Positions 1 through 64,000 of a stretch of 64,000 nt of DNA are shown piece by piece. The number at the start of each line of letters is the position of its first letter. Position 1 is the stretch's first letter. The stretch comes from an uncultured bacterium. GTDB taxonomy: Bacteria; Cyanobacteriota; Vampirovibrionia; Gastranaerophilales; Gastranaerophilaceae. The position numbers and the translations under genes were made by a program. The stretch spans positions 1-64,000 of the forward strand of contig CAMOPX010000009.1 in NCBI GenBank assembly GCA_946622415.1, written 5' to 3'. A model generated the notes under the pieces. That model saw only the letters and a program-made list of their open reading frames with translations, searched no databases and had not been told where the DNA came from.

Positions 1-246
1 AATATATAGTAAACAAATATCGGACATATGAAACAAACCGAATATCCAACCCAAGCGTATTAATTAGGTAAAAGTCTGTAAAAAAAATCTGTTTTCGTTT
101 AATCCGGAGTTACACTCCATATTAAACAAATTTTGAATTAAAATTTTGTCATCGGTTCGTTTTCAGCTCATCGCCCTACGGAAAATCCGCTGATAATTCA
201 TTCTCAAAGTTACTCATACTTTTTGTATAAGTTTTTTGTTTAATAT
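1..246. other. intergenic region downstream of the exporter operon
   Basis: No coding region is supported here. It holds a small hairpin (GGAGT/ACTCC, 106-118). It also holds a hairpin at 212-232 (ACTCATAC/GTATAAGT, one G-U pair, T5 loop) followed by a T run at 232-237, which could terminate rightward transcription from outside the window; its leftward-reading side has no U run. A 15-base word at 153-167 recurs in direct orientation at 5755-5769 on the other side of the exporter operon. Confidence 0.4.
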
Positions 247-1371
247 TTATCCCAGTTTTCTCTTAAATGTTCTGCTTGCAAGTGTCAGGGTTATTGCGGC
301 AATTATTATTAGCGGAATTATGTTTACAATTACATCGCTTATTCCCATTCCTTTTAAAAATATTCCTCGGGACAGTACCATAAAAAATCGTACGGGGTTT
401 AAATATGTCAGGTATTGCCACCCGATAGGCATATCTTCAATAGGTGAAATAAAGCCTGACAACAAAACCGCAGGCATCATAAATGTCATAACAGATAAAA
501 TTGCTTGCTGCTGAGTATTGCATATTGCAGAAATAAAGAGTCCGACACCGACTATTGCCATAAGAGAAATCAAAATTGAAACAAAGAACAAAATTATAGA
601 ACCGTTAAAAGGAACATGGAAAAAAGCTATTACAATTCCGACCATAATCATTGTTAAACTCATTGCGATTATTAAAGGCGGAATTGATTTACCGAGAAGA
701 ATTTCAAAAGATGATAAAGGACTTACAATGAGTTGGTCAAAAGTGCCCAATTCTCTTTCTCTTGCAATAGATAATGCCGTTAAAATCAAGGTTGAAACTA
801 AAGAAAGCATAGCAATAATAACTGTTAAAATATACCATTTATATTCAAGATTAGGGTTAAACCAATTTCTTACAGTCGGGTTTATTTGTGTTCCTGTATT
901 TCCTGTAAGTTCTGCATTATACCCTGCAATAATTTGCGAAGCATATCCTGCTCCGATTGAAGCAGAATTTGTTTGTCTGCCGTCAGATACAACAAGAACA
1001 TTTGCACCCATGCCCGATTTTATATTGCGTGAAAAATCGTTTGGAATATTTATACCGATTTGAACTTTTTGAGTATCAAGATACTCACGAAATTCGTTTT
1101 CATTCTCAACATAATAAAATGTTCTAAACTGGCGCGAATTTTCAAAACGGCTTAATAATTCTCTGCTTTCTACGCTTTGCGAGCGGTCTAATACAACTGT
1201 ATCTATATTTCTAACCTCCATAGTTGCTGCGTTAGAAAATATTAAAAGCTGCATAATCGGCATCATAACTATAATGGCACGAGATTTTGGGTCATTCCAT
1301 ATTGTTATAAATTCTTTTTTCATTAGAGCATATATATTATTAACGGCTCTGCGTATAAAATCTCTAATCAT
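247..1371 (-). CDS. ybhR: ABC-2 type exporter permease (YbhR-like), distal
   Basis: Inner-membrane subunit of a multidrug-type ABC exporter, 374 residues. It has one N-terminal membrane segment (about 29-50), a large extracytoplasmic domain (about 50-175) and five C-terminal membrane segments. The ABC-2 signature region MMPAVLLSGFISPIEDMP is followed by a Leu/Pro-rich turn near residue 310. It overlaps the upstream permease gene by 8 bases, so the two are translationally coupled and probably form a heterodimer. It is the last gene of the operon tetR-HlyD-ATPase-permease-permease, the same order as E. coli cecR-ybhGFSR. The exported substrate cannot be told from sequence. Confidence 0.88.
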   Translation of the reverse strand: MIRDFIRRAVNNIYALMKKEFITIWNDPKSRAIIVMMPIMQLLIFSNAATMEVRNIDTVVLDRSQSVESRELLSRFENSRQFRTFYYVENENEFREYLDTQKVQIGINIPNDFSRNIKSGMGANVLVVSDGRQTNSASIGAGYASQIIAGYNAELTGNTGTQINPTVRNWFNPNLEYKWYILTVIIAMLSLVSTLILTALSIARERELGTFDQLIVSPLSSFEILLGKSIPPLIIAMSLTMIMVGIVIAFFHVPFNGSIILFFVSILISLMAIVGVGLFISAICNTQQQAILSVMTFMMPAVLLSGFISPIEDMPIGWQYLTYLNPVRFFMVLSRGIFLKGMGISDVIVNIIPLIIIAAITLTLASRTFKRKLG

Positions 1372-2476
1372 TTGATAACCTCATCTGCGTTTTTTTATAA
1401 ACTGCAACAAACAAAATCAAGCCTAATACGGTTAAATAAAAAGCATTTGCTAATCTAATTTCAGGAACACCACCTGCCATAAATTCACTCTCAATAAATG
1501 CAATATAATATCTTGGCGGAATTATTGCAGTTAAATATTGGAAAAATACAGGCATTGAATTTATCGGAAACATCAACCCCGATAACATAAGGGCAGGCAT
1601 AAATCCCATACTCATAGCAACCATACTTGCCATAAATTGATTTTTTAATACAGTTGAAATTAATAAACCAATGCCTAATGATGTAAATAGAAATAGAGCG
1701 CTGACTAAAAACAACATCAAATAACTACCCTTAAACGGTATCTGAAAAATACAAACACAAAGGAATACGTTAAATGCCATAGATACCATTCCCAAAATAA
1801 AATACGGGATATATTTACCTATAACAATATGTATTGCTCGGACTTTTGTTGATAGCAAGGCTTCCATTGTTCCTCTTTCCCACTCACGAGCAATAACAAG
1901 CGAAGTAAGTAAAATTCCGATTAATGTCATAGTAATAGCAATAGAACCCGGAACGATAAAATAATGAGAGTTTAAATCGGGATTATACCAAGTTCTTATT
2001 TCCGCATTAATTAAAGGTCTTTGCATTTTTCCTTTATATTTGCTTGTTAAAAGCCATTGATTAGCAATCATATTGGCATAACTTTGAACATAATTTGCAG
2101 TATTAACTTCACTTCCGTCTGTTATAATCAGTAAATCCGCTTTTTGTCCACGAGAAAGTTTTGTTGAAAAATCATTCGGGATTACAACCGCACCTTTAAT
2201 TTTTGAACGAACAATAGCAGTTTTAATATCTTCCATATTATCAAAATTTATTGAGTTGACGTATTTACTGTGTCCGAAAGATTTAACTAAAGTAGCCACT
2301 TCAGGAGAATTATCGTCATTTTTAATTCCTATTGTAACCTTTACCGAATCAAGATTAACACCATACATATAAATCAGAAAAGATATTAAAGGCAAAATAA
2401 ATGCGATTACAATACTACTTGGATCACGAAGTATTTGTTTTATTTCTTTTTTAATTAAGGCTAATAAGATTTTCAT
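1364..2476 (-). CDS. ybhS: ABC-2 type exporter permease (YbhS-like), proximal
   Basis: Second membrane subunit of the exporter, 370 residues. It has the same architecture as its neighbour: an N-terminal membrane helix (about 22-42), an extracytoplasmic loop domain, then five or six helices ending in the typical MGFMPALMLSGLMFPINSMP block. Its start overlaps the ATPase stop by 4 bases (ATGA) and its end overlaps the next permease by 8. It is clearly a diverged paralogue of the distal permease. Known members of the family pair with a duplicated-NBD ATPase and a periplasmic adaptor, both present upstream. Confidence 0.88.
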   Translation of the reverse strand: MKILLALIKKEIKQILRDPSSIVIAFILPLISFLIYMYGVNLDSVKVTIGIKNDDNSPEVATLVKSFGHSKYVNSINFDNMEDIKTAIVRSKIKGAVVIPNDFSTKLSRGQKADLLIITDGSEVNTANYVQSYANMIANQWLLTSKYKGKMQRPLINAEIRTWYNPDLNSHYFIVPGSIAITMTLIGILLTSLVIAREWERGTMEALLSTKVRAIHIVIGKYIPYFILGMVSMAFNVFLCVCIFQIPFKGSYLMLFLVSALFLFTSLGIGLLISTVLKNQFMASMVAMSMGFMPALMLSGLMFPINSMPVFFQYLTAIIPPRYYIAFIESEFMAGGVPEIRLANAFYLTVLGLILFVAVYKKTQMRLSND

Positions 2477-4071
2477 TTTTCACTCTCCTTAATTAACGTA
2501 ATAAATGTTTCTTCCATAGTCATATTGTCATGCTGAACTTGTTTCAGCATCTGATTTCGTTCTTCTTGGGTTAGACCCTGAAACGAGTTCAGGGTGACAT
2601 TTTCACTTTGAGATATTAATTTTGCGATTTGTTTTAATTCCGCAGGTGTTCCGACGGCAATAGTTTCACCCTTATAAAAAAGGCTTATTCTGTCGCAATA
2701 TTCAGCCTCATCCATAAAATGAGTTGTAACCATTATCGTTACACCTTTTTTAGCCAAAGATGTTATATGATTCCAAAAATCCCTGCGAGTCAAAACATCA
2801 ACACCTGATGTCGGTTCATCCAAAAACAACACGGGCGGATTGTGAATGAGTGCCGCAGCCATTGAAAGCCTTTGTTTTAATCCCAAAGGGAGTTCTTCTG
2901 CTTTTGTGTTTTCATACTCTTTCAGACCAAAAACCTCAATTACTTCATTAACCTTTTTATCTTTTTTTAAAATGCTAATTCCGTAAGCAAGAGCGAAAAA
3001 GTCCAAGTTTTCTTTTACTGTTAAACTTCCGTAAAGAGAAAATTTTTGAGCCATATAACCTAAATTTGCTCTGGCACGCTCGGGATTTTTCTTTATATCA
3101 ATTCCCATAATTCTTGCAGTACCACTTGTCGGTCGGGCAAGTCCGCACATCATTTTAAATGAAGTTGATTTTCCTGCTCCGTTTGGTCCTAAAAGCCCAA
3201 ATATTTCACCTTTTTTTATTTTAAATGTATTATTTTTTACAGCATAAAATGGTTTATTTGTTGGGCCGTACCTTTTTTCTAAATTATCTGCCTCTACGGT
3301 CAATTCAACATCAGGTGCGTGGTAATCATAGTTTTGTGCTATCCGTGATTCTTCTTTATTGTATCCGCCCATTAAATCGATTACTTTATTTTCAAATTCT
3401 TGCGGCGTTGGGGCTAAATCGTGCGGTTTTCCTTCATATATAACTTTTCCTTTATCCAAAACAACAGCGGTATCAAAATTATGAGCCTCATCTAAATAAG
3501 CAGTTGACCACAAAACAGTAGTTTCAGGTGTTATCATTTCACGAACCATTTTCATTAAATCTCTGCGTGATATAGGATCAACACCGACAGAAGGCTCATC
3601 TAAAAGTAAAAATTCGGGATTCCCGAGAAGGGTACATGCAAGCCCCAGTTTTTGTTTCATACCGCCTGATAATGCGCCTGCAAGCCTGTCTTGAAAAGGT
3701 GCAAGGGTTGTAAATTCCAACATTTTATCAAAATCGTGTGTAACACCTTTTAAATCAGCATATAATCTTAAATTTTCAATAACAGTCAAATCTTCATATA
3801 AACCAAACTTTTGAGGCATATAGCCTATATGCAGATTCAATTCGTCTTTCTGGGCAACAGGATTAAACCCAAGCACATTTATTTCACCCTCATTTGGCAA
3901 CAATAAACCGATTATTGTTCTCAATAGTGTGGTTTTTCCTGCTCCGTCAGCACCGATTAAACCTGTAATTTTACCTTTTTCTATATTTAAAGACAGATTA
4001 TTTATTGCAATAACCGGGGCAACGGAAGAACCAAAATTTTTAGTTAAATTCTTAATTGTTACCGTGTACAT
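2473..4071 (-). CDS. ybhF: ABC exporter ATPase with two fused nucleotide-binding domains (YbhF-like)
   Basis: Energising subunit of the exporter, 532 residues, with two ABC ATPase domains in tandem. NBD1 (about 1-235) has Walker A GADGAGKT at 40-47 and signature LSGGMKQ. NBD2 (about 255-490) has Walker A GPNGAGKS and a degenerate signature LPLGLKQ, so the two ATP sites are probably unequal, as in YbhF. Near the C-terminus about 26 residues (roughly NVTLNSFQGL to QVQHDN) are encoded by a palindromic DNA repeat rather than by conserved ABC sequence, and the original tail MEETFITLIKESEK resumes after it. It lies 3 bases after the adaptor gene and overlaps ybhS by 4 bases. Confidence 0.9.
   Translation of the reverse strand: MYTVTIKNLTKNFGSSVAPVIAINNLSLNIEKGKITGLIGADGAGKTTLLRTIIGLLLPNEGEINVLGFNPVAQKDELNLHIGYMPQKFGLYEDLTVIENLRLYADLKGVTHDFDKMLEFTTLAPFQDRLAGALSGGMKQKLGLACTLLGNPEFLLLDEPSVGVDPISRRDLMKMVREMITPETTVLWSTAYLDEAHNFDTAVVLDKGKVIYEGKPHDLAPTPQEFENKVIDLMGGYNKEESRIAQNYDYHAPDVELTVEADNLEKRYGPTNKPFYAVKNNTFKIKKGEIFGLLGPNGAGKSTSFKMMCGLARPTSGTARIMGIDIKKNPERARANLGYMAQKFSLYGSLTVKENLDFFALAYGISILKKDKKVNEVIEVFGLKEYENTKAEELPLGLKQRLSMAAALIHNPPVLFLDEPTSGVDVLTRRDFWNHITSLAKKGVTIMVTTHFMDEAEYCDRISLFYKGETIAVGTPAELKQIAKLISQSENVTLNSFQGLTQEERNQMLKQVQHDNMTMEETFITLIKESEK
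2526..2600. repeat. paired REP-like palindromic repeat inside the ATPase gene
   Basis: There are two inverted copies of one unit with core CTGAACTYGTTTCAG. The left copy (about 2526-2552) folds as ATGCTGAA/TTCAGCAT around CTTGT. The right copy (about 2573-2599) folds as ACCCTGAA/TTCAGGGT around ACGAG. The bases that differ between the copies are compensatory within each stem (tg..ca against cc..gg). The element lies in frame inside the coding sequence. A third, more decayed copy is at 45877-45902 upstream of the nucleoside transporter gene. Confidence 0.75.
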
Positions 4072-4074
4072 GGG

Positions 4075-4968
4075 CTAATCTCCCTCGCCCCTCTGGGGTG
4101 AGGGTTGGGGTGAGGGGTTATCATTTCCCCCTAAATCTACCTTTATTGTAACAGGCATTCCCTGTCTTAAATATTCATCAATATCATTGATATAAACTCT
4201 TATACGATAAACTAAATCCGTTCTTGTATCAGTTGATTGAACCGTCTTTGGAGTAAATTCTGCAACAGGCGAAATATACCCGATTTGACCTTTGTATTCT
4301 CTTTTCTTTCCGGTTTGAGGATTTATTGTATCTGTGTATACATTTACCTCTTGTCCGTATTTAATGTTGCCTAAATCTTTTTCATTAACATAGGCTCTAA
4401 CCCAAACAGGATTAGTTTTTGCCATTGTATAAACAGGTTGTCCTTTTTGAACATTACTTCCGGGTTCAATTACACGAACCATAATTATACCGTCTTCAGG
4501 AGCGTAGAGTTTTGTATAATCAAGTTGGTTTTTGGCGTAAGTTTTATTTGCCTCGGCAAGTTTGTATTCAGCTTGAGTTCTATTTTTATTGTTAAATAAA
4601 GTTTCAACATCTTGCTTTGATATCGCACCTAATTCACCTAACGGTTCGTTCCTGTTATATTTTTCCAATGCGTCATTTTTGAGAGCTTGCGTTCTTTCAA
4701 CATCAGCTATTGCTTTATTGTAGTTGGCTTCATAATCTCTTGAATCCAATGTTGCAATAAGCTCTCCTTTTTTAACGGTATCACCTTCTTCTTTGTATAG
4801 TTTTGAAACTTGACCGCCTGCAAGGAAACTCAAATCAACTTGGCGAATTTCAATATTGCCATACAAGGTGAGGTCATTAGATGTATTGTTTTTGTTTGTT
4901 TTATAGAAAAATATACCTAAACCGGCTATTAAAAGTATTAAAATTAACGCTATAATCTTTTTCTTCAT
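4075..4968 (-). CDS. ybhG: HlyD-family periplasmic adaptor of the exporter (YbhG-like)
   Basis: Membrane-fusion subunit, 297 residues. It has an N-terminal membrane anchor (about 5-22), a lipoyl/barrel-sandwich half motif GGQVSKLYKEEGDTVKKGE near residue 52, an alpha-hairpin (about 80-150), the second lipoyl half (YAPEDGIIMVRVIEPGSNVQ) and a beta-barrel. In the family it links the inner-membrane pump to the envelope. The last 14 or so residues (PSPQPSPQRGEGD) are encoded by a GC-rich hairpin repeat and are probably not part of the ancestral protein. It is the first structural gene after the TetR regulator, 8 bases away. Confidence 0.9.
   Translation of the reverse strand: MKKKIIALILILLIAGLGIFFYKTNKNNTSNDLTLYGNIEIRQVDLSFLAGGQVSKLYKEEGDTVKKGELIATLDSRDYEANYNKAIADVERTQALKNDALEKYNRNEPLGELGAISKQDVETLFNNKNRTQAEYKLAEANKTYAKNQLDYTKLYAPEDGIIMVRVIEPGSNVQKGQPVYTMAKTNPVWVRAYVNEKDLGNIKYGQEVNVYTDTINPQTGKKREYKGQIGYISPVAEFTPKTVQSTDTRTDLVYRIRVYINDIDEYLRQGMPVTIKVDLGGNDNPSPQPSPQRGEGD
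4080..4118. repeat. GC-rich hairpin repeat forming the adaptor 3' end
   Basis: A strikingly G+C-rich patch in an AT-rich region. CCCTCGCCCC (4082-4091) pairs with GGGGTGAGGG (4095-4104, one G-U) around TCT, followed by a further TTGGGGTGAGGGG. Read on the minus strand it encodes Pro/Ser/Gln-rich residues before the stop of the adaptor. Similar words are common dispersed repeats in many bacterial genomes (recollection, not searched). Confidence 0.6.
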
Positions 4969-4976
4969 ATTATATT

Positions 4977-5669
4977 TTACCCCTGTACTTCGTTTAATAA
5001 CGCTTGAATATATGTTCTGACATTGTTTTTAATTATGTTTTTATCTTCTTCACTAAATTTTTCCTGCTTTAATAATTTTAGCGAAAACGCAGGCATAATT
5101 TTGGGAGAATTAATTTGCGAAATAATGAAAATCGTTTTAAATATAATGTCTTTATCATCTGTTTTTTTATCAAATATAGCAGCGATAAGTTTTCTGACAT
5201 AAACAAGTAAAGGTGAAGTTAATTCAATCCTTTGATGATGATGTTCTTGAAGTAAGAAGCCCATCAAATCATTTGAAATAAAACCACCGTACATCATATC
5301 AACAGATTTATCCAATATTGTGTATAACAAATCGATTTGTTCTTTTTTAGATAAAGTTTCAGGCTCAACTTCAAGATTTAAAAAGTTTTTGGCATATTCT
5401 GTCTGCTTTTGTATTAAATCATCCAAAATACCTTGATACAAACCCTCTTTACCACCCCAAAAATATGAAATCATACAGATATTTGCACCGGCATCTTTGC
5501 AAATTTCTCTAATTCCGACACCGTCAAACCCCTTTTTAGCAAAAAGTTTTGTTGCCGATACAAGGATTCTTTCCTTGGTTGCCGGCATTAAACGGGCGCG
5601 CTCGCTATCGCTCGACTTTTGCCCTCTGCCGACAATCCGCTTTTCATTACTTCTAACTTTTGTTGGCAT
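4977..5669 (-). CDS. TetR/AcrR-family transcriptional regulator (CecR-like)
   Basis: Probable local repressor of the exporter operon, about 230 residues. The helix-turn-helix is ATKLFAKKGFDGVGIREICKDAG with ISYFWGGKEGLYQ after it, followed by a C-terminal ligand domain of the CecR type (DUF1956-like). I chose the ATG at 5669 because GAGGTGA lies 8 bases upstream. A GTG at 5681 and an ATG at 5588 are possible; the latter is where family members usually begin. The roughly 27 residues before 5588 include a GC-rich stretch encoding SDSERARL that looks like another repeat insertion. It sits just downstream of a consensus promoter overlapping a perfect palindrome, consistent with autoregulation. 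Confidence 0.88.
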   Translation of the reverse strand: MPTKVRSNEKRIVGRGQKSSDSERARLMPATKERILVSATKLFAKKGFDGVGIREICKDAGANICMISYFWGGKEGLYQGILDDLIQKQTEYAKNFLNLEVEPETLSKKEQIDLLYTILDKSVDMMYGGFISNDLMGFLLQEHHHQRIELTSPLLVYVRKLIAAIFDKKTDDKDIIFKTIFIISQINSPKIMPAFSLKLLKQEKFSEEDKNIIKNNVRTYIQALLNEVQG

Positions 5670-5692
5670 GCCAAATTTCACCTCACAATAAA

Positions 5693-5738
5693 ATCATAAA
5701 ACAATCGTTTGATTTTTGTCAATAATTTAAAATTATTG
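5693..5738 (-). promoter_or_regulatory. exporter operon promoter with palindromic TetR operator
   Basis: Read on the minus strand: -35 TTGACA (5722-5717), 18-base spacer, -10 TATGAT (5698-5693). A perfect 19-base palindrome, CAATAATTT-A-AAATTATTG, occupies 5720-5738 and overlaps the -35, which is the size and placement expected of a TetR-family operator. Assigning it to the TetR protein encoded next door is inference. Confidence 0.7.
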
Positions 5739-5739
5739 A

Positions 5740-6164
5740 TGTGTTTATCACTTACGGTTCGTTTTCAGCCCATGTTAAAAAATATGTCTATAACATGCAC
5801 TATTATTGTCTTATAGACTTGACTTATTGTAAGACAACCCAGGCAGTTTTAAGAGTTTGTGTATATAGATTAGGTTTTAATGGGACATTTGAAAAAAGAT
5901 TTTTCTGCCGAATTTCGGCTTTACGTTTGAATTACACCCTCTTCCAAGTGGTTGACTGAAACTACTCAAAAAGTCACTTTATTGTCCACAAATTGGCGGC
6001 AACTTTCCACTATAAATCCACCCAAATCGCTATAATCTAAATATATCGCCACATTCCCCGATGATATTTTCCAGACAAAAAGTCCGTTTTAAAATTACCC
6101 ACCCCCAAACTCGGAAGTTAGTCGGAAGGTTAAATATCTTTTATATTTCTACTATTATTTGTTT
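5740..6164. other. 425-base intergenic stretch with nested inverted repeats
   Basis: No convincing gene; short ORFs here lack homology-like composition and ribosome sites. Visible structure: CATGTTA/TAACATG (5771-5777 and 5791-5797), overlapping GTCTATAA/TTATAGAC (5786-5793 and 5811-5818), so the middle arm can pair either way; and a small GCCGA/TCGGC hairpin near 5908-5920. A 15-base word at 5755-5769 repeats one at 153-167. It may be a relic of a decayed element or an unrecognised small RNA; I see no promoter clear enough to decide. Confidence 0.35.
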
Positions 6165-6837
6165 ATGAGTGATGCTGAAATTATTACTTTAATTATATTT
6201 GGTTTTTTATTTTTTGTAGTCGCATCTATATGCGTACATTTTATACAATAAGAAAAAATATGAAGAAACCTCATATTTTGACATTACTAAAATTCCTTAT
6301 TCACAAATAAAACATAACTCAGGACATAGAGGTGAATATTTAATATATAAAGAATTAAAATATTTGGAATTAGAGGAAGTAAAATTTTTATTCAATCTAT
6401 ATATTCCAACTTACAACAATAAAACAACTGAAATTGATGTAATAATGATTGCACCTCAAGGAATTTTTGTTTTTGAAAGTAAATATTATAGTGGTTGGAT
6501 TTTTGGAACAGAAAGCCAAAAGAAGTGGACTCAATCTTTGCATATTGGTTATAGTGATACACAAAAAGAACATTTTTATAATCCAATTATGCAAAATGAA
6601 TATCATATAAAATATTTGAATAATATTGCAAACAAGAATTTAAAATATTATTCATTAGTCGTTTTTTCAAATGATTGCGAGTTTAAAAGCATTAAAAGAA
6701 ATAAAAATTCTGGTACAATATTAATTCACAGATATGAATTAAATAAGGTTATCAATCATTTGTTAACAAACAACAATCAAGCATTATCTCAATCTGATAA
6801 GGTTAAATCATCACTATCTATATTTGCATCCAAATAA
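6165..6837 (+). pseudogene. NERD-domain membrane protein, apparently frameshifted
   Basis: ATG at 6165 opens a frame encoding MSDAEIITLIIFGFLFFVVA, a membrane anchor, that stops at TAA near 6249. The next frame continues without a gap as YNKKKYEETSYFD and then GHRGEYLIYKELK, a typical NERD (nuclease-related domain) block with EIDVIMIAPQGIFVFESK in the core. Removing one base near 6238-6242 (CAT TTT A TAC AAT) joins the halves. The intact protein would be about 223 residues, usual for membrane-anchored NERD proteins. Either the gene is disrupted by a one-base insertion or the base is a sequencing error; a shorter product could start at TTG 6364. Confidence 0.6.
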
Positions 6838-7027
6838 TGTATCTATTTTTAAATACAAAAACAAAAAATTTTTAAAATTAAGATGTTTTGAAAAAATCAG
6901 CAAATAAAACAAAATACATTAAAATATTGATAATTCAAATATAAAGATGATAAAAGTTTGCAATTCTTTTGTTTTAGACTTACGATAGATAATGCCTTGA
7001 AAATTTTATAAATTAATATACGAAAGA

Positions 7028-9016
7028 ATGGTTATGGAATTATATTTTATAGCGTTATTGATACCGGTTTTTTGCGGATTATTATCAATATTTATTAAAG
7101 AAAAACACAAAATGAAAGTGTGCTCTATTTTTGCGGGTATTTCAGCACTTTTACTTTTAAAACCCGCAATATATTCTATTTATACAGGCGAAGAACTCAG
7201 TTATAGTTTTTATATATCAGAAATATTCGGCAGAATAAATTTTGTAATAGATCCGTTGTCTGCCTTTTTTATTCTTGTAATTTCAATTATGAGTTTTGTC
7301 GGAATAATTTATGCAAACGGATATATAAAACCGTATTTAAACAAAAAGCTAAACACATCTTCTCACACATTTTTTCTAATGCTTTTAACTGCTTCTATGC
7401 TGGGGGTTGTTACTTGCCAAAATGCTTTAGCGTTTCTTATTTTGTGGGAAATTATGTCCCTATCTTCATTTTTTCTTGTTATTTTTGAAGAAGATAAAAA
7501 AGAGGTTCTTAATTCGGGTATAAAGTACCTCGTTTATATGCATATTTCGGTAATTTTTATAATGTGTGCTTTTGCGTTGATGAGTAACATTTCAAACAGT
7601 TTTAATTTTTCCGATTTTACAAATGCAATAAATCAAAACAGTCATTTTAAAGATATCGTATTTATACTATCATTTATAGGCTTTGGGACAAAAGCAGGTT
7701 TTATTCCTTTTCATAACTGGCTCCCCGATGCACATCCTTCGGCTCCGAGCCATATATCGGGAATTATGTCAGGTGTAATGATTAAAACAGGCATATACGG
7801 AATTTTGAGAACAATAGTAATAACAGGTATACCATCTAAGATTGTTGCATATTGTGTTCTTATAATTGCTATTACTTCTGCTCTTTGGGGTGTATTATAC
7901 GCAATAAGTCAACACGATATCAAAAAGCTTCTTGCTTATCACAGTTTGGAAAATATAGGTATAATCGGAATAGGGATAGGAATCGGAATGCTCGGTGTAA
8001 TCTATCACAACGGTTATACTGCAATTCTCGGTTTTAGCGGTGCAATATTGCACGTCTTGAACCACTCAATTTTTAAGATGTTATTGTTCTTTTGTGCGGG
8101 AAACGTATACAACAAAACTCATACCAGAAATATTGAGCTTCTTGGCGGTTTAATTAAAAAAATGCCGTATACTGCAGCTTTGTTTATAATAGGCTCAATT
8201 GCAATATGCGCTATTCCGCCCTTTAATGGTTTTGTTAGTGAATTTTTAATATATTCGGGCGTTGTTCTCGGTATGTTTAAATCCAATATTGCATTGTTTT
8301 TGACCTTGGTTATTACTCTTTCTTCACTCGCTCTTATCGGGACTATGGCGATACTCTGTTTCACAAAAGTTGTCGGAGTAGTATTTCTCGGTAATCCAAG
8401 AAGCAAAGAGGCGGAAAATATTGATTCTGACGCAAGCAAAGTAATGACTGTTCCAATGACTTTTCTTGCAATACTAACGTTTGTAATCGGGATTTTTCCC
8501 CAATTTGCCGTTTCTGTTGTTGCAATTCCAACATTAAACATTTTAGGCTTCAACACGATTCCCGAAGAAATTAAATCAATATTTGAATTAGCAAATTTAA
8601 TCAGTGTTTTATGCTTTATATTCCTTGCAATTTTGGCAATTACTTTTGGTATAAGATTTCTTATAAACAGAAAAACCAAAAAACACACTACTTGGGGCTG
8701 CGGATATAATAAAATAAATTCAAGAATGCAATACACTGCATCCAGCTACGCAGGTTTATTTATATCCACATTAAAACCTTTATTCAAAAGAGTCCCGCAT
8801 ATTAAAAAACCAAAAGACTTATTCCCGAAAATCGCTTATTATGAAGTTGAAATTGAGGATTTAGAAGAAGCATACATCATAAAGCCGTTAATAAAACTGG
8901 ATGAAAAAATATTATCAAAATTTGAAAGAATTCAAAACGGAAATATGCAGCAATATATTCTATTTGGGCTGGTATTTTTGATTTTGGCAATATTGGGATT
9001 GATTTTTATAGGATAA
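7028..9016 (+). CDS. Ehr complex antiporter-like membrane subunit (HyfB/HycC-like)
   Basis: Large membrane subunit of an energy-converting complex, 662 residues, with about 16 membrane segments. The NADH-quinone oxidoreductase M/N-type block is recognisable: FGTKAGFIPFHNWLPDAHP (about 220-240), then a Lys- and His-bearing helix (HDIKKLLAYHSLEN, about 297-310). In relatives this subunit moves protons or Na+. A long C-terminal extension ends in one more helix, as in HyfB. The start is uncertain: ATG 7028 or ATG 7034, neither with a strong Shine-Dalgarno. It is the first gene of six tightly spaced genes; the next begins 4 bases after its stop. Confidence 0.88.
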   Translation: MVMELYFIALLIPVFCGLLSIFIKEKHKMKVCSIFAGISALLLLKPAIYSIYTGEELSYSFYISEIFGRINFVIDPLSAFFILVISIMSFVGIIYANGYIKPYLNKKLNTSSHTFFLMLLTASMLGVVTCQNALAFLILWEIMSLSSFFLVIFEEDKKEVLNSGIKYLVYMHISVIFIMCAFALMSNISNSFNFSDFTNAINQNSHFKDIVFILSFIGFGTKAGFIPFHNWLPDAHPSAPSHISGIMSGVMIKTGIYGILRTIVITGIPSKIVAYCVLIIAITSALWGVLYAISQHDIKKLLAYHSLENIGIIGIGIGIGMLGVIYHNGYTAILGFSGAILHVLNHSIFKMLLFFCAGNVYNKTHTRNIELLGGLIKKMPYTAALFIIGSIAICAIPPFNGFVSEFLIYSGVVLGMFKSNIALFLTLVITLSSLALIGTMAILCFTKVVGVVFLGNPRSKEAENIDSDASKVMTVPMTFLAILTFVIGIFPQFAVSVVAIPTLNILGFNTIPEEIKSIFELANLISVLCFIFLAILAITFGIRFLINRKTKKHTTWGCGYNKINSRMQYTASSYAGLFISTLKPLFKRVPHIKKPKDLFPKIAYYEVEIEDLEEAYIIKPLIKLDEKILSKFERIQNGNMQQYILFGLVFLILAILGLIFIG

Positions 9017-9020
9017 AAAA

Positions 9021-9935
9021 ATGACATTAATATTAGATATTTTAATACTTTTCATTATGCCCTTCATAATGCTCGGCATAATCAAAAAAACAAAAGCCTT
9101 CTGGGGCGGAAGAAAGGGTGCATCAATATTTCAGCCTTTATATGACGTATTAAGATTAATGAAAAAAGAATCAATATACTCGGAAACAACTTCGCTTATT
9201 TTTAAACTTTCACCGATTGTTAATTTTTCGGTTGTAATTTTTGCATCACTCTTTGTACCGTTAATAAACGGCTATTCTATATTAAATATTCCTTTTGCAT
9301 TTATCATATTTTCTTATATACTGGGTTTTGCAAAATTCTTTTCACTTATTGCTTCGCTGGATACGGGAAGCAGTTTTGAAGGAATGGGAGCTTCAAGAGA
9401 AGCTTGTTTTTCAACAATTGTAGAACCTGCTTTTTTTATATCAATGGCATCAATTATTGCCTTAACTAAAGTAACAAGTTTTGAAGCCTTAAAAATGATT
9501 TTACAAAATTCGGGGATATATGGAATATTAATCACAATATTAACAGTAGTAACTCTATTTATAATGCTGTTAATCGAAGGGTGCAGGGTTCCGGTTGATG
9601 ATCCTGCAACACATCTTGAACTTACAATGATACATGAAGTTATGATACTGGATAATTCGGGTGCTGATTTAGGCTTTATTTTATGGGCTTCTGCAATAAA
9701 GATGTTTCTTTTCGGAGCATTAATTACATCTCTTATTATCCCTGATAATCTTCCTGTTTGGATTTCTTGTTTATTATTTATTTTATCGATTTCACTTTTG
9801 GCATTTGTTATAGGCACAATAGAATCTTCAATAGCCAGATTCAGAATGACACATATTTTTGAATTTATTTTTATAATGTCTATCATGGCACTTTTGATTT
9901 TGACTCTTGTTACATATAGGATATACGGAAATTAA
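9021..9935 (+). CDS. Ehr complex NuoH-like membrane subunit (HyfC/HycD/EchB-like)
   Basis: Membrane anchor that links the soluble redox module to the ion-pumping module in complex I-like enzymes, 304 residues and about eight helices. Family blocks seen are KGASIFQPLYDVLRLMKKES (about 33-52), SSFEGMGASREACFSTIVEP (about 117-136) with the Gly-Ala-Ser-Arg-Glu core, and EGCRVPVDDPATHLELTMIHEVMILDN (about 190-216) with acidic residues of the quinone/ion channel. It lies 4 bases after the HyfB-like gene and 2 bases before the next. Confidence 0.9.
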   Translation: MTLILDILILFIMPFIMLGIIKKTKAFWGGRKGASIFQPLYDVLRLMKKESIYSETTSLIFKLSPIVNFSVVIFASLFVPLINGYSILNIPFAFIIFSYILGFAKFFSLIASLDTGSSFEGMGASREACFSTIVEPAFFISMASIIALTKVTSFEALKMILQNSGIYGILITILTVVTLFIMLLIEGCRVPVDDPATHLELTMIHEVMILDNSGADLGFILWASAIKMFLFGALITSLIIPDNLPVWISCLLFILSISLLAFVIGTIESSIARFRMTHIFEFIFIMSIMALLILTLVTYRIYGN

Positions 9936-9937
9936 CT

Positions 9938-10627
9938 ATGGAAAATATTTTTATTATATTGCTTGGTTTAACAATGCTCTATATAGCTTCTACTTCAAGA
10001 CTCTTGGGGCATATTAATATGCTTGTTGTTCAAGGGGTTTTGCTTCTTTTGATTTCTATCGGGGGTTTAGCTGATGAACAATGGTTTAATTTTGAAATTT
10101 TTAATAATACCAAAGAGAATTTTAATCACATATTGGGAATTTTGTTTATATTAATTGAAACAATAGGTGTAAAATCGATTTTAATTCCCGTTTTTTTAAA
10201 AAAAGTTTTAAACAAAACTCATACTCATAGGGATTCGGGAGCTAATATTCCGCATTTTTATGCTCTTGTTATTTCAAGTTTAATTTTATTTGCCGGTTTT
10301 ATGATGGCAAATCTTCATATAAATTCATTTAAACTTATATCTCCGTTGATTTTTGGAGTATCAATTTCAATTATTATTACGAGTTTATGGATGATTTCAA
10401 TTAAACACACTGTTTTATCCAATGTAATCAGCTTTATTACAATGGAAAACGGTATATTTTTGTTATCTCTTGCAATAGCAAAAGAAATGCCGATAGTAGT
10501 AAATTTGGGTGTCCTATTGGATATATTTATTGCAGTATTTATTCTCGGAATGCTCGTTTTGGAAATTGATAATGAATTTAGAGATTTAGAAGTTTCACAA
10601 TTGTCTGATTTAAAGGATTATGAATAA
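9938..10627 (+). CDS. Ehr complex NuoK-like membrane subunit (HyfE-like)
   Basis: Integral membrane protein of 229 residues with about seven helices, corresponding to HyfE, which carries a NuoK-like part in its C-terminal half (SFITMENGIFLLSLAIAKEMP, with the characteristic Glu in the helix). In relatives it contributes to the proton channel. Its last base overlaps the first base of the next gene (10627), indicating coupled translation within the operon. Confidence 0.82.
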   Translation: MENIFIILLGLTMLYIASTSRLLGHINMLVVQGVLLLLISIGGLADEQWFNFEIFNNTKENFNHILGILFILIETIGVKSILIPVFLKKVLNKTHTHRDSGANIPHFYALVISSLILFAGFMMANLHINSFKLISPLIFGVSISIIITSLWMISIKHTVLSNVISFITMENGIFLLSLAIAKEMPIVVNLGVLLDIFIAVFILGMLVLEIDNEFRDLEVSQLSDLKDYE

Positions 10628-12033
10628 TGATTAGTTTAATTTTAATATTCCCGATTTTAGCTTGTTTAATAATATTTTTAATAAAGAACAAAAACATTAA
10701 CAACATAATAATCAGCTTGTATGCAATCATACATTTTGTATGTTCTGTTTGCCTTTGTTTGAACTTTAACCCGTACGACATAAAACAGAATCTTTTTGCT
10801 GTTGATGAATTAAACAAAATATTTCTGATTGTTTTATCCGTAGTTTTTTTGGCGGTTGCCATTTATAACAGCGGCTATATGAAAGATGAAGTATCTTCTC
10901 ATAAAAAGCTAAGACATTTTGGCTATGCGGTATTATTATTCATACTATCTATGACAGGAACAATTTTAAGCTCTAATCTGGGTATAAGCTGGGTTCTTAT
11001 TGAAGCAACAACCCTTGCGAGTGCTTATTTGATTTATTTCAATAAAACAAAACATTCAATCGAGGCTGTTTGGAAATATGTTTTTATTTGTTCCATCGGT
11101 ATTGCTCTGGCTTTCGTCGGAATAATATTATTAACCATTTCAACAGGTGATTTGAATTCTTTGTATTTCGTTGATTTATATAACAATGCAAAAATATTTA
11201 ATATGTTTTGGCTTAAATTGTCTTTTGTGTTTATTTTATTTGGTATAGGAACAAAAATGGGTCTTGTACCCGTTCATTTTTGGCTTCCTGATGCCCATGC
11301 GCAATCTCCCTCGCCAATTTCCGCATTACTTTCCGCAACATTATTAAACTGTGCATTTTTTGTAATATTAAAGGTCTTTAAAATTTTAATTATTGCAGGC
11401 TGCGACAGCTGGGCAAGAATTATGTTATATACAATGGGCTTTTTATCTTTATTTATTGCAAGTGTTTTCATCTATCACATCAACAACTACAAAAGAATGC
11501 TTGCTTATTCTTCAATTGAAAATATGGGAATTTTGGCCATTGGTATGGCTCTTGGCGGGATAGGAGTAGTAGCTTCCATAATTCATCTTATAGGTCATTC
11601 TTTAATAAAAGCTTCATTTTTTATGACTTCGGGTAATATTTTAAAGATTTATAATACAAAAAAGATAAAATCAATAACGGGACTCATCTCGACCGACAAA
11701 AAAACAAGCTGGCTCTGGGTATTGTCTTTCTTGGGAATTTCGGCTTTTCCGCCTTCAATACTCTTTATCAGCGAATTTTTAATCTTGAAAACAATGCTAA
11801 AACAACATCATTATTTTATGAGTGCGGTATTTTTATTTTTACTTACCATTGTACTGTACGGACTATTAAAAGTTGTTTTTAAAATGACTGTTGCGGATAA
11901 CAAGGAACACACAAAAGCTTATCTGCCAATAACAATGTATGCTCCGCAAATTGTACTTTTGCTTATAGCGTTTGTTTTAGGAATATATTTTCCTTATTTT
12001 GATACTATAAAACAAGCCTTAATCGGATATTAA
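10627..12033 (+). CDS. Ehr complex antiporter-like membrane subunit (HyfF-like)
   Basis: Second antiporter-like subunit, 468 residues, about 13-14 helices. It carries the M/N-family blocks GIGTKMGLVPVHFWLPDAHAQ (about 204-224), NNYKRMLAYSSIENMGI with the conserved Lys, and IGHSLIKASFFMTSGN. It is a diverged paralogue of the HyfB-like subunit. Two such subunits in one cluster are typical of Hyf/Ehr complexes rather than the simpler Ech enzymes. It starts within the stop codon of the HyfE-like gene. Confidence 0.88.
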   Translation: MISLILIFPILACLIIFLIKNKNINNIIISLYAIIHFVCSVCLCLNFNPYDIKQNLFAVDELNKIFLIVLSVVFLAVAIYNSGYMKDEVSSHKKLRHFGYAVLLFILSMTGTILSSNLGISWVLIEATTLASAYLIYFNKTKHSIEAVWKYVFICSIGIALAFVGIILLTISTGDLNSLYFVDLYNNAKIFNMFWLKLSFVFILFGIGTKMGLVPVHFWLPDAHAQSPSPISALLSATLLNCAFFVILKVFKILIIAGCDSWARIMLYTMGFLSLFIASVFIYHINNYKRMLAYSSIENMGILAIGMALGGIGVVASIIHLIGHSLIKASFFMTSGNILKIYNTKKIKSITGLISTDKKTSWLWVLSFLGISAFPPSILFISEFLILKTMLKQHHYFMSAVFLFLLTIVLYGLLKVVFKMTVADNKEHTKAYLPITMYAPQIVLLLIAFVLGIYFPYFDTIKQALIGY

Positions 12034-12043
12034 AGGATAAATT

Positions 12044-13492
12044 ATGAATTGGATAAAAACAAAGAATAATAATAAGATAAATGCTCTTGAAATACCGACA
12101 GGTACCGTTGAAGAATTAAAAACGGATTTAAGAAATATGAAATACAGGCCAATCGGATTTTTTGGAAAACAAGAATTTTCAAATGTAAGATTGTATGTCG
12201 TTCTTGCAGATGACAGTTTGGGCGACATATATGTTTCATCAATTTTATTTAATCCCGATATTAAATCCTACGATTCTTTAACACCGGAATTTCCTGCGTT
12301 TCATAACTTTGAAAGAGAATTTTATGAAGATTTCAAAATAGAACCCAAAAACCATCCATGGCTAAAACCCCTAAGAAAAAATCAAGACGAATACCCGTTT
12401 TTCAAAATGGAGGGTGAAGATGTCCATGAAGTGGCGGTAGGTCCAATTCACGCAGGCGTAATCGAGCCCGGACACTTTAGATTCATGTGTCAAGGAGAAA
12501 AAATATATAATTTAGAAATAATGCTCGGGTACCAACACAAAGGCATAGAAGAACTCATGCTTAATCCCAATAACAGATTAGCTGAATCTATTTGCGGGGA
12601 TAGCGTAATTGCATACAATATGGCTTTTTCTCAAGTAATCGAAGCGCTGACTCAAACAACTATTCCGAAAAGAGCACAACTCATAAGAAGAATAGCACTC
12701 GAAATGGAAAGAATGGCAATACATATAGGTGACTTAGGTGCAATATCCGGAGATATGGCATATTTAATGGGGGCTTCCATTTTTGGCACAACAAGAACAC
12801 TGATTATCAATACTATGCTTGAAATTTCCGGAAGCCGTTTCGGAAGAGGGTTATTTGATGTAGGCGGTGTAAATTTTGATATAGATAAAGAAATGACCAA
12901 AAAGATTAAATCTACAATCGATGAGGTTTTAAAAACAGTTAAAAGAACAGCCGAAACTATGCTCAAAAAAACCTCTTGTATTTCAAGAATGGAACAAACA
13001 GGAACTGTCAGCAAAGAAACGGCTGTTTTATTGGGTGCAGTCGGTATGGCAGCGAGAGCCTCAGGCATAAATATAGATTCTCGATATGATTTTAAAGATG
13101 AATGGTACCTAAAATATTGGCAAAATACAGAATTTAAACCCGCAGGCGACGTGTGGTCAAGATTTATGCTAAGGTACAAAGAAATTATACAATCGGCTGC
13201 ATTTATAAATAATTTTCTTGATGAATTAGATAACAACAAAGACGGCCTTACAACTTCAATAAACAATATTCCTCCTAATACCTTTGCAATTTCAATTGTT
13301 GAAGGATGGAGAGGAGAAATTGTCCATTGTGCAATAACGGGAGCCGATAGCGAATTTATCAGATATAAAATAAAAGATGCATCTTTTAACAACTGGTATA
13401 TGCTCTCTATGGCAGTCAGAAACAACGGCATTTCAGATTTTCCGCTATGCAATAAAAGCTTCAATCTTTCTTACTGCGGAAACGATTTATAA
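12044..13492 (+). CDS. Ehr complex large subunit (HyfG/NuoCD-like) lacking NiFe ligands
   Basis: Soluble catalytic-type subunit, 482 residues: an N-terminal 30-kDa (NuoC-like) domain (about 1-110) fused to a 49-kDa/hydrogenase-large-subunit domain. Key positions differ from true hydrogenases. The N-terminal motif that should be CxxC reads C184-G-D-S187. The C-terminal DPCxxC motif is absent: the protein ends DFPLCNKSFNLSYCGNDL with single Cys at 469 and 478. This matches the energy-converting hydrogenase-related (Ehr) group, which keeps the fold but not the NiFe site. Conserved structural blocks such as VGPIHAGVIEPGHFRF and LGYQHKGIE are intact, so the gene is not a pseudogene. The redox partner is unknown. 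Confidence 0.88.
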   Translation: MNWIKTKNNNKINALEIPTGTVEELKTDLRNMKYRPIGFFGKQEFSNVRLYVVLADDSLGDIYVSSILFNPDIKSYDSLTPEFPAFHNFEREFYEDFKIEPKNHPWLKPLRKNQDEYPFFKMEGEDVHEVAVGPIHAGVIEPGHFRFMCQGEKIYNLEIMLGYQHKGIEELMLNPNNRLAESICGDSVIAYNMAFSQVIEALTQTTIPKRAQLIRRIALEMERMAIHIGDLGAISGDMAYLMGASIFGTTRTLIINTMLEISGSRFGRGLFDVGGVNFDIDKEMTKKIKSTIDEVLKTVKRTAETMLKKTSCISRMEQTGTVSKETAVLLGAVGMAARASGINIDSRYDFKDEWYLKYWQNTEFKPAGDVWSRFMLRYKEIIQSAAFINNFLDELDNNKDGLTTSINNIPPNTFAISIVEGWRGEIVHCAITGADSEFIRYKIKDASFNNWYMLSMAVRNNGISDFPLCNKSFNLSYCGNDL

Positions 13493-13518
13493 ATAAAATT
13501 TAAAATAGGGATTTAAAG

Positions 13519-14247
13519 ATGTTTGACACAATTAAATTAAAATATTTTCAAGGCAATCAATATATTAAAGATATTAAAAACGCACAAATAAAAGAGCAAT
13601 TTAGGGGTTTTCCGATTATAAAAAGTTCAAAATTGGATAGCTCTGTTTGCCCGACAGGAGCACTATCCGCAAATCCTAATTCAATAGATTTAGGGAAATG
13701 CACTCTATGCGGAAAATGTCAGTGCGAAGCAATTAAATTTACAAACAAATACAAACTGGCTTCAACCTCAAAAGAAAATCTGATTATCAAAGAGAATATG
13801 ACTTACGAAGATTTTGAAAAAATCGCAATTAAAGCAAGACAGGAAATTAAAAGAGTTTTTTCAAAATCATTAAAATTAAGGCAAGTATCTGCAGGCGGCT
13901 GTAACGGATGCGAGATGGAATTGAATGCTTGCTCAAATTGCAATTTTGATATGGGAAGATACGGAATTGATTTTGTTGCTTCTCCTCGACACGCAGACGG
14001 AATTGTTATCACGGGCCCGATAACAAAAGCCATGGCATACGCCCTTGAGGACTGTTATAAATCGGTACCCGAACCTAAAATAGTTATTCTAACCGGAGCT
14101 TGTGCTATTTCAGGCGGAATATTCCAAGATTCAAAAGAACTTGATAGAACATTTATTGAAAAATATAATATTGATTTATATATACCGGGTTGCCCCGTTC
14201 ACCCGCTGACATTTATCAATGCAGTGCTTGATTTTATTTCGGCATAA
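13519..14247 (+). CDS. Ehr complex small subunit, ferredoxin-like domain fused to NuoB-like domain
   Basis: Iron-sulphur subunit, 242 residues. The N-terminal part has CPTGA (C44) and CTLCGKCQC (C61, C64, C67, C69), enough for one [4Fe-4S] cluster. The C-terminal part is the NuoB/hydrogenase small-subunit domain with C128-x-x-C131 followed by E, C195 (LTGACAISGG) and C225 (PGCPVHP), the four ligands of the N2/proximal cluster. Electron transfer through the complex is therefore likely even though the large subunit lacks a NiFe site. It combines the roles of HyfH and HyfI in one protein. It is the last gene of the cluster, and no formate dehydrogenase or maturation genes follow. Confidence 0.88.
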   Translation: MFDTIKLKYFQGNQYIKDIKNAQIKEQFRGFPIIKSSKLDSSVCPTGALSANPNSIDLGKCTLCGKCQCEAIKFTNKYKLASTSKENLIIKENMTYEDFEKIAIKARQEIKRVFSKSLKLRQVSAGGCNGCEMELNACSNCNFDMGRYGIDFVASPRHADGIVITGPITKAMAYALEDCYKSVPEPKIVILTGACAISGGIFQDSKELDRTFIEKYNIDLYIPGCPVHPLTFINAVLDFISA

Positions 14248-14349
14248 ATTTTTTAAATAATATTTTTCGATTTTATAATTGATTTATCATAAACAGTTAA
14301 TGTATTATTAGACTAGCATTTTGTTAAGATGTAAATACGAGGATTTTAT

Positions 14350-15183
14350 ATGATTAAAAAGTTGTGTATTACAGTTCTAATATCTGCTTTGATGTTTAAT
14401 TTGAGTGCATTTGCAAAGGAGAAAAATATGACAAGACAAGAAATCGCTGATAAAAATTTAGAAATTTTGTTTAATATAACAACTAAAAACAATAACGGCC
14501 CTGATAAAGATTTTATGGATATTTTGCAAAAATATATTTTTGGAGAAGTCTTTACAGTGGGTGATTTGGATATAAAAACAAGAGAATTGTTAACCGTTAC
14601 AAGTTTAACCGTTATGCAAACACTGCCACAGTTAAAAGCACATATCAATGGTGCCTTAAATGCAGGAAATACTCCTATTGAAATAAGAGAAACAATCTAT
14701 CAGTGTGCGCCGTTTATTGGCTTTCCAAAAACCTTAAATGCAATAGCTGTATTTAACGAGGTTATAAAAGAAAGAGGACTGGAAAAAGAATTAAAAAGTA
14801 CAAAAACAACTAATGAAAGTGATAGATACCAAAAAGGCTTTGAAATACAAAACCCGATGTATGGCGATGAAATCGTTCAAAATATGAAAGGTTTACCTGA
14901 TGATATGGGAAGTAACGTTGCAAGATTTTTAACGGAAGTTTGTTTTGGTGACTTCTGTACAAGAGAGGGTTTAGACCTTAAAAAGCGCGAACTTATGACA
15001 ATAGCAATTCTTACAACAACAGGTAATACGGGGGTTTTAAAAAGCCACATTAAAGGAAATCTTAAAGCCGGTAATTCAATTGAAACAATTACCGCTTCCA
15101 TAATTCAAGTTATGCCTTATGTAGGTTTTCCAAATTCCTTTGCAGCATTGAAAACAGTTCAAGATGTAACAAATGAACAATAA
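14350..15183 (+). CDS. exported carboxymuconolactone decarboxylase-like protein, two CMD domains
   Basis: Protein of 277 residues with a signal peptide (about 1-22, ending SAFA) and two AhpD/CMD-fold repeats (about 60-135 and 190-270; each with a TRELLTVTSLTVM or KRELMTIAILTTT helix). The peroxidatic CxxC of AhpD is not visible, so the activity is unknown. An unusual feature is AAAGGAG at 14415-14421, six bases before an in-frame ATG at 14428 (residue 27), exactly where the mature domain begins. It could give a second, cytoplasmic product. Its end overlaps the region just before the cupin gene, with which it forms a pair. Confidence 0.85.
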   Translation: MIKKLCITVLISALMFNLSAFAKEKNMTRQEIADKNLEILFNITTKNNNGPDKDFMDILQKYIFGEVFTVGDLDIKTRELLTVTSLTVMQTLPQLKAHINGALNAGNTPIEIRETIYQCAPFIGFPKTLNAIAVFNEVIKERGLEKELKSTKTTNESDRYQKGFEIQNPMYGDEIVQNMKGLPDDMGSNVARFLTEVCFGDFCTREGLDLKKRELMTIAILTTTGNTGVLKSHIKGNLKAGNSIETITASIIQVMPYVGFPNSFAALKTVQDVTNEQ

Positions 15184-15196
15184 AGAGGTTATATTT

Positions 15197-15706
15197 ATGA
15201 AAAAATTATTATCTGTATTTTCGATTCTGTTTTTAATATCAAACCTATGCTTTGCATTTAATTTCAACAAAAAGGAGAACAAAATGAATTCAATGGAACA
15301 ATATCAAAAAACAATAATGTTCCCGATTGGCAAACCAAACGATGCTTATAAACAGTATTTTATCGGGCAAAGTTATATTTCACCCGTTTCAACCGAACAG
15401 GTAAAAATTTATAACGTAACGTTTGAGCCAAAATGCAGAAACAATTGGCATATTCATAAAGCAAAATCAGGCGGAGGACAAATGTTGATTGCCGTAGGAG
15501 GCAGAGGATATTACCAAGAATGGGGCAAAGAGCCTGTTGAAATGAAACCGGGCGATGTTATAAATATTCCCGCAAACGTTAAACATTGGCACGGTAGTGC
15601 ACCTGACAGTTGGTTTTCACATTTGGCAGTAGAAGTAAAAGGTATTGAAACAGACAATGTTTGGCTCGAACCCGTTACAGATGAAGAATATAATAAATTA
15701 AAATAG
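15197..15706 (+). CDS. exported cupin-domain protein
   Basis: Small beta-barrel protein of 169 residues: signal peptide (about 1-20, LISNLCFA) then one cupin domain. Metal-binding motifs are visible as CRNNWHIHKAKSGGGQ and PGDVINIPANVKHWHG. The start at 15197 is preferred over an in-frame ATG at 15173 because AAAGAGG precedes it and a signal peptide follows. Like its upstream partner it has a perfect internal AAAGGAG (15271-15277) six bases before ATG 15284 (residue 30), just past the signal peptide. CMD-like and cupin genes often travel with flavodoxin and aldo/keto reductase genes, as here. Confidence 0.85.
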   Translation: MKKLLSVFSILFLISNLCFAFNFNKKENKMNSMEQYQKTIMFPIGKPNDAYKQYFIGQSYISPVSTEQVKIYNVTFEPKCRNNWHIHKAKSGGGQMLIAVGGRGYYQEWGKEPVEMKPGDVINIPANVKHWHGSAPDSWFSHLAVEVKGIETDNVWLEPVTDEEYNKLK

Positions 15707-15748
15707 AGGAAAACTTAATTACACCTTTCGTTTTTGAAAGTAATTTTA

Positions 15749-16615
15749 CTATTTATAAATCACTTTCAAAATCCGTATAAATTCTTTCAGGCTTTCCCTT
15801 TTATCGTTTGTGTGAACACATAAATAACATTCAAATTTTTCTTCACAATCAAACGGAATCCAAGCAAATTCCCCTGTGTAATCTTGAAAAAATCCGGGGG
15901 TTAAACAAATTCCTTTATCAGCCAAAATATTTGTCATTGTTGTTTCATGGGTTTCTGAATTAAAGTAATCTATGTCAATAGAATTTATTATTCTCTGCTG
16001 CAGTGTTCTCAATTGCGGTGGTGAACCACCGCCGACCATCAACGTTCTTCCCTTTAAATCAGATATTTTTGCAGTTTTCAATTTTGCAAGTTCATCATCT
16101 TTTTTTGTTATCAAATAAATTCTGCTTGTATATAGATGAATCAGTTTTGTATCAGGGACGTGTTTCATCTCATTATCAAATGTGAAAAATATATCCTGAT
16201 TTCCTTTCAAAAAATCTTCAGGTTTATAAAATCCGTTAAATTTCGGTGTTATTGAAATATCTGGATATATCTTACCAAATTCTTTCATTGCCTGTGGCAG
16301 ATAATAAATACAAGAACGTGTAGGCAAGCCGATTGTAATGTTATCAGAATATTTTTTACTGAAATTTTGTGCCTGTTCTATTCCGAGACGTAACTCGTCT
16401 TTTACTGTTTTTAGTGTGGTAACAAATTGTTTACCGGCAGGAGTCAGGGTCGCGCCTTTTCCCGACCTTTCAAAAAGCAAAAAATTGAGTTCTTTTTCAA
16501 CTTCTTTAATCTGATAAGTTAAAGTGGATTGTGAAATATATAAATTCTCAGCAGCTCTATTAAAATTCTGCGTTTGAGCAAGCTCCAATATGTAATCAAT
16601 TTGTTTTGTGTTCAT
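15749..16615 (-). CDS. LysR-family transcriptional regulator
   Basis: DNA-binding regulator of 288 residues. The winged helix occupies the first 60 or so residues (YILELAQTQNFNRAAENLYISQSTLTYQIKEVEKEL, classic LysR HTH), and the substrate-binding domain follows (about 90-288). It is transcribed divergently from the aldo/keto reductase operon with a 106-base gap, the standard arrangement for a LysR activator of the neighbouring operon. It also faces the cupin gene tail to tail. The inducer is unknown; the redox character of the neighbours suggests an electrophile or oxidative signal (inference). Confidence 0.9.
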   Translation of the reverse strand: MNTKQIDYILELAQTQNFNRAAENLYISQSTLTYQIKEVEKELNFLLFERSGKGATLTPAGKQFVTTLKTVKDELRLGIEQAQNFSKKYSDNITIGLPTRSCIYYLPQAMKEFGKIYPDISITPKFNGFYKPEDFLKGNQDIFFTFDNEMKHVPDTKLIHLYTSRIYLITKKDDELAKLKTAKISDLKGRTLMVGGGSPPQLRTLQQRIINSIDIDYFNSETHETTMTNILADKGICLTPGFFQDYTGEFAWIPFDCEEKFECYLCVHTNDKRESLKEFIRILKVIYK

Positions 16616-16651
16616 AATCTTATTATATTTTAATCGAAAAATTAAATCAAT

Positions 16652-16694
16652 AATTCAATATTTCAATTTGAAAAGTTGTTAAGCATAATTTATC
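16652..16694 (+). promoter_or_regulatory. promoter and LysR-type dyad for the aldo/keto reductase operon
   Basis: -35 TTGAAA at 16666-16671, 17-base spacer, -10 TATCAT at 16689-16694, followed by the AGGAG of the first reductase gene. A dyad TTCAA-N9-TTGAA (16652-16670) overlaps the -35, fitting a LysR-type T-N11-A operator placed for contact with polymerase. Confidence 0.6.
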
Positions 16695-16721
16695 ATAAGG
16701 ATATAAAAAAGGAGATAAATT

Positions 16722-17714
16722 ATGCAATATGTAAAATTAGGCAATACAGGTGTTGATGTTTCAAGAATTTGTTTAGGCTGTATGAGTTTTGGAAAACCTG
16801 GGAAAGAAAATGGCGTTTTCCCTTGGGCAAAAGATTATGAAGATGCGAAACCTATATTTAAAAAAGCAGTTGATTTAGGTATTAATTATTTTGATACGGC
16901 AAATGTTTATCAACTGGGAACAAGTGAAGAAATCACAGGTCGTTTAATTAAAGAACTTGGACTCGATAGAGATGAAATTGTTGTTGCAACAAAAGTACAT
17001 TTTGCTATGCGTGAAGGCAGACCAAACGGTGCAGGTTCTTCAAGAAAAAATATTATGGCAGAAATCGACCATTCATTAAAAAGATTAGGACTTGATTATG
17101 TAGATTTATATCAAATCCATAGGTTAGACCACGAAACTCCGATGGAAGAAATTATGGAAGCTTTGCATGATGTTGTAAAATCGGGTAAAGCTCGTTATAT
17201 CGGAGCATCTGTTATGTGGTCTTGGGAGTTTGAAAGATTAAACCAAATCGCAGAACGCAACGGCTGGACAAAATTTGTTTCAATGCAAAATCAATATAAT
17301 TTAATTTATCGTGAAGAAGAGCGAGAAATGATGCCATTATGTCAGGATAGAAAAATCGCAGTAGTTCCTTGGAGTCCTCTTGCAGGCGGAAGGTGTGCTC
17401 ACCCTTGGGGAACAAAAACCGCAAGAAATTCTATTGATGAAGTATCGCCTATGGTATGGGGTGCAACAGATGAACAAGATAAGGTTGTTGTTGATAACTT
17501 AGAAAAAATTTCAAAAGAACTCGGCTATTCTATGGCACAGGTATCTCTTGCTTGGATGTTCTCTAAACCTTATATAACTTCACCCATCGTCGGGTGTACT
17601 GATGTTAAACATGTTGAAGAAGCAGTTTCATCTTTGGACATTAAATTGAGTGATGATATAATAAAGAGGTTAGAGGAACCTTATGTACCACACATTCAAA
17701 CAGGATTATATTAA
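16722..17714 (+). CDS. aldo/keto reductase (AKR family, YajO/potassium-channel-beta type)
   Basis: NADPH-dependent carbonyl reductase of 330 residues with a TIM-barrel fold. The catalytic tetrad is visible: Asp and Tyr in YFDTANVYQLGTSE, Lys in VATKVHF and His in YQIHRLD. The coenzyme end is SPIVGCTDVKHVEEAVSSL. A strong AAAGGAG precedes the ATG. It is the first gene of a five-gene rightward operon of redox enzymes, 14 bases before a second, differently subfamilied reductase. The physiological substrate is unknown. Confidence 0.9.
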   Translation: MQYVKLGNTGVDVSRICLGCMSFGKPGKENGVFPWAKDYEDAKPIFKKAVDLGINYFDTANVYQLGTSEEITGRLIKELGLDRDEIVVATKVHFAMREGRPNGAGSSRKNIMAEIDHSLKRLGLDYVDLYQIHRLDHETPMEEIMEALHDVVKSGKARYIGASVMWSWEFERLNQIAERNGWTKFVSMQNQYNLIYREEEREMMPLCQDRKIAVVPWSPLAGGRCAHPWGTKTARNSIDEVSPMVWGATDEQDKVVVDNLEKISKELGYSMAQVSLAWMFSKPYITSPIVGCTDVKHVEEAVSSLDIKLSDDIIKRLEEPYVPHIQTGLY

Positions 17715-17728
17715 CAAGGAGAATAACA

Positions 17729-18583
17729 ATGGTACAAACATTTATAACCTTAAATGACGGAAACAAAATACCACAATTCGGGCTTGGAGTTTATCAGGTA
17801 CCGGAAGGTGAAGCAACAATAAATGCAGTTAAAACGGCGCTTGGAATGGGAATTCGCCACATTGATACGGCTCACGCATACCAAAATGAAAGAAGTGTAG
17901 GTAAAGCCGTTAAAGAAAGCGGAATACCAAGAGAAGAAATTTGGATAACTACAAAACTTTGGCCTAGTGAATATGGTGAGGGTAAAACCTCAGATGCCAT
18001 AGACAAAATGCTAAAAAGACTTGATACAAATTATATTGATTTACTCCTTTTGCACCAACAATTTGGCGACTATATCGGAGCATATAAAGATATGGAGCAT
18101 GCAGTTAAAGACGGCAGAATAAAATCTATCGGACTTTCTAATTTTGAATCTGAAAGACTTGAAGAAGTTTTAAATATGGCAGAAATTCCGCCGTCTGTTT
18201 TACAAGTTGAATGCCACCCTTATTACCAACAAAACGAATTAAAGAAAAGAGTTGAAAAATATGGAACTGTTATAGAATCTTGGTATCCGATAGGTCACGG
18301 TGATAAAAATCTTATAAATGAACCATTATTTACAAAGTTGGCTCAAAAATACGGCAAAACTAATGTTCAGATAATTTTAAGATGGCATATTCAAAAAGGT
18401 ACAATTGTTTTCCCTCGTTCAACAAATCCTGTTCATATTAAAGAAAACTTTGAAATTTTTGATTTTGAATTAACTGAAGATGAAATGAATGAAATAAGAA
18501 AACTCGATTCAGGCAAAAGATTTTTCAATATGACATTAGAACAACAGGAACAAATGTTAGGTTCTTGGAAACCTGAGGATTAA
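17729..18583 (+). CDS. aldo/keto reductase (2,5-diketo-gluconate reductase type)
   Basis: Second AKR enzyme, 284 residues, of the AKR5/DkgA-like subfamily. The tetrad is Asp and Tyr in HIDTAHAYQNERSVG, Lys in WITTKLW, His in LLLHQQ. The family block VLQVECHPYYQQNEL and the cofactor-binding FPRSTNPVHIKENFEIFDF are clear. It is more than a copy of its neighbour: the two belong to different AKR subfamilies, suggesting substrate division. AAGGAG lies upstream, and the next gene follows after 16 bases. Confidence 0.9.
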   Translation: MVQTFITLNDGNKIPQFGLGVYQVPEGEATINAVKTALGMGIRHIDTAHAYQNERSVGKAVKESGIPREEIWITTKLWPSEYGEGKTSDAIDKMLKRLDTNYIDLLLLHQQFGDYIGAYKDMEHAVKDGRIKSIGLSNFESERLEEVLNMAEIPPSVLQVECHPYYQQNELKKRVEKYGTVIESWYPIGHGDKNLINEPLFTKLAQKYGKTNVQIILRWHIQKGTIVFPRSTNPVHIKENFEIFDFELTEDEMNEIRKLDSGKRFFNMTLEQQEQMLGSWKPED

Positions 18584-18599
18584 GGGGGTAAATATTATT

Positions 18600-19145
18600 A
18601 TGGAAGAAGTTAGAATTGATGTAAGAAATCAAGAACCCGAAAGAATCGCAAAAGCAAAAAGAAGTTCGGATTTGTGTTTTAGAATAAATCAAACGAATCC
18701 AACAACTCCAGAATGTCAAAAGTTAATCAATGAGCTTTTTAATAACACATTGGGTGAAAATACTGTTATTCATCCGCCGATTTTTACGATTTTGGCAGAT
18801 AAAGTAAAAATAGGTAAAAATGTTGTTATTTTGAATGGTTTTCAATGTATGTCTGCAGGCGGTTTAACTATTGAAGATAATACAATGATATCTTTGAATT
18901 GTACTATTGCAACAAACAACCACGATATGTATGATAGATATATTATTACCTGTAAACCTGTTCATATAAAGAAAAATGTTTGGATTGGAGTAAATGTAAC
19001 AATATTACCGGGGGTTACAATAGGTGAAAATGCCGTAGTCGGAGCAGGTGCTGTTGTAACCAAAGATGTTCCCGATAACGCAGTTGTTGTCGGAAACCCT
19101 GCAAGAATAATCAGATATCTTGATGCAGAAAAATTCAAAAATTAA
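18600..19145 (+). CDS. hexapeptide-repeat O-acetyltransferase (LacA/Maa/NodL type)
   Basis: Left-handed beta-helix acetyltransferase of 181 residues. An N-terminal helical cap is followed by hexapeptide turns (IGKNVVILNGF to ENAVVGAGAVVTKDVPDNAVVVGNPARIIR). The catalytic His is in ATNNHDMYDR. The family transfers acetyl from acetyl-CoA to sugars such as galactosides, maltose or Nod factor. Its place between reductase and flavodoxin genes recurs in many gut anaerobes but does not reveal the acceptor. Confidence 0.87.
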   Translation: MEEVRIDVRNQEPERIAKAKRSSDLCFRINQTNPTTPECQKLINELFNNTLGENTVIHPPIFTILADKVKIGKNVVILNGFQCMSAGGLTIEDNTMISLNCTIATNNHDMYDRYIITCKPVHIKKNVWIGVNVTILPGVTIGENAVVGAGAVVTKDVPDNAVVVGNPARIIRYLDAEKFKN

Positions 19146-19155
19146 GGAGAAAAAA

Positions 19156-19794
19156 ATGAAAGTATTATTATTTAACGGCTCACCTCATAAAGAAGGTTGC
19201 ACTTATACTGCACTCACTGAAATCGCAAAAACTTTAAAAGAAGAAAATATTGATTCCGAAATTTATCAAATCGGGATTAAATCAATAACCCCTTGCAGAG
19301 CTTGCAGCGTTTGTGCAAAAATCGGCAAATGCGTAATTAATGACGACGACGTTAATAATTTTGTTGAAAAATGCAAAGATTTTGACGGGTTTATTTTTGG
19401 CTCACCCGTTCATTACGGTTCAGCTTCCGGCGGTATTACGGCATTTTTGGATAGAGCGTTTTTCTCTGCTTTGTTATCGGGAAAAATGGATTATTTCAGA
19501 CACAAACCTGCATCCGCTGTTGTTAGTGCAAGAAGAGCAGGAACAACAGCAGCTTTAGACCAATTAAATAAATATATGACAATATCAGAAATGCCGATTA
19601 TTTCAGGCAGATATTGGAATATGGTGCATGGGGCTTCACCTGATGAAGTTAAACAAGATTTAGAGGGTATGCAAAATATGAGAATACTTGCAAGAAATAT
19701 GGCTTGGTTTTTGAAATTGAAAGAAGCAGGACAAAACGCAGGTATTGAGCTTCCAAAACAAGAAGAAACAGTATTTACTAACTTTATAAGATAG
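19156..19794 (+). CDS. NADPH-dependent FMN reductase / iron-sulphur flavoprotein-like
   Basis: Flavodoxin-fold oxidoreductase of 212 residues. It starts KVLLFNGSPHKEGCTYTAL, the FMN-phosphate loop of the family, followed by the Cys-rich loop CRACSVCAKIGKC typical of the iron-sulphur flavoprotein branch (a possible [4Fe-4S] site), and GSPVHYGSASGGITAFLDR for the flavin ring. The start at 19156 is preferred over an in-frame upstream ATG because AAGGAG precedes it and residue 1 then matches the family start. The neighbouring flavodoxin gene begins 8 bases later, so it may be a partner. Confidence 0.87.
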   Translation: MKVLLFNGSPHKEGCTYTALTEIAKTLKEENIDSEIYQIGIKSITPCRACSVCAKIGKCVINDDDVNNFVEKCKDFDGFIFGSPVHYGSASGGITAFLDRAFFSALLSGKMDYFRHKPASAVVSARRAGTTAALDQLNKYMTISEMPIISGRYWNMVHGASPDEVKQDLEGMQNMRILARNMAWFLKLKEAGQNAGIELPKQEETVFTNFIR

Positions 19795-19802
19795 GAGGAA
19801 TT

Positions 19803-20285
19803 ATGTCAAAAACTTTGATAGCATATTTTTCAAGAACAGGCGAACAATATTCGGTAGGTAATATTACAAAAGGCAATACTGCTATTGTTGCCGAAATCAT
19901 TGCAGAAAAAACAAATGGGGATTTATTTGAAATTAAGGTGGCTAATGATAATTACCCAAATAAATATACGTCTCTTGTTCAATTTGCAAAGGAAGAAAAA
20001 CAAAGAAACGCAAGACCCGCAATTATAGGAGAAGTAAATAATATTAATGATTATGACACGGTATTTGTCGGCTATCCGAATTGGTGGGCTGAAATGCCGA
20101 TGCCTGTTTATACTTTTTTAGAAAAATACGACTTATCAAATAAAAAAGTATATAATTTCTGTACGCATGAAGGTTCGGGCGGAGTTCACGCAAATGATTT
20201 TGCAATATACGGCCATACTGCACAAAAAGATAAAGAACAAACAGAAATGCAAGTAGCAAAATGGTTGAATAGCATCGGTTTTTAA
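19803..20285 (+). CDS. flavodoxin
   Basis: Electron-transfer flavoprotein of 160 residues: the FMN phosphate loop near the start is YFSRTGEQYSVG, the 60s-type loop is VFVGYPNWWAEMPMPVYTFLE, and the C-terminal CTHEGSGGVH contacts the flavin. It belongs to the longer flavodoxin_4 family common in anaerobes rather than the short classical flavodoxins. AGGAGG precedes the ATG. It is the last gene of the redox operon, converging on the arginine operon, with 143 bases between. Confidence 0.88.
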   Translation: MSKTLIAYFSRTGEQYSVGNITKGNTAIVAEIIAEKTNGDLFEIKVANDNYPNKYTSLVQFAKEEKQRNARPAIIGEVNNINDYDTVFVGYPNWWAEMPMPVYTFLEKYDLSNKKVYNFCTHEGSGGVHANDFAIYGHTAQKDKEQTEMQVAKWLNSIGF

Positions 20286-20412
20286 TATAACCATAAAACA
20301 ACAGAAACAAACACTATGTTTTTAGAAGCCTGAAGATTAAGGATTATAAAAAGCCGCGATTTTTCAATATTTTAATAAAATTGACGCTTGATATTCAAGC
20401 CTTTCCGTAAAC

Positions 20413-20433
20413 CCTAAAAATTAGATTTTTAGG
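20413..20433. terminator. possible hairpin at the argD 3' end
   Basis: CCTAAAAAT (20413-20421) pairs with ATTTTTAGG (20425-20433) around TAG, overlapping the argD stop codon. The stem is AT-rich and followed on the minus strand only by a weak T run, so terminator function is doubtful. A second small hairpin, GCTTGA/TCAAGC, lies just upstream in the same convergent gap. Confidence 0.3.
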
Positions 20434-21604
20434 ATTCCAGTACGGTTTTTAGTATTGAAATCATTTCGTCAATATTTTCTTTTGAAATCGTTAACGGCGG
20501 GACAAACCTTATGACATTTTCACCTGCACCGATTATAAGCAATCCTTCTTTTATTGCTTTTGTCATAATGTCTTTTGCCTTCACGGTCAATTCAATGCCT
20601 GCCATAAGCCCTATTCCTCTGATTTCTTTTATAACGGAATATTGCTTCTTGAGTTCAGTCAGTTTTAAATTCAAATATTCACCCGTGTTTTTAACATTTT
20701 GAAGGATTCCCTTGTTTATTAATTTATCAAGAACCACATTTGCGCAAGCACAAGAAACGGGATTTCCTCCGAAAGTTGAAGCGTGATCTCCGGGTGTCAA
20801 AATAGAAGCTGCTATTCCTTTTGCAGCACAAGCACCAATCGGAAGTCCGTTCGCTAAACCTTTTGCCATTGCAACAATATCAGGTTCAACTCCAAAAGTC
20901 TGATAAGCAAATAAGGTACCGAGTCTTCCGATTCCGCATTGAACTTCATCAAAACAAAGCAAAACATTTTTTTCATCGCAAAGTTTTCTTAAACCTGAAA
21001 GAAATTCTTTTGTCGCAGGATAAAGTCCGCCTTCTCCCTGTACGGGTTCAACAATAATCGCGCAAGTATTATCATCAACAAGAGCTTCCACGCTTTTTAG
21101 ATTATTAAATTCTGCGTATTCAAAATTCGATAATAAAGGAGTAAAGGATTTTTGATACTTTTCTTGTCCCGTTGCGCTCAATGCCCCTATTGTTCTTCCG
21201 TGGAAGGAATTTTTCATTGTAATTATTTTAGAACAGTTTTCTCCTTTTGTTTTGCCGAATTTTTTTGCAATTTTAATTGCGGCTTCATTTGCTTCGGCTC
21301 CGGAATTACAGAAAAACACTTTTTCAAAACAAGAATTTTCAACAAGAAGCTTGGCAACTTGTGCTTGAGGTTTTGAATAGTATAAATTTGAACAGTGATT
21401 AAATTTATTTAATTGTTCAATTGCGGCATTAATGCAGTCTTTATCCTTGTAACCCAATGAATTTACGGCAATTCCCGCAGTAAAATCAAGATATTTTTTG
21501 TTATTTTCATCGTATACATACACATCCTCGCCTCTTGTAATTTCTATATCAAAACGATTGTATGTATTCATTATGTATTTGTCGCTTAGTGTTTTTGTAT
21601 CCAT
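20429..21604 (-). CDS. argD: acetylornithine aminotransferase
   Basis: PLP-dependent class III aminotransferase, 391 residues, converting N-acetylglutamate semialdehyde to N-acetylornithine. Seen: FHGRTIGALSATGQEKYQ, the cofactor Asp region LLCFDEVQCGIGR, and the Schiff-base Lys in VAMAKGLANGLPIGA. GAGGAA lies before the ATG, 4 bases after the argB stop. It is the last gene of the leftward arginine operon. The same enzyme often serves lysine synthesis as a succinyl-diaminopimelate aminotransferase. Confidence 0.95.
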   Translation of the reverse strand: MDTKTLSDKYIMNTYNRFDIEITRGEDVYVYDENNKKYLDFTAGIAVNSLGYKDKDCINAAIEQLNKFNHCSNLYYSKPQAQVAKLLVENSCFEKVFFCNSGAEANEAAIKIAKKFGKTKGENCSKIITMKNSFHGRTIGALSATGQEKYQKSFTPLLSNFEYAEFNNLKSVEALVDDNTCAIIVEPVQGEGGLYPATKEFLSGLRKLCDEKNVLLCFDEVQCGIGRLGTLFAYQTFGVEPDIVAMAKGLANGLPIGACAAKGIAASILTPGDHASTFGGNPVSCACANVVLDKLINKGILQNVKNTGEYLNLKLTELKKQYSVIKEIRGIGLMAGIELTVKAKDIMTKAIKEGLLIIGAGENVIRFVPPLTISKENIDEMISILKTVLES

Positions 21605-21608
21605 TATA

Positions 21609-22466
21609 TTATTCCTCTATTATTGTTCCGATACCGTCATTTGTGTATATTTCCAGAAGAAGCGAATGCTTTATTTTTCCGTTTATTATATGCACGGATT
21701 TTACTCCCGACTGAATTGCTTTTGCACATGATTTTACTTTTGGAATCATTCCGCCTGTTATATATTTATTTTTTATCATAGATTCTATCTCAACGGGAGT
21801 AATCTTCGATAACAGTGTAGAAGGGTCACTTTCATCTTTTCTTACTCCGTCGGTATCCGTCAGAAAAACAAGTTTTGTTGCTTTAAGTGCAATTGCAATT
21901 TCGACTGCAGCATGATCAGCATTAATATTAAATGTTTCTCCCGACTCGTTTGTGCCTATGGGAGATATAACAGGCACAAACGAAGAATCCGTTAAAGTTT
22001 GGATAATTTTAGGATTTATTTTGCAAATTTCTCCTACATATCCAATATCATCAGGACTTTTATTTGCTTCAATTAAAAGTCCGTCTTTGCCTGAGATTCC
22101 GACGGCAAGAGTACCGAATTTTTGAAAATCCGATACTATTGCCTTATTAACAGTCCCCGATAAAACTTTTTCCACTGTTTTAACAGTTTTAGAATCCGTT
22201 ACTCTGAGACCGTTTTTAAACTCGGGTTCAATGCCTTCTGTCTTTAAAGCTTTATTTATTTCAGGTCCTCCGCCGTGAACCACAACCGGATTTATACCGA
22301 CAGCTTTAAGATAGGCAATATCTTTTATGACAGACTGCCTTAAAAGAGTGTCAGTCATTGCACTTCCGCCATATTTAATTACCACCGTTTTGCCGTTAAA
22401 TTTATTAATGTACGGCATTGCTTCAACCAAAGTTTCTGCTTTCTTAATGTATTTTTCATAACTCAT
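21609..22466 (-). CDS. argB: acetylglutamate kinase
   Basis: Amino-acid kinase of 285 residues that phosphorylates N-acetylglutamate, normally the arginine-controlled step. Motifs: TVVIKYGGSAM (ATP loop), NPVVVHGGGPEIN (substrate loop) and GGMIPKVKSCAKAI. I chose ATG 22466, which follows AGGA and begins SYEKYIKKAETL as in relatives. An in-frame ATG at 22490 would overlap argJ. The extended N-terminal helix (about 1-20) is the feature linked to hexameric, arginine-inhibited kinases in the family. Confidence 0.95.
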   Translation of the reverse strand: MSYEKYIKKAETLVEAMPYINKFNGKTVVIKYGGSAMTDTLLRQSVIKDIAYLKAVGINPVVVHGGGPEINKALKTEGIEPEFKNGLRVTDSKTVKTVEKVLSGTVNKAIVSDFQKFGTLAVGISGKDGLLIEANKSPDDIGYVGEICKINPKIIQTLTDSSFVPVISPIGTNESGETFNINADHAAVEIAIALKATKLVFLTDTDGVRKDESDPSTLLSKITPVEIESMIKNKYITGGMIPKVKSCAKAIQSGVKSVHIINGKIKHSLLLEIYTNDGIGTIIEE

Positions 22467-22470
22467 AATT

Positions 22471-23691
22471 TTATGTCCTATATTCTGCATTAATTCTTAC
22501 GTATTCATAACTTAAATCACATCCCCAGCCCGTAATTTCTTCAGTACCTTCCTGAAGTATGATATCAATTTTAATCTCTCTCATTTCAAGAATTTGAAGA
22601 GCAAATTCTTCATCAAATTTATACGGCATTCCGTTTTCATATAAATCTATACTTCCTATTTCATTTTTGAATGAAATTTTAACTTTATCTGGGTTAAATT
22701 TTACACCCGAGGCGCCCATTGCGGATAAAATTCTGCCCCAGTTTGCATCTTTTCCGAAAAATGCCGTTTTAACAAGCTGTGAATTTAAAATAGCTTTGCA
22801 TAAAGTTCTTGCATCTTCTTTTAAACGAGCACCTTTTATATTTACCTCTAAAAATTTTGTTGCCCCTTCTCCGTCTGTTACAATTTGTTTTGCAAGATTC
22901 TTTGTCACATATTCAACAGCTTCCCTAAATTTGTTAAAATTTTCATCTTCTTTATCAATAAGTATATTCTCCGCCATACCGTTTGCAAGAATAAGACAGG
23001 TATCATTTGTGCTTGTTTCGCCATCAACTGTTATCATATTAAAAGAATCCGCAATATTGCTTTTAAAAGCCTTATCGAGCATTTCTTTTGTGATATTTAT
23101 ATCCGTTGTCAAAAACCCGAGCATTGTTGCCATATTCGGATGTATCATGCCTGAACCTTTTGCTATACCTGATATTTTAACGGGTTTTCCTTTAATATCA
23201 ATTTCAACCGTTATTTGTTTTTTAAATGTATCGGTTGTCATAATGGCTTCTGCACAATTTTGTGCGCTTTCATCAGAATCGGAAAGTTCTTTTGATACAT
23301 TTTTTATACCGTTTAAAATAATATCTCTATCCAATAATTTTCCGATAACTCCGGTTGATGAAACCAAAACCTGATTTTCGTTGAGATTTAAAGAAGTTGC
23401 AAGGGTTTTAGCACAATCAACCGCATCAATATACCCCTGCTCCCCCGTGCAGGCATTGGCATTTCCGCTATTAATTGCAATTGCTTGTATGTAATTATTT
23501 TCGGACAGAACTTTTATCGCAAGTTTTAAAGGTGCCGCTTTGACTGCATTTGTCGTAAAAACAGCAGAGCATAATGCAGGTTTTTCGCTATATATTATAG
23601 CTAAATCTTTTTTGAATTTTTTTATTCCTATATGATCCCCTGCAGCCATAAAACCTTTTGGAGATGTTATTCCTTCTTCTTTTATTATCAT
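22471..23691 (-). CDS. argJ: ornithine acetyltransferase / glutamate N-acetyltransferase
   Basis: Enzyme of the cyclic acetyl pathway, 406 residues, recycling the acetyl group from N-acetylornithine to glutamate. The self-cleavage site is clear in KGSGMIHPNMATMLGF, where cleavage before the Thr in ATML creates the nucleophile. The ATG at 23691 has AAAGAGG upstream; a longer frame reaches 23757 but would overlap argC deeply. The presence of ArgJ and the absence of argE or argA nearby fits the recycling route. It may be bifunctional. Confidence 0.95.
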   Translation of the reverse strand: MIIKEEGITSPKGFMAAGDHIGIKKFKKDLAIIYSEKPALCSAVFTTNAVKAAPLKLAIKVLSENNYIQAIAINSGNANACTGEQGYIDAVDCAKTLATSLNLNENQVLVSSTGVIGKLLDRDIILNGIKNVSKELSDSDESAQNCAEAIMTTDTFKKQITVEIDIKGKPVKISGIAKGSGMIHPNMATMLGFLTTDINITKEMLDKAFKSNIADSFNMITVDGETSTNDTCLILANGMAENILIDKEDENFNKFREAVEYVTKNLAKQIVTDGEGATKFLEVNIKGARLKEDARTLCKAILNSQLVKTAFFGKDANWGRILSAMGASGVKFNPDKVKISFKNEIGSIDLYENGMPYKFDEEFALQILEMREIKIDIILQEGTEEITGWGCDLSYEYVRINAEYRT

Positions 23692-23704
23692 TGATTTCTC
23701 CTCT

Positions 23705-24754
23705 TTATACTGCGTACAATGGCGGCAAATTGATAGCCGTATCTTCTTCAAAACCAAACATAAGATTCATATTCTGAACGGCTTGTCCCGACGCCCCCTT
23801 GAATAAATTGTCTATTGCTCCGATAACAATAACGGAACCTGTTCTTTTGTCAATCGTAAAACCGATATCAATATATTCGGATGACTTTACATTTTTTGTT
23901 TCAGGGAAAACCCCTTTGTTTAAAATTCTGATAAATTTTTTGTCTTTATAATATTTTAAATAAGCTTCTTTAAGTTTTTCATAATCACATTCGCAATTTA
24001 GTTTTGCATAACAAGTTGCAAGGATTCCTCTATTCATAGGTGTCAAATGCGGAGTGAAAATAAGATTTATATTTTTATTTGCAGCGATTGACAATTCTTG
24101 TTCGATTTCGGGTGTGTGTCTGTGAGAAGCTATTTTATAGGCTTTAATAGATTCATTACATTCACAGTATGAAGTTGTAATATCAGGTTTTCTTCCCGCA
24201 CCGGTTACGCCTGATTTTGCGTCAATTACTATCGTATCTGTATTTATCAGGTTTCCTTTTACAAGAGGATATAAACTTAATATGCTGCATGTTGTGTAGC
24301 ACCCCGGATTTGCAACAAGTCTTGCTTTTTTGATTTCATCAGAATGTATTTCACAAAGACCGTATACGGCTTCTTTTAAAACATCTTCTCCAAAATGTTC
24401 GACTTTGTACCATTTTTCATAGATATTTTTATCTTTCAATCTGAAATCAGCCCCTAAATCAATTATTTTGCATTTGTTTAGAATATTTTTATTAACGTTT
24501 TTTGATGCAATCCCATGGGGCAGTGCAAGAAAAATCACATCGACTTCATCGGCCAATTTTTCAATTTCATCGTTTGTTAATTTGAGTTCCGTTAAACCGT
24601 TTAAATTTTTATATATATCAGAATAGTTTTCGCCTGTATAGCTAACGGAATTTACTTTTACAACTTCTGTATAGGGGTGAGAATACAATATTCTGAATAA
24701 TTCCTGCCCCGCATATCCTGTTGCGCCTATAATTGCTGCTTTAATTTTGTTCAT
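23705..24754 (-). CDS. argC: N-acetyl-gamma-glutamyl-phosphate reductase
   Basis: NADPH-dependent reductase of 349 residues (the longer, type I form). Rossmann start KAAIIGATGYAGQELFRIL, catalytic Cys in ARLVANPGCYTTCSIL, and the KSGVTGAGRKP and HRHTPEIEQEL blocks. Its start overlaps the argH 3' end by 14 bases, indicating coupled translation. It reduces the product of ArgB to the semialdehyde used by ArgD. Confidence 0.95.
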   Translation of the reverse strand: MNKIKAAIIGATGYAGQELFRILYSHPYTEVVKVNSVSYTGENYSDIYKNLNGLTELKLTNDEIEKLADEVDVIFLALPHGIASKNVNKNILNKCKIIDLGADFRLKDKNIYEKWYKVEHFGEDVLKEAVYGLCEIHSDEIKKARLVANPGCYTTCSILSLYPLVKGNLINTDTIVIDAKSGVTGAGRKPDITTSYCECNESIKAYKIASHRHTPEIEQELSIAANKNINLIFTPHLTPMNRGILATCYAKLNCECDYEKLKEAYLKYYKDKKFIRILNKGVFPETKNVKSSEYIDIGFTIDKRTGSVIVIGAIDNLFKGASGQAVQNMNLMFGFEEDTAINLPPLYAV

Positions 24755-26129
24755 TTTTATTTATCCATTCTTCTTCTATTAAAATTACTTTTTCAAGAGC
24801 CTCCTTAGAGGGTCCCCCGATTACTTTTCTTGATTCGAGAGAATTTTTTATATCAATTGCAGAGTATAAATCGTTTTCAAAAAGATTACTTATTTTTTTA
24901 TATTCATCAAGCTTCATATCACTCAAGGTTAAATTATTTTCCATACAATATTTAACCGCCTTGCCTGAGGCTTCGTGGGCATCTCTAAAAGGAACGCTTT
25001 TTTTAACAAGATAATCGGCAACATCCGTTGCATTTAAGAATCCTTCTTCGCAGGCTTTTAACATCTTATCTTTATTGACGGTTATTGTTTCAAGCATTTC
25101 AGGCAAGATTAAAAGACAAGCTTTCACGGTGTCTATTGCGTTAAAAAAGAGCTCCTTATCCTCTTGCATATCTTTGTTATAAGCAAGAGGTAATGCCTTC
25201 ATAACCGTCAATATTGATACTAATGCGCCATAAACCCTTCCTGTTTTACCTCTTATAAGCTCTGCTATATCGGGGTTTTTCTTTTGAGGCATAATACTGC
25301 TTCCTGTTGCATAAGAATCATCAATTTGTATAAATTGAAATTCTTTTGTTGACCACAAGATAATTTCTTCGGAGAACCTGCTCAAATGAAGCATTATGAG
25401 AGATAACGAAGATAAAGTTTCAACAACAAAATCCCTATCCGAAACAGCATCAAGACTATTTAAACATATATCATCAAACCCCAAAAGTTCTGCGGTTTTA
25501 TATCTGTCTATTCCGTATGGTGAGGCCGCAAGAGCAGCCGCACCCAATGGAAGAACATTTACTCTTTTGTAAGCATCTTTTAATCTTGAATAATCTCTTT
25601 TCAGCATTTCAAAATAAGCACACAAATGATGTCCGAAGGTCACGGGTTGTGCTCTTTGAAGATGAGTATATCCGGGCATTATAGTTTCTTTATGCTCTTT
25701 TATTAAAGATAAAAGCACTTTTAACAATGAAACAATTTGAGATTTTAAATTTTGAATCTCGTCTTTTACATACATTCTCATATCAAGTGCAACCTGATCA
25801 TTTCTGCTTCTTGCAGTGTGCAGTTTTTTTCCTGTAGCACCTATCTTTTGCACCAACAGTTTTTCAACAAATGTGTGGATGTCTTCAAAATCCGAATCAA
25901 AATCAACTTGTCCGTTTTTAATTTCATCTAAAATCTCATTCAAACCGCCTTCGATAAGATTAAATTCTTCATGTGTCAAAATACCTTGAATCGAAAGCAT
26001 TTCAGCATGAGCAATACTTCCTCTAATATCGTATTCATAAAGTCTTTTATCAAAACTCAATGACGAATTAAAGTCATTTGTTGATTTATTTAATTCTTTT
26101 GAAAACCCTGAACCCCAAAGTTGTTTCAT
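24741..26129 (-). CDS. argH: argininosuccinate lyase
   Basis: Last enzyme of arginine synthesis, 462 residues, fumarase/aspartase superfamily. The signature GSSIMPQKKNPDIAELIRGK is present, with the N-terminal HTARSRNDQVALDMRMY and GYTHLQRAQPVTFGHHL carrying catalytic His. Shine-Dalgarno AAGGAA. It lies 14 bases after argG. Near-universal length, no odd features. Confidence 0.96.
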   Translation of the reverse strand: MKQLWGSGFSKELNKSTNDFNSSLSFDKRLYEYDIRGSIAHAEMLSIQGILTHEEFNLIEGGLNEILDEIKNGQVDFDSDFEDIHTFVEKLLVQKIGATGKKLHTARSRNDQVALDMRMYVKDEIQNLKSQIVSLLKVLLSLIKEHKETIMPGYTHLQRAQPVTFGHHLCAYFEMLKRDYSRLKDAYKRVNVLPLGAAALAASPYGIDRYKTAELLGFDDICLNSLDAVSDRDFVVETLSSLSLIMLHLSRFSEEIILWSTKEFQFIQIDDSYATGSSIMPQKKNPDIAELIRGKTGRVYGALVSILTVMKALPLAYNKDMQEDKELFFNAIDTVKACLLILPEMLETITVNKDKMLKACEEGFLNATDVADYLVKKSVPFRDAHEASGKAVKYCMENNLTLSDMKLDEYKKISNLFENDLYSAIDIKNSLESRKVIGGPSKEALEKVILIEEEWINKNEQN

Positions 26130-26143
26130 TTTTTATTCCTTAT

Positions 26144-27355
26144 CTATTTTTCATTATTCATCTTATTAACAAGTGCATTAACCTTTAAAGGTAATCCGAA
26201 AAGATTAATAAAACCTTCTGCGTCTTTATGGTTATATAATTCACCCGTTGTAAAACTTGCGAGACTCGCATTATATAGAGAATATTTTGATTTTGCTCCG
26301 GCAGGAATAATATTTCCCTTATATAATTTTAATTTAACGGTTCCCGTTACATTTTTTTGAGTTGAGTCAACAAACGCAGATAATGCTTCTCTTAAAGGCG
26401 TATACCATTGACCCGCATAAACAGCTTCTGCAAATTTGTTTGCAACAATTGATTTAAAGGATTGAGTTTCTTTATCCAAACACAAATATTCAAGCTCTTT
26501 ATGAGCGGCATATAAAATTGTACCCCCCGGGGTTTCATATACTCCTCTCGATTTCATTCCGACAACTCTGTTTTCAACCATATCAATTGTACCTATTGCA
26601 TTTTTTCCGCCGATTTCATTTAATTTTTCAACTATTTTTAACGGAGTCAACGATTCCCCGTTTACTTTAACCGCTTCTCCCTTTACAAATTCTATTTCAA
26701 CATATTCTGCCTTATCGGGAGCATTTTCGGGTGTATTTGACATATGAAGGAGTGAATCATAATTCGGTTCAAGCGAAGGATCTTCAAGCTCTAATCCTTC
26801 ATGGCTTATATGCCATACGTTTCTGTCCCTTGAATAGGTATCACCTTTTTTCATGGGAACTTCAATCCCTCTTTTTTCCAAATATTCAACTTCATCTTCT
26901 CTTGATTGAATATCCCAAATTCTCCACGGTGCAATTATTTTTAGTTCCGGCGCAAGAGCTTTTACAGATAATTCAAATCTGACTTGGTCATTTCCTTTTC
27001 CCGTTGCACCATGGCAAATTGCCGTTGCGCCTTCTTTTTTTGCTATATCGACAAGCTTTTGAGTTATAATCGGTCTTGCTATTGAAGTTCCGAGAAGATA
27101 TTTTCCTTCATATACAGCTCCCGCCTTTATCATCGGATAAACACATTCTTTGACAAATTCTTCCTTACAATCAACAAGATAATATTTGCTTGCGCCTGTT
27201 TTTAGTGCTTTTTCTTCGAGCCCATCGGTTTCTTTTCCTTGTCCAACATCAACACATGCCGCAATAACTTCATAATCATAATTTTCCTTTAACCAAGGAA
27301 TGATAACCGTTGTATCAAGACCGCCCGAATATGCCAAAACTACTTTTTCTTTCAT
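26144..27355 (-). CDS. argG: argininosuccinate synthase
   Basis: ATP-dependent ligase joining citrulline and aspartate, 403 residues. The N-terminal PP-loop is [28 protein letters not shown] and the following APWRIWD blocks are typical of the type common in cyanobacteria and Firmicutes. A strong AAAAGGAG precedes the ATG. It lies 32 bases after argF in the operon. Confidence 0.96.
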
Positions 27356-27387
27356 ATTGTTTCTCCTTTTATTTTAAAATCCTTAGT

Positions 27388-28314
27388 TTACATAATTGAT
27401 GCCATAATTGCCATTTGCGCATATCTTCTGTTTTCCGCCTGATTAAAAAGTATGTCCGCATGTTTTTCAAAAGTATCAAAATCAATTTCTTCTCCCTTGT
27501 GCGCAGGAAGACAATGCATAACAATATGGTTTTTTGAGGCATTTTGAAGAAGTTGTTCATTTACCTGATAGTTTTTAAAAGCTTCTTTTCTTACATCAGC
27601 TTCTTTTTCCTGACCCATACTTGTCCAAGTATCAGTGTAAATTATATCTGCATCTTGGACGGCTTTTTTGGGGTCTTCTAAAATTTCGACCGTAGATGCG
27701 GTTTCTTTTGAATATTTTTTGGCCAACAAAACCGCATCTTCGGGTGCTTTATATCCGGAAGGACAAGCACAAGAAATATTTATTCCAAACATAGAGCAAC
27801 CAACGAGTAAACTGTGTAAAACATTGTTTCCGTCACCTATGTATGCCAATTTTTTACCTGTATAATTTCCAAAATGTTCTTTTATGGTTAAAATATCCGC
27901 CATAATCTGGCAGGGGTGTGATTTATCCGTCAGAGAATTTATAACGGGAACACTTGACCATTGTGCAAATTTTTCCAATGTTGAATGAGCAAAAGTTCTT
28001 ATTGCCATACCGTCAACATATTTTGCCATAACTCTTGCCGTATCTTCTATGCTTTCTCTTTTTCCGGGGGCGCATTCTTCTTTTGTAATGTATAAAGGTG
28101 TTCCGCCAAGCTTCACTATGCCTGTTTCAAAACTTAATCTTGTTCTTAAAGACGGCTTTTCAAAAAATATCAAAAGTGTTTTGTTTTTACAAATATCAAT
28201 CTTTTCATTGTTTTTTACTTTTGCTTTTAAAGTTGAAGCGAGTTCTATTAATTCATATAATTCTTCTTTTTTGAAATCTTCCAAATTTATAAAGTCTTTT
28301 CCTTTTAAATTCAT
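27388..28314 (-). CDS. argF: ornithine carbamoyltransferase
   Basis: First structural gene of the arginine operon, 308 residues, making citrulline from ornithine and carbamoyl phosphate. Carbamoyl-phosphate loop FEKPSLRTRLSFE, HPCQIMADILTI, and the ornithine/catalytic Cys in HCLPAHKGEEI are all present. AAGGAG lies 6 bases before the ATG and only 24 bases after an intrinsic terminator (28337-28366), so the gene is read only when that terminator is bypassed. No carAB genes occur in the window. Confidence 0.96.
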   Translation of the reverse strand: MNLKGKDFINLEDFKKEELYELIELASTLKAKVKNNEKIDICKNKTLLIFFEKPSLRTRLSFETGIVKLGGTPLYITKEECAPGKRESIEDTARVMAKYVDGMAIRTFAHSTLEKFAQWSSVPVINSLTDKSHPCQIMADILTIKEHFGNYTGKKLAYIGDGNNVLHSLLVGCSMFGINISCACPSGYKAPEDAVLLAKKYSKETASTVEILEDPKKAVQDADIIYTDTWTSMGQEKEADVRKEAFKNYQVNEQLLQNASKNHIVMHCLPAHKGEEIDFDTFEKHADILFNQAENRRYAQMAIMASIM

Positions 28315-28336
28315 ATCCTTCTCCTTTTTTTAATAC

Positions 28337-28366
28337 AAAAAACCCATTCGATTTATATCGAATGGG
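28337..28366 (-). terminator. attenuator terminator of the arg operon
   Basis: On the minus strand CCCATTCGAT (28366-28357) pairs perfectly with ATCGAATGGG (28352-28343) around a 4-base loop, followed by six U (28342-28337). This is a 10-bp intrinsic terminator placed after the leader ORF and just before the argF ribosome site. Its 5' arm is also complementary over 11 bases to an upstream segment (see the leader entry). Confidence 0.85.
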
Positions 28367-28433
28367 AATATTTTATTTTTTTCAAAACAAATATAAAATC
28401 ACAAAACAATTCCGCATTCGATATATGGAATGC
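28343..28433 (-). promoter_or_regulatory. arg attenuator: alternative hairpins 1:2, 2:3 and 3:4
   Basis: Minus-strand segments: 1 is GCATTC (28433-28428); 2 is TATATCGAATG (28425-28415), extended to GAATGC for the 1:2 pairing; 3 is CATTCGATATA (28364-28354); 4 is ATCGAATGGG (28352-28343). Pairing 2:3 is perfect over 11 bases and destroys the 3:4 terminator. Segment 1 begins two bases after the Arg codons, so a ribosome waiting there would mask it and favour 2:3, letting transcription reach argF. A ribosome moving on covers segment 2 and lets 3:4 form. Confidence 0.8.
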
Positions 28434-28470
28434 TGCGTCGTGCTTGAATTGTAAATGTGATAGTTTTCAA
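28399..28470 (-). CDS. arginine leader peptide (attenuator ORF)
   Basis: A 23-codon ORF starting at TTG 28470 and ending TGA 28399, about 85 bases before argF. Its product starts MKTITFTIQARR, with adjacent Arg codons CGA CGC at 28440-28435. The peptide itself need not have a function: translation of the Arg pair would sense charged tRNA-Arg. A purine-rich AAGGGA lies just upstream of the TTG. The N-terminal pattern MK....TIQ matches the histidine leader peptide in this window, which independently supports this start codon. Confidence 0.75.
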   Translation of the reverse strand: MKTITFTIQARRSIPYIECGIVL

Positions 28471-28486
28471 AATTTTTCCCTTTTTT

Positions 28487-28510
28487 ATTATAGTGTGAAT
28501 ATTACACTAT
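28487..28510 (-). promoter_or_regulatory. arg operon -10 box overlapped by a perfect inverted repeat
   Basis: TATAAT on the minus strand (28492-28487) predicts a transcript start near 28480, just before the leader ORF. No good -35 is seen at 16-18 bases. ATAGTGT (28490-28496) and ACACTAT (28504-28510) form a perfect 7-bp inverted repeat with a 7-base centre that covers the -10 edge and spacer. It does not match the classical ARG box and may be an operator for another regulator. Confidence 0.55.
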
Positions 28511-28572
28511 TTTTTTAAAAAATGCAATAGTTTTTTTAAAAAAATTTTTATGTATTTTAAATAACAAATTAA

Positions 28573-28604
28573 TTGTATTTACATACAAGCAAATTCATTA
28601 TAAA
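28573..28604 (+). promoter_or_regulatory. candidate promoter/operator of the PP2C phosphatase gene
   Basis: TTGTAT-TTAC-ATACAA (28573-28588) is a perfect 6-bp inverted repeat containing a possible -35 (TTTACA, 28578-28583). TATAAA at 28599-28604 is a possible -10 with a 15-base spacer. This is the divergent side of the arg promoter region. Confidence 0.4.
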
Positions 28605-28645
28605 TTATATGTAAACGGATGTATTTTGGGAGTAAGGTTTCCTTT

Positions 28646-30586
28646 ATGTTAAACAAAATTATCAATTTTTTAAAAAACAGATCGTTAGTATTTAAACTCA
28701 GCACAAGTATTCTTTTAACAATTTTAATCGGCTCGTTTCTGCTGAGTATTTTTATATCTAATTATTCTAAACCCCTGCTAAAAGAACAGGTTGTATCTTC
28801 TGCATATAAAGCATTAAGCGAAGTAAATCATAATATTGCACAAGGTGCGGATATAACGGAACAATCAATCGTTAATACCGCAAAAATCTTGGAGTTAAAA
28901 AAACATACAGACGATGAAGAACTAAAATTATTGGCTGAAGCCGGTTTGAAATCAATAAGAGAACAATATGGACATTTTTATGAATTTTTTATATATATTC
29001 CGCCGAAAAATGAATCCGCTAACGGGATTTTATATCTCAGTTATGTAAAAAATAATAAAATTATAACCGTAAAATGGGAAGAAACAGGTTTTGTAAAAGA
29101 CAGAGAATGGCTGAATGCCGTAATTACTTCAGGTAAAATTCATTGGACAGAGCCTTATATGTCGGTTCATCCTGATGGAAATAAAATATTATCATCAACG
29201 GTTTCCGTTCCTTTCAGTTACAGAGGAGATAAAACTTTTGACGGAGTTATAGGAACATCGGGCAATTTAGATGCTATGCGTGATTGGTTAAACAGCTACA
29301 AATTTGAATCCAACGGCAGATATCTTTTAACTTCCGCAAAGGGCTTGTATTTAATTCACCCCGATAAAAATATTGAATTTAAAAAAACAATATCAGAGCT
29401 CGCTCGGGACATAAATTCAAAACAATTAAAATATGCGGCAGAACAAGTCAAAAAAGGAAGTATGGGTTTTGTTACAATGCCAAAATCTTCCGTATATAAA
29501 GGTGAAGTTGTATTTGTTTATGCGCCGATTCCAAAAACAAATTGGAGTTCATACCTGGTTTATTCTGCCGATAGCTTTTATAAACCCATAAAACATTTTC
29601 AAATTATTTTACTGTCTGTAACTGTCTTGGGTGTATTTTTGCTCATTATGATGATTAATTGGATATGCAAATTTACAACAAATCCGATTGTTGAATTGTC
29701 ACAAATTGCGGAAAAATATGGTAAAGGTGAGTTTGAAGCCGAGCTTCCTCCTGTTGAATCAAATGATGAAGTCGGTATTTTAACTCAGGCTTTTTACAAT
29801 ATGAGAGACAATCTTTTAAAATTGTTAAAAATCCAAAAAGAAAATGCAAAAGAAGAACAAAAAAGAATATCAGAGCTTGAAATTGCATCTAAAATTCAAT
29901 CATCGGTTCTTCCTTGTAATTTTCCAAAAACAAAACATTTTGATATATCTGCTTCGATGGCACCGGCTAAAGAAGTGGGCGGAGACTTTTATGATTTCTT
30001 TTACACGGATGAAAATCATTTCGCATTTTTAATTGCCGATGTATCCGGAAAAGGCATCCCTGCTTCTTTATTTATGATGAATGCAAAATCTTTATTAAAG
30101 AGCAATTTGTTGAGCGGATATCCTTTGCCATCTATAATTGACAAGGTGAATAACGAATTGTGTACAACAAATAATGCGGGAATGTTTTTAACAGCATTTA
30201 TTGCGGTATTAAATGTACAGACAGGCGAAATTGAATATATCAATGCAGGACACAATCCTCCTTTAATCAAAATTAATGATAAATTTGAATATTTAAGAAC
30301 AGATAACAATATAGCCTTGGCTGCCGTAGAAAATTTTAAATACAATTCTTTAAAAGTGTTATTAAAACCCGAAAATAACCTTTTTATATATACGGATGGC
30401 GTTGTAGAAGCTCAAAACACAGAGGAAGAATTTTACGGAGAAGAAAGGTTAGCTAATTTGTTAAACAGCAAAATTCAAAAGCCTAAAGAAATGATTGAAA
30501 GCATAAGAGCGGATATCAAAGAATTTTCTAAAGGTGCTGCTCAATTTGACGATATAACAATGCTTGATATTAAATATTTAGGCTAA
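28646..30586 (+). CDS. membrane sensor PP2C phosphatase (RsbU/SpoIIE type)
   Basis: Signal-receiving Ser/Thr phosphatase, about 646 residues. It has an N-terminal membrane helix (about 10-32), an extracytoplasmic dCache-like sensor (about 35-300), a second helix (about 310-335), a HAMP linker (TTNPIVELSQIAEKYGKGEFE) and a C-terminal PP2C domain (about 410-646) with GGDFYDFF, ADVSGKGIPASLF, NAGHNPPL and YTDGVVEAQN carrying the metal-binding Asp residues. ATG 28646 has AAGG and GGGAG upstream; an earlier in-frame ATG (28619) does not. The STAS protein encoded on the opposite strand is the obvious substrate. It overlaps the convergent 30583-30930 gene by 4 bases. Confidence 0.92.
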   Translation: MLNKIINFLKNRSLVFKLSTSILLTILIGSFLLSIFISNYSKPLLKEQVVSSAYKALSEVNHNIAQGADITEQSIVNTAKILELKKHTDDEELKLLAEAGLKSIREQYGHFYEFFIYIPPKNESANGILYLSYVKNNKIITVKWEETGFVKDREWLNAVITSGKIHWTEPYMSVHPDGNKILSSTVSVPFSYRGDKTFDGVIGTSGNLDAMRDWLNSYKFESNGRYLLTSAKGLYLIHPDKNIEFKKTISELARDINSKQLKYAAEQVKKGSMGFVTMPKSSVYKGEVVFVYAPIPKTNWSSYLVYSADSFYKPIKHFQIILLSVTVLGVFLLIMMINWICKFTTNPIVELSQIAEKYGKGEFEAELPPVESNDEVGILTQAFYNMRDNLLKLLKIQKENAKEEQKRISELEIASKIQSSVLPCNFPKTKHFDISASMAPAKEVGGDFYDFFYTDENHFAFLIADVSGKGIPASLFMMNAKSLLKSNLLSGYPLPSIIDKVNNELCTTNNAGMFLTAFIAVLNVQTGEIEYINAGHNPPLIKINDKFEYLRTDNNIALAAVENFKYNSLKVLLKPENNLFIYTDGVVEAQNTEEEFYGEERLANLLNSKIQKPKEMIESIRADIKEFSKGAAQFDDITMLDIKYLG

Positions 30587-30930
30587 ACTACAAAACTTAC
30601 GGTTGTAATGCCGTTTATTGTAGTTGTGATAATTTCTTCAGTTTGTTTTTCCAAAAGTTTGTGAGAAATAATCGTATCTTCGTTAAAATTTTTCATATAA
30701 TCAATGCCTTCGTATTCAAACGTCAGCACTTTGTTTTTGTCTTTTAAAAATATTAATATCTTTATTTCACCGTCAAAATTCGGAAACAAAATGTTAGCTA
30801 AAAATTCTTCACTTACCATTTGCATTTTCAAAAGCGTTGCATCATCAATGCCTTTTTGTGTGCAATAATCTTTAAGTTGCGAATTAATAGTTTCTGCGTC
30901 ATAATTTAATTTGTTAAAAGTAATATTCAT
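30583..30930 (-). CDS. small protein, possible degenerate HATPase / anti-sigma-like
   Basis: 115 residues. The N-terminal half (LLKMQMVSEEFLANILF) resembles the N-box helix of RsbW-type kinases (E-E-x-x-x-N), and the rest forms predicted beta strands ending TTINGITTVSFVV. Clear G1 and G2 ATP loops are not visible, so it may be a degenerate partner rather than an active kinase. It is third in the leftward set after the RsbW-like and STAS genes, 9 bases after the latter, with AAGG upstream. It was identified by position and weak motifs only. Confidence 0.5.
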   Translation of the reverse strand: MNITFNKLNYDAETINSQLKDYCTQKGIDDATLLKMQMVSEEFLANILFPNFDGEIKILIFLKDKNKVLTFEYEGIDYMKNFNEDTIISHKLLEKQTEEIITTTINGITTVSFVV

Positions 30931-30939
30931 TTTTTTACC

Positions 30940-31242
30940 TTAATTTATATTTAAAACTTTATCAAATCCAACCATTTTAAAAATTTCAAGCACTTCCGGT
31001 TTAATATTTACTATTCTCATTTGACCATTAGGAGTAATTTTCTTTTGAAATGATAAGAATGCTCTTAAACCGACACTTGAAATATAATTAACATCACCCA
31101 TATCGATTGTTAAATACGATATACTGTCAAGTTCAGGATTAACTTCCTGTTCTATTTCGGGAGTTGATGTGACATCAATTCTTCCTGAAAGTTTAACCAA
31201 AAGTTCTTCCGTACCAAATTTCTTTTTTTCAATGTTACTCAT
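30940..31242 (-). CDS. STAS-domain anti-sigma factor antagonist (RsbV/SpoIIAA type)
   Basis: Partner-switch protein of 100 residues, a single STAS domain. The phosphorylation loop reads MGDVNYISSVGLRAFLSFQ, with Ser55/Ser56 as the phospho-acceptor candidates. In this family the unphosphorylated form binds the RsbW-type kinase and frees its target; the PP2C phosphatase encoded opposite would reactivate it. AGAGGA lies 6 bases before the ATG. No sigma factor gene lies in the window, so the controlled output is unknown. Confidence 0.9.
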   Translation of the reverse strand: MSNIEKKKFGTEELLVKLSGRIDVTSTPEIEQEVNPELDSISYLTIDMGDVNYISSVGLRAFLSFQKKITPNGQMRIVNIKPEVLEIFKMVGFDKVLNIN

Positions 31243-31298
31243 ATGAATCCTCTTTTAAAAAATAATATACCGTGCAATTTGTATTTTCAAGCCTGATA

Positions 31299-31706
31299 TT
31301 AATCTATACCAAACTTTAATATTAATATGTTTTTGTTATCTTCTCTTTTATATTCAATATCTTTCGATATCTCCTTAACCATAAATATCCCCAGTCCGCC
31401 TATCGGTCTTTCTTCAAGAGATAACGTAATATCGGGGTCTTCTTTTTGAAGGGGATTATAATATATTCCTTCGTCTTCAAATTTTAATGTTATTTCATTA
31501 TCCTGTTTGTCAAAAGAAATTTTTGCCGTGCCTTCTTTATCATCATATGCATAAGATGCGATGTTAACATAAATTTCTTCTAAACAAACATCAATTTTAT
31601 TTATTAAGGCGCTATTCAAGTCCCAAGAAGCAGCAATATTGTGCCACCTGTCGGACAGTTGAGCAAAATTTTCAATCGAAGCTTTTAATTCTAATGTATT
31701 TAACAT
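31299..31706 (-). CDS. RsbW-type serine kinase / anti-sigma factor
   Basis: GHKL-fold protein of 135 residues. N box: CLEEIYVNIASYAY (Glu and Asn for Mg-ATP); G1: FEDEGIYYNPL; G2-like: RPIGGLGIFMVKEI. It is predicted to phosphorylate the STAS protein encoded next and to sequester an unidentified partner. It is the first gene of the leftward trio, and the gap to the his promoter is divergent. Close relatives are often named anti-sigma regulatory factor or ATP-binding protein. Confidence 0.88.
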   Translation of the reverse strand: MLNTLELKASIENFAQLSDRWHNIAASWDLNSALINKIDVCLEEIYVNIASYAYDDKEGTAKISFDKQDNEITLKFEDEGIYYNPLQKEDPDITLSLEERPIGGLGIFMVKEISKDIEYKREDNKNILILKFGID

Positions 31707-31871
31707 AATAATAATTAAAGTATATATTAAAACTTATCTATATGCCCACAAATATCCCAATTTTCATAAATTTGTAGTATGGTTATCTGATAAAATTTAT
31801 TTTACGGCTGTTTTTTATGGTCATATTTTCTGAATTTAAATCAATTCATTGTAACAAAATTTAGTATCTTG

Positions 31872-31900
31872 TTGAATAAATTTAAAAAAAATGTTAGTAT
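31872..31900 (+). promoter_or_regulatory. his operon promoter
   Basis: -35 TTGAAT (31872-31877), 17-base spacer, -10 TAGTAT (31895-31900), predicted start near 31906. This puts the transcript start about 13 bases before the leader ORF, just ahead of its GGAG. Confidence 0.6.
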
Positions 31901-31919
31901 AGAACGCATTGGAGAACAA

Positions 31920-31970
31920 ATGAAAATATATTTAACAACAATTCAAACACATCATCATTGCATAAACTGA
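31920..31970 (+). CDS. hisL: histidine leader peptide (attenuator ORF)
   Basis: A 16-codon ORF encoding MKIYLTTIQTHHHCIN, with three consecutive His codons at 31950-31958. GGAG (31911-31914) lies 5 bases before the ATG. The stop codon TGA (31968-31970) is exactly the loop end of the first hairpin. By analogy with enterobacterial hisL (seven His), ribosome stalling at the His run would sense charged tRNA-His. The gene is too short for routine gene callers. Confidence 0.85.
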   Translation: MKIYLTTIQTHHHCIN

Positions 31971-32019
31971 TATGCAATGCTTGGCTATAATTATATAAAT
32001 TTTAGATTGAACATTGCAT
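31956..32019 (+). promoter_or_regulatory. his attenuator: pause hairpin and antiterminator
   Basis: Segment 1 CATTGCATA (31956-31964) pairs perfectly with segment 2 TATGCAATG (31971-31979) over 9 bases. Segment 2 can instead pair with segment 3 CATTGCAT (32012-32019) over 8 bases, and segment 3 is the 5' arm of the terminator. Segment 1 starts inside the third His codon, so a ribosome stalled on the His run hides it, freeing segment 2 to block termination. Confidence 0.85.
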
Positions 32020-32041
32020 TATGATTTATGCAATGTTTTTT
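32010..32041 (+). terminator. attenuator terminator of the his operon
   Basis: AACATTGCAT (32010-32019) pairs perfectly with ATGCAATGTT (32028-32037) around an 8-base loop, running into a U tract (32036-32041). It lies between the leader ORF and hisG and is mutually exclusive with the antiterminator. Confidence 0.85.
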
Positions 32042-32099
32042 ATTTTAATAAATCTGAATCTATATAAAAAATAAAAAGTTAAAACAGAAAGGAAATATA

Positions 32100-32978
32100 A
32101 TGACGGAAAGAATCAGAATTGCACTGCAGAAAAAGGGACGACTCCAGCAATCTTGCGAACAAATATTTAAAAATTGCGGTCTGTCATATAACGTCGGAGA
32201 AAGACAACTCTATTACAGTATATCAGAAATGCCTGTTGACTTACTTTTTGTAAGAGATGATGATATACCGTCACTTGTTTCACAAGGAACTTGTGATTTT
32301 GGTATTGTCGGATTAAACACTTTTGAAGAAGTAAGATACGAAGATAAAGAAAACTTTAACGCATCAATTTTTGCAAAATTAGGTATATCAAAATGCAGAT
32401 TGTCTATTGCAATACCTGAGACTATGAATTTTGAAAATTTATCGGATTTAAACAATTTGACAATTGCAACAACTTATCCCAATATTGTGAAAAACTTTTT
32501 AAATCAAAACAATATAAAAGCAAATACTGTTTTAATGAACGGTTCGGTTGAAATATCTCCGAGTTTAAAATTGGCGGATATTATTGCAGATATTGTATCC
32601 AGCGGCGCAACTCTAAAACAAAATAATTTGAAAGAAATTATTACAATATTGGAATCCGAAGCCGTTTTAATCAATAATAACAATATAAATTCAGAAAAAA
32701 GAGAAATCGCAAACAGGTTAATGGTTAGAATAAATAGTGCATTATCTGTTTCTTCCAAAAAATACGTTGTATTAAATGCCCCCAAGGATAAAATTGATGA
32801 AATCGTTAAAATATTACCGGGGTCAGAATCCCCCAGCATGCTGCCTTTAGCAAATAAAGATATGGTTTCAATTCACGCTATATGTACAGAAACTATGTTC
32901 TGGGATGTTATGGAAAAATTAAAAGAACTCGGCGCAAGCTCAATTGCTGTTCTGCCGATAGAAAAAATGTTAAATTAA
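32100..32978 (+). CDS. hisG: ATP phosphoribosyltransferase, long form
   Basis: First step of histidine synthesis (ATP plus PRPP), 292 residues. The length and the C-terminal ACT-like region (about 215-292, [36 protein letters not shown]) mark the long, allosterically inhibited form that needs no HisZ, and no hisZ is present. Seen: [12 protein letters not shown] at the start and the PRPP-binding region near [26 protein letters not shown] is upstream. Enzyme feedback and the leader attenuator would together control the pathway. Confidence 0.95.
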
Positions 32979-32988
32979 GGAGAAAATT

Positions 32989-33591
32989 ATGTTAGATATC
33001 AATAAATTGGATTTTGAAAAAAGCAACGGCCTTATCCCTGCTATAATACAAAACGATAAAACTATGGAAGTTTTAATGCTCGGCTATATGAACAAAGAGT
33101 CATTAGAAAAAACTCTTAAAGAGAAAAAAGTCTGCTTTTACAGCCGCACAAGAGAAAAGTTATGGCTAAAAGGCGAAACATCCGGCAATTTCTTAAACCT
33201 TGTTTCAATTGCGCCGGATTGCGATAATGATACTTTATTAATAAGGGTTAACCCTGTAGGTCCTACCTGTCACACAGGAAATGTATCCTGTTTCAGCGAT
33301 AATTATAAAAACGAATTAGGCTGGTTTTCAAAATTGGAAGATATTATTGAAAAAAGAAAAACTTCATCACCCGAAACAAGCTACACTGCAAAATTATTCC
33401 AAAAAGGGATTCAAAGAATATCTCAAAAAGTCGGCGAAGAAGGCGTCGAAACGGCACTTGCCGCTGCAACCGACAGTGATAATTTTATAGACGAAGCATC
33501 CGATTTAATGTTCCACCTGCTTGTTTTATTGAGTGCAAAAAATGCAAGTTTAAAAGATGTCGCTGAGTGTTTGGAAAAAAGAAACAAATAA
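32989..33591 (+). CDS. hisIE: fused phosphoribosyl-AMP cyclohydrolase / phosphoribosyl-ATP pyrophosphatase
   Basis: Bifunctional enzyme for steps two and three, 200 residues. The HisI half (about 1-105) has the Zn/Mg sites in [22 protein letters not shown] and [12 protein letters not shown]. The HisE half (about 110-200) has [14 protein letters not shown], an all-helical MazG-like pyrophosphohydrolase. The order and fusion are as in E. coli HisI. It lies 10 bases after hisG with AAGGAG before the ATG. Confidence 0.95.
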
Positions 33592-33600
33592 AGAGGTAAA

Positions 33601-34893
33601 ATGAAAATATACAGATACAATGAATTAAGTCTTGAAGAAAAAAATAAAATCTGTAAAAGAGAAAATGAATCGGATGAAAATATCACAAAAATTATTCAAG
33701 ACATCAAAAAAAGAGTAATCAAAGAAAAAGATAAAGCTATAATTGATTTAACTTATGAATTTGATAAGGTCAAACTTGATAACATAAAAGTTACATCTAA
33801 AGAAATTCAAAAAGCAATTTCGGAAGTTGATGAAAATTTAAAAAAAGCAATTAATATTGCAAAAAACAATATTGAAAAATTTCATAAATTTCAATTAGAT
33901 AATTTAAATTCAGAAAAAATCGAAACTACAAAAGGAATATTTTGTTATAGAAAATTTTTACCCATTGAAAATGTAGGTCTTTATATTCCAAATGGCAGCG
34001 CACCTTTGTTTTCTACCGTATTAATGCTTGCAATTCCTGCAAAAATAGCCGGATGTAAGGAAGTTTTTATGTGCACTCCCGTAAATAAGACAGGCAGCAT
34101 TGCGCCTGAAATTTTATATTGTGCCGATATTTGCGGAATTAAAGATATATATAAAGTTGGCGGTGCTCAGGCAATTTATGCTATGGCATATTCGACACAA
34201 ACAATCAAAAAAGCAGATAAAATTTTTGGTCCCGGAAATCGATTTGTTACCCATGCGAAAATGGATGTGTCTTCAATTTGCGCAATAGATATGCCTGCAG
34301 GCCCGAGCGAAGTTCTTGTTGTGGCGGATAAATCAAGCAATCCAAAATTTGTTGCATCGGATATCTTAGCTCAAGCAGAGCACGGTGTAACTTCTCAATC
34401 AGTTTTAGTTTTATCGAACGAAGAAATTTTACCCGAAATTTTAAATGAAGTTGAAAAACAAACGGATAAATCAGACAGAAAAGAAATAATAAAAGAGTCG
34501 CTAAAAAACAGTTTTGTTGTGTTAACGGAAACAACAGAAGAATCAATAGATTTTTCAAATATTTATGCACCCGAGCATTTAATTTTAAATTTTAAAGATT
34601 ATAAGCAATATATTGATTTGATAAAAAATGCAGGTTCTGTGTTTTTGGGTGAATATTCATCTGAAAGCTTCGGAGATTATGCAAGCGGCACAAACCACAC
34701 ACTTCCGACAAGCGGATTTGCAAAATCGTATTCGGGATTAAATATAGAAAGCTTCGGAAAACAAATCACCTTTCAAGAAGTAACTAAAGAAGGATTTGAT
34801 AATTTAGCCGATACTGTTGAAATTATGGCAAAAAAAGAACTTTTAACTGCGCACTATAATTCCGTATTCGTAAGGAGAGATTATGAAAAATAA
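33601..34893 (+). CDS. hisD: histidinol dehydrogenase
   Basis: Two-step NAD-dependent oxidation of histidinol to histidine, 430 residues. The zinc and base residues are recognisable in DILAQAEHGVTSQS and SGTNHTLPTSGFAKSYSG; DMPAGPSEVLVVAD is also conserved. It overlaps the hisB start by 11 bases. The length is normal, with no unusual features other than high Lys/Ile content from the AT-rich codon use. Confidence 0.96.
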   Translation: MKIYRYNELSLEEKNKICKRENESDENITKIIQDIKKRVIKEKDKAIIDLTYEFDKVKLDNIKVTSKEIQKAISEVDENLKKAINIAKNNIEKFHKFQLDNLNSEKIETTKGIFCYRKFLPIENVGLYIPNGSAPLFSTVLMLAIPAKIAGCKEVFMCTPVNKTGSIAPEILYCADICGIKDIYKVGGAQAIYAMAYSTQTIKKADKIFGPGNRFVTHAKMDVSSICAIDMPAGPSEVLVVADKSSNPKFVASDILAQAEHGVTSQSVLVLSNEEILPEILNEVEKQTDKSDRKEIIKESLKNSFVVLTETTEESIDFSNIYAPEHLILNFKDYKQYIDLIKNAGSVFLGEYSSESFGDYASGTNHTLPTSGFAKSYSGLNIESFGKQITFQEVTKEGFDNLADTVEIMAKKELLTAHYNSVFVRRDYEK

Positions 34894-35953
34894 AGTAATA
34901 TTTATAGATAGAGACGGTACAATAATAAAAGAACCGCCCGAAACAGAGCAGGTTAATTCATTAGAAGAATTGGAATTTATGCCGTATGTAATATCTTCTT
35001 TAAAAAGGCTCTATGAAAATAATTTTAAATTAATAATAGTAACCAATCAGGACAACTTAGGAACAGAATTAAACCCTTTGGAAAATTTTGAAAAAATAAA
35101 CAATAAAATTTTTCAAATTTTAAAATCCGAAAATATTGAAATAGATAAAATTTTCGTTTGTCCGCACACAAAAGACGATAACTGTAATTGCAGAAAACCA
35201 AAACTCGGTATGATAGAAGATTGGCTTTTAAATAACGAATTTGATAAAGAAAATTCTTATGTCATAGGAGATAGAACAACAGATATCGAATTTGCCAAAA
35301 ATCTTAATATAAAAGGGTTTTTGCTAAATAATGACAACAATTGGAAAAAAATAACAGATATAATCATAAATAAGCCGAGAATTTCGGAAATAGAAAGAAA
35401 CACAAAAGAAACCTCGATTAAATTAAAAATGAATCTTGACGGCACGGGCGAATATAAAATTTCGACAGGTTTAGAATTTTTTAATCATATGCTTGAACAA
35501 TTTTCAAAACATTCAGGTATCGATATGGAGCTATATTGTCAGGGTGATTTAAAAGTTGACGAACACCACACAATAGAAGATTGCGCTATTGCAATAGGTG
35601 AAGGCCTGAAAAAAGCTCTAAATGATAAATTCGGAATCGAAAGATACGGATGGGAAAGAATATTGGTAATGGATGAAGCACAAACAACGGTTTCCATAGA
35701 TATTTCCAACAGACCCGTTTTTGTTTATGATGCCGTTTTTAACCGTGAATATGTCGGCGATTTTCCGACAGAAATGACAAAACACTTTTTTGAAACTTTG
35801 TGTATGTATTCGGGAATTAATGCACATATTTCAATTAAAGGCACAAATACACATCATATGATAGAATCTTGTTTTAAAGCTTTTGCAAAAACCATAAAAA
35901 CGGCAATTAAGAAAACCAATTCACAAATATCTTCCACGAAAGGGGTTTTATGA
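34883..35953 (+). CDS. hisB: bifunctional histidinol-phosphatase / imidazoleglycerol-phosphate dehydratase
   Basis: 356 residues, the size of the E. coli bifunctional enzyme. The N-terminal HAD phosphatase (about 1-160) has FIDRDGTII, TNQDNLGTELNP and the Zn-binding CPHTKDDNCNCRKPKLGM. The C-terminal dehydratase (about 165-356) has EHHTIEDCAIAIGE and NTHHMIESCFKAFAK metal sites. The fusion is known from Gammaproteobacteria, Bacteroidetes and Campylobacteria, whereas cyanobacteria usually have a stand-alone dehydratase. This hints that the operon has been exchanged between phyla (inference). Confidence 0.95.
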   Translation: MKNKVIFIDRDGTIIKEPPETEQVNSLEELEFMPYVISSLKRLYENNFKLIIVTNQDNLGTELNPLENFEKINNKIFQILKSENIEIDKIFVCPHTKDDNCNCRKPKLGMIEDWLLNNEFDKENSYVIGDRTTDIEFAKNLNIKGFLLNNDNNWKKITDIIINKPRISEIERNTKETSIKLKMNLDGTGEYKISTGLEFFNHMLEQFSKHSGIDMELYCQGDLKVDEHHTIEDCAIAIGEGLKKALNDKFGIERYGWERILVMDEAQTTVSIDISNRPVFVYDAVFNREYVGDFPTEMTKHFFETLCMYSGINAHISIKGTNTHHMIESCFKAFAKTIKTAIKKTNSQISSTKGVL

Positions 35954-36546
35954 AAGAAATTACGGTAATAAATTCAGGCGGCGCTAATTTATCATCAATA
36001 AAATTTGCTTTAGAAAGATTGGGAAGAAAAATTATTCTCACAACCGATAAAGAAACAATTAAAAACTCTGAAAAACTCATTCTCCCCGGCGTCGGAAACG
36101 CAAAATACACAATGAAATTATTAAACGATTTAGACTTGGTTAATGTAATAAAAAATCTTACTCAACCGATTTTAGGGATTTGCCTCGGTATGCAATTGTT
36201 GTTTAATTATTCCGAAGAATCTGATACTAATTGTTTGGGCATAATAAATCAAAATGTTATAAAATTACCGCAAACGCATAATTTTCCCATTCCTCATATG
36301 GGGTGGAATTCACTTGTAATTAATAATGATAGTCCTTTATTGGACGGAATAAAAAACGGCGACTTTTGTTATTTTGTACATAGTTATTATGTCCCTAAAG
36401 GAGCAAATACTCTTGCACATTGTGAATATTCAGATAAAATCAGCGCTGTTATTCAAAAAGATAATTTCTTTGGATGCCAATTTCACCCCGAAAAATCATC
36501 CGATGTCGGAAGCAAAATTTTAAGAAATTTCTTGGAGGCAATATGA
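35950..36546 (+). CDS. hisH: imidazole glycerol phosphate synthase, glutaminase subunit
   Basis: Class I glutamine amidotransferase of 198 residues that supplies ammonia to HisF. The nucleophile Cys is in LGICLGMQLLF, and the catalytic His and Glu in CQFHPEKSSDVG. It overlaps hisB by 4 bases (ATGA) and hisA by 4 bases. Confidence 0.95.
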   Translation: MKEITVINSGGANLSSIKFALERLGRKIILTTDKETIKNSEKLILPGVGNAKYTMKLLNDLDLVNVIKNLTQPILGICLGMQLLFNYSEESDTNCLGIINQNVIKLPQTHNFPIPHMGWNSLVINNDSPLLDGIKNGDFCYFVHSYYVPKGANTLAHCEYSDKISAVIQKDNFFGCQFHPEKSSDVGSKILRNFLEAI

Positions 36547-37259
36547 AAATAATTCCCGCTATTGATTTAATAAACAACAAATGCACAAGATTGCAAAAGG
36601 GTGACTTTAATAAAGCAACAACCTACGATATTTCACCGTTTGAAATTGCAAAAGAATTTGAAAAACACGGCGCAAAATATTTGCATATTATTGATTTAGA
36701 CGGCGCAAAAAACGAACAAAATGCCCAAAGTAATTTTATTATTGAGATTGCTAAAAAATCAAATTTAAAAATTCAAACAGGGGGCGGAATCAAGACAAAA
36801 GAAAAAATAAAAACCTATATAGATAGCGGAATTGACAAGGTTATTATAGGAAGCCTCGCAATAAAAAACCCTGATTTAGTAAAAGAATGGATAAATTATT
36901 TTGGTGAGGATAGAATCGTCTTGGCTTTTGATATTAAATTTGAAAACGAAATCCCGATAGTATTCACAAACGCATGGGAAAAAGGTTCGATTTCATTATA
37001 CGAAGCAATTGAAAATTATAGTCCCGCAAGCAGAATTTTATGTACAAATATAGATAATGACGGATTATTAAAAGGACCGGATATAAATCTGTACAGAGAT
37101 ATTCTAAAAAAATATAAAACTCTGAAACTTCAGGCTTCAGGCGGAATTTCTTCATTAAATGATATTCAAAATCTGAAAGATATAGGCATTGAAGAGGTGA
37201 TAGTGGGTAAAGCTTTGTATGAAAATAAAATTGACTATAAGGAGTTATTTAAATGTTAG
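36543..37259 (+). CDS. hisA: ProFAR isomerase
   Basis: TIM-barrel isomerase (1-(5-phosphoribosyl)-5-[(phosphoribosylamino)methylideneamino] imidazole-4-carboxamide isomerase), 238 residues. It starts [16 protein letters not shown] with the catalytic Asp, and has the two phosphate-binding Gly turns QTGGGIKT and QASGGISS. The start at 36543 follows TTGGAGG; a longer frame upstream only reads through hisH. It overlaps hisF by 7 bases. Confidence 0.95.
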
Positions 37260-38020
37260 CAAAAAGAATAATCCCCTGCCTTGATGTAAAAAAAGGACTT
37301 GTCGTAAAAGGAGTACAATTTAAAAACCACAGAATAATTGGCGATGCACTTGAATTAGCAAAAAAATATCAAGAACAACAGGCAGATGAACTCGTATTTT
37401 ATGATATTACGGCAAGCAGTGAAAATAGAACAGTTGATAATGCTTGGATTACAAAAATAGCGGAAAACATTAATATTCCTTTTTGCGTAGCAGGCGGAAT
37501 AAAAACCGTTAAACAGGCAGAAATTATTTTAAACAGCGGTGCGGATAAAATTTCAATAAATTCTTTTGCGCTGGAAAATCCGAATTTAATTACGGAATTA
37601 GCTGAAAGATTCGGTTCACAATGCGTTGTTGTCGGTATCGATAGCAGATTTGAAGATGGTGAATATTGGGTTTATCAATATACAGGCAGTGAAAAAACAA
37701 TAAAATCAGCCAAAAAAAGAACAAAAGATTGGATAAAAGAAGCTATGGATTTGGGTGCAGGCGAAATTGTATTAAATTGTATGAATCAAGACGGTGTTAA
37801 AAAAGGATACGATATAGAACAACTCAATATTATGTCTGATATTATTAATATTCCCCTGATTGCATCGGGCGGCGCAGGGTGTATAGAAGATTTTGAAACT
37901 GTTTTCAAAAAAACAAACGTATCAGGAGCGCTTGCAGCAAGCATTTTCCATGACAATAAAACAGAAATTCCAATTTTAAAACAATTTCTAAAAACGAAAG
38001 GAATAACTGTCAGAATATGA
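37253..38020 (+). CDS. hisF: imidazole glycerol phosphate synthase, cyclase subunit
   Basis: TIM-barrel cyclase of 255 residues, partner of HisH. It begins [18 protein letters not shown] with the catalytic Asp; the second catalytic Asp is in [14 protein letters not shown]; phosphate loops VAGGIKTV and IASGGAGC. The product branch releases AICAR into purine synthesis. It overlaps hisC by 4 bases (ATGA). Confidence 0.95.
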
Positions 38021-39090
38021 AAAATTTAGTCAGAAAAAATATACAAAAATTGGCACCCTATGAAAACGGATACAGAGAAAATATTAAAGAATGCATTTTA
38101 TTAAATGCAAACGAAAATCCGTATTTACCTTATCCTGATGATGAACAATGCGTATGCGCCAACAGATACTACGATGACAATTTATATAAATTGTACAAGA
38201 TTTTTGCTGATTTATATAAGGTTGAAGAGGACAACATAATAATCACAAAAGGAAGCGATGAAGCGATAGAACTTTTGGTTAAAACTTTTTGCGAACCAAA
38301 GGAAGATTACATTATGGTTTTTTCTCCGACATTTAGTATGTATAAATTTTATGCGGATGTTCAGGATGTTAAAACAGTTGATATACCTTTAATTTTAAAT
38401 GATAAAGCAAATTTAAACATTGAAAAAATAACGGAATACAAAAACAATCCTCCGAAAATCATTTTTATCACAAACCCCCAAGCGCCCGCAGGAAATTTAT
38501 TAAACAGGGAAGATATAATTAAAATTATAAAAACTTTTGATAAAAAATCCATCATCGTTATTGATGAAGCATATATTGAATTTTCCGAGAACGAAAGCTT
38601 TGCCGGTGAATTAAAAAAATATAATTCAATTGCAATTTTAAGAACATTGTCAAAAGCATATTCCATGGCAGGACTCCGCATAGGGTGCTGTATATCATCA
38701 CGTGAAATAACAGAAACACTTAAAAAAGTTCAACCCCCGTACTCTATTTCAACAAAAAGTACGGAAATTGCCGTTAAGGCACTAAGCAAAGAAGGACTTG
38801 CTTATACTAAAAAAAATATTGAAAAAATCATTCAACAAAGAAAAACTGTTTTTTCGATATTAAAAAATATGAAAAATATAGAAAAAATCTTTTTAAGTGA
38901 CACTAATTTCATATTTTTTAAATACAAAAATATCGAAAAATTAAAATCCGAATGTATGAACAAAAATGTAATTTTAAGATTTTATAAAAACGAATTTAAA
39001 GATTATGTAAGATACACTGTTTCAAACGAAAAAGAAAATGATTATGTAATATCTTTATTGAAGGAACTTGACAATAATGAACAAAAATAA
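38017..39090 (+). CDS. hisC: histidinol-phosphate aminotransferase
   Basis: PLP aminotransferase (class I/II), 357 residues. Seen: [12 protein letters not shown] near the start, the cofactor Asp in [11 protein letters not shown], and the Schiff-base Lys in [15 protein letters not shown]. It is the last biosynthetic gene of the his operon, so the operon holds all pathway genes except PRPP synthesis. It overlaps the LOG-family gene by 14 bases. Confidence 0.94.
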
Positions 39091-39667
39091 AACAGTCGCA
39101 ATACTCGGCACTTCAAAAGAAAACGAATACAGTAAAACTTATTTAAAATTGGCTGAAAAATTGTCATATGTTTTAAGTCAAAACGGATTTGATATAATAA
39201 CCGGAGGCGCAAAAGGAATAAACTATTGCGCAAATTACGGCGCAAGCTCATTTGACCCGCAAAAAAGCTGGGTAATAGACGCTGATATTGTCGGAATAGA
39301 TTTTGAACAAATATCTCCAAACGGTCAAAAATTATATAACATTTTAAAAAAAACAAACACGGGATGTGAAAGGTCATCCCTTATGTGTAATTTATGCAAA
39401 GCCATAATCTGCTTCCCCGGCGGAATGGGAACCATAGAAGAAATCGGCGTTATATTGGAGCATATGTATTACAATGTCGATTCTCCTTGTGAAAAAATAT
39501 TTTTAATCGGCGATTTTTATTATCCTTTAATTAAATTAACGGAAAATATGATAAATCATGGTCTTATAGATAAAAGAATTATTGATAGAATTATATATTT
39601 ACCCCTAAACTCAGACATAAATTTTGATGATTATTCAAACAAGATAATGGGGCTGGTTTTAAGTTGA
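39077..39667 (+). CDS. LOG-family protein (cytokinin riboside 5'-monophosphate phosphoribohydrolase-like)
   Basis: Rossmann-like nucleotide hydrolase family (often misnamed lysine decarboxylase), 196 residues. The hallmark PGGMGTIEE is present, with ITGGAKGINYCAN near the N-terminus and GCERSSLM in between. Bacterial relatives cleave the base from AMP-like nucleotides. ATG 39077 is favoured, with AAGGAA 10 bases upstream; a TTG at 39068 is too close to it. It overlaps hisC, so it is co-transcribed with the his operon, where ATP and AICAR metabolism meet. The link is suggestive only. Confidence 0.82.
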   Translation: MNKNKTVAILGTSKENEYSKTYLKLAEKLSYVLSQNGFDIITGGAKGINYCANYGASSFDPQKSWVIDADIVGIDFEQISPNGQKLYNILKKTNTGCERSSLMCNLCKAIICFPGGMGTIEEIGVILEHMYYNVDSPCEKIFLIGDFYYPLIKLTENMINHGLIDKRIIDRIIYLPLNSDINFDDYSNKIMGLVLS

Positions 39668-39690
39668 TTATCCGATTATTTTAATTTTCA

Positions 39691-39699
39691 TGCTAAAAT
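39691..39699 (+). promoter_or_regulatory. extended -10 promoter before rfbC
   Basis: TGCTAAAAT: an extended -10 (TGn) followed by TAAAAT, with no clear -35, 34 bases before the rfbC start. Confidence 0.45.
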
Positions 39700-39732
39700 A
39701 TTAAACAATTGTTGGGGAAGTTTCTTTTAAAG

Positions 39733-40287
39733 ATGTCGTTTAAATTTGAAAAACAAAAGATTAAAGATATTATTTTAATAAAGCCTGAAATATATAGTGA
39801 CAATCGAGGGTTTTTTATGGAAAGTTATAAAAAATCCGAATTTTTAAATAACGGCATAACAGAAGATTTTAATCAGGATAACTATTCAAAATCCAAAAAG
39901 CATGTATTGAGAGGACTGCATTTTCAGCAGACACCATACGAACAATCCAAACTCATAAGATGCTTGAAAGGACGAATTTATGACGTTTCGGTTGATATAA
40001 GGCTAAATTCAAAAACCTTCGGACAATACGTTAAAATAGAATTATCAGAAAACAATAAACATTTGCTCTATATCCCTGCAGGATTTGCACACGGATTTGT
40101 GGCACTTGAAGATGAAGTTGAAATATTATATAAAACGAGCAAAGAATACAACCAAAATGCAGATAGAGGCATTATTTGGTGCGATAAAGATATTAATATC
40201 GATTGGGGTATAGATTTTGAACCGATTTTATCCGAAAAAGATAAGACTCTTCCGAAATTAAAAGAGGTTATTAATGGTTGTTTTTAA
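39733..40287 (+). CDS. rfbC: dTDP-4-dehydrorhamnose 3,5-epimerase
   Basis: Cupin-fold epimerase of dTDP-rhamnose synthesis, 184 residues. Motifs: SDNRGFFMESYKKSEF, the catalytic His in VLRGLHFQQTPYEQSKLIR, and the Tyr/His region IPAGFAHGFVAL. ATG 39733 is preferred over TTG 39709 since relatives start near here; GGGGAAG is 12 bases upstream, rather far. It pairs with rfbD 18 bases downstream. rfbA and rfbB are not in the window. Confidence 0.92.
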   Translation: MSFKFEKQKIKDIILIKPEIYSDNRGFFMESYKKSEFLNNGITEDFNQDNYSKSKKHVLRGLHFQQTPYEQSKLIRCLKGRIYDVSVDIRLNSKTFGQYVKIELSENNKHLLYIPAGFAHGFVALEDEVEILYKTSKEYNQNADRGIIWCDKDINIDWGIDFEPILSEKDKTLPKLKEVINGCF

Positions 40288-40305
40288 TAAAAGAGAATAT
40301 ACAAT

Positions 40306-41127
40306 ATGAAAAAAATTCTTGTAACAGGTTCAAAAGGAATGCTGGGGCAGGATTTATGCCCTACACTTATGGATAACGGTTATGAAACAATAGAAACCGA
40401 TAAAAATAATCTCGATATAACAAATTTTGATATTGCAGAAAAAATAATATCAAAAGAAAAACCGAATTATCTTATTCATTGTGCGGCATATACTGATGTC
40501 GATAAAGCTGAAGAAGATATTGAATCCGCACGAGTGATTAATGCAAAAGGAACGGAAAATCTGGCAAAAATCTGCGCAAAGTATGATATTCCGATTATTT
40601 ATATATCCACTGATTACGTTTTTGACGGTGAAAAAAATTCACCCTACAAACCAAACGATATCCCAAACCCAATCAACAACTACGGTTTAACAAAATTTGA
40701 AGGTGAAAAAGCAATAAAAAATTATTGTAAAAAGTATTTTATTATAAGAACCTCTTGGCTCTACGGATTCCACGGAAAAAATTTTATAGAAACAATGATA
40801 TCACTAAAAGATAATCGGGAATTAAAAGTTGTTGATGACCAAATAGGCTGTCCTACTTGGACAATTGAATTATGCGACGGAATTATAAAAATCATTGAAG
40901 AAGAAAATTATGGAATCTTTCATGTTTGCGGAAGCGGCGAAGTGAGCAGATTTGAATTTGCAAAAGAAATTTTTAAGCAAATGAAAATCAATACAAATCT
41001 AATACCCGTAAAATCTATCGAATACCCAAGACCCGCAAAAAGACCAAAGTACAGTGTTTTAGATAACAATGGTTTATGCAGAAATTGGAAACTTGCGCTT
41101 CGGGATTATTTAAATCTAAGGTTTTGA
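40306..41127 (+). CDS. rfbD: dTDP-4-dehydrorhamnose reductase
   Basis: Short-chain dehydrogenase-type reductase of 273 residues completing dTDP-L-rhamnose. NAD(P) loop ILVTGSKGMLGQDL, catalytic Tyr/Lys in NPINNYGLTKFEGEKA, and the preceding YISTDYVFDG block. With rfbC it supports a rhamnose-containing surface polysaccharide. The gap of about 105 bases to the next (convergent) gene shows no clear terminator. Confidence 0.93.
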   Translation: MKKILVTGSKGMLGQDLCPTLMDNGYETIETDKNNLDITNFDIAEKIISKEKPNYLIHCAAYTDVDKAEEDIESARVINAKGTENLAKICAKYDIPIIYISTDYVFDGEKNSPYKPNDIPNPINNYGLTKFEGEKAIKNYCKKYFIIRTSWLYGFHGKNFIETMISLKDNRELKVVDDQIGCPTWTIELCDGIIKIIEEENYGIFHVCGSGEVSRFEFAKEIFKQMKINTNLIPVKSIEYPRPAKRPKYSVLDNNGLCRNWKLALRDYLNLRF

Positions 41128-41232
41128 AAGGGTAACTGTCGTAAACAAAATCATCATTGCAGTTGTCTTAATATCGTATTATCTCTGATAATCAACAATC
41201 AAACAACTCCACAAAGAGTCCGAAACAATCCC

Positions 41233-42006
41233 TTAACCCCCCTGTTCGGAAAGCACGCATACACCATTATTATTCAAATTGTAACCATCTTTACATCTTA
41301 CACATGTATCGTCAGCCTTTGTACATGCGCAATTGCCTTCATCTGTAGATTTACACTCGGTACAGCTTAAAGACCCTTGGTCTGCATATTGGTTACCGGG
41401 GCAAGGCAGACAAACTTCATCAGAAGTTGCACCTTCTTCTTGTTCAGGATTAAAATAAGTATCCTTAGGACAAGCCGTACAAGCCTGTGAACCGAGTGCA
41501 TCATTACTGTATGACCCTTTAGGGCATGGGATGGCCTCTATTCCGTCACAATAGTGTCCTAAAGGACATATTTCGCAATTCCCATTATTAGAATAATATA
41601 CACCGCTTTCTGATATCATACACTTGAAACATTTATTTTCTGTTTGGCATTCTTCGCAATTTTCCGCCTTGCACTCTACACATTTACAAGCTGCAATATT
41701 AACAAGCATACCTTCATCGCATTCAATCGGGCACTGCTTACAGACAGCATCTTCACCTTTGGTACATATTGTACAATTCGGACCTACTTTTTCGCCATCA
41801 ATAATTAGATCTTGGCAATCAGTCGTATATTCAGATTCTTCATTATTTTCTTCAGCTTCAATTTTTATTGACTTACCGGTAATTTTTTTTGTAATTACAG
41901 GCACAACGGCAGCAGTCACTATGGATAATATAATTAATGAAAGCATGACTTCGATTAAAGAAAATGCTTTTATATATTTAATAAAGTTTTTTTTCTGTTT
42001 TGCCAT
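41233..42006 (-). CDS. prepilin-like Cys-rich surface protein with GCC2/GCC3-type repeats (short paralogue)
   Basis: 257 residues. The N-terminus is a type IV prepilin signal: 14 residues ending KA, then FSLIEVMLSLIILSIVTAAVVP, so cleavage after Ala14 would leave Phe+1 and Glu+5 before a hydrophobic helix. The rest is Cys-rich, with CPLGHYCDGIEAIPCPKGSYSND, CPKDTYFNPEQ and CPGNQYADQGSLSCTEC units like the ephrin-receptor/GCC2-GCC3 modules of eukaryotic surface proteins. It lacks the C-terminal domain of the large neighbour. AAGGAAC precedes the ATG. It is likely exported and pilus- or pseudopilus-associated; the function is unknown. Confidence 0.8.
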   Translation of the reverse strand: MAKQKKNFIKYIKAFSLIEVMLSLIILSIVTAAVVPVITKKITGKSIKIEAEENNEESEYTTDCQDLIIDGEKVGPNCTICTKGEDAVCKQCPIECDEGMLVNIAACKCVECKAENCEECQTENKCFKCMISESGVYYSNNGNCEICPLGHYCDGIEAIPCPKGSYSNDALGSQACTACPKDTYFNPEQEEGATSDEVCLPCPGNQYADQGSLSCTECKSTDEGNCACTKADDTCVRCKDGYNLNNNGVCVLSEQGG

Positions 42007-42041
42007 TTGTTCCTTGTGTATGTGATTTATATTTTATTAAA

Positions 42042-42089
42042 ATATAGCAAGTTCAGATGAATTAATAAATACTACCAAACTTGCTATAT
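42042..42089 (-). terminator. long-stem hairpin between the two Cys-rich genes
   Basis: Perfect 12-bp arms ATATAGCAAGTT (42042-42053) and AACTTGCTATAT (42078-42089) with a 24-base loop, followed on the minus strand by TTTTAATAAAA. It lies right after the large gene's stop and before the short paralogue, so it could end or reduce read-through. The loop is long for a standard terminator. Confidence 0.5.
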
Positions 42090-42097
42090 ATTTTATT

Positions 42098-45000
42098 TTA
42101 ACTTGGATTCTTTACGCATCTGAAGCCTCTTGCTGCAAATTTACTGTAATTAACAGCTGCTGTTTGGCATTCTCCTGTGCCACCAATTGGGTGATTACAA
42201 GCAAATGTGGCATCAAATCCGACTGCTTGCGCAAAATTTCCTGTAGAATAGTTTGCGTGATATACCTGCGGATAACATTTTTCACCCGTATCGGAACCAA
42301 CGCACTTTTGACTTGTAGTATCGCATCTTGCGCCACTTGGCATCTTACCATTTAATGGATTTTTTTGAGCGCACATATAAACGCTTTCATCAAGATTGTT
42401 ATCAATAACATAATGATATGCTGTCATAGAAGCCAATCTGCCGCCCAAATCTTTACAAATTTGTAGTGCACCTTCATAGTTGCAAACTGTGCTTGCACAA
42501 CCAACGCCGCTGCAACCGCCTGAAGCAAACGCACCGGCAGCTGTTTTCCAGCAACATTTAGTAGTTTTACTATTGCAGCTTGTACTATAACTAACAAATT
42601 TAACACTGGTCGAAGTAGTAGAAGTAATATTATGTTTCGCATACATACATACCGCTCCATCGCCTGAATTTACAAATTTCCAGCCGCTGTCGCATCTATA
42701 TTTACATGAACCTCCGCTTAACTTGTAACCAACAGCGCAAGCGGTACATGCACCTGTTGTCCTGTTGCACGCTGTACAATGTGTAGTCTTTGAAGAACAC
42801 GCCTTACATGATGATTTACCTTCTTCGTCTTGATATTGTCCTGCAGGACAAGCAGCACAACCTGTTTGACCTGCGGTACAAGAGGTACCCTTACTACATG
42901 GATTACCGTTAGCGGTTCTTCCCTTTATATTGCAGCCTCTGCAGTTACCGGCAGAACATTTTGAACATGCTGAATGACCTGCGGTACAATAAGTACCCGT
43001 ACCACATTCATCGCCATCTGAGGTTCTGCCTTCAATATCACAACCCTTACAGTGACCTGCAGTACAGCTTTTACAAGCTGATTTACCTGTATCATCCTGA
43101 TATTTTCCGGTGCCGCATTTAGAACAAGCTGTTTGACCTGCGGTACAATAGGTACCCGCATTACATTCTGCACCATCAGAGCCTTTTCCATCATTGTTGC
43201 AGCCTCTACAGTGGCCGGCAGAACATTTTGTACATGCTGTTTGACCTTTCGTACAATAGGTACCCGCATCACATGCTCCGCCATTTGTGGGTCTTCCGGA
43301 TTGGGTACAACCCTTGCAGTGACCTGCAGTACAATTATTACAATATGTCCTTCCGGCTACATCCTGATACGTGCCAGGTCCGCAAGCTATCATACTACAT
43401 TTATCTGCGGCTAAATAATGACCCGCAGTAACAGCAGAACATGCACTTGCATTTGAATATTCACCCGAACCGCAATTAACACATCCGTTTTTACCGCTGT
43501 TAGATGTTTTACCGCAAGCACAGTTCAAACATGCTGTATAAGCACCTCCGTCATTCGGAGTGTATTTGCCCACACTACACGAAGTTTTTGTATATGCTCT
43601 ATTAGCAGGACAATAATAACCGTTATTACAATTTGTGCATATTTTTCTATTTCCGGAATTAGGTGAGTAATTACCTGCAAGACACGATGTACGAGTAGTT
43701 GCACCATCTGCAGGACAATAATAACCTGTATTACATGGTTTACATTCTGTTTGCCCTTCTGCATCCTGATATTTACCTGCAAGACATATTGTCGGTGTAC
43801 TCATTCCTTGGTTGGGGCAATAATGACCCCTTGTACAAGGTTTGCAAGAAGTTTGACCTGTTAAATTTTGGTATTGACCTGCAGGGCAGGGTACGCATTT
43901 ATTTGTTGAAGTATTTTTATAATATCCTTTATTACAAGAACCTTCGCATGTTCCGTCGACATTACATACGCCGAGACATGAATCGCCACAAGGTGTGCAA
44001 ACGGTTTCCGTATTACATGCTTTTGTATGTAAACCTGAAGGACAACTTACACAGGTACCGCCTAATAAGTAGTAATCAGCAGCACATTTACATTGTCCGC
44101 CACATAAATTGAATCCTGTTTTACATTGTGTACATGTGCCGTCATCTTTTTCACAAACACTGCAAAATTCAACCTTGCTATCACAAGATTTGCAAGCAGT
44201 TTGACCTGTTGTATCCTGATATTGACCGGAGCTGCACTCAGTAGGTTCAGACGCTCCCGAAGCAGGACACATATTTCCGATTGTACACGAAAGACAAGAA
44301 GCCTTACCTGTTGAATCTTGGTATTGACCCGGATTACAATTTTTACATGCAGTTTGACCTGTTGAATTTTGGTATTGACCGGGATTACAATCTTTACATG
44401 CAGTTTGGCCTGTTGAATTTTGGTATTGACCCTGATCACAATTTTTACATGCAGTTTGGCCTGTTGAATTTTGGTATTGACCCGAATTACAATTTTTACA
44501 TGCAGTTTGACCTGTTGTATCCTGATATTGACCTGCAGGACAATCTAAACAGTTTTCATATCCGTTATCATCAGAAGGTGTATATTTACCTTTAGGACAT
44601 ATGGTACTGCTATCCAGTTTTTCTGTACCGCCTTCAGGACAAGCGTGCCCTGAATTACAATTTTTACAAGCTGTTTGACCTGAAAGATCCTGATATTGAC
44701 CTGCGGGACAAGGAGCCTGTCCTGTCATAGCTTGAGAAGGACACATATTACCGGGGTCACAGCCTTTACATGTAGTTTGGCCTTTTAAATCCTGAAATTC
44801 TTTTGGTTGACAAGGTATTTGTCTTGTATTTCCGCAATTTTCATCATCACCGTTACAAACAGGAACAGGACATTTGTATCCCTGATCGCATTCTTTGCAT
44901 TCTCCTTGACCTTCCTGATCTTGATAATATCCCGCTCCGCATGGTTCGGGTTGTTTTGTTGTATTGTTGGGACATTTTTTGCCCTTCGGACATGGGATAG

Positions 45001-45526
45001 GTTCCGTGTTGTAGCCCACATTTCCGCCTGATTCTTCATCATCAGGATCGGGAGGACAGTAATTGCCTTCGCCACATTCTACTTTATTTATACCGTCAGG
45101 ACAATAATACCCCGCAGGGCATCCTATACATTTTTTACCATCAGGATAATATCCTACTTTACATTGCAGACATTTATCTTTATTCGCACATTTTACGCAA
45201 TTAACATCTAATGTAGAACAACCAACACACTCACAACTTCTGGTATTTGCATATTCATCCATATTACACGCTAGCATGGTTTTGCTGCACTGTAAACATT
45301 TGCTGGGATGTTTCATACACAATGTACAAGCACTTTTAAACGGCGGAGTACATTGTTCCGTAATGCCTGCAGCATTTTTTATACTAACAGGGAGTTTATC
45401 TAACCTTTTGACCATTACAGGGGAAAATGCCGCAGATATACAGGTTATAACCAATAAACCGACCATAACCTCAACAAGCGACATTGCTTTAAATTTGCGT
45501 ATAAAATTCGAAAATAACTTATTCAT
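42098..45526 (-). CDS. giant prepilin-like Cys-rich protein with tandem GCC2/GCC3 repeats
   Basis: 1142 residues. Type IV prepilin start: 14-residue leader ending KA, then MSLVEVMVGLLVITCISAA (Glu at +5). Residues about 60-940 are Cys-rich repeats of the form CPAGQYQD..GQT.CK.C..GYYCP, 15 or more units; I count 32 Cys in the first 275 residues. A middle block (about 340-420) is a compressed 17-residue repeat. The last 200 residues are different: NYEGALQICKDLGGRLASM and a final GFRCVK resemble C-type-lectin or FGE-like folds (tentative). AAGGAA lies upstream of the ATG. Predicted: an exported, heavily disulphide-bonded surface fibre or adhesin, with the signal for pilin-type assembly. The short paralogue follows it. 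Confidence 0.82.
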   Translation of the reverse strand: MNKLFSNFIRKFKAMSLVEVMVGLLVITCISAAFSPVMVKRLDKLPVSIKNAAGITEQCTPPFKSACTLCMKHPSKCLQCSKTMLACNMDEYANTRSCECVGCSTLDVNCVKCANKDKCLQCKVGYYPDGKKCIGCPAGYYCPDGINKVECGEGNYCPPDPDDEESGGNVGYNTEPIPCPKGKKCPNNTTKQPEPCGAGYYQDQEGQGECKECDQGYKCPVPVCNGDDENCGNTRQIPCQPKEFQDLKGQTTCKGCDPGNMCPSQAMTGQAPCPAGQYQDLSGQTACKNCNSGHACPEGGTEKLDSSTICPKGKYTPSDDNGYENCLDCPAGQYQDTTGQTACKNCNSGQYQNSTGQTACKNCDQGQYQNSTGQTACKDCNPGQYQNSTGQTACKNCNPGQYQDSTGKASCLSCTIGNMCPASGASEPTECSSGQYQDTTGQTACKSCDSKVEFCSVCEKDDGTCTQCKTGFNLCGGQCKCAADYYLLGGTCVSCPSGLHTKACNTETVCTPCGDSCLGVCNVDGTCEGSCNKGYYKNTSTNKCVPCPAGQYQNLTGQTSCKPCTRGHYCPNQGMSTPTICLAGKYQDAEGQTECKPCNTGYYCPADGATTRTSCLAGNYSPNSGNRKICTNCNNGYYCPANRAYTKTSCSVGKYTPNDGGAYTACLNCACGKTSNSGKNGCVNCGSGEYSNASACSAVTAGHYLAADKCSMIACGPGTYQDVAGRTYCNNCTAGHCKGCTQSGRPTNGGACDAGTYCTKGQTACTKCSAGHCRGCNNDGKGSDGAECNAGTYCTAGQTACSKCGTGKYQDDTGKSACKSCTAGHCKGCDIEGRTSDGDECGTGTYCTAGHSACSKCSAGNCRGCNIKGRTANGNPCSKGTSCTAGQTGCAACPAGQYQDEEGKSSCKACSSKTTHCTACNRTTGACTACAVGYKLSGGSCKYRCDSGWKFVNSGDGAVCMYAKHNITSTTSTSVKFVSYSTSCNSKTTKCCWKTAAGAFASGGCSGVGCASTVCNYEGALQICKDLGGRLASMTAYHYVIDNNLDESVYMCAQKNPLNGKMPSGARCDTTSQKCVGSDTGEKCYPQVYHANYSTGNFAQAVGFDATFACNHPIGGTGECQTAAVNYSKFAARGFRCVKNPS
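44305..44532 (-). repeat. 51-bp in-frame tandem repeats
   Basis: Four to five near-identical units of 51 bases, each encoding CNPGQYQNSTGQTACKN or a close variant (17 residues, two Cys). Differences between units are a few bases, pointing to recent expansion by slippage or unequal recombination. The period keeps the reading frame. Confidence 0.85.
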
Positions 45527-45965
45527 CTATATATTTCCTTTTATAATAATCATTTTTTTACTCGTTGAACGGTAATCGATGACATAATATTGCATAAACG
45601 CAAATGCTAATTCTATTATAGAAAATGCAATCTTTTTTGCTCCTTTTAGCAACCGAATACCTCCGAACGACAAAACTCTTTATGCTTAACAGCTTTAAAT
45701 TCCCAAAAAATATTATTTTTTAACAATATTTTGCAAATTTCTCCGTATAAACCGAGCATATACTACTTCCATTTTAATACAATAAGTATTATTTCACATT
45801 ATTTAAAATTTGTAAACTATGTTTATTTTTGTTATTCAATATTTTGTGATTTATTAATATAATATGAGATATAAAGAGATGCTGAAATAAATTCAGCATG
45901 GCAAACCAAAAAATTCCGAAGCGACTTCGGAATAATATATTGTAGAAATATAAAGGAAAATTGTT
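45527..45965. other. 439-base divergent intergenic region before the nucleoside transporter
   Basis: No gene is supported between the leftward Cys-rich gene and rightward nupC. It contains: a -10-like TATAAT at 45858-45863 with a weak TTCAAT -35 (45835-45840, 17-base spacer) for nupC; a decayed palindromic repeat at 45877-45902; and a second hairpin TTCCGAAG/CTTCGGAA (45914-45932). On the minus strand the latter runs into six T, so it could stop antisense transcription. No recognisable riboswitch core was seen. Confidence 0.5.
45877..45902. repeat. decayed copy of the REP-like palindrome
   Basis: ATGCTGAA (45879-45886) pairs with TTCAGCAT (45892-45899). Its reverse complement differs from the repeat unit at 2526-2552 at only about three positions. 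It lies in the nupC 5' untranslated region. Confidence 0.65.
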
Positions 45966-47270
45966 TTGGAAAATTTAGCCGGATTTTTATCAAGATTTGT
46001 TGGTGTAGTAGGAATTATTGTAATTCTCGGAATTTGTTTTTTAATGTCCAACAACAGGAAGAAAATAAACCTTAAAACAATAGGGGTCGGATTGTTTTTA
46101 CAATTCGCTTTAGCTGTTTTTATTATGAAAGTACCTTTGGGTGTAAAGCTTTTTGCATTTCTTTCCAAAATTATCAATGAAATTCTCAATGCTTCAACCG
46201 AAGGAACAAACTTTGTTTTCGGCTGGCTGACTAATTCTCCTGCCACAATAAGCGAACTCTTCCCCGGAAAAGATTTTATTTTTGCATTGGTTTTAATGTC
46301 AACCATGATATTGATTTTGGTTATCGTAAACATCTTATATTATTACGGAATAATGCAAAGAGTAATTCTTATGCTGGGAAGAATAATGAACAAGGTAATG
46401 GGTGTATCGGGTGCGGAAGCACTTTCAAATTGCGCAAGCCCTTTTGTCGGAAACGTCGCGGCACAATCCTTGATTAAACATTATTTGCCCAATTTAACAC
46501 GCTCCGAAATGCTTGCTTCTATGACAGGTTCAACCGCCTGTATTTCTGCAAGTTGTATTGCAATGTACACAGGTTTCGGAATAAGCACGGAATATCTTCT
46601 TGCGGCTTCTGTTATGGCAATTCCGGGGTCTTTTGTCGTATCCAAAATAATATACCCCGAAACATTAGAACCCCAAACAAAGAAAGATTTTAAAATCAGC
46701 AGAAGAAGAACTGATGTAAATATCTTAGCAACAATATCAAAAGGTGCCTCTGAAGGTATGAAGGTTTCTATTAATATTATTGCCGTATTAATTGCACTCG
46801 TTGCCCTAATTACATTTTTCAATACAATTTTAGCGCAAGTGGGAGTTTTTCTTTATTCAACCTGCCACATTGATTTATCGGGTATCGGAATTGATTTAAA
46901 TAATCTGTCCATTCAAATGATTGTCGGAAAAATATTCTCCGTGTTTGCGGCTTTAATCGGTGCAACCTGGGGAAATATTGAAGCTGTCGGAACCTTAATC
47001 GGCGAAAAGTTGATTTTGAATGAAACAATTGCTTATGCTGATTTAGCAAGACATATTGATTTAAATACCTTGAGCGAAAAGAGTATTGCGGTTGCAACAT
47101 TTGCTTGTTGCGGTTTTGCAAACCTTTCGACTATCGCAATACAAATCGGCGGTATCGGAGAGCTTGCCCCCAATCAAAGAAAAAACCTCGCAAGATTGGG
47201 TATGAGAGCATTAATTGCAGGTACTTTTGTCAGCTACATTTCAGCTTGTATTGCAGGAATTATATTATAA
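45966..47270 (+). CDS. nupC: concentrative nucleoside transporter (NupC/CNT family)
   Basis: Ion-coupled nucleoside importer of 434 residues with about ten helices. Family blocks: FVFGWLTNSPATISELFPG, MGVSGAEALSNCASPFVGNVAAQSLIKHYLPNLTRSEMLASMTGSTACIS, and CGFANLSTIAIQIGGIGELAPNQR. It starts at TTG 45966, with AAGGA 8 bases upstream and no better ATG. Purine nucleoside phosphorylase is encoded 3 kb downstream on the same strand, so imported nucleosides can be split. A small gene begins 1 base after its stop. Confidence 0.93.
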   Translation: MENLAGFLSRFVGVVGIIVILGICFLMSNNRKKINLKTIGVGLFLQFALAVFIMKVPLGVKLFAFLSKIINEILNASTEGTNFVFGWLTNSPATISELFPGKDFIFALVLMSTMILILVIVNILYYYGIMQRVILMLGRIMNKVMGVSGAEALSNCASPFVGNVAAQSLIKHYLPNLTRSEMLASMTGSTACISASCIAMYTGFGISTEYLLAASVMAIPGSFVVSKIIYPETLEPQTKKDFKISRRRTDVNILATISKGASEGMKVSINIIAVLIALVALITFFNTILAQVGVFLYSTCHIDLSGIGIDLNNLSIQMIVGKIFSVFAALIGATWGNIEAVGTLIGEKLILNETIAYADLARHIDLNTLSEKSIAVATFACCGFANLSTIAIQIGGIGELAPNQRKNLARLGMRALIAGTFVSYISACIAGIIL

Positions 47271-47271
47271 T

Positions 47272-47451
47272 ATGAGCGAGATTATTTCAAAAATAATAAA
47301 AATTAAAACTCCAAAACTCCCGCCCGATACTGATTTTATTGAAAATGAAATACAACTTCAGGGAATAGAAGCTTTAAGATGGGCAATTGTCGAAGTTGAA
47401 GATAATGTTTTAACCCTCGCCGTATCTGGGAGAAAATTGAAAAAAATTTAA
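47272..47451 (+). CDS. small conserved-looking protein of unknown function
   Basis: 59 residues starting MSEIISKIIKIKTPKLPPDTD and ending TLAVSGRKLKKI, Lys-rich and without a membrane segment. The ATG lies one base after the nupC stop codon, indicating coupled translation. It converges with the next gene, overlapping it by 4 bases. I do not recognise the family. Confidence 0.55.
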   Translation: MSEIISKIIKIKTPKLPPDTDFIENEIQLQGIEALRWAIVEVEDNVLTLAVSGRKLKKI

Positions 47452-48074
47452 CCCATTTTCCTTGCCAAAACGGGAATCCCATCTATATCAAAAATTTCTT
47501 TTGCTTCAATATCGTTTGCATATTCCATCGCAAACATAGCACACATAATACTTTCTAAACTGGAAGCAGGGAGCATATTATCAGGCAATTGATTGAAACC
47601 GAATTTGATTTTAAGAGAAGTTTGCAGAGTCTTACAATATATGCTTGTTCTGTTTAAATAATCGGAATACAGCCCGTATGCTTGGCGCAGTTGATTTATA
47701 TCACATCTTATTACTTTAATATTTTTTTCTTCTTTTAGTTTTTTAAAGGTTTCGGAACATCTTTTTGAAATTCTGTTTGTCCAATCATCTCTGTTAATTT
47801 TAAATTTATCCGATAAAACTTTATAGTTTTTTGAATGTATACGCCATTTTCCTTCAAGCATCTTGTTGTCATAAGCGACACTCACACACAAAACACAAGA
47901 AGCTAAATAAGGCGAGGTTTCAAAAAAATAATTAATATCCTGAGCAAAATAAAATTTATCCATTAAAACAATACTGGAATTTCTATCTAAAACACAAACC
48001 GAGCTATCGTAATTTGATGAATTAGAAAGAGAAAAACCGATGAAAAAATTTTCTTTGCTTGACAGACTTTGCAT
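47448..48074 (-). CDS. hypothetical protein, possibly RNase H-like/DUF429-type
   Basis: About 208 residues from ATG 48074 (a frame to ATG 48110 exists but runs across the divergent promoter). FFIGFSLSNSSNYDSSVCVLD resembles the first strands of RNase H-like/DUF429 proteins, and the end SSLESIMCAMFAMEYAN...EIFDIDGIPVLARKMG resembles their final helix and tail. The Asp residues expected for catalysis are not convincingly placed, so the assignment is weak. It is divergent from the ABC exporter gene and convergent with the small gene after nupC. Confidence 0.5.
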   Translation of the reverse strand: MQSLSSKENFFIGFSLSNSSNYDSSVCVLDRNSSIVLMDKFYFAQDINYFFETSPYLASCVLCVSVAYDNKMLEGKWRIHSKNYKVLSDKFKINRDDWTNRISKRCSETFKKLKEEKNIKVIRCDINQLRQAYGLYSDYLNRTSIYCKTLQTSLKIKFGFNQLPDNMLPASSLESIMCAMFAMEYANDIEAKEIFDIDGIPVLARKMG

Positions 48075-48089
48075 AATTAAGAGTATAAT
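48059..48089 (+). promoter_or_regulatory. promoter of the ABC exporter gene
   Basis: -35 TTGACA (48059-48064) and -10 TATAAT (48084-48089), both consensus, with a long 19-base spacer. The predicted start is near 48096, inside the divergent hypothetical gene's upstream region. Confidence 0.55.
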
Positions 48090-48151
48090 TAAATATGAAT
48101 TTTTTTTCAAGAAGCAGTGTTTTCAAGAAAAAGAAAAAATGAGGAGAATTT

Positions 48152-49867
48152 TTGTTTAATTTGTTTTTCAAAATTTTAAATAATTTTTATTCAAAAAATA
48201 AAATTAAATTCTGTTTTTTAGGATTAATGTCGGTTTTTGCGGGAATTTTTGAATACATAGGACTCGTTTTTATTTTTCAATTTATTTTATTTTTAAGCAA
48301 TCCGAATTCAGTTTATTGTAAAAAGGTTATTTTGTTTTTCAAAGATTATTTAAACATCACCGATTTTAATAAAATCAGCCTTGTTTTGGGAGTTTTTATT
48401 GCGGGAATTTATATTGCAAAAAATGTTTATATGTTGATTTTTACCAAATACAATAACAAAATCTTAGAAGATTTATCTTTAAAAATTACAATAAAAACTT
48501 TCCGGAATCTGCTTTTTGCACCGTATATCATGACAAAAGCCTTAACGGAAAGTGAAAAATTAAACGTATTATCAAAAATTACATTTGTCGTCTGGCAATA
48601 CTGCTATAAATTAATTAATTTCATAACAAATATTGTTATAATTTTAATTTTAACTTTCTTTTTGTTTTTTAAATTTACAAAAATTGCTTTTGTAACCTTT
48701 GTTTTACTCTCAATTCTTGCAAGTTTTGAATATATTTATTTAAAACAACGTTCAAACAGTCAAAATTCAGAATATACAATAGCACTCGAAAACGTAAATA
48801 AAATTCTTCTCGTCATTATAAATTCAATCAAAGAAATAAAAATCAACAACAAGGAAGAATTTTTCTTATCAAAAAGCAAAGAAGAATATAAAAAACTTGC
48901 ATCTCTCAATAAAGACAGGAATTTCAATACCGTAATTCATATTTATATAACGGAAATATCCGTTATGCTGGGTTTTATTGTTATTTTGGTTAGCCTTTTT
49001 TATACTACAAACTTTAATAATCAAATTTTAATCAGCTCCCTGTGTACTATTTGTGTTCTTGTATTAAGACTAACTCCTTCAATAAACAGAGCACAAAGCG
49101 CCCTTTATTCAATAAATTCTAATAAACAAGCGGTTCTTGATTTGATTGATTTTGATGAAAAATTTAAAACCTGTATAAACATTGATAATACAGAAGAAAA
49201 ACTCAAATTTACCGACTCAATTAAGTTGGAAAATGTCAGCTTTAGTTATGATAAAAATGAAGGCCTAAAAAATATAAATCTTTTAATAAATAAAAACGAC
49301 TATATTCATATAATCGGAAAATCAGGAAGCTATAAAACAACACTCGCTTTAATACTTTCGGGCTTAATAAAGGCGGATACGGGTAAAATGTTTATTGATG
49401 ATAGCGAACTTGTTGAATATAAAAAATGGCAAAATAACGTTGCTTTTTTATCGCAGGATTTTGTATTTTTGTATGATGAAGTAAATAAAATAATAGATTA
49501 TAAGGATGAAAAAACAAACGAATATTTAAATAAACTCGATTTGAAAAATATTGAAAACAAAAAAATAACGGAATTATCATCAGGCGAAAGACAAAGAATC
49601 GCTTTGGTTGATATTCTTTTAAAAGACAAAAACGTGATTATCTTGGATGAAGCAACAGCAAATATCGATACATCATCGCAAAATGAAATTATAAATATTT
49701 TGAATAATTTTAAAGGTCAAAAAACAATAATATCAATCACACACAGATTAGAAAACATAAAAGACAATGATAAAGTTATATTTATTGATAACGGAAATAT
49801 AATTTTTGATAATTATTTTAATCTTAAACAAAATGAATCATTTAAAAAAATCTTTGATTTGGCTTAA
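48152..49867 (+). CDS. ABC exporter, fused membrane and ATPase domains (MsbA/PglK-like)
   Basis: 571 residues: a six-helix membrane domain (about 1-325) and a C-terminal ATPase (about 350-571). Signature LSSGERQRIALVDIL, Walker B VIILDEATANID and H-loop SITHRLENI are normal. Walker A reads G389-K-S-G-S-Y394-K395-T: the nearly invariant Gly before Lys is Tyr. Starts at TTG 48152 with GAGGAG upstream. Relatives flip lipids or lipid-linked sugars or export peptides; with rhamnose and glycosyltransferase genes nearby a glycan role is plausible but unproved. Confidence 0.88.
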   Translation: MFNLFFKILNNFYSKNKIKFCFLGLMSVFAGIFEYIGLVFIFQFILFLSNPNSVYCKKVILFFKDYLNITDFNKISLVLGVFIAGIYIAKNVYMLIFTKYNNKILEDLSLKITIKTFRNLLFAPYIMTKALTESEKLNVLSKITFVVWQYCYKLINFITNIVIILILTFFLFFKFTKIAFVTFVLLSILASFEYIYLKQRSNSQNSEYTIALENVNKILLVIINSIKEIKINNKEEFFLSKSKEEYKKLASLNKDRNFNTVIHIYITEISVMLGFIVILVSLFYTTNFNNQILISSLCTICVLVLRLTPSINRAQSALYSINSNKQAVLDLIDFDEKFKTCINIDNTEEKLKFTDSIKLENVSFSYDKNEGLKNINLLINKNDYIHIIGKSGSYKTTLALILSGLIKADTGKMFIDDSELVEYKKWQNNVAFLSQDFVFLYDEVNKIIDYKDEKTNEYLNKLDLKNIENKKITELSSGERQRIALVDILLKDKNVIILDEATANIDTSSQNEIINILNNFKGQKTIISITHRLENIKDNDKVIFIDNGNIIFDNYFNLKQNESFKKIFDLA

Positions 49868-49874
49868 TTGTATC

Positions 49875-49903
49875 TTGCATAAAAAATATGGCTATTGTAG
49901 AAT
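49875..49903 (+). promoter_or_regulatory. promoter of the omega-like gene
   Basis: -35 TTGCAT (49875-49880), 17-base spacer, -10 TAGAAT (49898-49903), starting just after the ABC exporter stop codon. Confidence 0.6.
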
Positions 49904-49929
49904 TAATTTGATAGGAGAAATTTTACATT

Positions 49930-50175
49930 ATGAATCAAATTACTAAAACAGCATGGGATTTAAACGAAAAAGCACCCAACAGATATCAATTAGTATACGA
50001 ATTAATTGAACTTGCTAAAAAATTAGTTGATGAATCGCAAATGAAAAAACCTCGTGATGATTTTGGTTTTGATGTAGAAATTCCCTTTGATTCTAACGTC
50101 AAGAAAGAAAAACCCGTTCAGCATGCCATTATGGTTAAAGCGTCCGAATCAGATGATGACGGACTTGTAGGTTAA
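49930..50175 (+). CDS. rpoZ: RNA polymerase omega subunit-like protein
   Basis: 81 residues. APNRYQLVYELIELAKKL matches the omega core helix (NRYRLTVQVANRAKR in cyanobacteria), and KPVQHAIMVKASES matches the cyanobacterial MKPVIRAIIEMSDE tail. Short acidic and Lys-rich linkers vary. AGGAG lies 12 bases before the ATG, a rather long spacing. The next gene (purine nucleoside phosphorylase) is 17 bases away. The similarity is by eye and moderate, so this is a probable, not certain, call. Confidence 0.6.
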   Translation: MNQITKTAWDLNEKAPNRYQLVYELIELAKKLVDESQMKKPRDDFGFDVEIPFDSNVKKEKPVQHAIMVKASESDDDGLVG

Positions 50176-50192
50176 TATAAAAATTTAAAAGT

Positions 50193-51005
50193 ATGGATAA
50201 ATATAAAGAAACTCTTGATTACATATATTCAAGAACAGGTGACTTTAAACCGGAAGTAGCGATTATCTTAGGTTCGGGTTTAGGATGCTTTTGTGATGGG
50301 ATTGATGGTATTACAATAAAATACTCTGAAATTCCTCATTTTTTAAATGCAGGCATAAAAGGTCACAAGGGCGAACTTCTGTTTTGCACTATTGAGGGCA
50401 AAAAAACCATAGTAATGCAGGGAAGATTTCATTTTTACGAAGGAAACAAGCTCTCAGAGACCACTTATCCCATTAAAATATTTAAAAAATTGGGTGTTAA
50501 ATATTTATTCATAACAAACGCAGCAGGCGCAACATCTTTAGAATACAACATAGGCGACATAATGCTCATCTCTGACCATATTAATTTTATGGGCACAAAT
50601 CCGCTTATCGGAAAAAATGACGATACGCTGGGCGAAAGATTTCCTGATATGTCTAATTGCTATGATAAGGATTTAAGGAAGCTCGCTCTTGCATCCGCAA
50701 AAGAATTAAATATTGATATAAGAGAAGGCGTATACCTTGCAACTACGGGCCCAAGCTATGAAACTGCAGCAGAAATAAGAATGTTTAAATTATTAGGCGC
50801 CAATGCCGTCGGAATGAGTACGGTACCTGAAGCTATTGTTGCAAATTACCTCAAAATGAACGTTATAGCATTCTCTACTATCACAAACCACGCAACCGGT
50901 GTATCAAACAACACTTTATCCCATGAAGAAGTTCTTAAAGCGGGTAAAGTTACCGCACAAAAATTGAATTTAATTATCAAGAAAATGTTCAAAAAATTGA
51001 AATAA
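50193..51005 (+). CDS. purine nucleoside phosphorylase (trimeric type I)
   Basis: 270 residues. Phosphorolysis of inosine and guanosine: AIILGSGLGCF (phosphate loop), QGRFHFYEG, ITNAAGATS, GVYLATTGPSYETAAEIRM and GMSTVPEAIVA, then the base-binding Asn in ITNHATG. This is the PunA/PNP family rather than hexameric DeoD. No strong Shine-Dalgarno is seen, and it probably shares the transcript with the omega-like gene. It fits with the nucleoside transporter upstream. Confidence 0.93.
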   Translation: MDKYKETLDYIYSRTGDFKPEVAIILGSGLGCFCDGIDGITIKYSEIPHFLNAGIKGHKGELLFCTIEGKKTIVMQGRFHFYEGNKLSETTYPIKIFKKLGVKYLFITNAAGATSLEYNIGDIMLISDHINFMGTNPLIGKNDDTLGERFPDMSNCYDKDLRKLALASAKELNIDIREGVYLATTGPSYETAAEIRMFKLLGANAVGMSTVPEAIVANYLKMNVIAFSTITNHATGVSNNTLSHEEVLKAGKVTAQKLNLIIKKMFKKLK

Positions 51006-51091
51006 ATTCAATATTACACTTTATTATTTCATTTTGTAAAACTATTATTTTTTTTATTTATCAAAAATAAATTAAGATATAGAATTTTATT

Positions 51092-51814
51092 ATGAATACA
51101 ATTTTAATTATAGATGATGATATATCAATTTGTGAATTAGTAAAAATAAACTTAGAATTATGCGGATACAATGCAATTTATTCAACCGACCCTGTTAAAG
51201 GATTTGCTTTAATTTTACAGGAGAATCCCTCTCTTGTTATATTGGATGTTATGATGGGAAAAGTCAGCGGTTTTGACGTTGCAAAAAAAATCAGAAGAAC
51301 GGAAGGAATTGAAAAAACTCCGATTATAATGCTCACTGCATTATCGGAATTAAACAACAAACTGGAAGGCTTTAACAGCGGAATAGACGATTATTTAACA
51401 AAACCCTTTGAAATAGAAGAATTAAAAGCAAGAGTACTTGCATTGTTAAATAGAAGCGGGCAGGAAATGAGCTCTTTAAGAGTTAAAGAGGTGCTTTCAA
51501 AAGGCGATATCACTCTTATTCCCGAAAGCTACAGCGTGCAAATTGTAGATAAAACAGCACAATTGACCCCTATTGAATTTGAGATTTTAAATGTCTTAAT
51601 GCAAAAAGAAGGTTCTATGGTATCATCCGCAGAATTATTAAAAGAAGTTTGGGGTTACAGTAATGAAGGCATAGACACAGTGGATACAATAAGGGTACAT
51701 ATTACTCACTTGCGAGCGAAAATAAATAAGATTTCTTCCGAAAAAAACAAATATATAAAAACAATCTATGGCGGCGGATACAGACTTCTTGCTAACGGTG
51801 CGGAAGACAAATGA
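51092..51814 (+). CDS. OmpR/PhoB-family response regulator
   Basis: 240 residues: receiver domain (about 1-120) with acidic pocket Asp8/Asp9, phospho-acceptor Asp52 in LVILDVMM and the switch Lys in DDYLTKPF; winged-helix DNA-binding domain (about 140-236) ending IKTIYGGGYRLL. No histidine kinase gene adjoins it, so it is an orphan here. Its stop overlaps the protease start by 4 bases (ATGA), so the two proteins are made together. Confidence 0.93.
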   Translation: MNTILIIDDDISICELVKINLELCGYNAIYSTDPVKGFALILQENPSLVILDVMMGKVSGFDVAKKIRRTEGIEKTPIIMLTALSELNNKLEGFNSGIDDYLTKPFEIEELKARVLALLNRSGQEMSSLRVKEVLSKGDITLIPESYSVQIVDKTAQLTPIEFEILNVLMQKEGSMVSSAELLKEVWGYSNEGIDTVDTIRVHITHLRAKINKISSEKNKYIKTIYGGGYRLLANGAEDK

Positions 51815-53067
51815 AAATAAGTATTAATAAAAAAGTCTACCCGAAAATAGTTACGCTTCTGTTGATTTTTGTTTTATTTTTTATCACAACTCATAAAGAA
51901 ATAGAAACAAAGCATATCAACAGAGTAAATAACTTGTCAGAAACAAATATAATCAATGAAAGACAAGTTTCTCCGAAACAGCTTTTTTATGAAGCTTGGG
52001 TAAATATAAAAAATAACTACTATAATCCCAATCTGAATAAACAAAATTGGGCAAAATGGAAAAAAAGATATCTGAATAAAATAAAAACACAAGAAGATGC
52101 CTATGTTGCAATAAATTCAATGATTGCTTCATTGGACGATTCGTATTCAAAATTTTTATCCGAAGAAGAATTCAAAGAACAAAACAGCGCCATAAATTCA
52201 AAATTATATGGAATCGGAATTAATATAGCGTCTTACTCAGGAAAAATATACATAGCAAACGTAATCGAAAATGCTCCTGCGTATATTGCCGATATTCGTA
52301 CGGGCGATATAATTTTAAAGGTTAACGGCACAAATACAAACGGTGTTTCCATATATGAAGTTGCAAAATTAATAAGAGGAGAAGTAAATCAGCCGTTAAC
52401 TCTTGAATTATTAAGAGGAAACGATAAATTTGTCAAAGTATTAAAAAGACAAGAAATAAAAATAAAAACGATAGAATCAAAAAAACTGACGGATAAAATC
52501 GGCTACATAAGAATCTCAAGCTTTATCGGACAAGATACACCAAAGGATTTTGTACTTGCTTTAAATAAGCTTTCGGATACAAAAGGACTGATTGTAGATG
52601 TAAGAGGAAATTCCGGCGGACTTTTCCAAAACGCAATTGTAATTTCAAACTTGTTTATGAAAACGGGAAACATAGTGAGTGTAGTTGCAAGAACAGGTAA
52701 AACCAATGTTTACAATGCAAAAGATGAAGGCTGCATTTATGAAAATCCCATTGTTGTCCTTATAGATTCAAACTCCGCTTCAAGCTCCGAAATTTTGGCA
52801 TCAGCACTTCGGGATAACAAAAGAGCGACTCTTGTCGGAACAAAAACCTTTGGAAAAGGACTCGTTCAAAAAGTATTTTCAATGCCGAATAAAACGGGAA
52901 TGAATCTTACTATTGCAAAATATTTAACCCCCAACGGCACAGACATTAATAAAAACGGAATCGTGCCCGATTATACCGTAACATTAAGCCATGATGATTT
53001 TATAAACAATAACGATTCTCAACTAAATTACGCAAAAACTTATCTTGAAAAAATGTTTTTAAATTAA
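51811..53067 (+). CDS. ctpA: C-terminal processing protease (S41, CtpA-like)
   Basis: Periplasmic Ser/Lys protease of 418 residues. N-terminal membrane anchor (about 10-28), PDZ domain (about 130-210) with KLYGIGINIASYSG and the S41 domain (about 215-400). The nucleophile Ser is in SNSASSSEIL and the Lys in TKTFGKGLVQK. It may trim envelope proteins or peptidoglycan hydrolases. The 4-base overlap with a response regulator gene suggests envelope-stress control. Confidence 0.92.
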   Translation: MKISINKKVYPKIVTLLLIFVLFFITTHKEIETKHINRVNNLSETNIINERQVSPKQLFYEAWVNIKNNYYNPNLNKQNWAKWKKRYLNKIKTQEDAYVAINSMIASLDDSYSKFLSEEEFKEQNSAINSKLYGIGINIASYSGKIYIANVIENAPAYIADIRTGDIILKVNGTNTNGVSIYEVAKLIRGEVNQPLTLELLRGNDKFVKVLKRQEIKIKTIESKKLTDKIGYIRISSFIGQDTPKDFVLALNKLSDTKGLIVDVRGNSGGLFQNAIVISNLFMKTGNIVSVVARTGKTNVYNAKDEGCIYENPIVVLIDSNSASSSEILASALRDNKRATLVGTKTFGKGLVQKVFSMPNKTGMNLTIAKYLTPNGTDINKNGIVPDYTVTLSHDDFINNNDSQLNYAKTYLEKMFLN

Positions 53068-53172
53068 TAGGGATTTGACTCGTAACCGTTCCCAAAGTTT
53101 GCGGGAAAATTTACATTTATCCTGTAAACTCTAATTGTGGTAAAATGGTTTTGTATTTTAGGAGTTAATTTT

Positions 53173-54099
53173 ATGTTACTTAGTATAATTTTATTGATAG
53201 TCGGTTTTACCCTGCTTGTTAAAGGAGCGGACTTTTTTGTTGAAGGCGCAAGTGCTTTAGCATTAAAATTAAAAATTCCGCAAATTATCATAGGTCTGAC
53301 GATAGTCGCCATGGGAACCAGCGCACCGGAAGCAGGTGTCAGTATAACATCAGCCATAAAAGGTATAGAAGGCATTGCTATCGGAAACGTTATAGGTTCT
53401 AATATTGCAAATGTATTATTGATTCTTGGGGTAACGGGTGTTATTACCGCCCTGCCTATTAAAAAAAATACAATAAAATACGAAATACCCTTTACCTGCT
53501 TTATTAGCGGTTTAGTGCTTTTAATGGGTTATTATTTTCACTATATAACACGACTGTGTGCAATAGTTTTTATTTTGCTTTTCATTGTATTTTTGATTTA
53601 TCTTTTAAAAATAGCAAAAAATGTTGAAGAAGTAAGCGAAAGTGCTTCTAAACTATCCGTTATAAAGATAATATTATTCATAATAATAGGAATCCTTGGT
53701 TTAATATACGGAAGCGATTTTACAGTTAACAGCGCAATAGATATTGCTCATAGAATCGGCGTATCGGATAGAATCATAGGTTTAACGATTGTTGCCATCG
53801 GAACAAGTCTGCCTGAGCTTGTAACGTGTATTATTGCAGGCATTAAAAAGCAGGCTGATTTAGCAATCGGAAATATTGTAGGTTCAAACATTTTTAATAT
53901 TCTTTTTGTTCTGGGATTAACAGGCATAATTAAACCGATTAAATTTGACAGTGCGTTTTATACAGACGGCTTAATAATGTTATTTTCAATTATGCTGTTA
54001 TTTGTTTATACAGTTAAAAAACAAAGACTATCAAGACTTCAAGGAATAAGCTTTTTATTATTTTATGTAGCATATATGATATTTGCGGTTACTAAGTAA
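53173..54099 (+). CDS. calcium/sodium antiporter (CaCA family, YrbG-like)
   Basis: 308 residues with about ten helices in two inverted repeats. Each repeat has the alpha motif: VAMGTSAPEAGVSITSAIKG with GNVIGSNIANVLLILG, and VAIGTSLPELVTCIIAGIKK with GNIVGSNIFNILFVLG. ATG 53173 follows AGGAG; a frame to 53137 lacks a ribosome site. It exchanges Ca2+ (or similar) for Na+ or K+ across the inner membrane. The next gene follows after 1 base. Confidence 0.92.
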   Translation: MLLSIILLIVGFTLLVKGADFFVEGASALALKLKIPQIIIGLTIVAMGTSAPEAGVSITSAIKGIEGIAIGNVIGSNIANVLLILGVTGVITALPIKKNTIKYEIPFTCFISGLVLLMGYYFHYITRLCAIVFILLFIVFLIYLLKIAKNVEEVSESASKLSVIKIILFIIIGILGLIYGSDFTVNSAIDIAHRIGVSDRIIGLTIVAIGTSLPELVTCIIAGIKKQADLAIGNIVGSNIFNILFVLGLTGIIKPIKFDSAFYTDGLIMLFSIMLLFVYTVKKQRLSRLQGISFLLFYVAYMIFAVTK

Positions 54100-54100
54100 A

Positions 54101-55909
54101 ATGAATAAAACAAAAATACTTTCTTTACTATTCTTATCGGCTTTTATTGTTTCTTTGGTTTATACCATTTTTGCAAGATTCGATGAAATATCGGTACCGT
54201 ATTTTAAGGGTATAAGGAAAAGCATACAAACAGATGTAATTTATAAATCCGAACCGACAAAAATTTTATATGATAATAAAGAAGCCGATATTAAAATAAA
54301 AATAGATAAAAATCACTATCTATACGGAGAAAAAACCTATAAAAAAGTCGATAAAATAAGTTTTCAAGATAAAGCTTCGATTGATGAAGTTTTAATTTAT
54401 AACGAAAAACAAGTAACACAATATAAAACCATACCCGATTCAATAGAAATAAATAATGAAAAAAATATAATCACAAAAACAGCGATATCATTTTTATCCT
54501 TTTTTTATAATTACAAATTGTTTTTAATTTCTTATTTGTTTTTGATTTTATTTTTATCTTTTTCAAAATTAAATTTCAATCATAAAGCAACATTTATTTT
54601 AATTACTTTGATTGCTCTTTTATTGAGAATTACACAATTAAACGAGATTCCTTTTTGGGATGATGAAATATATGTTCTTGTGCATACGGCAAAATATTCA
54701 AAATTTCTTGAAATGTTTAATGACCCCGGAAATCCGCCTTTGTTTTTTATTATTTTTAAAATTTGGAGAACAATAGTACAAAAAGAACAATTTTTCAGAT
54801 GTTTATCCGTAATTACGGGAATAGTATTTAATATTGCGTTTTATTTTTATATAAAACAGTGGCTTAATAAATCAAAAGCGCTCTTTGCATATTTTGTTGT
54901 TGCAATATCTTTAATGCTTATTTATTTTTCACAAGAAATAAGATGTTATATGCTTTTGATGTTGTTTTCCTGCGTGAGCTCGTTTTTACTTTTTAAATAT
55001 AATAAAAAAACAAACAAATTATATTTAATAAATTCTGTTTTAATGCTGAACACTCATTTTTACGGGTGCTTTTTGTGGCTTTATAATTATATTTTCGGTG
55101 TTTCTATTTTTTATAAAAATAAAGAAAGAACAAAGAATTTTATAATAAACAATATTATTTCTTTTTTGATTTTTATTCCGAATGTAATTTTGAAAACAAA
55201 AAGTTTAAGTTCAAGCTTCAACAGCTGGATTCAAAAACCGATTTTATCGGATTTTATTGAAGTATTGAGAGATTTTTCTTTTTCTGTGCTTATAATCGGA
55301 TTGTTTATTTTTCTTGTTTTTTATTGTTGTAAAAAAACAATGTCAAAACGACAAAAATTATTTATTAAATACAATTCTTTTGCAATAATATCCGTAATCG
55401 CATTTAGTTTTGCGTTTTCTTATTTAATAAAACCGATATTTCATTACAGATATTTTTATGTTATTTATCCTTTTTATCTGGCTTTATGTATTTATGTAAT
55501 TTGTTATAACTATAAAACAATATATAAAAGCTTTTTAAGATTTTTATTTTTCATTTTATTCTGCACAACCGGAAGATTAAATACACAGAATTTTTACAAC
55601 AATTCCAATCTTTATTACTCTTATATAAAACAAGATATTGATTCATCAAAAAGAAATTATGTATTTTTTAATAATACCGTCGAAAATTATAAAAATTTTA
55701 AAACAGGTATAGAAGATAAAGCAAAACTGATTTATTTAGCTGTCGACAGGGGGCTTGATGATATTGATCCTGAAGAACATGGTATCAGCTTTCCTTGTGT
55801 TTGTTATACTTTAAATTTGTATTTAAAAGAAAATGTCTATAAAAAAGCAAGTAATATTAAAATTTATAAAACTCCATTAGGTGTGATATCAAAGGTTAGC
55901 TATAATTAG
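54101..55909 (+). CDS. GT39/ArnT-like membrane glycosyltransferase
   Basis: 602 residues with an N-terminal helix, a soluble section (about 30-135) and about ten further helices. The periplasmic-loop acid motif is IPFWDDEIYVLVHTAKY and PGNPPLFFIIFKIWR follows, as in polyprenyl-phosphate-sugar:protein or lipid A mannosyl/arabinosyl transferases (PMT_2). The insert between helix 1 and the rest is unusual. It starts right after the exchanger stop. Donor and acceptor are unknown; it could decorate the nearby surface proteins (speculation). It overlaps the convergent metallo-hydrolase gene by 14 bases. Confidence 0.8.
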   Translation: MNKTKILSLLFLSAFIVSLVYTIFARFDEISVPYFKGIRKSIQTDVIYKSEPTKILYDNKEADIKIKIDKNHYLYGEKTYKKVDKISFQDKASIDEVLIYNEKQVTQYKTIPDSIEINNEKNIITKTAISFLSFFYNYKLFLISYLFLILFLSFSKLNFNHKATFILITLIALLLRITQLNEIPFWDDEIYVLVHTAKYSKFLEMFNDPGNPPLFFIIFKIWRTIVQKEQFFRCLSVITGIVFNIAFYFYIKQWLNKSKALFAYFVVAISLMLIYFSQEIRCYMLLMLFSCVSSFLLFKYNKKTNKLYLINSVLMLNTHFYGCFLWLYNYIFGVSIFYKNKERTKNFIINNIISFLIFIPNVILKTKSLSSSFNSWIQKPILSDFIEVLRDFSFSVLIIGLFIFLVFYCCKKTMSKRQKLFIKYNSFAIISVIAFSFAFSYLIKPIFHYRYFYVIYPFYLALCIYVICYNYKTIYKSFLRFLFFILFCTTGRLNTQNFYNNSNLYYSYIKQDIDSSKRNYVFFNNTVENYKNFKTGIEDKAKLIYLAVDRGLDDIDPEEHGISFPCVCYTLNLYLKENVYKKASNIKIYKTPLGVISKVSYN

Positions 55910-56534
55910 AGCCGAAATAAGGATTAAATTTCTTTTCGTGCGCTATTGTTGTCGGATATCCGTGACCCGGAAAAACGGTTATATTTTCGTCCAGCGTAAA
56001 TAATTTTTGTTTAATACTTTGTTCAATCTCTGAAAAATCACCACCATACAGGTCGCATCTTCCTATTGACTCTTTAAATAATGTATCCCCCGAGAATAAT
56101 AAATCACCGATTAAGTAGCACACACCGCCTTTTGAATGACCTTTTGTGCGGATAATTTTTATTTCCGTATTTGCTATTTTAAGATTTTTTGTTTTTTCAT
56201 CCAAAAGCGCATCAATGCAGGGCACTTTTATTTCGTCCACTTCTGCCATTGTACATTGAGCGGGAACTTGGTTTAACAAATCAACATCTTCTTTATTCAT
56301 CATAACAGGCACAATCGGGAAATGTTTTTTCATCTCGGAAACACAATAAACGTGGTCAAAATGCCCATGGGTAATTAAAATATATTTTAAATTTAATTTT
56401 TCTTTTTTAATAAAATCTGTTATTTCATCAATACAACATGTACAATCAATAAGCAAAGCTTCTTTTGTTTCTTTATCAAAAACAACATAAGTTGTTGCAC
56501 CAAAAATTCCGTTCGGGAATATTTTTACTTCCAT
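55896..56534 (-). CDS. metallo-beta-lactamase-fold hydrolase (glyoxalase II-like)
   Basis: 212 residues. Zinc ligands: THGHFDH (HxHxDH), the later His in TKGHSKGGVCY, Asp in LFSGDTLF, and the final His in FPGHGYPTTIAHEKKFNP. The family hydrolyses thioesters such as S-lactoylglutathione-like substrates. AAGGAAAT precedes the ATG; the first 10 bases overlap the upstream hypothetical gene, so translation is coupled. Confidence 0.9.
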   Translation of the reverse strand: MEVKIFPNGIFGATTYVVFDKETKEALLIDCTCCIDEITDFIKKEKLNLKYILITHGHFDHVYCVSEMKKHFPIVPVMMNKEDVDLLNQVPAQCTMAEVDEIKVPCIDALLDEKTKNLKIANTEIKIIRTKGHSKGGVCYLIGDLLFSGDTLFKESIGRCDLYGGDFSEIEQSIKQKLFTLDENITVFPGHGYPTTIAHEKKFNPYFGSNYS

Positions 56535-56767
56535 TTTATTTCCTTTTTCAAAAAACTTTTTATACGCATTTTAGCATACAAAATTTTTTTAATAAATCCT
56601 GAGGGGTTTAAATCACAATAAACATCATAAAGAATACCCGTCATCTTTTTATCCGAAACATCAAAATGACGTTGAAGTTCTTTTATATACATGTTTATAT
56701 AGTTTTTAATTTTGTAATCTATGTATACGTCTTTCAGTATGTGTTTTTTTGAAATAAAATTTCTCAT
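56525..56767 (-). CDS. small hypothetical protein
   Basis: 80 residues, Lys/Ile/Tyr-rich and probably helical (NYINMYIKELQRHFDVSDKKMTGILYDVYCDLN), no membrane segment or known motif. It overlaps the metallo-hydrolase gene by 10 bases and is likely co-transcribed with it. I do not recognise the family; codon use resembles neighbours. Confidence 0.5.
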   Translation of the reverse strand: MRNFISKKHILKDVYIDYKIKNYINMYIKELQRHFDVSDKKMTGILYDVYCDLNPSGFIKKILYAKMRIKSFLKKEIKWK

Positions 56768-56857
56768 TATAAATTGATTTTATTAAATTTTATTTTAAAT
56801 TTCATTAGAAAAATTACCCAATAAGCAATATACACATGTTTAAATTGTTATGTTATC

Positions 56858-57796
56858 ATGTTGAGCGTGAGGATAAAGTTTTATTTTAACAACATAAAAT
56901 TAATTAAAGCCAATGTATTATGCATAGTTTTATTCTTTATTTTTGCGGGTGTATTTAGTCAAAAAGCAGAAGCTATAAGAATAGGATTATCGGAAGGTGT
57001 TGAAAAAACATACATCGGCTCTACTCAAAATGCTCAATTTTTAGATGCAACGACAGGAAAGCTTCTTTTTGTTTCCCGCTCGTTTTTCCCTTATTCAATA
57101 AAAGCATGGGATGATTCTATTGCAGTAAAAGTAAAAGGCAAATACTACGATTGCGACACAAATGCAATATATATTCAAAATCCGAAACATAAAGGTTTCT
57201 TGGCAACAAAAAGACGCTGGTACAGAGGGGATATGATTGTATACAATATCGGCGGAAGATTGACAGTTGTGAATACCTTACCTTTAGAAGAATATATTAT
57301 GGGTGTAGTTCCATCGGAAATGCCATCTAAATGGAATTTTGAAGCACACAAAGCTCAGGCAATTGCAGCAAGAAGTTATGCTCTTGCAAATTTAAATAAA
57401 CATTCAAGCAAAGGTTATGACCTTAAAGATACTCCTGCGGACCAAGCCTATGGCGGCGCAAGCAGTGAAACAATACAAACAACAAGAGCCGTTTTATCCA
57501 CAAGGGGAGAGGTTTTAACCTATGACAATAAAATTATTCCCGCATACTATCACGCTTCATCAGGCGGAAAAACAATACAAGCGGGGCAAGTTTGGAATCA
57601 TGACCTTCCTTTTATAAGGTCTGTTGATGCATTTGATTGGGGAACAAGAAAGAATGGTCATGGCGTAGGCATGAGCCAATACGGTGCAAATAATCTTGCA
57701 AATAAAGGACTTAGCGCAAGACAAATATTGAATTATTTTTATAAAGACATTAATTTTTCAAGGTTAAAAGAACCCGAAGAAGACGAAGAAGAATAA
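56858..57796 (+). CDS. SpoIID/LytB-domain protein (lytic transglycosylase-like)
   Basis: 312 residues with an N-terminal membrane or signal segment (about 15-38) and a SpoIID domain (about 130-300). Hallmarks: LEEYIMGVVPSEMPSKWNFEAHKAQAIAARSYAL and the C-terminal GHGVGMSQYGANNLANKGLSARQILNYFY. In sporulation SpoIID cleaves glycan strands; cyanobacterial-lineage and many other non-sporulating bacteria have homologues, so this is not evidence for spores. No Shine-Dalgarno is visible. It ends EEDEEE, 13 bases from the convergent atpC. Confidence 0.88.
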   Translation: MLSVRIKFYFNNIKLIKANVLCIVLFFIFAGVFSQKAEAIRIGLSEGVEKTYIGSTQNAQFLDATTGKLLFVSRSFFPYSIKAWDDSIAVKVKGKYYDCDTNAIYIQNPKHKGFLATKRRWYRGDMIVYNIGGRLTVVNTLPLEEYIMGVVPSEMPSKWNFEAHKAQAIAARSYALANLNKHSSKGYDLKDTPADQAYGGASSETIQTTRAVLSTRGEVLTYDNKIIPAYYHASSGGKTIQAGQVWNHDLPFIRSVDAFDWGTRKNGHGVGMSQYGANNLANKGLSARQILNYFYKDINFSRLKEPEEDEEE

Positions 57797-57809
57797 AAAC
57801 ACTAAAAAA

Positions 57810-58217
57810 TTATATGTGTTTATCCGTTGCTGAAATCCTTGCAATAGCTTTAGCCAGAGCAATTTGAGCTCTTGCCATATCAATATTATCGCCTTTTGCT
57901 TTAATTCTTGCTTCCGCACGCTCTCTTGCTTGTTTTGCACGAGCAACATCAATATCACAATCCAGTTCTGCAATATCGGTTAATATCGTTGCTTTATTTT
58001 CGGAAAACTGAAGAATCCCGCCCATTATCGCAATACAGGTTGGTTTTTTGTCTTTAACAACCTTTGCAACACCGATATTCAGTGCACACACGACAGGAAT
58101 ATGGTTTTTTAATATTCCCATATACCCCTCGGGTGTTTTAACATATAATTCATCTATATCGTTTTCATAAACAATTTCCTGATGAGTTATAACTTTTATA
58201 TGGATTCCGTTGCTCAT
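57810..58217 (-). CDS. atpC: ATP synthase epsilon subunit
   Basis: Central-stalk subunit of F1, 135 residues. N-terminal beta-sandwich (YENDIDELYVKTPEGYMGILKNHIPVV) and two C-terminal helices rich in Ala, Arg and Lys (DVARAKQARERAEARIKAKG). It follows atpD by 5 bases. No other ATP synthase genes are adjacent: the beta/epsilon pair stands alone, as in cyanobacteria. Confidence 0.95.
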   Translation of the reverse strand: MSNGIHIKVITHQEIVYENDIDELYVKTPEGYMGILKNHIPVVCALNIGVAKVVKDKKPTCIAIMGGILQFSENKATILTDIAELDCDIDVARAKQARERAEARIKAKGDNIDMARAQIALAKAIARISATDKHI

Positions 58218-58222
58218 AAAAA

Positions 58223-59641
<1,419 letters not shown>

Positions 59642-59745
59642 TTAATTTTTCCTCATAAACTTTATAGATATAGAAATTATACCTTAAAAAACATCTTCAT
59701 TTTAGTAAAATCATATGTTTGTAGGAGTATTAAAGCTAAAAAATC

Positions 59746-60618
59746 CTAAACCCTATATACTTTCAACAAAAAATCACTGCCTTTTAAAACCACAAAATCG
59801 GAATTTTTTTCTGTAATTGAATGATTTTTCAATTTTTTATATTTTTCATCTTCAGGTAAAATCTCATATTTATCAAATTTTATATATCTGTTTTTAATCT
59901 CCACATAAGGACTTGCCCAAGGGTATAAGGCTCTTAAATGTCTTGCAACATCTTCTTTTGTTTTATTTAAATCAATAATGACTTCTTTGTGCGTAATTTG
60001 GTGCTCATAGGAGGCAAATTTTTCATCTTGTTTTATGGGTTGAAGTTGTTTTTTATCAAGCAAATCCAATAAATCTTTAACCAAACCCTCTGCCAATTTG
60101 CAGGTTTTTGATTTTAAGGTTTTTCCGTTTTCATTTTCCCCTATTGGGATTGCTTCTTGTAATAAAATATCTCCTTCGTCAAATTTTTCAGACATTTCAT
60201 GCACGGTTAAGCCTGTTACTTTTTGATTTAAATAAATTACCCAAAAATAAGGGTTTGCGCCTCTGTTGTGCGGCAGCAACGCCGGATGAAAATTAACGCA
60301 ATAAACAGTATCTAAAATTTCTCTGCCCAGTTTTTCTCCCCAAGAGCCTACAATCAGGATATCGGGTTTTAATTTTTTAATTGTTTTAATAAATTTTTTT
60401 TCATTAACGCTTCTTGCTTTAATTTCTTTTAACTTTTCGGATTTTATTATGACAAAATCCTCTGAGGGATTAAAAATATCTTTAAAAAATAAACAAAAAC
60501 TATTAAATTTTCTTCTGTCAGAGCGAAAAACACCGACTATTTCATGGTTTGAAGCTTTGATTCCTTTTATTAAAGAATAAAGCATTTGCCCGTAACCGAC
60601 TAAAACCACTCTTGCCAT
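59746..60618 (-). CDS. formyltransferase-family protein (Fmt/ArnA-like)
   Basis: 290 residues, with the N-terminal formyltransferase fold and a Fmt-type C-terminal domain (about 205-290). The catalytic triad of the N10-formyl-tetrahydrofolate enzymes is visible: N109 and H111 in VNFHPALLPHNRG, and D150 in KFDEGDILLQ. It could be methionyl-tRNA formyltransferase, but the sequence around it (ANPYFWVIYLNQKVTGLTVHEM) also resembles sugar-nucleotide N-formyltransferases. The Fmt-like tail favours the former only weakly. It is downstream of a small secreted-protein gene by 10 bases. Confidence 0.78.
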   Translation of the reverse strand: MARVVLVGYGQMLYSLIKGIKASNHEIVGVFRSDRRKFNSFCLFFKDIFNPSEDFVIIKSEKLKEIKARSVNEKKFIKTIKKLKPDILIVGSWGEKLGREILDTVYCVNFHPALLPHNRGANPYFWVIYLNQKVTGLTVHEMSEKFDEGDILLQEAIPIGENENGKTLKSKTCKLAEGLVKDLLDLLDKKQLQPIKQDEKFASYEHQITHKEVIIDLNKTKEDVARHLRALYPWASPYVEIKNRYIKFDKYEILPEDEKYKKLKNHSITEKNSDFVVLKGSDFLLKVYRV

Positions 60619-60628
60619 ATTTAATTCG

Positions 60629-61063
60629 CTATCTTACATCAAGAATAAATTCATCCCCGCCAAAATGTTTAAGACGGACATTTTTCTTTCCGTGTACCGT
60701 AATAAGAGATTTAATTTCACCGTTTTTATAGTTTTGAAATTCACTTCTTGAAACTGTCGGATAAATATAGAATAAATGGAAAGTTCTATATTTTTCATCG
60801 TTCAGTAATAAGATTTTTTTCTGTTTCATTCTTTTATTGCTGATTTTTAATTTTTTATCTTTATCAAATTGGGATATCAAAACAATTTCATAATCAGGAA
60901 ACAATTTTTGTACATCATCTTTTGATAAAAGCGCACCGTTTTCATAAAACTTTAATTCATCTTCATTAAAAGTAATCGTTCTTGAATCAAATTTTAAATC
61001 GTAATTTGCAAAAACCGGTGACATAAAAAGCGTTAATAAAACAGAAAAAATAATCTTCTTCAT
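60629..61063 (-). CDS. small secreted protein of unknown function
   Basis: 144 residues with a signal peptide (about 1-19, MKKIIFSVLLTLFMSPVFA). The mature part is Lys-rich with predicted beta strands, no Cys, and a final HFGGDEFILDVR. No family is recognised. It lies 10 bases upstream of the formyltransferase gene, and AAGGAA precedes the ATG. It may be periplasmic. Confidence 0.55.
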   Translation of the reverse strand: MKKIIFSVLLTLFMSPVFANYDLKFDSRTITFNEDELKFYENGALLSKDDVQKLFPDYEIVLISQFDKDKKLKISNKRMKQKKILLLNDEKYRTFHLFYIYPTVSRSEFQNYKNGEIKSLITVHGKKNVRLKHFGGDEFILDVR

Positions 61064-61126
61064 AAAAAATTCCTTTTTTATTTACTTTAGCATAAATTTA
61101 TCTCTCGGGCAATTTTTAATTACAAT

Positions 61127-61155
61127 TTATCAAAACATAAAAACGTGATATAATT
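61127..61155 (+). promoter_or_regulatory. extended -10 promoter placing the start at the GH57 ATG
   Basis: -35 TTATCA (61127-61132), 17-base spacer, and TGATATAAT extended -10 (61147-61155). The expected transcript start (about 61162) is at the first base of the ATG at 61163. Confidence 0.6.
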
Positions 61156-61162
61156 TTTCTGT

Positions 61163-63406
61163 ATGAAAAAACTCAATATAGCTTTTATCTGGCATTTTCA
61201 TCAACCGAATTATCAAGCTGATTATAACGGCGATTTTTTATTGCCTTGGGCAAGATTACACGCCACAAAAGATTATCTTGATATGTTAAAGTGGACGGAC
61301 AAATTTAAAAATTTAAAATTAAATTTTGATTTTTCACCCGTACTTTTAACAGCCTTGCAAAAATATTCGGAAGGTGCTTCTGATTTGCATTTAAAATTAT
61401 TCTTAAAAGATACAAAAGAGCTTGATGAAAATGAAAAAATTTTCATACTGAATAATTATTTTGATTTAAATTACAAAAACATGGTGCTAAAGCGCCCTTA
61501 TTTCACAGAATTATATAATAAACGTGCAAATGCAGAAAATTTAAATGTCGAAATGTTTAATTCACAAGAATATTCAGACATTATGGCAAATTTCACTCTT
61601 TTGTGGATAGATGAAAGTTTCAGAGATGAATATAAAGAGCTTGATGAAATTTTTGATAAACAAAAAGGTTACACTCTATCCGACAGAAAAAAAATATATA
61701 AAATCCAACTCGATATCATAAAAAGAATCTTAACGGAATACAGGGAATATCAAAACAAAAACAGAATAGAAGTTTCAACGAGCCCTTATTATCATCCTGT
61801 TTTACCTTTGCTTATTGATTTTAAAAATAAACAAATTAAAAACAAAGAAAATCTTCCCCCGAATCAAAGTTTTTTAGAAGATGCAAAACTTCAAATCTCA
61901 CTTGCAATAAAAAAATATGAAGAACTGTTCAACAAAAAACCCAAAGGAATGTGGCTGTCGGAACAATGCATCTGTTCAAAAACCGCAGAGCTTTTATCCG
62001 AATACGGAATAAATTGGACAATATCCGACGAAGGAATACTTTCTAAATCTCTGAAAAAAGAATTTATGAGAGATTTTGAAGGAAATCCCGAAAACCCGTT
62101 TTATTCTACTCAAATTTATAAAACAAAGGGCAAAAATTCAATAAACATTCTTTTCGGTGATTCGTTTTTATCAAACCTTATTAATTTCGGTTACGGAAAC
62201 TACGATTACCGTATTGCCGCAAACGATTTGTACGAAAAAATAAAAATTATTCAATACAAGCTTCAAAATTCACCCAAAGAAAATCATCTTATTACTATCG
62301 CAATGGACGGAGAAAACTGTTGGGAAACCTATCAAAATGACGGAAATGATTTTTTAAACGCCTTATATACCTTAATTTCGGAAGATAAAACCCTAAAAAC
62401 AGTATTGGTTAATGATTTTATTGAAACAAGCAAGCAGGAACCTCTTGAAAATCTGCAATCAGGTTCTTGGATAAAAAGAAATTTTGATTTATGGATAGGA
62501 GAAGCAACAAAAAATGTTGCTTGGTTATATTTGTCCTCTGTTGAAAAGGATTTTGAAAAATACAAACAAAATGCCCTCAAAAAAGTAAAAACAAAAAAAG
62601 AAAAAACAGAGCTTGAAGAAAAATTATTTATTGCAAAAAGAGAAATATTAATTTCTCAAAGCAGCGACTGGTATTGGTGGTATGGAGAACCCAACGAATC
62701 AAAGAGCGACGGAATTTTCGACTTTTTATTCAGAAGTCATTTAATGAATGTTTATCAGGTATTAGACCTTGAAATTCCGCAATATTTAACTGTTCCGCTT
62801 GCCAATGCTTCAACAAGACCTTTAAGAAATCCTGTCGCAAAAATAAATCCCACGCTCAGGGCAACAAGCGACGATATTACAGAATGGGAAAACGCAGGCT
62901 TTATCTTTGTTCCCGACAGTCCCACATCAAACATTTCAAGATTAATTAAAAATATTCATTTCGGATACGATGATGCAAATTTATATTTCAGATTCGAACT
63001 GAACAGAAATTCCGTTAAAATGAATTGGACAAATATAGAAAATCAAATAGCAATTTATTTTTCACATGAAAAAGCGGATAATTTTTCGCCCATTCGTTTT
63101 GCGAGCAAAAACGAAAACATTTATCCCATATTGAAAAACCAATTTTCAAACGAAGTCAGATTTGTTTTTGATAATCAAAAAATTTCAAGATTATATTTTA
63201 ACAGGGCAATAAATTGGAACCTTTGGAATCAATTAATCTCCAAAAGCTCTAAGGTTACTTATAGAGATGTTATTGAATTGAAAATTTCTCTCGGGGATTT
63301 GAATTTTACAACAGGCAATTTTTCCTTCTTTATTATTGATGCAACAAATGAATTTATAAACGAAGTTTATCCGCAAGATGTAATGATTAATTTAAAGATA
63401 AATTAG
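61163..63406 (+). CDS. glycoside hydrolase family 57 protein
   Basis: Alpha-glucan-active enzyme of 747 residues: the N-terminal GH57 barrel (about 1-400) starts NIAFIWHFHQPNYQ (HFHQP motif I), with the nucleophile Glu in GMWLSEQCIC and the acid Asp in AMDGENCWET. A C-terminal helical and beta region (about 430-747) may bind glucan. The subfamily (amylase, amylopullulanase, 4-alpha-glucanotransferase or branching enzyme) cannot be set by eye. No Shine-Dalgarno is seen, and the promoter sits so close that the mRNA is probably leaderless. No signal peptide, so it probably acts on intracellular glycogen. Confidence 0.88.
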   Translation: MKKLNIAFIWHFHQPNYQADYNGDFLLPWARLHATKDYLDMLKWTDKFKNLKLNFDFSPVLLTALQKYSEGASDLHLKLFLKDTKELDENEKIFILNNYFDLNYKNMVLKRPYFTELYNKRANAENLNVEMFNSQEYSDIMANFTLLWIDESFRDEYKELDEIFDKQKGYTLSDRKKIYKIQLDIIKRILTEYREYQNKNRIEVSTSPYYHPVLPLLIDFKNKQIKNKENLPPNQSFLEDAKLQISLAIKKYEELFNKKPKGMWLSEQCICSKTAELLSEYGINWTISDEGILSKSLKKEFMRDFEGNPENPFYSTQIYKTKGKNSINILFGDSFLSNLINFGYGNYDYRIAANDLYEKIKIIQYKLQNSPKENHLITIAMDGENCWETYQNDGNDFLNALYTLISEDKTLKTVLVNDFIETSKQEPLENLQSGSWIKRNFDLWIGEATKNVAWLYLSSVEKDFEKYKQNALKKVKTKKEKTELEEKLFIAKREILISQSSDWYWWYGEPNESKSDGIFDFLFRSHLMNVYQVLDLEIPQYLTVPLANASTRPLRNPVAKINPTLRATSDDITEWENAGFIFVPDSPTSNISRLIKNIHFGYDDANLYFRFELNRNSVKMNWTNIENQIAIYFSHEKADNFSPIRFASKNENIYPILKNQFSNEVRFVFDNQKISRLYFNRAINWNLWNQLISKSSKVTYRDVIELKISLGDLNFTTGNFSFFIIDATNEFINEVYPQDVMINLKIN

Positions 63407-63413
63407 ATATTAA

Positions 63414-63438
63414 AAAAGCACTCACAATGAGTGCTTTT
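63414..63438. terminator. bidirectional intrinsic terminator between GH57 and hpf
   Basis: AAAAGCACTCA (63414-63424) pairs perfectly with TGAGTGCTTTT (63428-63438) around CAA. A-rich and T-rich flanks on the two sides give a U run in both directions, so it can end both convergent genes. Confidence 0.88.
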
Positions 63439-63458
63439 ATTTATTAAACTATTTAATT

Positions 63459-63809
63459 TTATTCTTCTATCCCTGCTGTAGCAGTAGTTCTGATTGATTC
63501 TGTTTTTGCTTTTGACAATCCCTTTTCTTTAAGTTTTTTAACTTGTCTGTTTAATTTGTCGCAAACTAAATCAATAGAAGCATACATGCTTTCTGCTTTT
63601 TCTTCAACAGTGATTGTTTCACCGCCAATTTTACAAATAATTTCTGCAACATGCGATTCTGTAACGGAAGGATTTTTTATTACCGACAATACAGCATCAA
63701 TAGAATCAATTTGTTCATAGTGAGCAGCTACTTTGCTTGCTTTTTCTTTGACGTAAGCTTTGATAGCATCGGTAATTTCGATGTTTCGCCCATTAACGTG
63801 AATATGCAT
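63459..63809 (-). CDS. hpf: ribosome hibernation promoting factor, short form
   Basis: Ribosome-associated stasis factor of 116 residues. HVNGRNIEITDAIKAYVKEKASKV and the Lys-rich C-terminal helix match HPF/YfiA. The length indicates the short form, without the C-terminal dimerisation domain of long HPF. The ATG at 63809 follows ACGGAG; a longer frame to 63848 lacks a ribosome site. A -10-like TATAAT on the minus strand (63859-63854) suggests a 5' leader of about 38 bases. Confidence 0.92.
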   Translation of the reverse strand: MHIHVNGRNIEITDAIKAYVKEKASKVAAHYEQIDSIDAVLSVIKNPSVTESHVAEIICKIGGETITVEEKAESMYASIDLVCDKLNRQVKKLKEKGLSKAKTESIRTTATAGIEE

Positions 63810-64000
63810 AATTTTCTCCGTTTCTAGCGCAGATGTCAGCTCTGGCATATATTATTATACACTAATTTACACAAATTTAAAATAATTTTTCCGATTAACT
63901 TAACAAAAAACCTCTCATATTACTTTTAATGCCCGAAAAAAACTTATCTTAACAAAAAAATTTACTTAAAAAACAATTGATGTTATTATATACCAGTAAA

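Follow-up and report, generated by a model that had tools for sequence, protein, structure and literature searches.

Modular pilins, in which a pilin carries adhesive modules, are an established class in the accessible text of two reports (PMC8179133, PMC9934059), and a 2021 survey of them gives, in its accessible part, 264 architectures (PMC8179133). As those texts describe Streptococcus sanguinis PilB and PilC, a class III leader and a pilin helix are combined with a canonical pilin head and a compact adhesive module, and the proteins are thought to be located at the pilus tip (PMC8179133, PMC9934059). The most extreme case cited in the accessible part of the survey is a protein of 860 residues in which a motif of unknown function occurs 12 times (PMC8179133). 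A tip position on type IV pili is also proposed for PilY1/PilC1-type adhesins; in the same text they are not pilins and have a beta-propeller domain (PMC8179133). In the order to which Gastranaerophilales-type bacteria belong, pilA, pilB, pilC, pilT, and pilD were reported for a termite-gut genome, according to the accessible text (PMC5877343).

Rods and end domains resembling those described below are known from outside the pilin world. In the accessible text on Chlamydomonas Mst1, a cysteine-rich extended domain of 678 residues spans 26 nm with 26 disulfides, and Mst1 polymerises via its cysteine-rich domains (PMC11015965). The C-terminal domain of Legionella Lcl binds glycosaminoglycans; Lcl, as its accessible description goes, has a collagen-like stalk and is not a pilin (PMC11162425).

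The locus reported here encodes a protein of 1142 residues that shares the leader, the helix, and an added module with PilB and PilC, and a cysteine-rich region with Mst1. It differs from the former in having no recognisable pilin head and an 884-residue neck and stalk in place of a compact module, and from the latter in its prepilin anchor; Mst1 is eukaryotic and has Ig-like domains and a polyproline helix (accessible text of PMC11015965). A literature search by titles and the beginnings of abstracts, which covered few subscription papers and preprints, gave no prior description of a prepilin combined with GCC2/GCC3 modules.

The gene and its neighbourhood

The window is the whole stretch of 64,000 nucleotides analysed in this study. 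On its minus strand, an ORF with an ATG start and zero internal stops was found, an intact gene that bears out the 1142-residue protein of the first-pass annotation. The gene and the elements around it are as follows.

45788..45816 (-): promoter-like site TTTACA-17-AATAAT, 10/12 matches, with TG before it
45534..45542 (-): AAAAGGAAA, a likely ribosome-binding site ahead of the ATG, judged from sequence
42098..45526 (-): giant modular prepilin-type gene, 1142 aa, 141 Cys
42042..42089 (-): terminator-like 15-bp hairpin between the two genes, z = -4.5
41233..42006 (-): second family member, 257 aa, 28 Cys, with a prepilin signal over the cut-off and no large C-terminal domain

The promoter-like site has the top score upstream of the gene; it is a consensus match only, and 22 such sites were found in the region against 17.8 expected by chance. 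Because of the hairpin, the 1142-aa and 257-aa genes may be transcribed apart. The GC3 of the giant gene (0.246) is inside the range of eight other measured genes of the window (0.211-0.317), so there is no sign of foreign DNA. The GC content of the window is 0.325, and the source genome is small and AT-rich; together with gene content, these traits point to a gut bacterium of the Gastranaerophilales type.

Judging from its sequence, the adjoining 257-residue gene is of the same kind as the giant gene; its N_methyl score of 24.7 bits passes the Pfam cut-off of 21.2. The first-pass annotation had overlooked the twin gene, the spread of the family across the genus, and the distinct domain at the C-terminus. 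The neighbouring nupC gene is present in 29/29 genomes (own, 17 congeners, and 11 others). The DNA upstream of nupC was inspected in 13 of these congeners (all 17 except G007, G009, G010, and G014), over 6.6 kb in G016 and about 9 kb in the other 12, and none of the 13 has a cysteine-rich prepilin there. The rhamnose gene does not lie beside nupC in the 13 either. Since the whole neighbourhood is unconserved, these empty loci say little on the age of the gene pair.

Prepilin anchor

The first part of the protein comprises two elements.

45485..45526 (-): 14-residue prepilin leader, predicted to be cleaved after Ala14
45401..45484 (-): hydrophobic helix with mature Glu5 and Pro22

The leader is MNKLFSNFIRKFKA and the helix that follows is MSLVEVMVGLLVITCISAAFSPVMVKRL; the motif at the junction reads KA/MSLVEVMVGLL, the slash being the predicted cleavage site, and position +1 is Met, not Phe. 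For this protein alone the N_methyl match is below the cut-off (E=0.042, 13.9 bits against 21.2). In an alignment of 19 members, Glu5, Pro22, and 12 cysteines are invariant in 19/19. Besides the pair from the window, the alignment contains 17 genes of congeners, chosen for readable starts and partly for the motif, and therefore the invariance of Glu5 is partly due to selection. Of 52 genes from four congeners, one is truncated at its start; the other 51 are readable there and all have Pro22, and the predicted cleavage would follow Ala in 39 of them and Gly in 12; here Glu5 was required by the search pattern, and some of the genes are also in the 19-member alignment. The family N-terminal profile matches mature PilE1 of 8pfb weakly (E=0.062), with profile position 15 on PilE1 residue 1, which is the expected register. 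Thus, a class III leader with Glu5 and a hydrophobic helix, as looked for in a modular pilin, was found in the family alignment and in the twin gene, and the class III-style prepilin signal noticed earlier, sub-threshold in the giant protein by itself, is upheld by the 19/19 Glu5 and Pro22 and by the twin gene's score.

No canonical pilin head was detected in the 1142-aa protein at E<=1, where Pfam gives only N_methyl in this respect and NCBIfam nothing; a head may be too divergent for profiles. The cysteines start 45 residues past the cleavage site, and 140 of the 141 follow the helix. Because the cysteines begin so early and no pilin domain beyond N_methyl is seen, packing into a filament is not assured.

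Cysteine-rich neck and stalk

The remainder of the protein can be divided as follows.

45122..45352 (-): conserved cysteine neck, residues 59-135, 12 Cys invariant in 19/19
42701..45121 (-): GCC2/GCC3-type stalk, residues 136-942
44306..44533 (-): 51-bp (17-aa) unit in the stalk, 4.5 tandem copies, 90% matches, a recent in-place expansion
42930..43427 (-): 267-bp unit, 1.9 copies, 73% matches
42101..42700 (-): C-terminal domain (residues 943-1142), probably related distantly to Lcl_C-like paralog domains

The neck profile of the family resembles R-spondin repeats. In the 1142-aa protein, PF07699 (Ephrin_rec_like, of the GCC2/GCC3 type) was detected by hmmscan at 5.8e-22 and 77.7 bits, the cut-off being 23.1; 12 stretches reach E<=1 and eight reach E<=0.01. 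Of eight shuffled versions of the protein, the two that were scanned, one free and one with all C and G fixed, gave no family at E<=10. A half-module pattern, C-x(2)-G-x(1,2)-[YFCH], occurs 39 times; 500 shuffles averaged 6.2 occurrences and did not exceed 14. Chance cysteine richness was thus rejected by the shuffle controls, and the GCC2/GCC3 modules read from the sequence in the first-pass annotation were recovered by the profile search proposed there. PF07699 is also an added domain that is not pilus-specific, as is looked for in modular pilins; modules of this type are familiar mainly from animals and protists.

The best match among solved structures is Chlamydomonas Mst1 (8tx1, 4.4e-23). 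Scaled on Mst1, the neck and stalk would be about 34 nm long. The 'long stiff fibre' envisaged earlier is therefore doubtful, all the more since no pilin head was found; the best reading is that a disulfide rod of about 34 nm would form a spike and not a long fibre. The 51-bp and 267-bp repeats indicate that the stalk grows by local duplication.

C-terminal domain

The end of the protein has no direct Pfam match, and Lcl_C (PF07603) was not matched there at E<=10. Among 70 fetched cysteine-rich frames, phmmer with the C-terminus found only itself. Thirteen paralog end domains of one type were collected; they have GC-x-RT-x-C, usually followed by WRLP, and the complete ones finish with RCV. Their profile scored 20.8 bits against the window C-terminus, with a bias term of 22.1, while one of 20 shuffles was reported, at 0.7 bits. 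When eight of the thirteen were aligned with the window C-terminus by hhalign, 89% was obtained. On this evidence, the C-terminus is a probable divergent relative of the Lcl_C-type domains of congeneric paralogs. The profile of the eight did not find a solved Lcl-CTD in the PDB; complement C2 fragments appeared in the same comparison with solved structures (E ~0.04) and were taken as chance. The predicted structure of the C-terminus (pLDDT 39.5) is too poor for use.

Distribution in relatives

Profile matches indicate that this is a multigene family, genus-wide, with several genes in many close relatives. A profile of anchor plus neck matched 27/28 same-genus genomes at E<=1e-6, in 1 to 24 places each and at least 40 in G009; two of the 27 have weaker matches only (best 1.2e-15 in G005 and 1.5e-11 in G027). 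Ten or more matches were found in 16/28 genomes, most of which are 1.7-2.1 Mb in size. The counts can include matches that are not family genes: of the own genome's four at this threshold, one looks like an ordinary prepilin (3.1% Cys). Besides the two window genes, the own genome has a further cysteine-rich member of 394 aa (E=1.2e-11), and an 1138-aa prepilin-like frame matches more weakly (E=5.2e-5). Outside the genus, 26/69 genomes match at E 5.7e-10 or worse, in at most 10 places in one genome, and these matches may be ordinary prepilins.

At E<=1e-3, PF07699 was found in 20/28 genomes of the genus and in two of a second family in the order (22/58 overall). At E<=1e-5, it was found in 13/287 genomes of the order with a completeness of at least 90% (12/22 same-genus and 1/265 others) and in 11/289 genomes of the class with a completeness of at least 80%, all from this genus. 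When 25 members were scanned, 24 had PF07699 at E<=0.01, and the end domains included Lcl_C in three, Gly_rich_2 in two, and GLUG in two. The Lcl_C-type domain behind the stalk in these three members is the point of likeness to Lcl. The giants in the second family are 1276 to 2399 aa long and have a prepilin helix of a different kind, and the two of them that were scanned singly have both PF07699 and GLUG. In two MAGs of other groups, the module lies on proteins with no prepilin motif.

Pilus and disulfide machinery

The own genome encodes T2SSF and MshEN+T2SSE proteins, which I take to be of the PilC and PilB types, respectively, a secretin, and two further T2SSE proteins of 366-367 aa, presumably of the PilT type by size. 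HIJK-type minor pilins and PilM/N/O did not come up in these searches, which were aimed at other components. The N_methyl profile found 19 places at E<=0.1, 13 of them over the cut-off. Thus, the filament machinery expected of a modular pilin (PilB-, PilC-, secretin-, and PilT-type) is in the genome, with the peptidase absent from the own assembly. The search for a prepilin peptidase suggested in the first-pass annotation gave a divided answer: none was found in the own assembly, which is 91.86% complete, while 26/27 congeners have one. True loss of the peptidase was judged to be less credible than assembly incompleteness on these two figures, which is not a proof. In G011, G003, G007, and G044 (the last from another family), a member lies about 3.5-7 kb from a peptidase gene. 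Such proximity, noticed in these four genomes, may be chance, because there are many copies per genome.

The first-pass annotation had also called for an oxidative folding route, and the DsbA-like gene sought was found as a VKOR-DsbA fusion of 401 aa with CALC and CPYC motifs. VKOR is present in 39/39 relatives searched, with or without cysteine-rich prepilin genes, and is therefore not specific to the family.

Shared blocks among paralogs

Paralogs were compared in the set of 52 genes, which represent 18/24, 14/21, 9/23, and 11/14 of the profile matches in the four genomes. Of the 335 within-genome pairs, 12 share at least 100 nt at 95% (1/153, 8/91, 2/36, and 1/55), excluding one self-overlap of two neighbouring genes (L124). 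The shared blocks of nine pairs are within genes, and those of the other three lie immediately downstream. Three of the nine blocks within genes run from the gene start, with different DNA upstream of it; the pairs in G022 and G020 among these three involve genes cut by contig ends. One pair in G002 is 97% alike over the first 1097 nt of the gene and 0.80 over the last 400 nt. No pair of paralog upstream regions reached 0.9 or more. Several contig ends lie inside or just behind members. The pattern fits occasional recombination among paralogs and is no proof of antigenic variation.

Interpretation

I consider the 1142-aa protein to be an oversized modular pilin-type adhesin, tip-loaded on a type IV pilus, with a disulfide rod and a ligand-binding end (probability roughly 0.55). 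The anchor, neck, stalk, family size, and machinery genes are all observed at the sequence level. From them I infer processing, filament assembly, tip position, and ligand. A prepilin peptidase would cleave the class III leader, and the helix would anchor the protein in the inner membrane with the remainder in the periplasm, where the VKOR-DsbA fusion would make up to about 70 disulfides and thereby a thin rod. PilB and PilC would load the rod onto the tip of a type IV pilus, which would exit via the secretin; a thin rod at the tip could pass the secretin lengthwise, and as a body subunit it would hardly fit. The tip position would be shared with PilY1/PilC1-type adhesins, although Pfam gave no beta-propeller domain in the window protein. 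On a surface, the C-terminal Lcl_C-like domain would bind its ligand, probably a glycan, towards which PilT could pull the cell. The genus would retain many paralogs that have the anchor in common and differ at their ends. The rod-like adhesins are probably exposed on the cell surface; contact with host or prey, which had been put forward earlier, is plausible only.

The absence of a detectable pilin head, together with cysteines almost directly after the helix, would equally suit a rod that is anchored at the surface or in the periplasm and never polymerised, the helix being a membrane anchor only, cleaved or not, with no pilus involved; a length of about 34 nm is on the scale of the envelope. 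I hold this to be a good deal less probable than a pilus-borne adhesin, since the Glu5 and Pro22 invariant in 19/19 members, although these were partly picked by the motif, fit filament packing, and motor, platform, and secretin genes are present. Mst1 as the best solved-structure match might suggest direct gene transfer from a eukaryote, a host or gut protist. This is very improbable given the prepilin anchor, the native GC3, the in-place 51-bp expansion, and the neck shared across the genus. Contamination or a recent whole-gene transfer from a eukaryote was rejected on the native GC3, the in-place repeats, and the nupC neighbour in 29/29 genomes; the module may go back to a long-ago transfer at the module level or to convergence.

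Giardia VSPs are like this family in their cysteine-rich repeats and in being a multigene surface family. Their anchor and C-terminus differ from those of the window protein, in which the Pfam VSP profile has no match at E<=1; one of the 25 members scanned matches it weakly (0.0059). A variant surface protein system with no pilus role, in which paralogs are alternately expressed and recombine their exposed ends as in protists, would account for the 1 to 24 profile matches per matching congener (at least 40 in G009), for the G002 pair that is alike at the start and diverged at the end, and for the contigs that break within or right after members. It seems improbable to me, as blocks are shared in so few pairs, the own genome has few members, and the differing upstream regions mean that no common expression site is seen. 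Slightly less doubtful, and still tentative, is that the genus has a repertoire analogous to the variant surface proteins of protists, in which a shared pilin anchor and cysteine neck bear disulfide rods whose length can change and whose ends recombine. This may hold alongside the modular pilin-type adhesin that I favour, and if true, it would let the cells alter what is bound or displayed by their pili or surface.

Taken with the known systems, the locus suggests that type IV pilin anchors have been combined with animal-like disulfide-rich rods. The attachment of the lineage can now be tested, as can the ability of a pilin-type subunit with no recognisable head to enter a filament and that of a VKOR-DsbA system to form about 70 disulfides in one protein. 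The size of the family would make such rods central to how these uncultured bacteria meet their surroundings.

Other members and relatives of the module

In one genome of the same genus (G025, loci L122-L134), it was found that near-identical DNA directly 3' of the gene is common to members (at least 90% in 17 of the 78 pairs), and several contigs end at such DNA. The window's own genome has a further prepilin-like frame, which includes a glycine-rich stretch, and an operon in the window that, judging from its protein sequences, presumably resembles a membrane-bound complex I-like hydrogenase.

L160, C3:46212, prepilin-like frame, 1138 aa
Window 7028-14247, hydrogenase-like operon

Proteins with the cysteine module PF07699 and without a prepilin motif lie in MAGs titled Tenericutes and Alphaproteobacteria; by eye, their N-termini resemble secretion signals.

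L065:4090-7068
L066:4723-7332

Giant cysteine-rich, prepilin-type proteins (1276-2399 aa) were found in G044 and G047, in the second family of the order.

L067:2321-9520
L068, L069, L070, L071

Their prepilin helix differs from that of the window-type members, and their C-terminus looks hydrophobic. Both PF07699 and GLUG are present in L067 and L068, the two scanned singly. The same module was apparently recruited independently in another family of the order.
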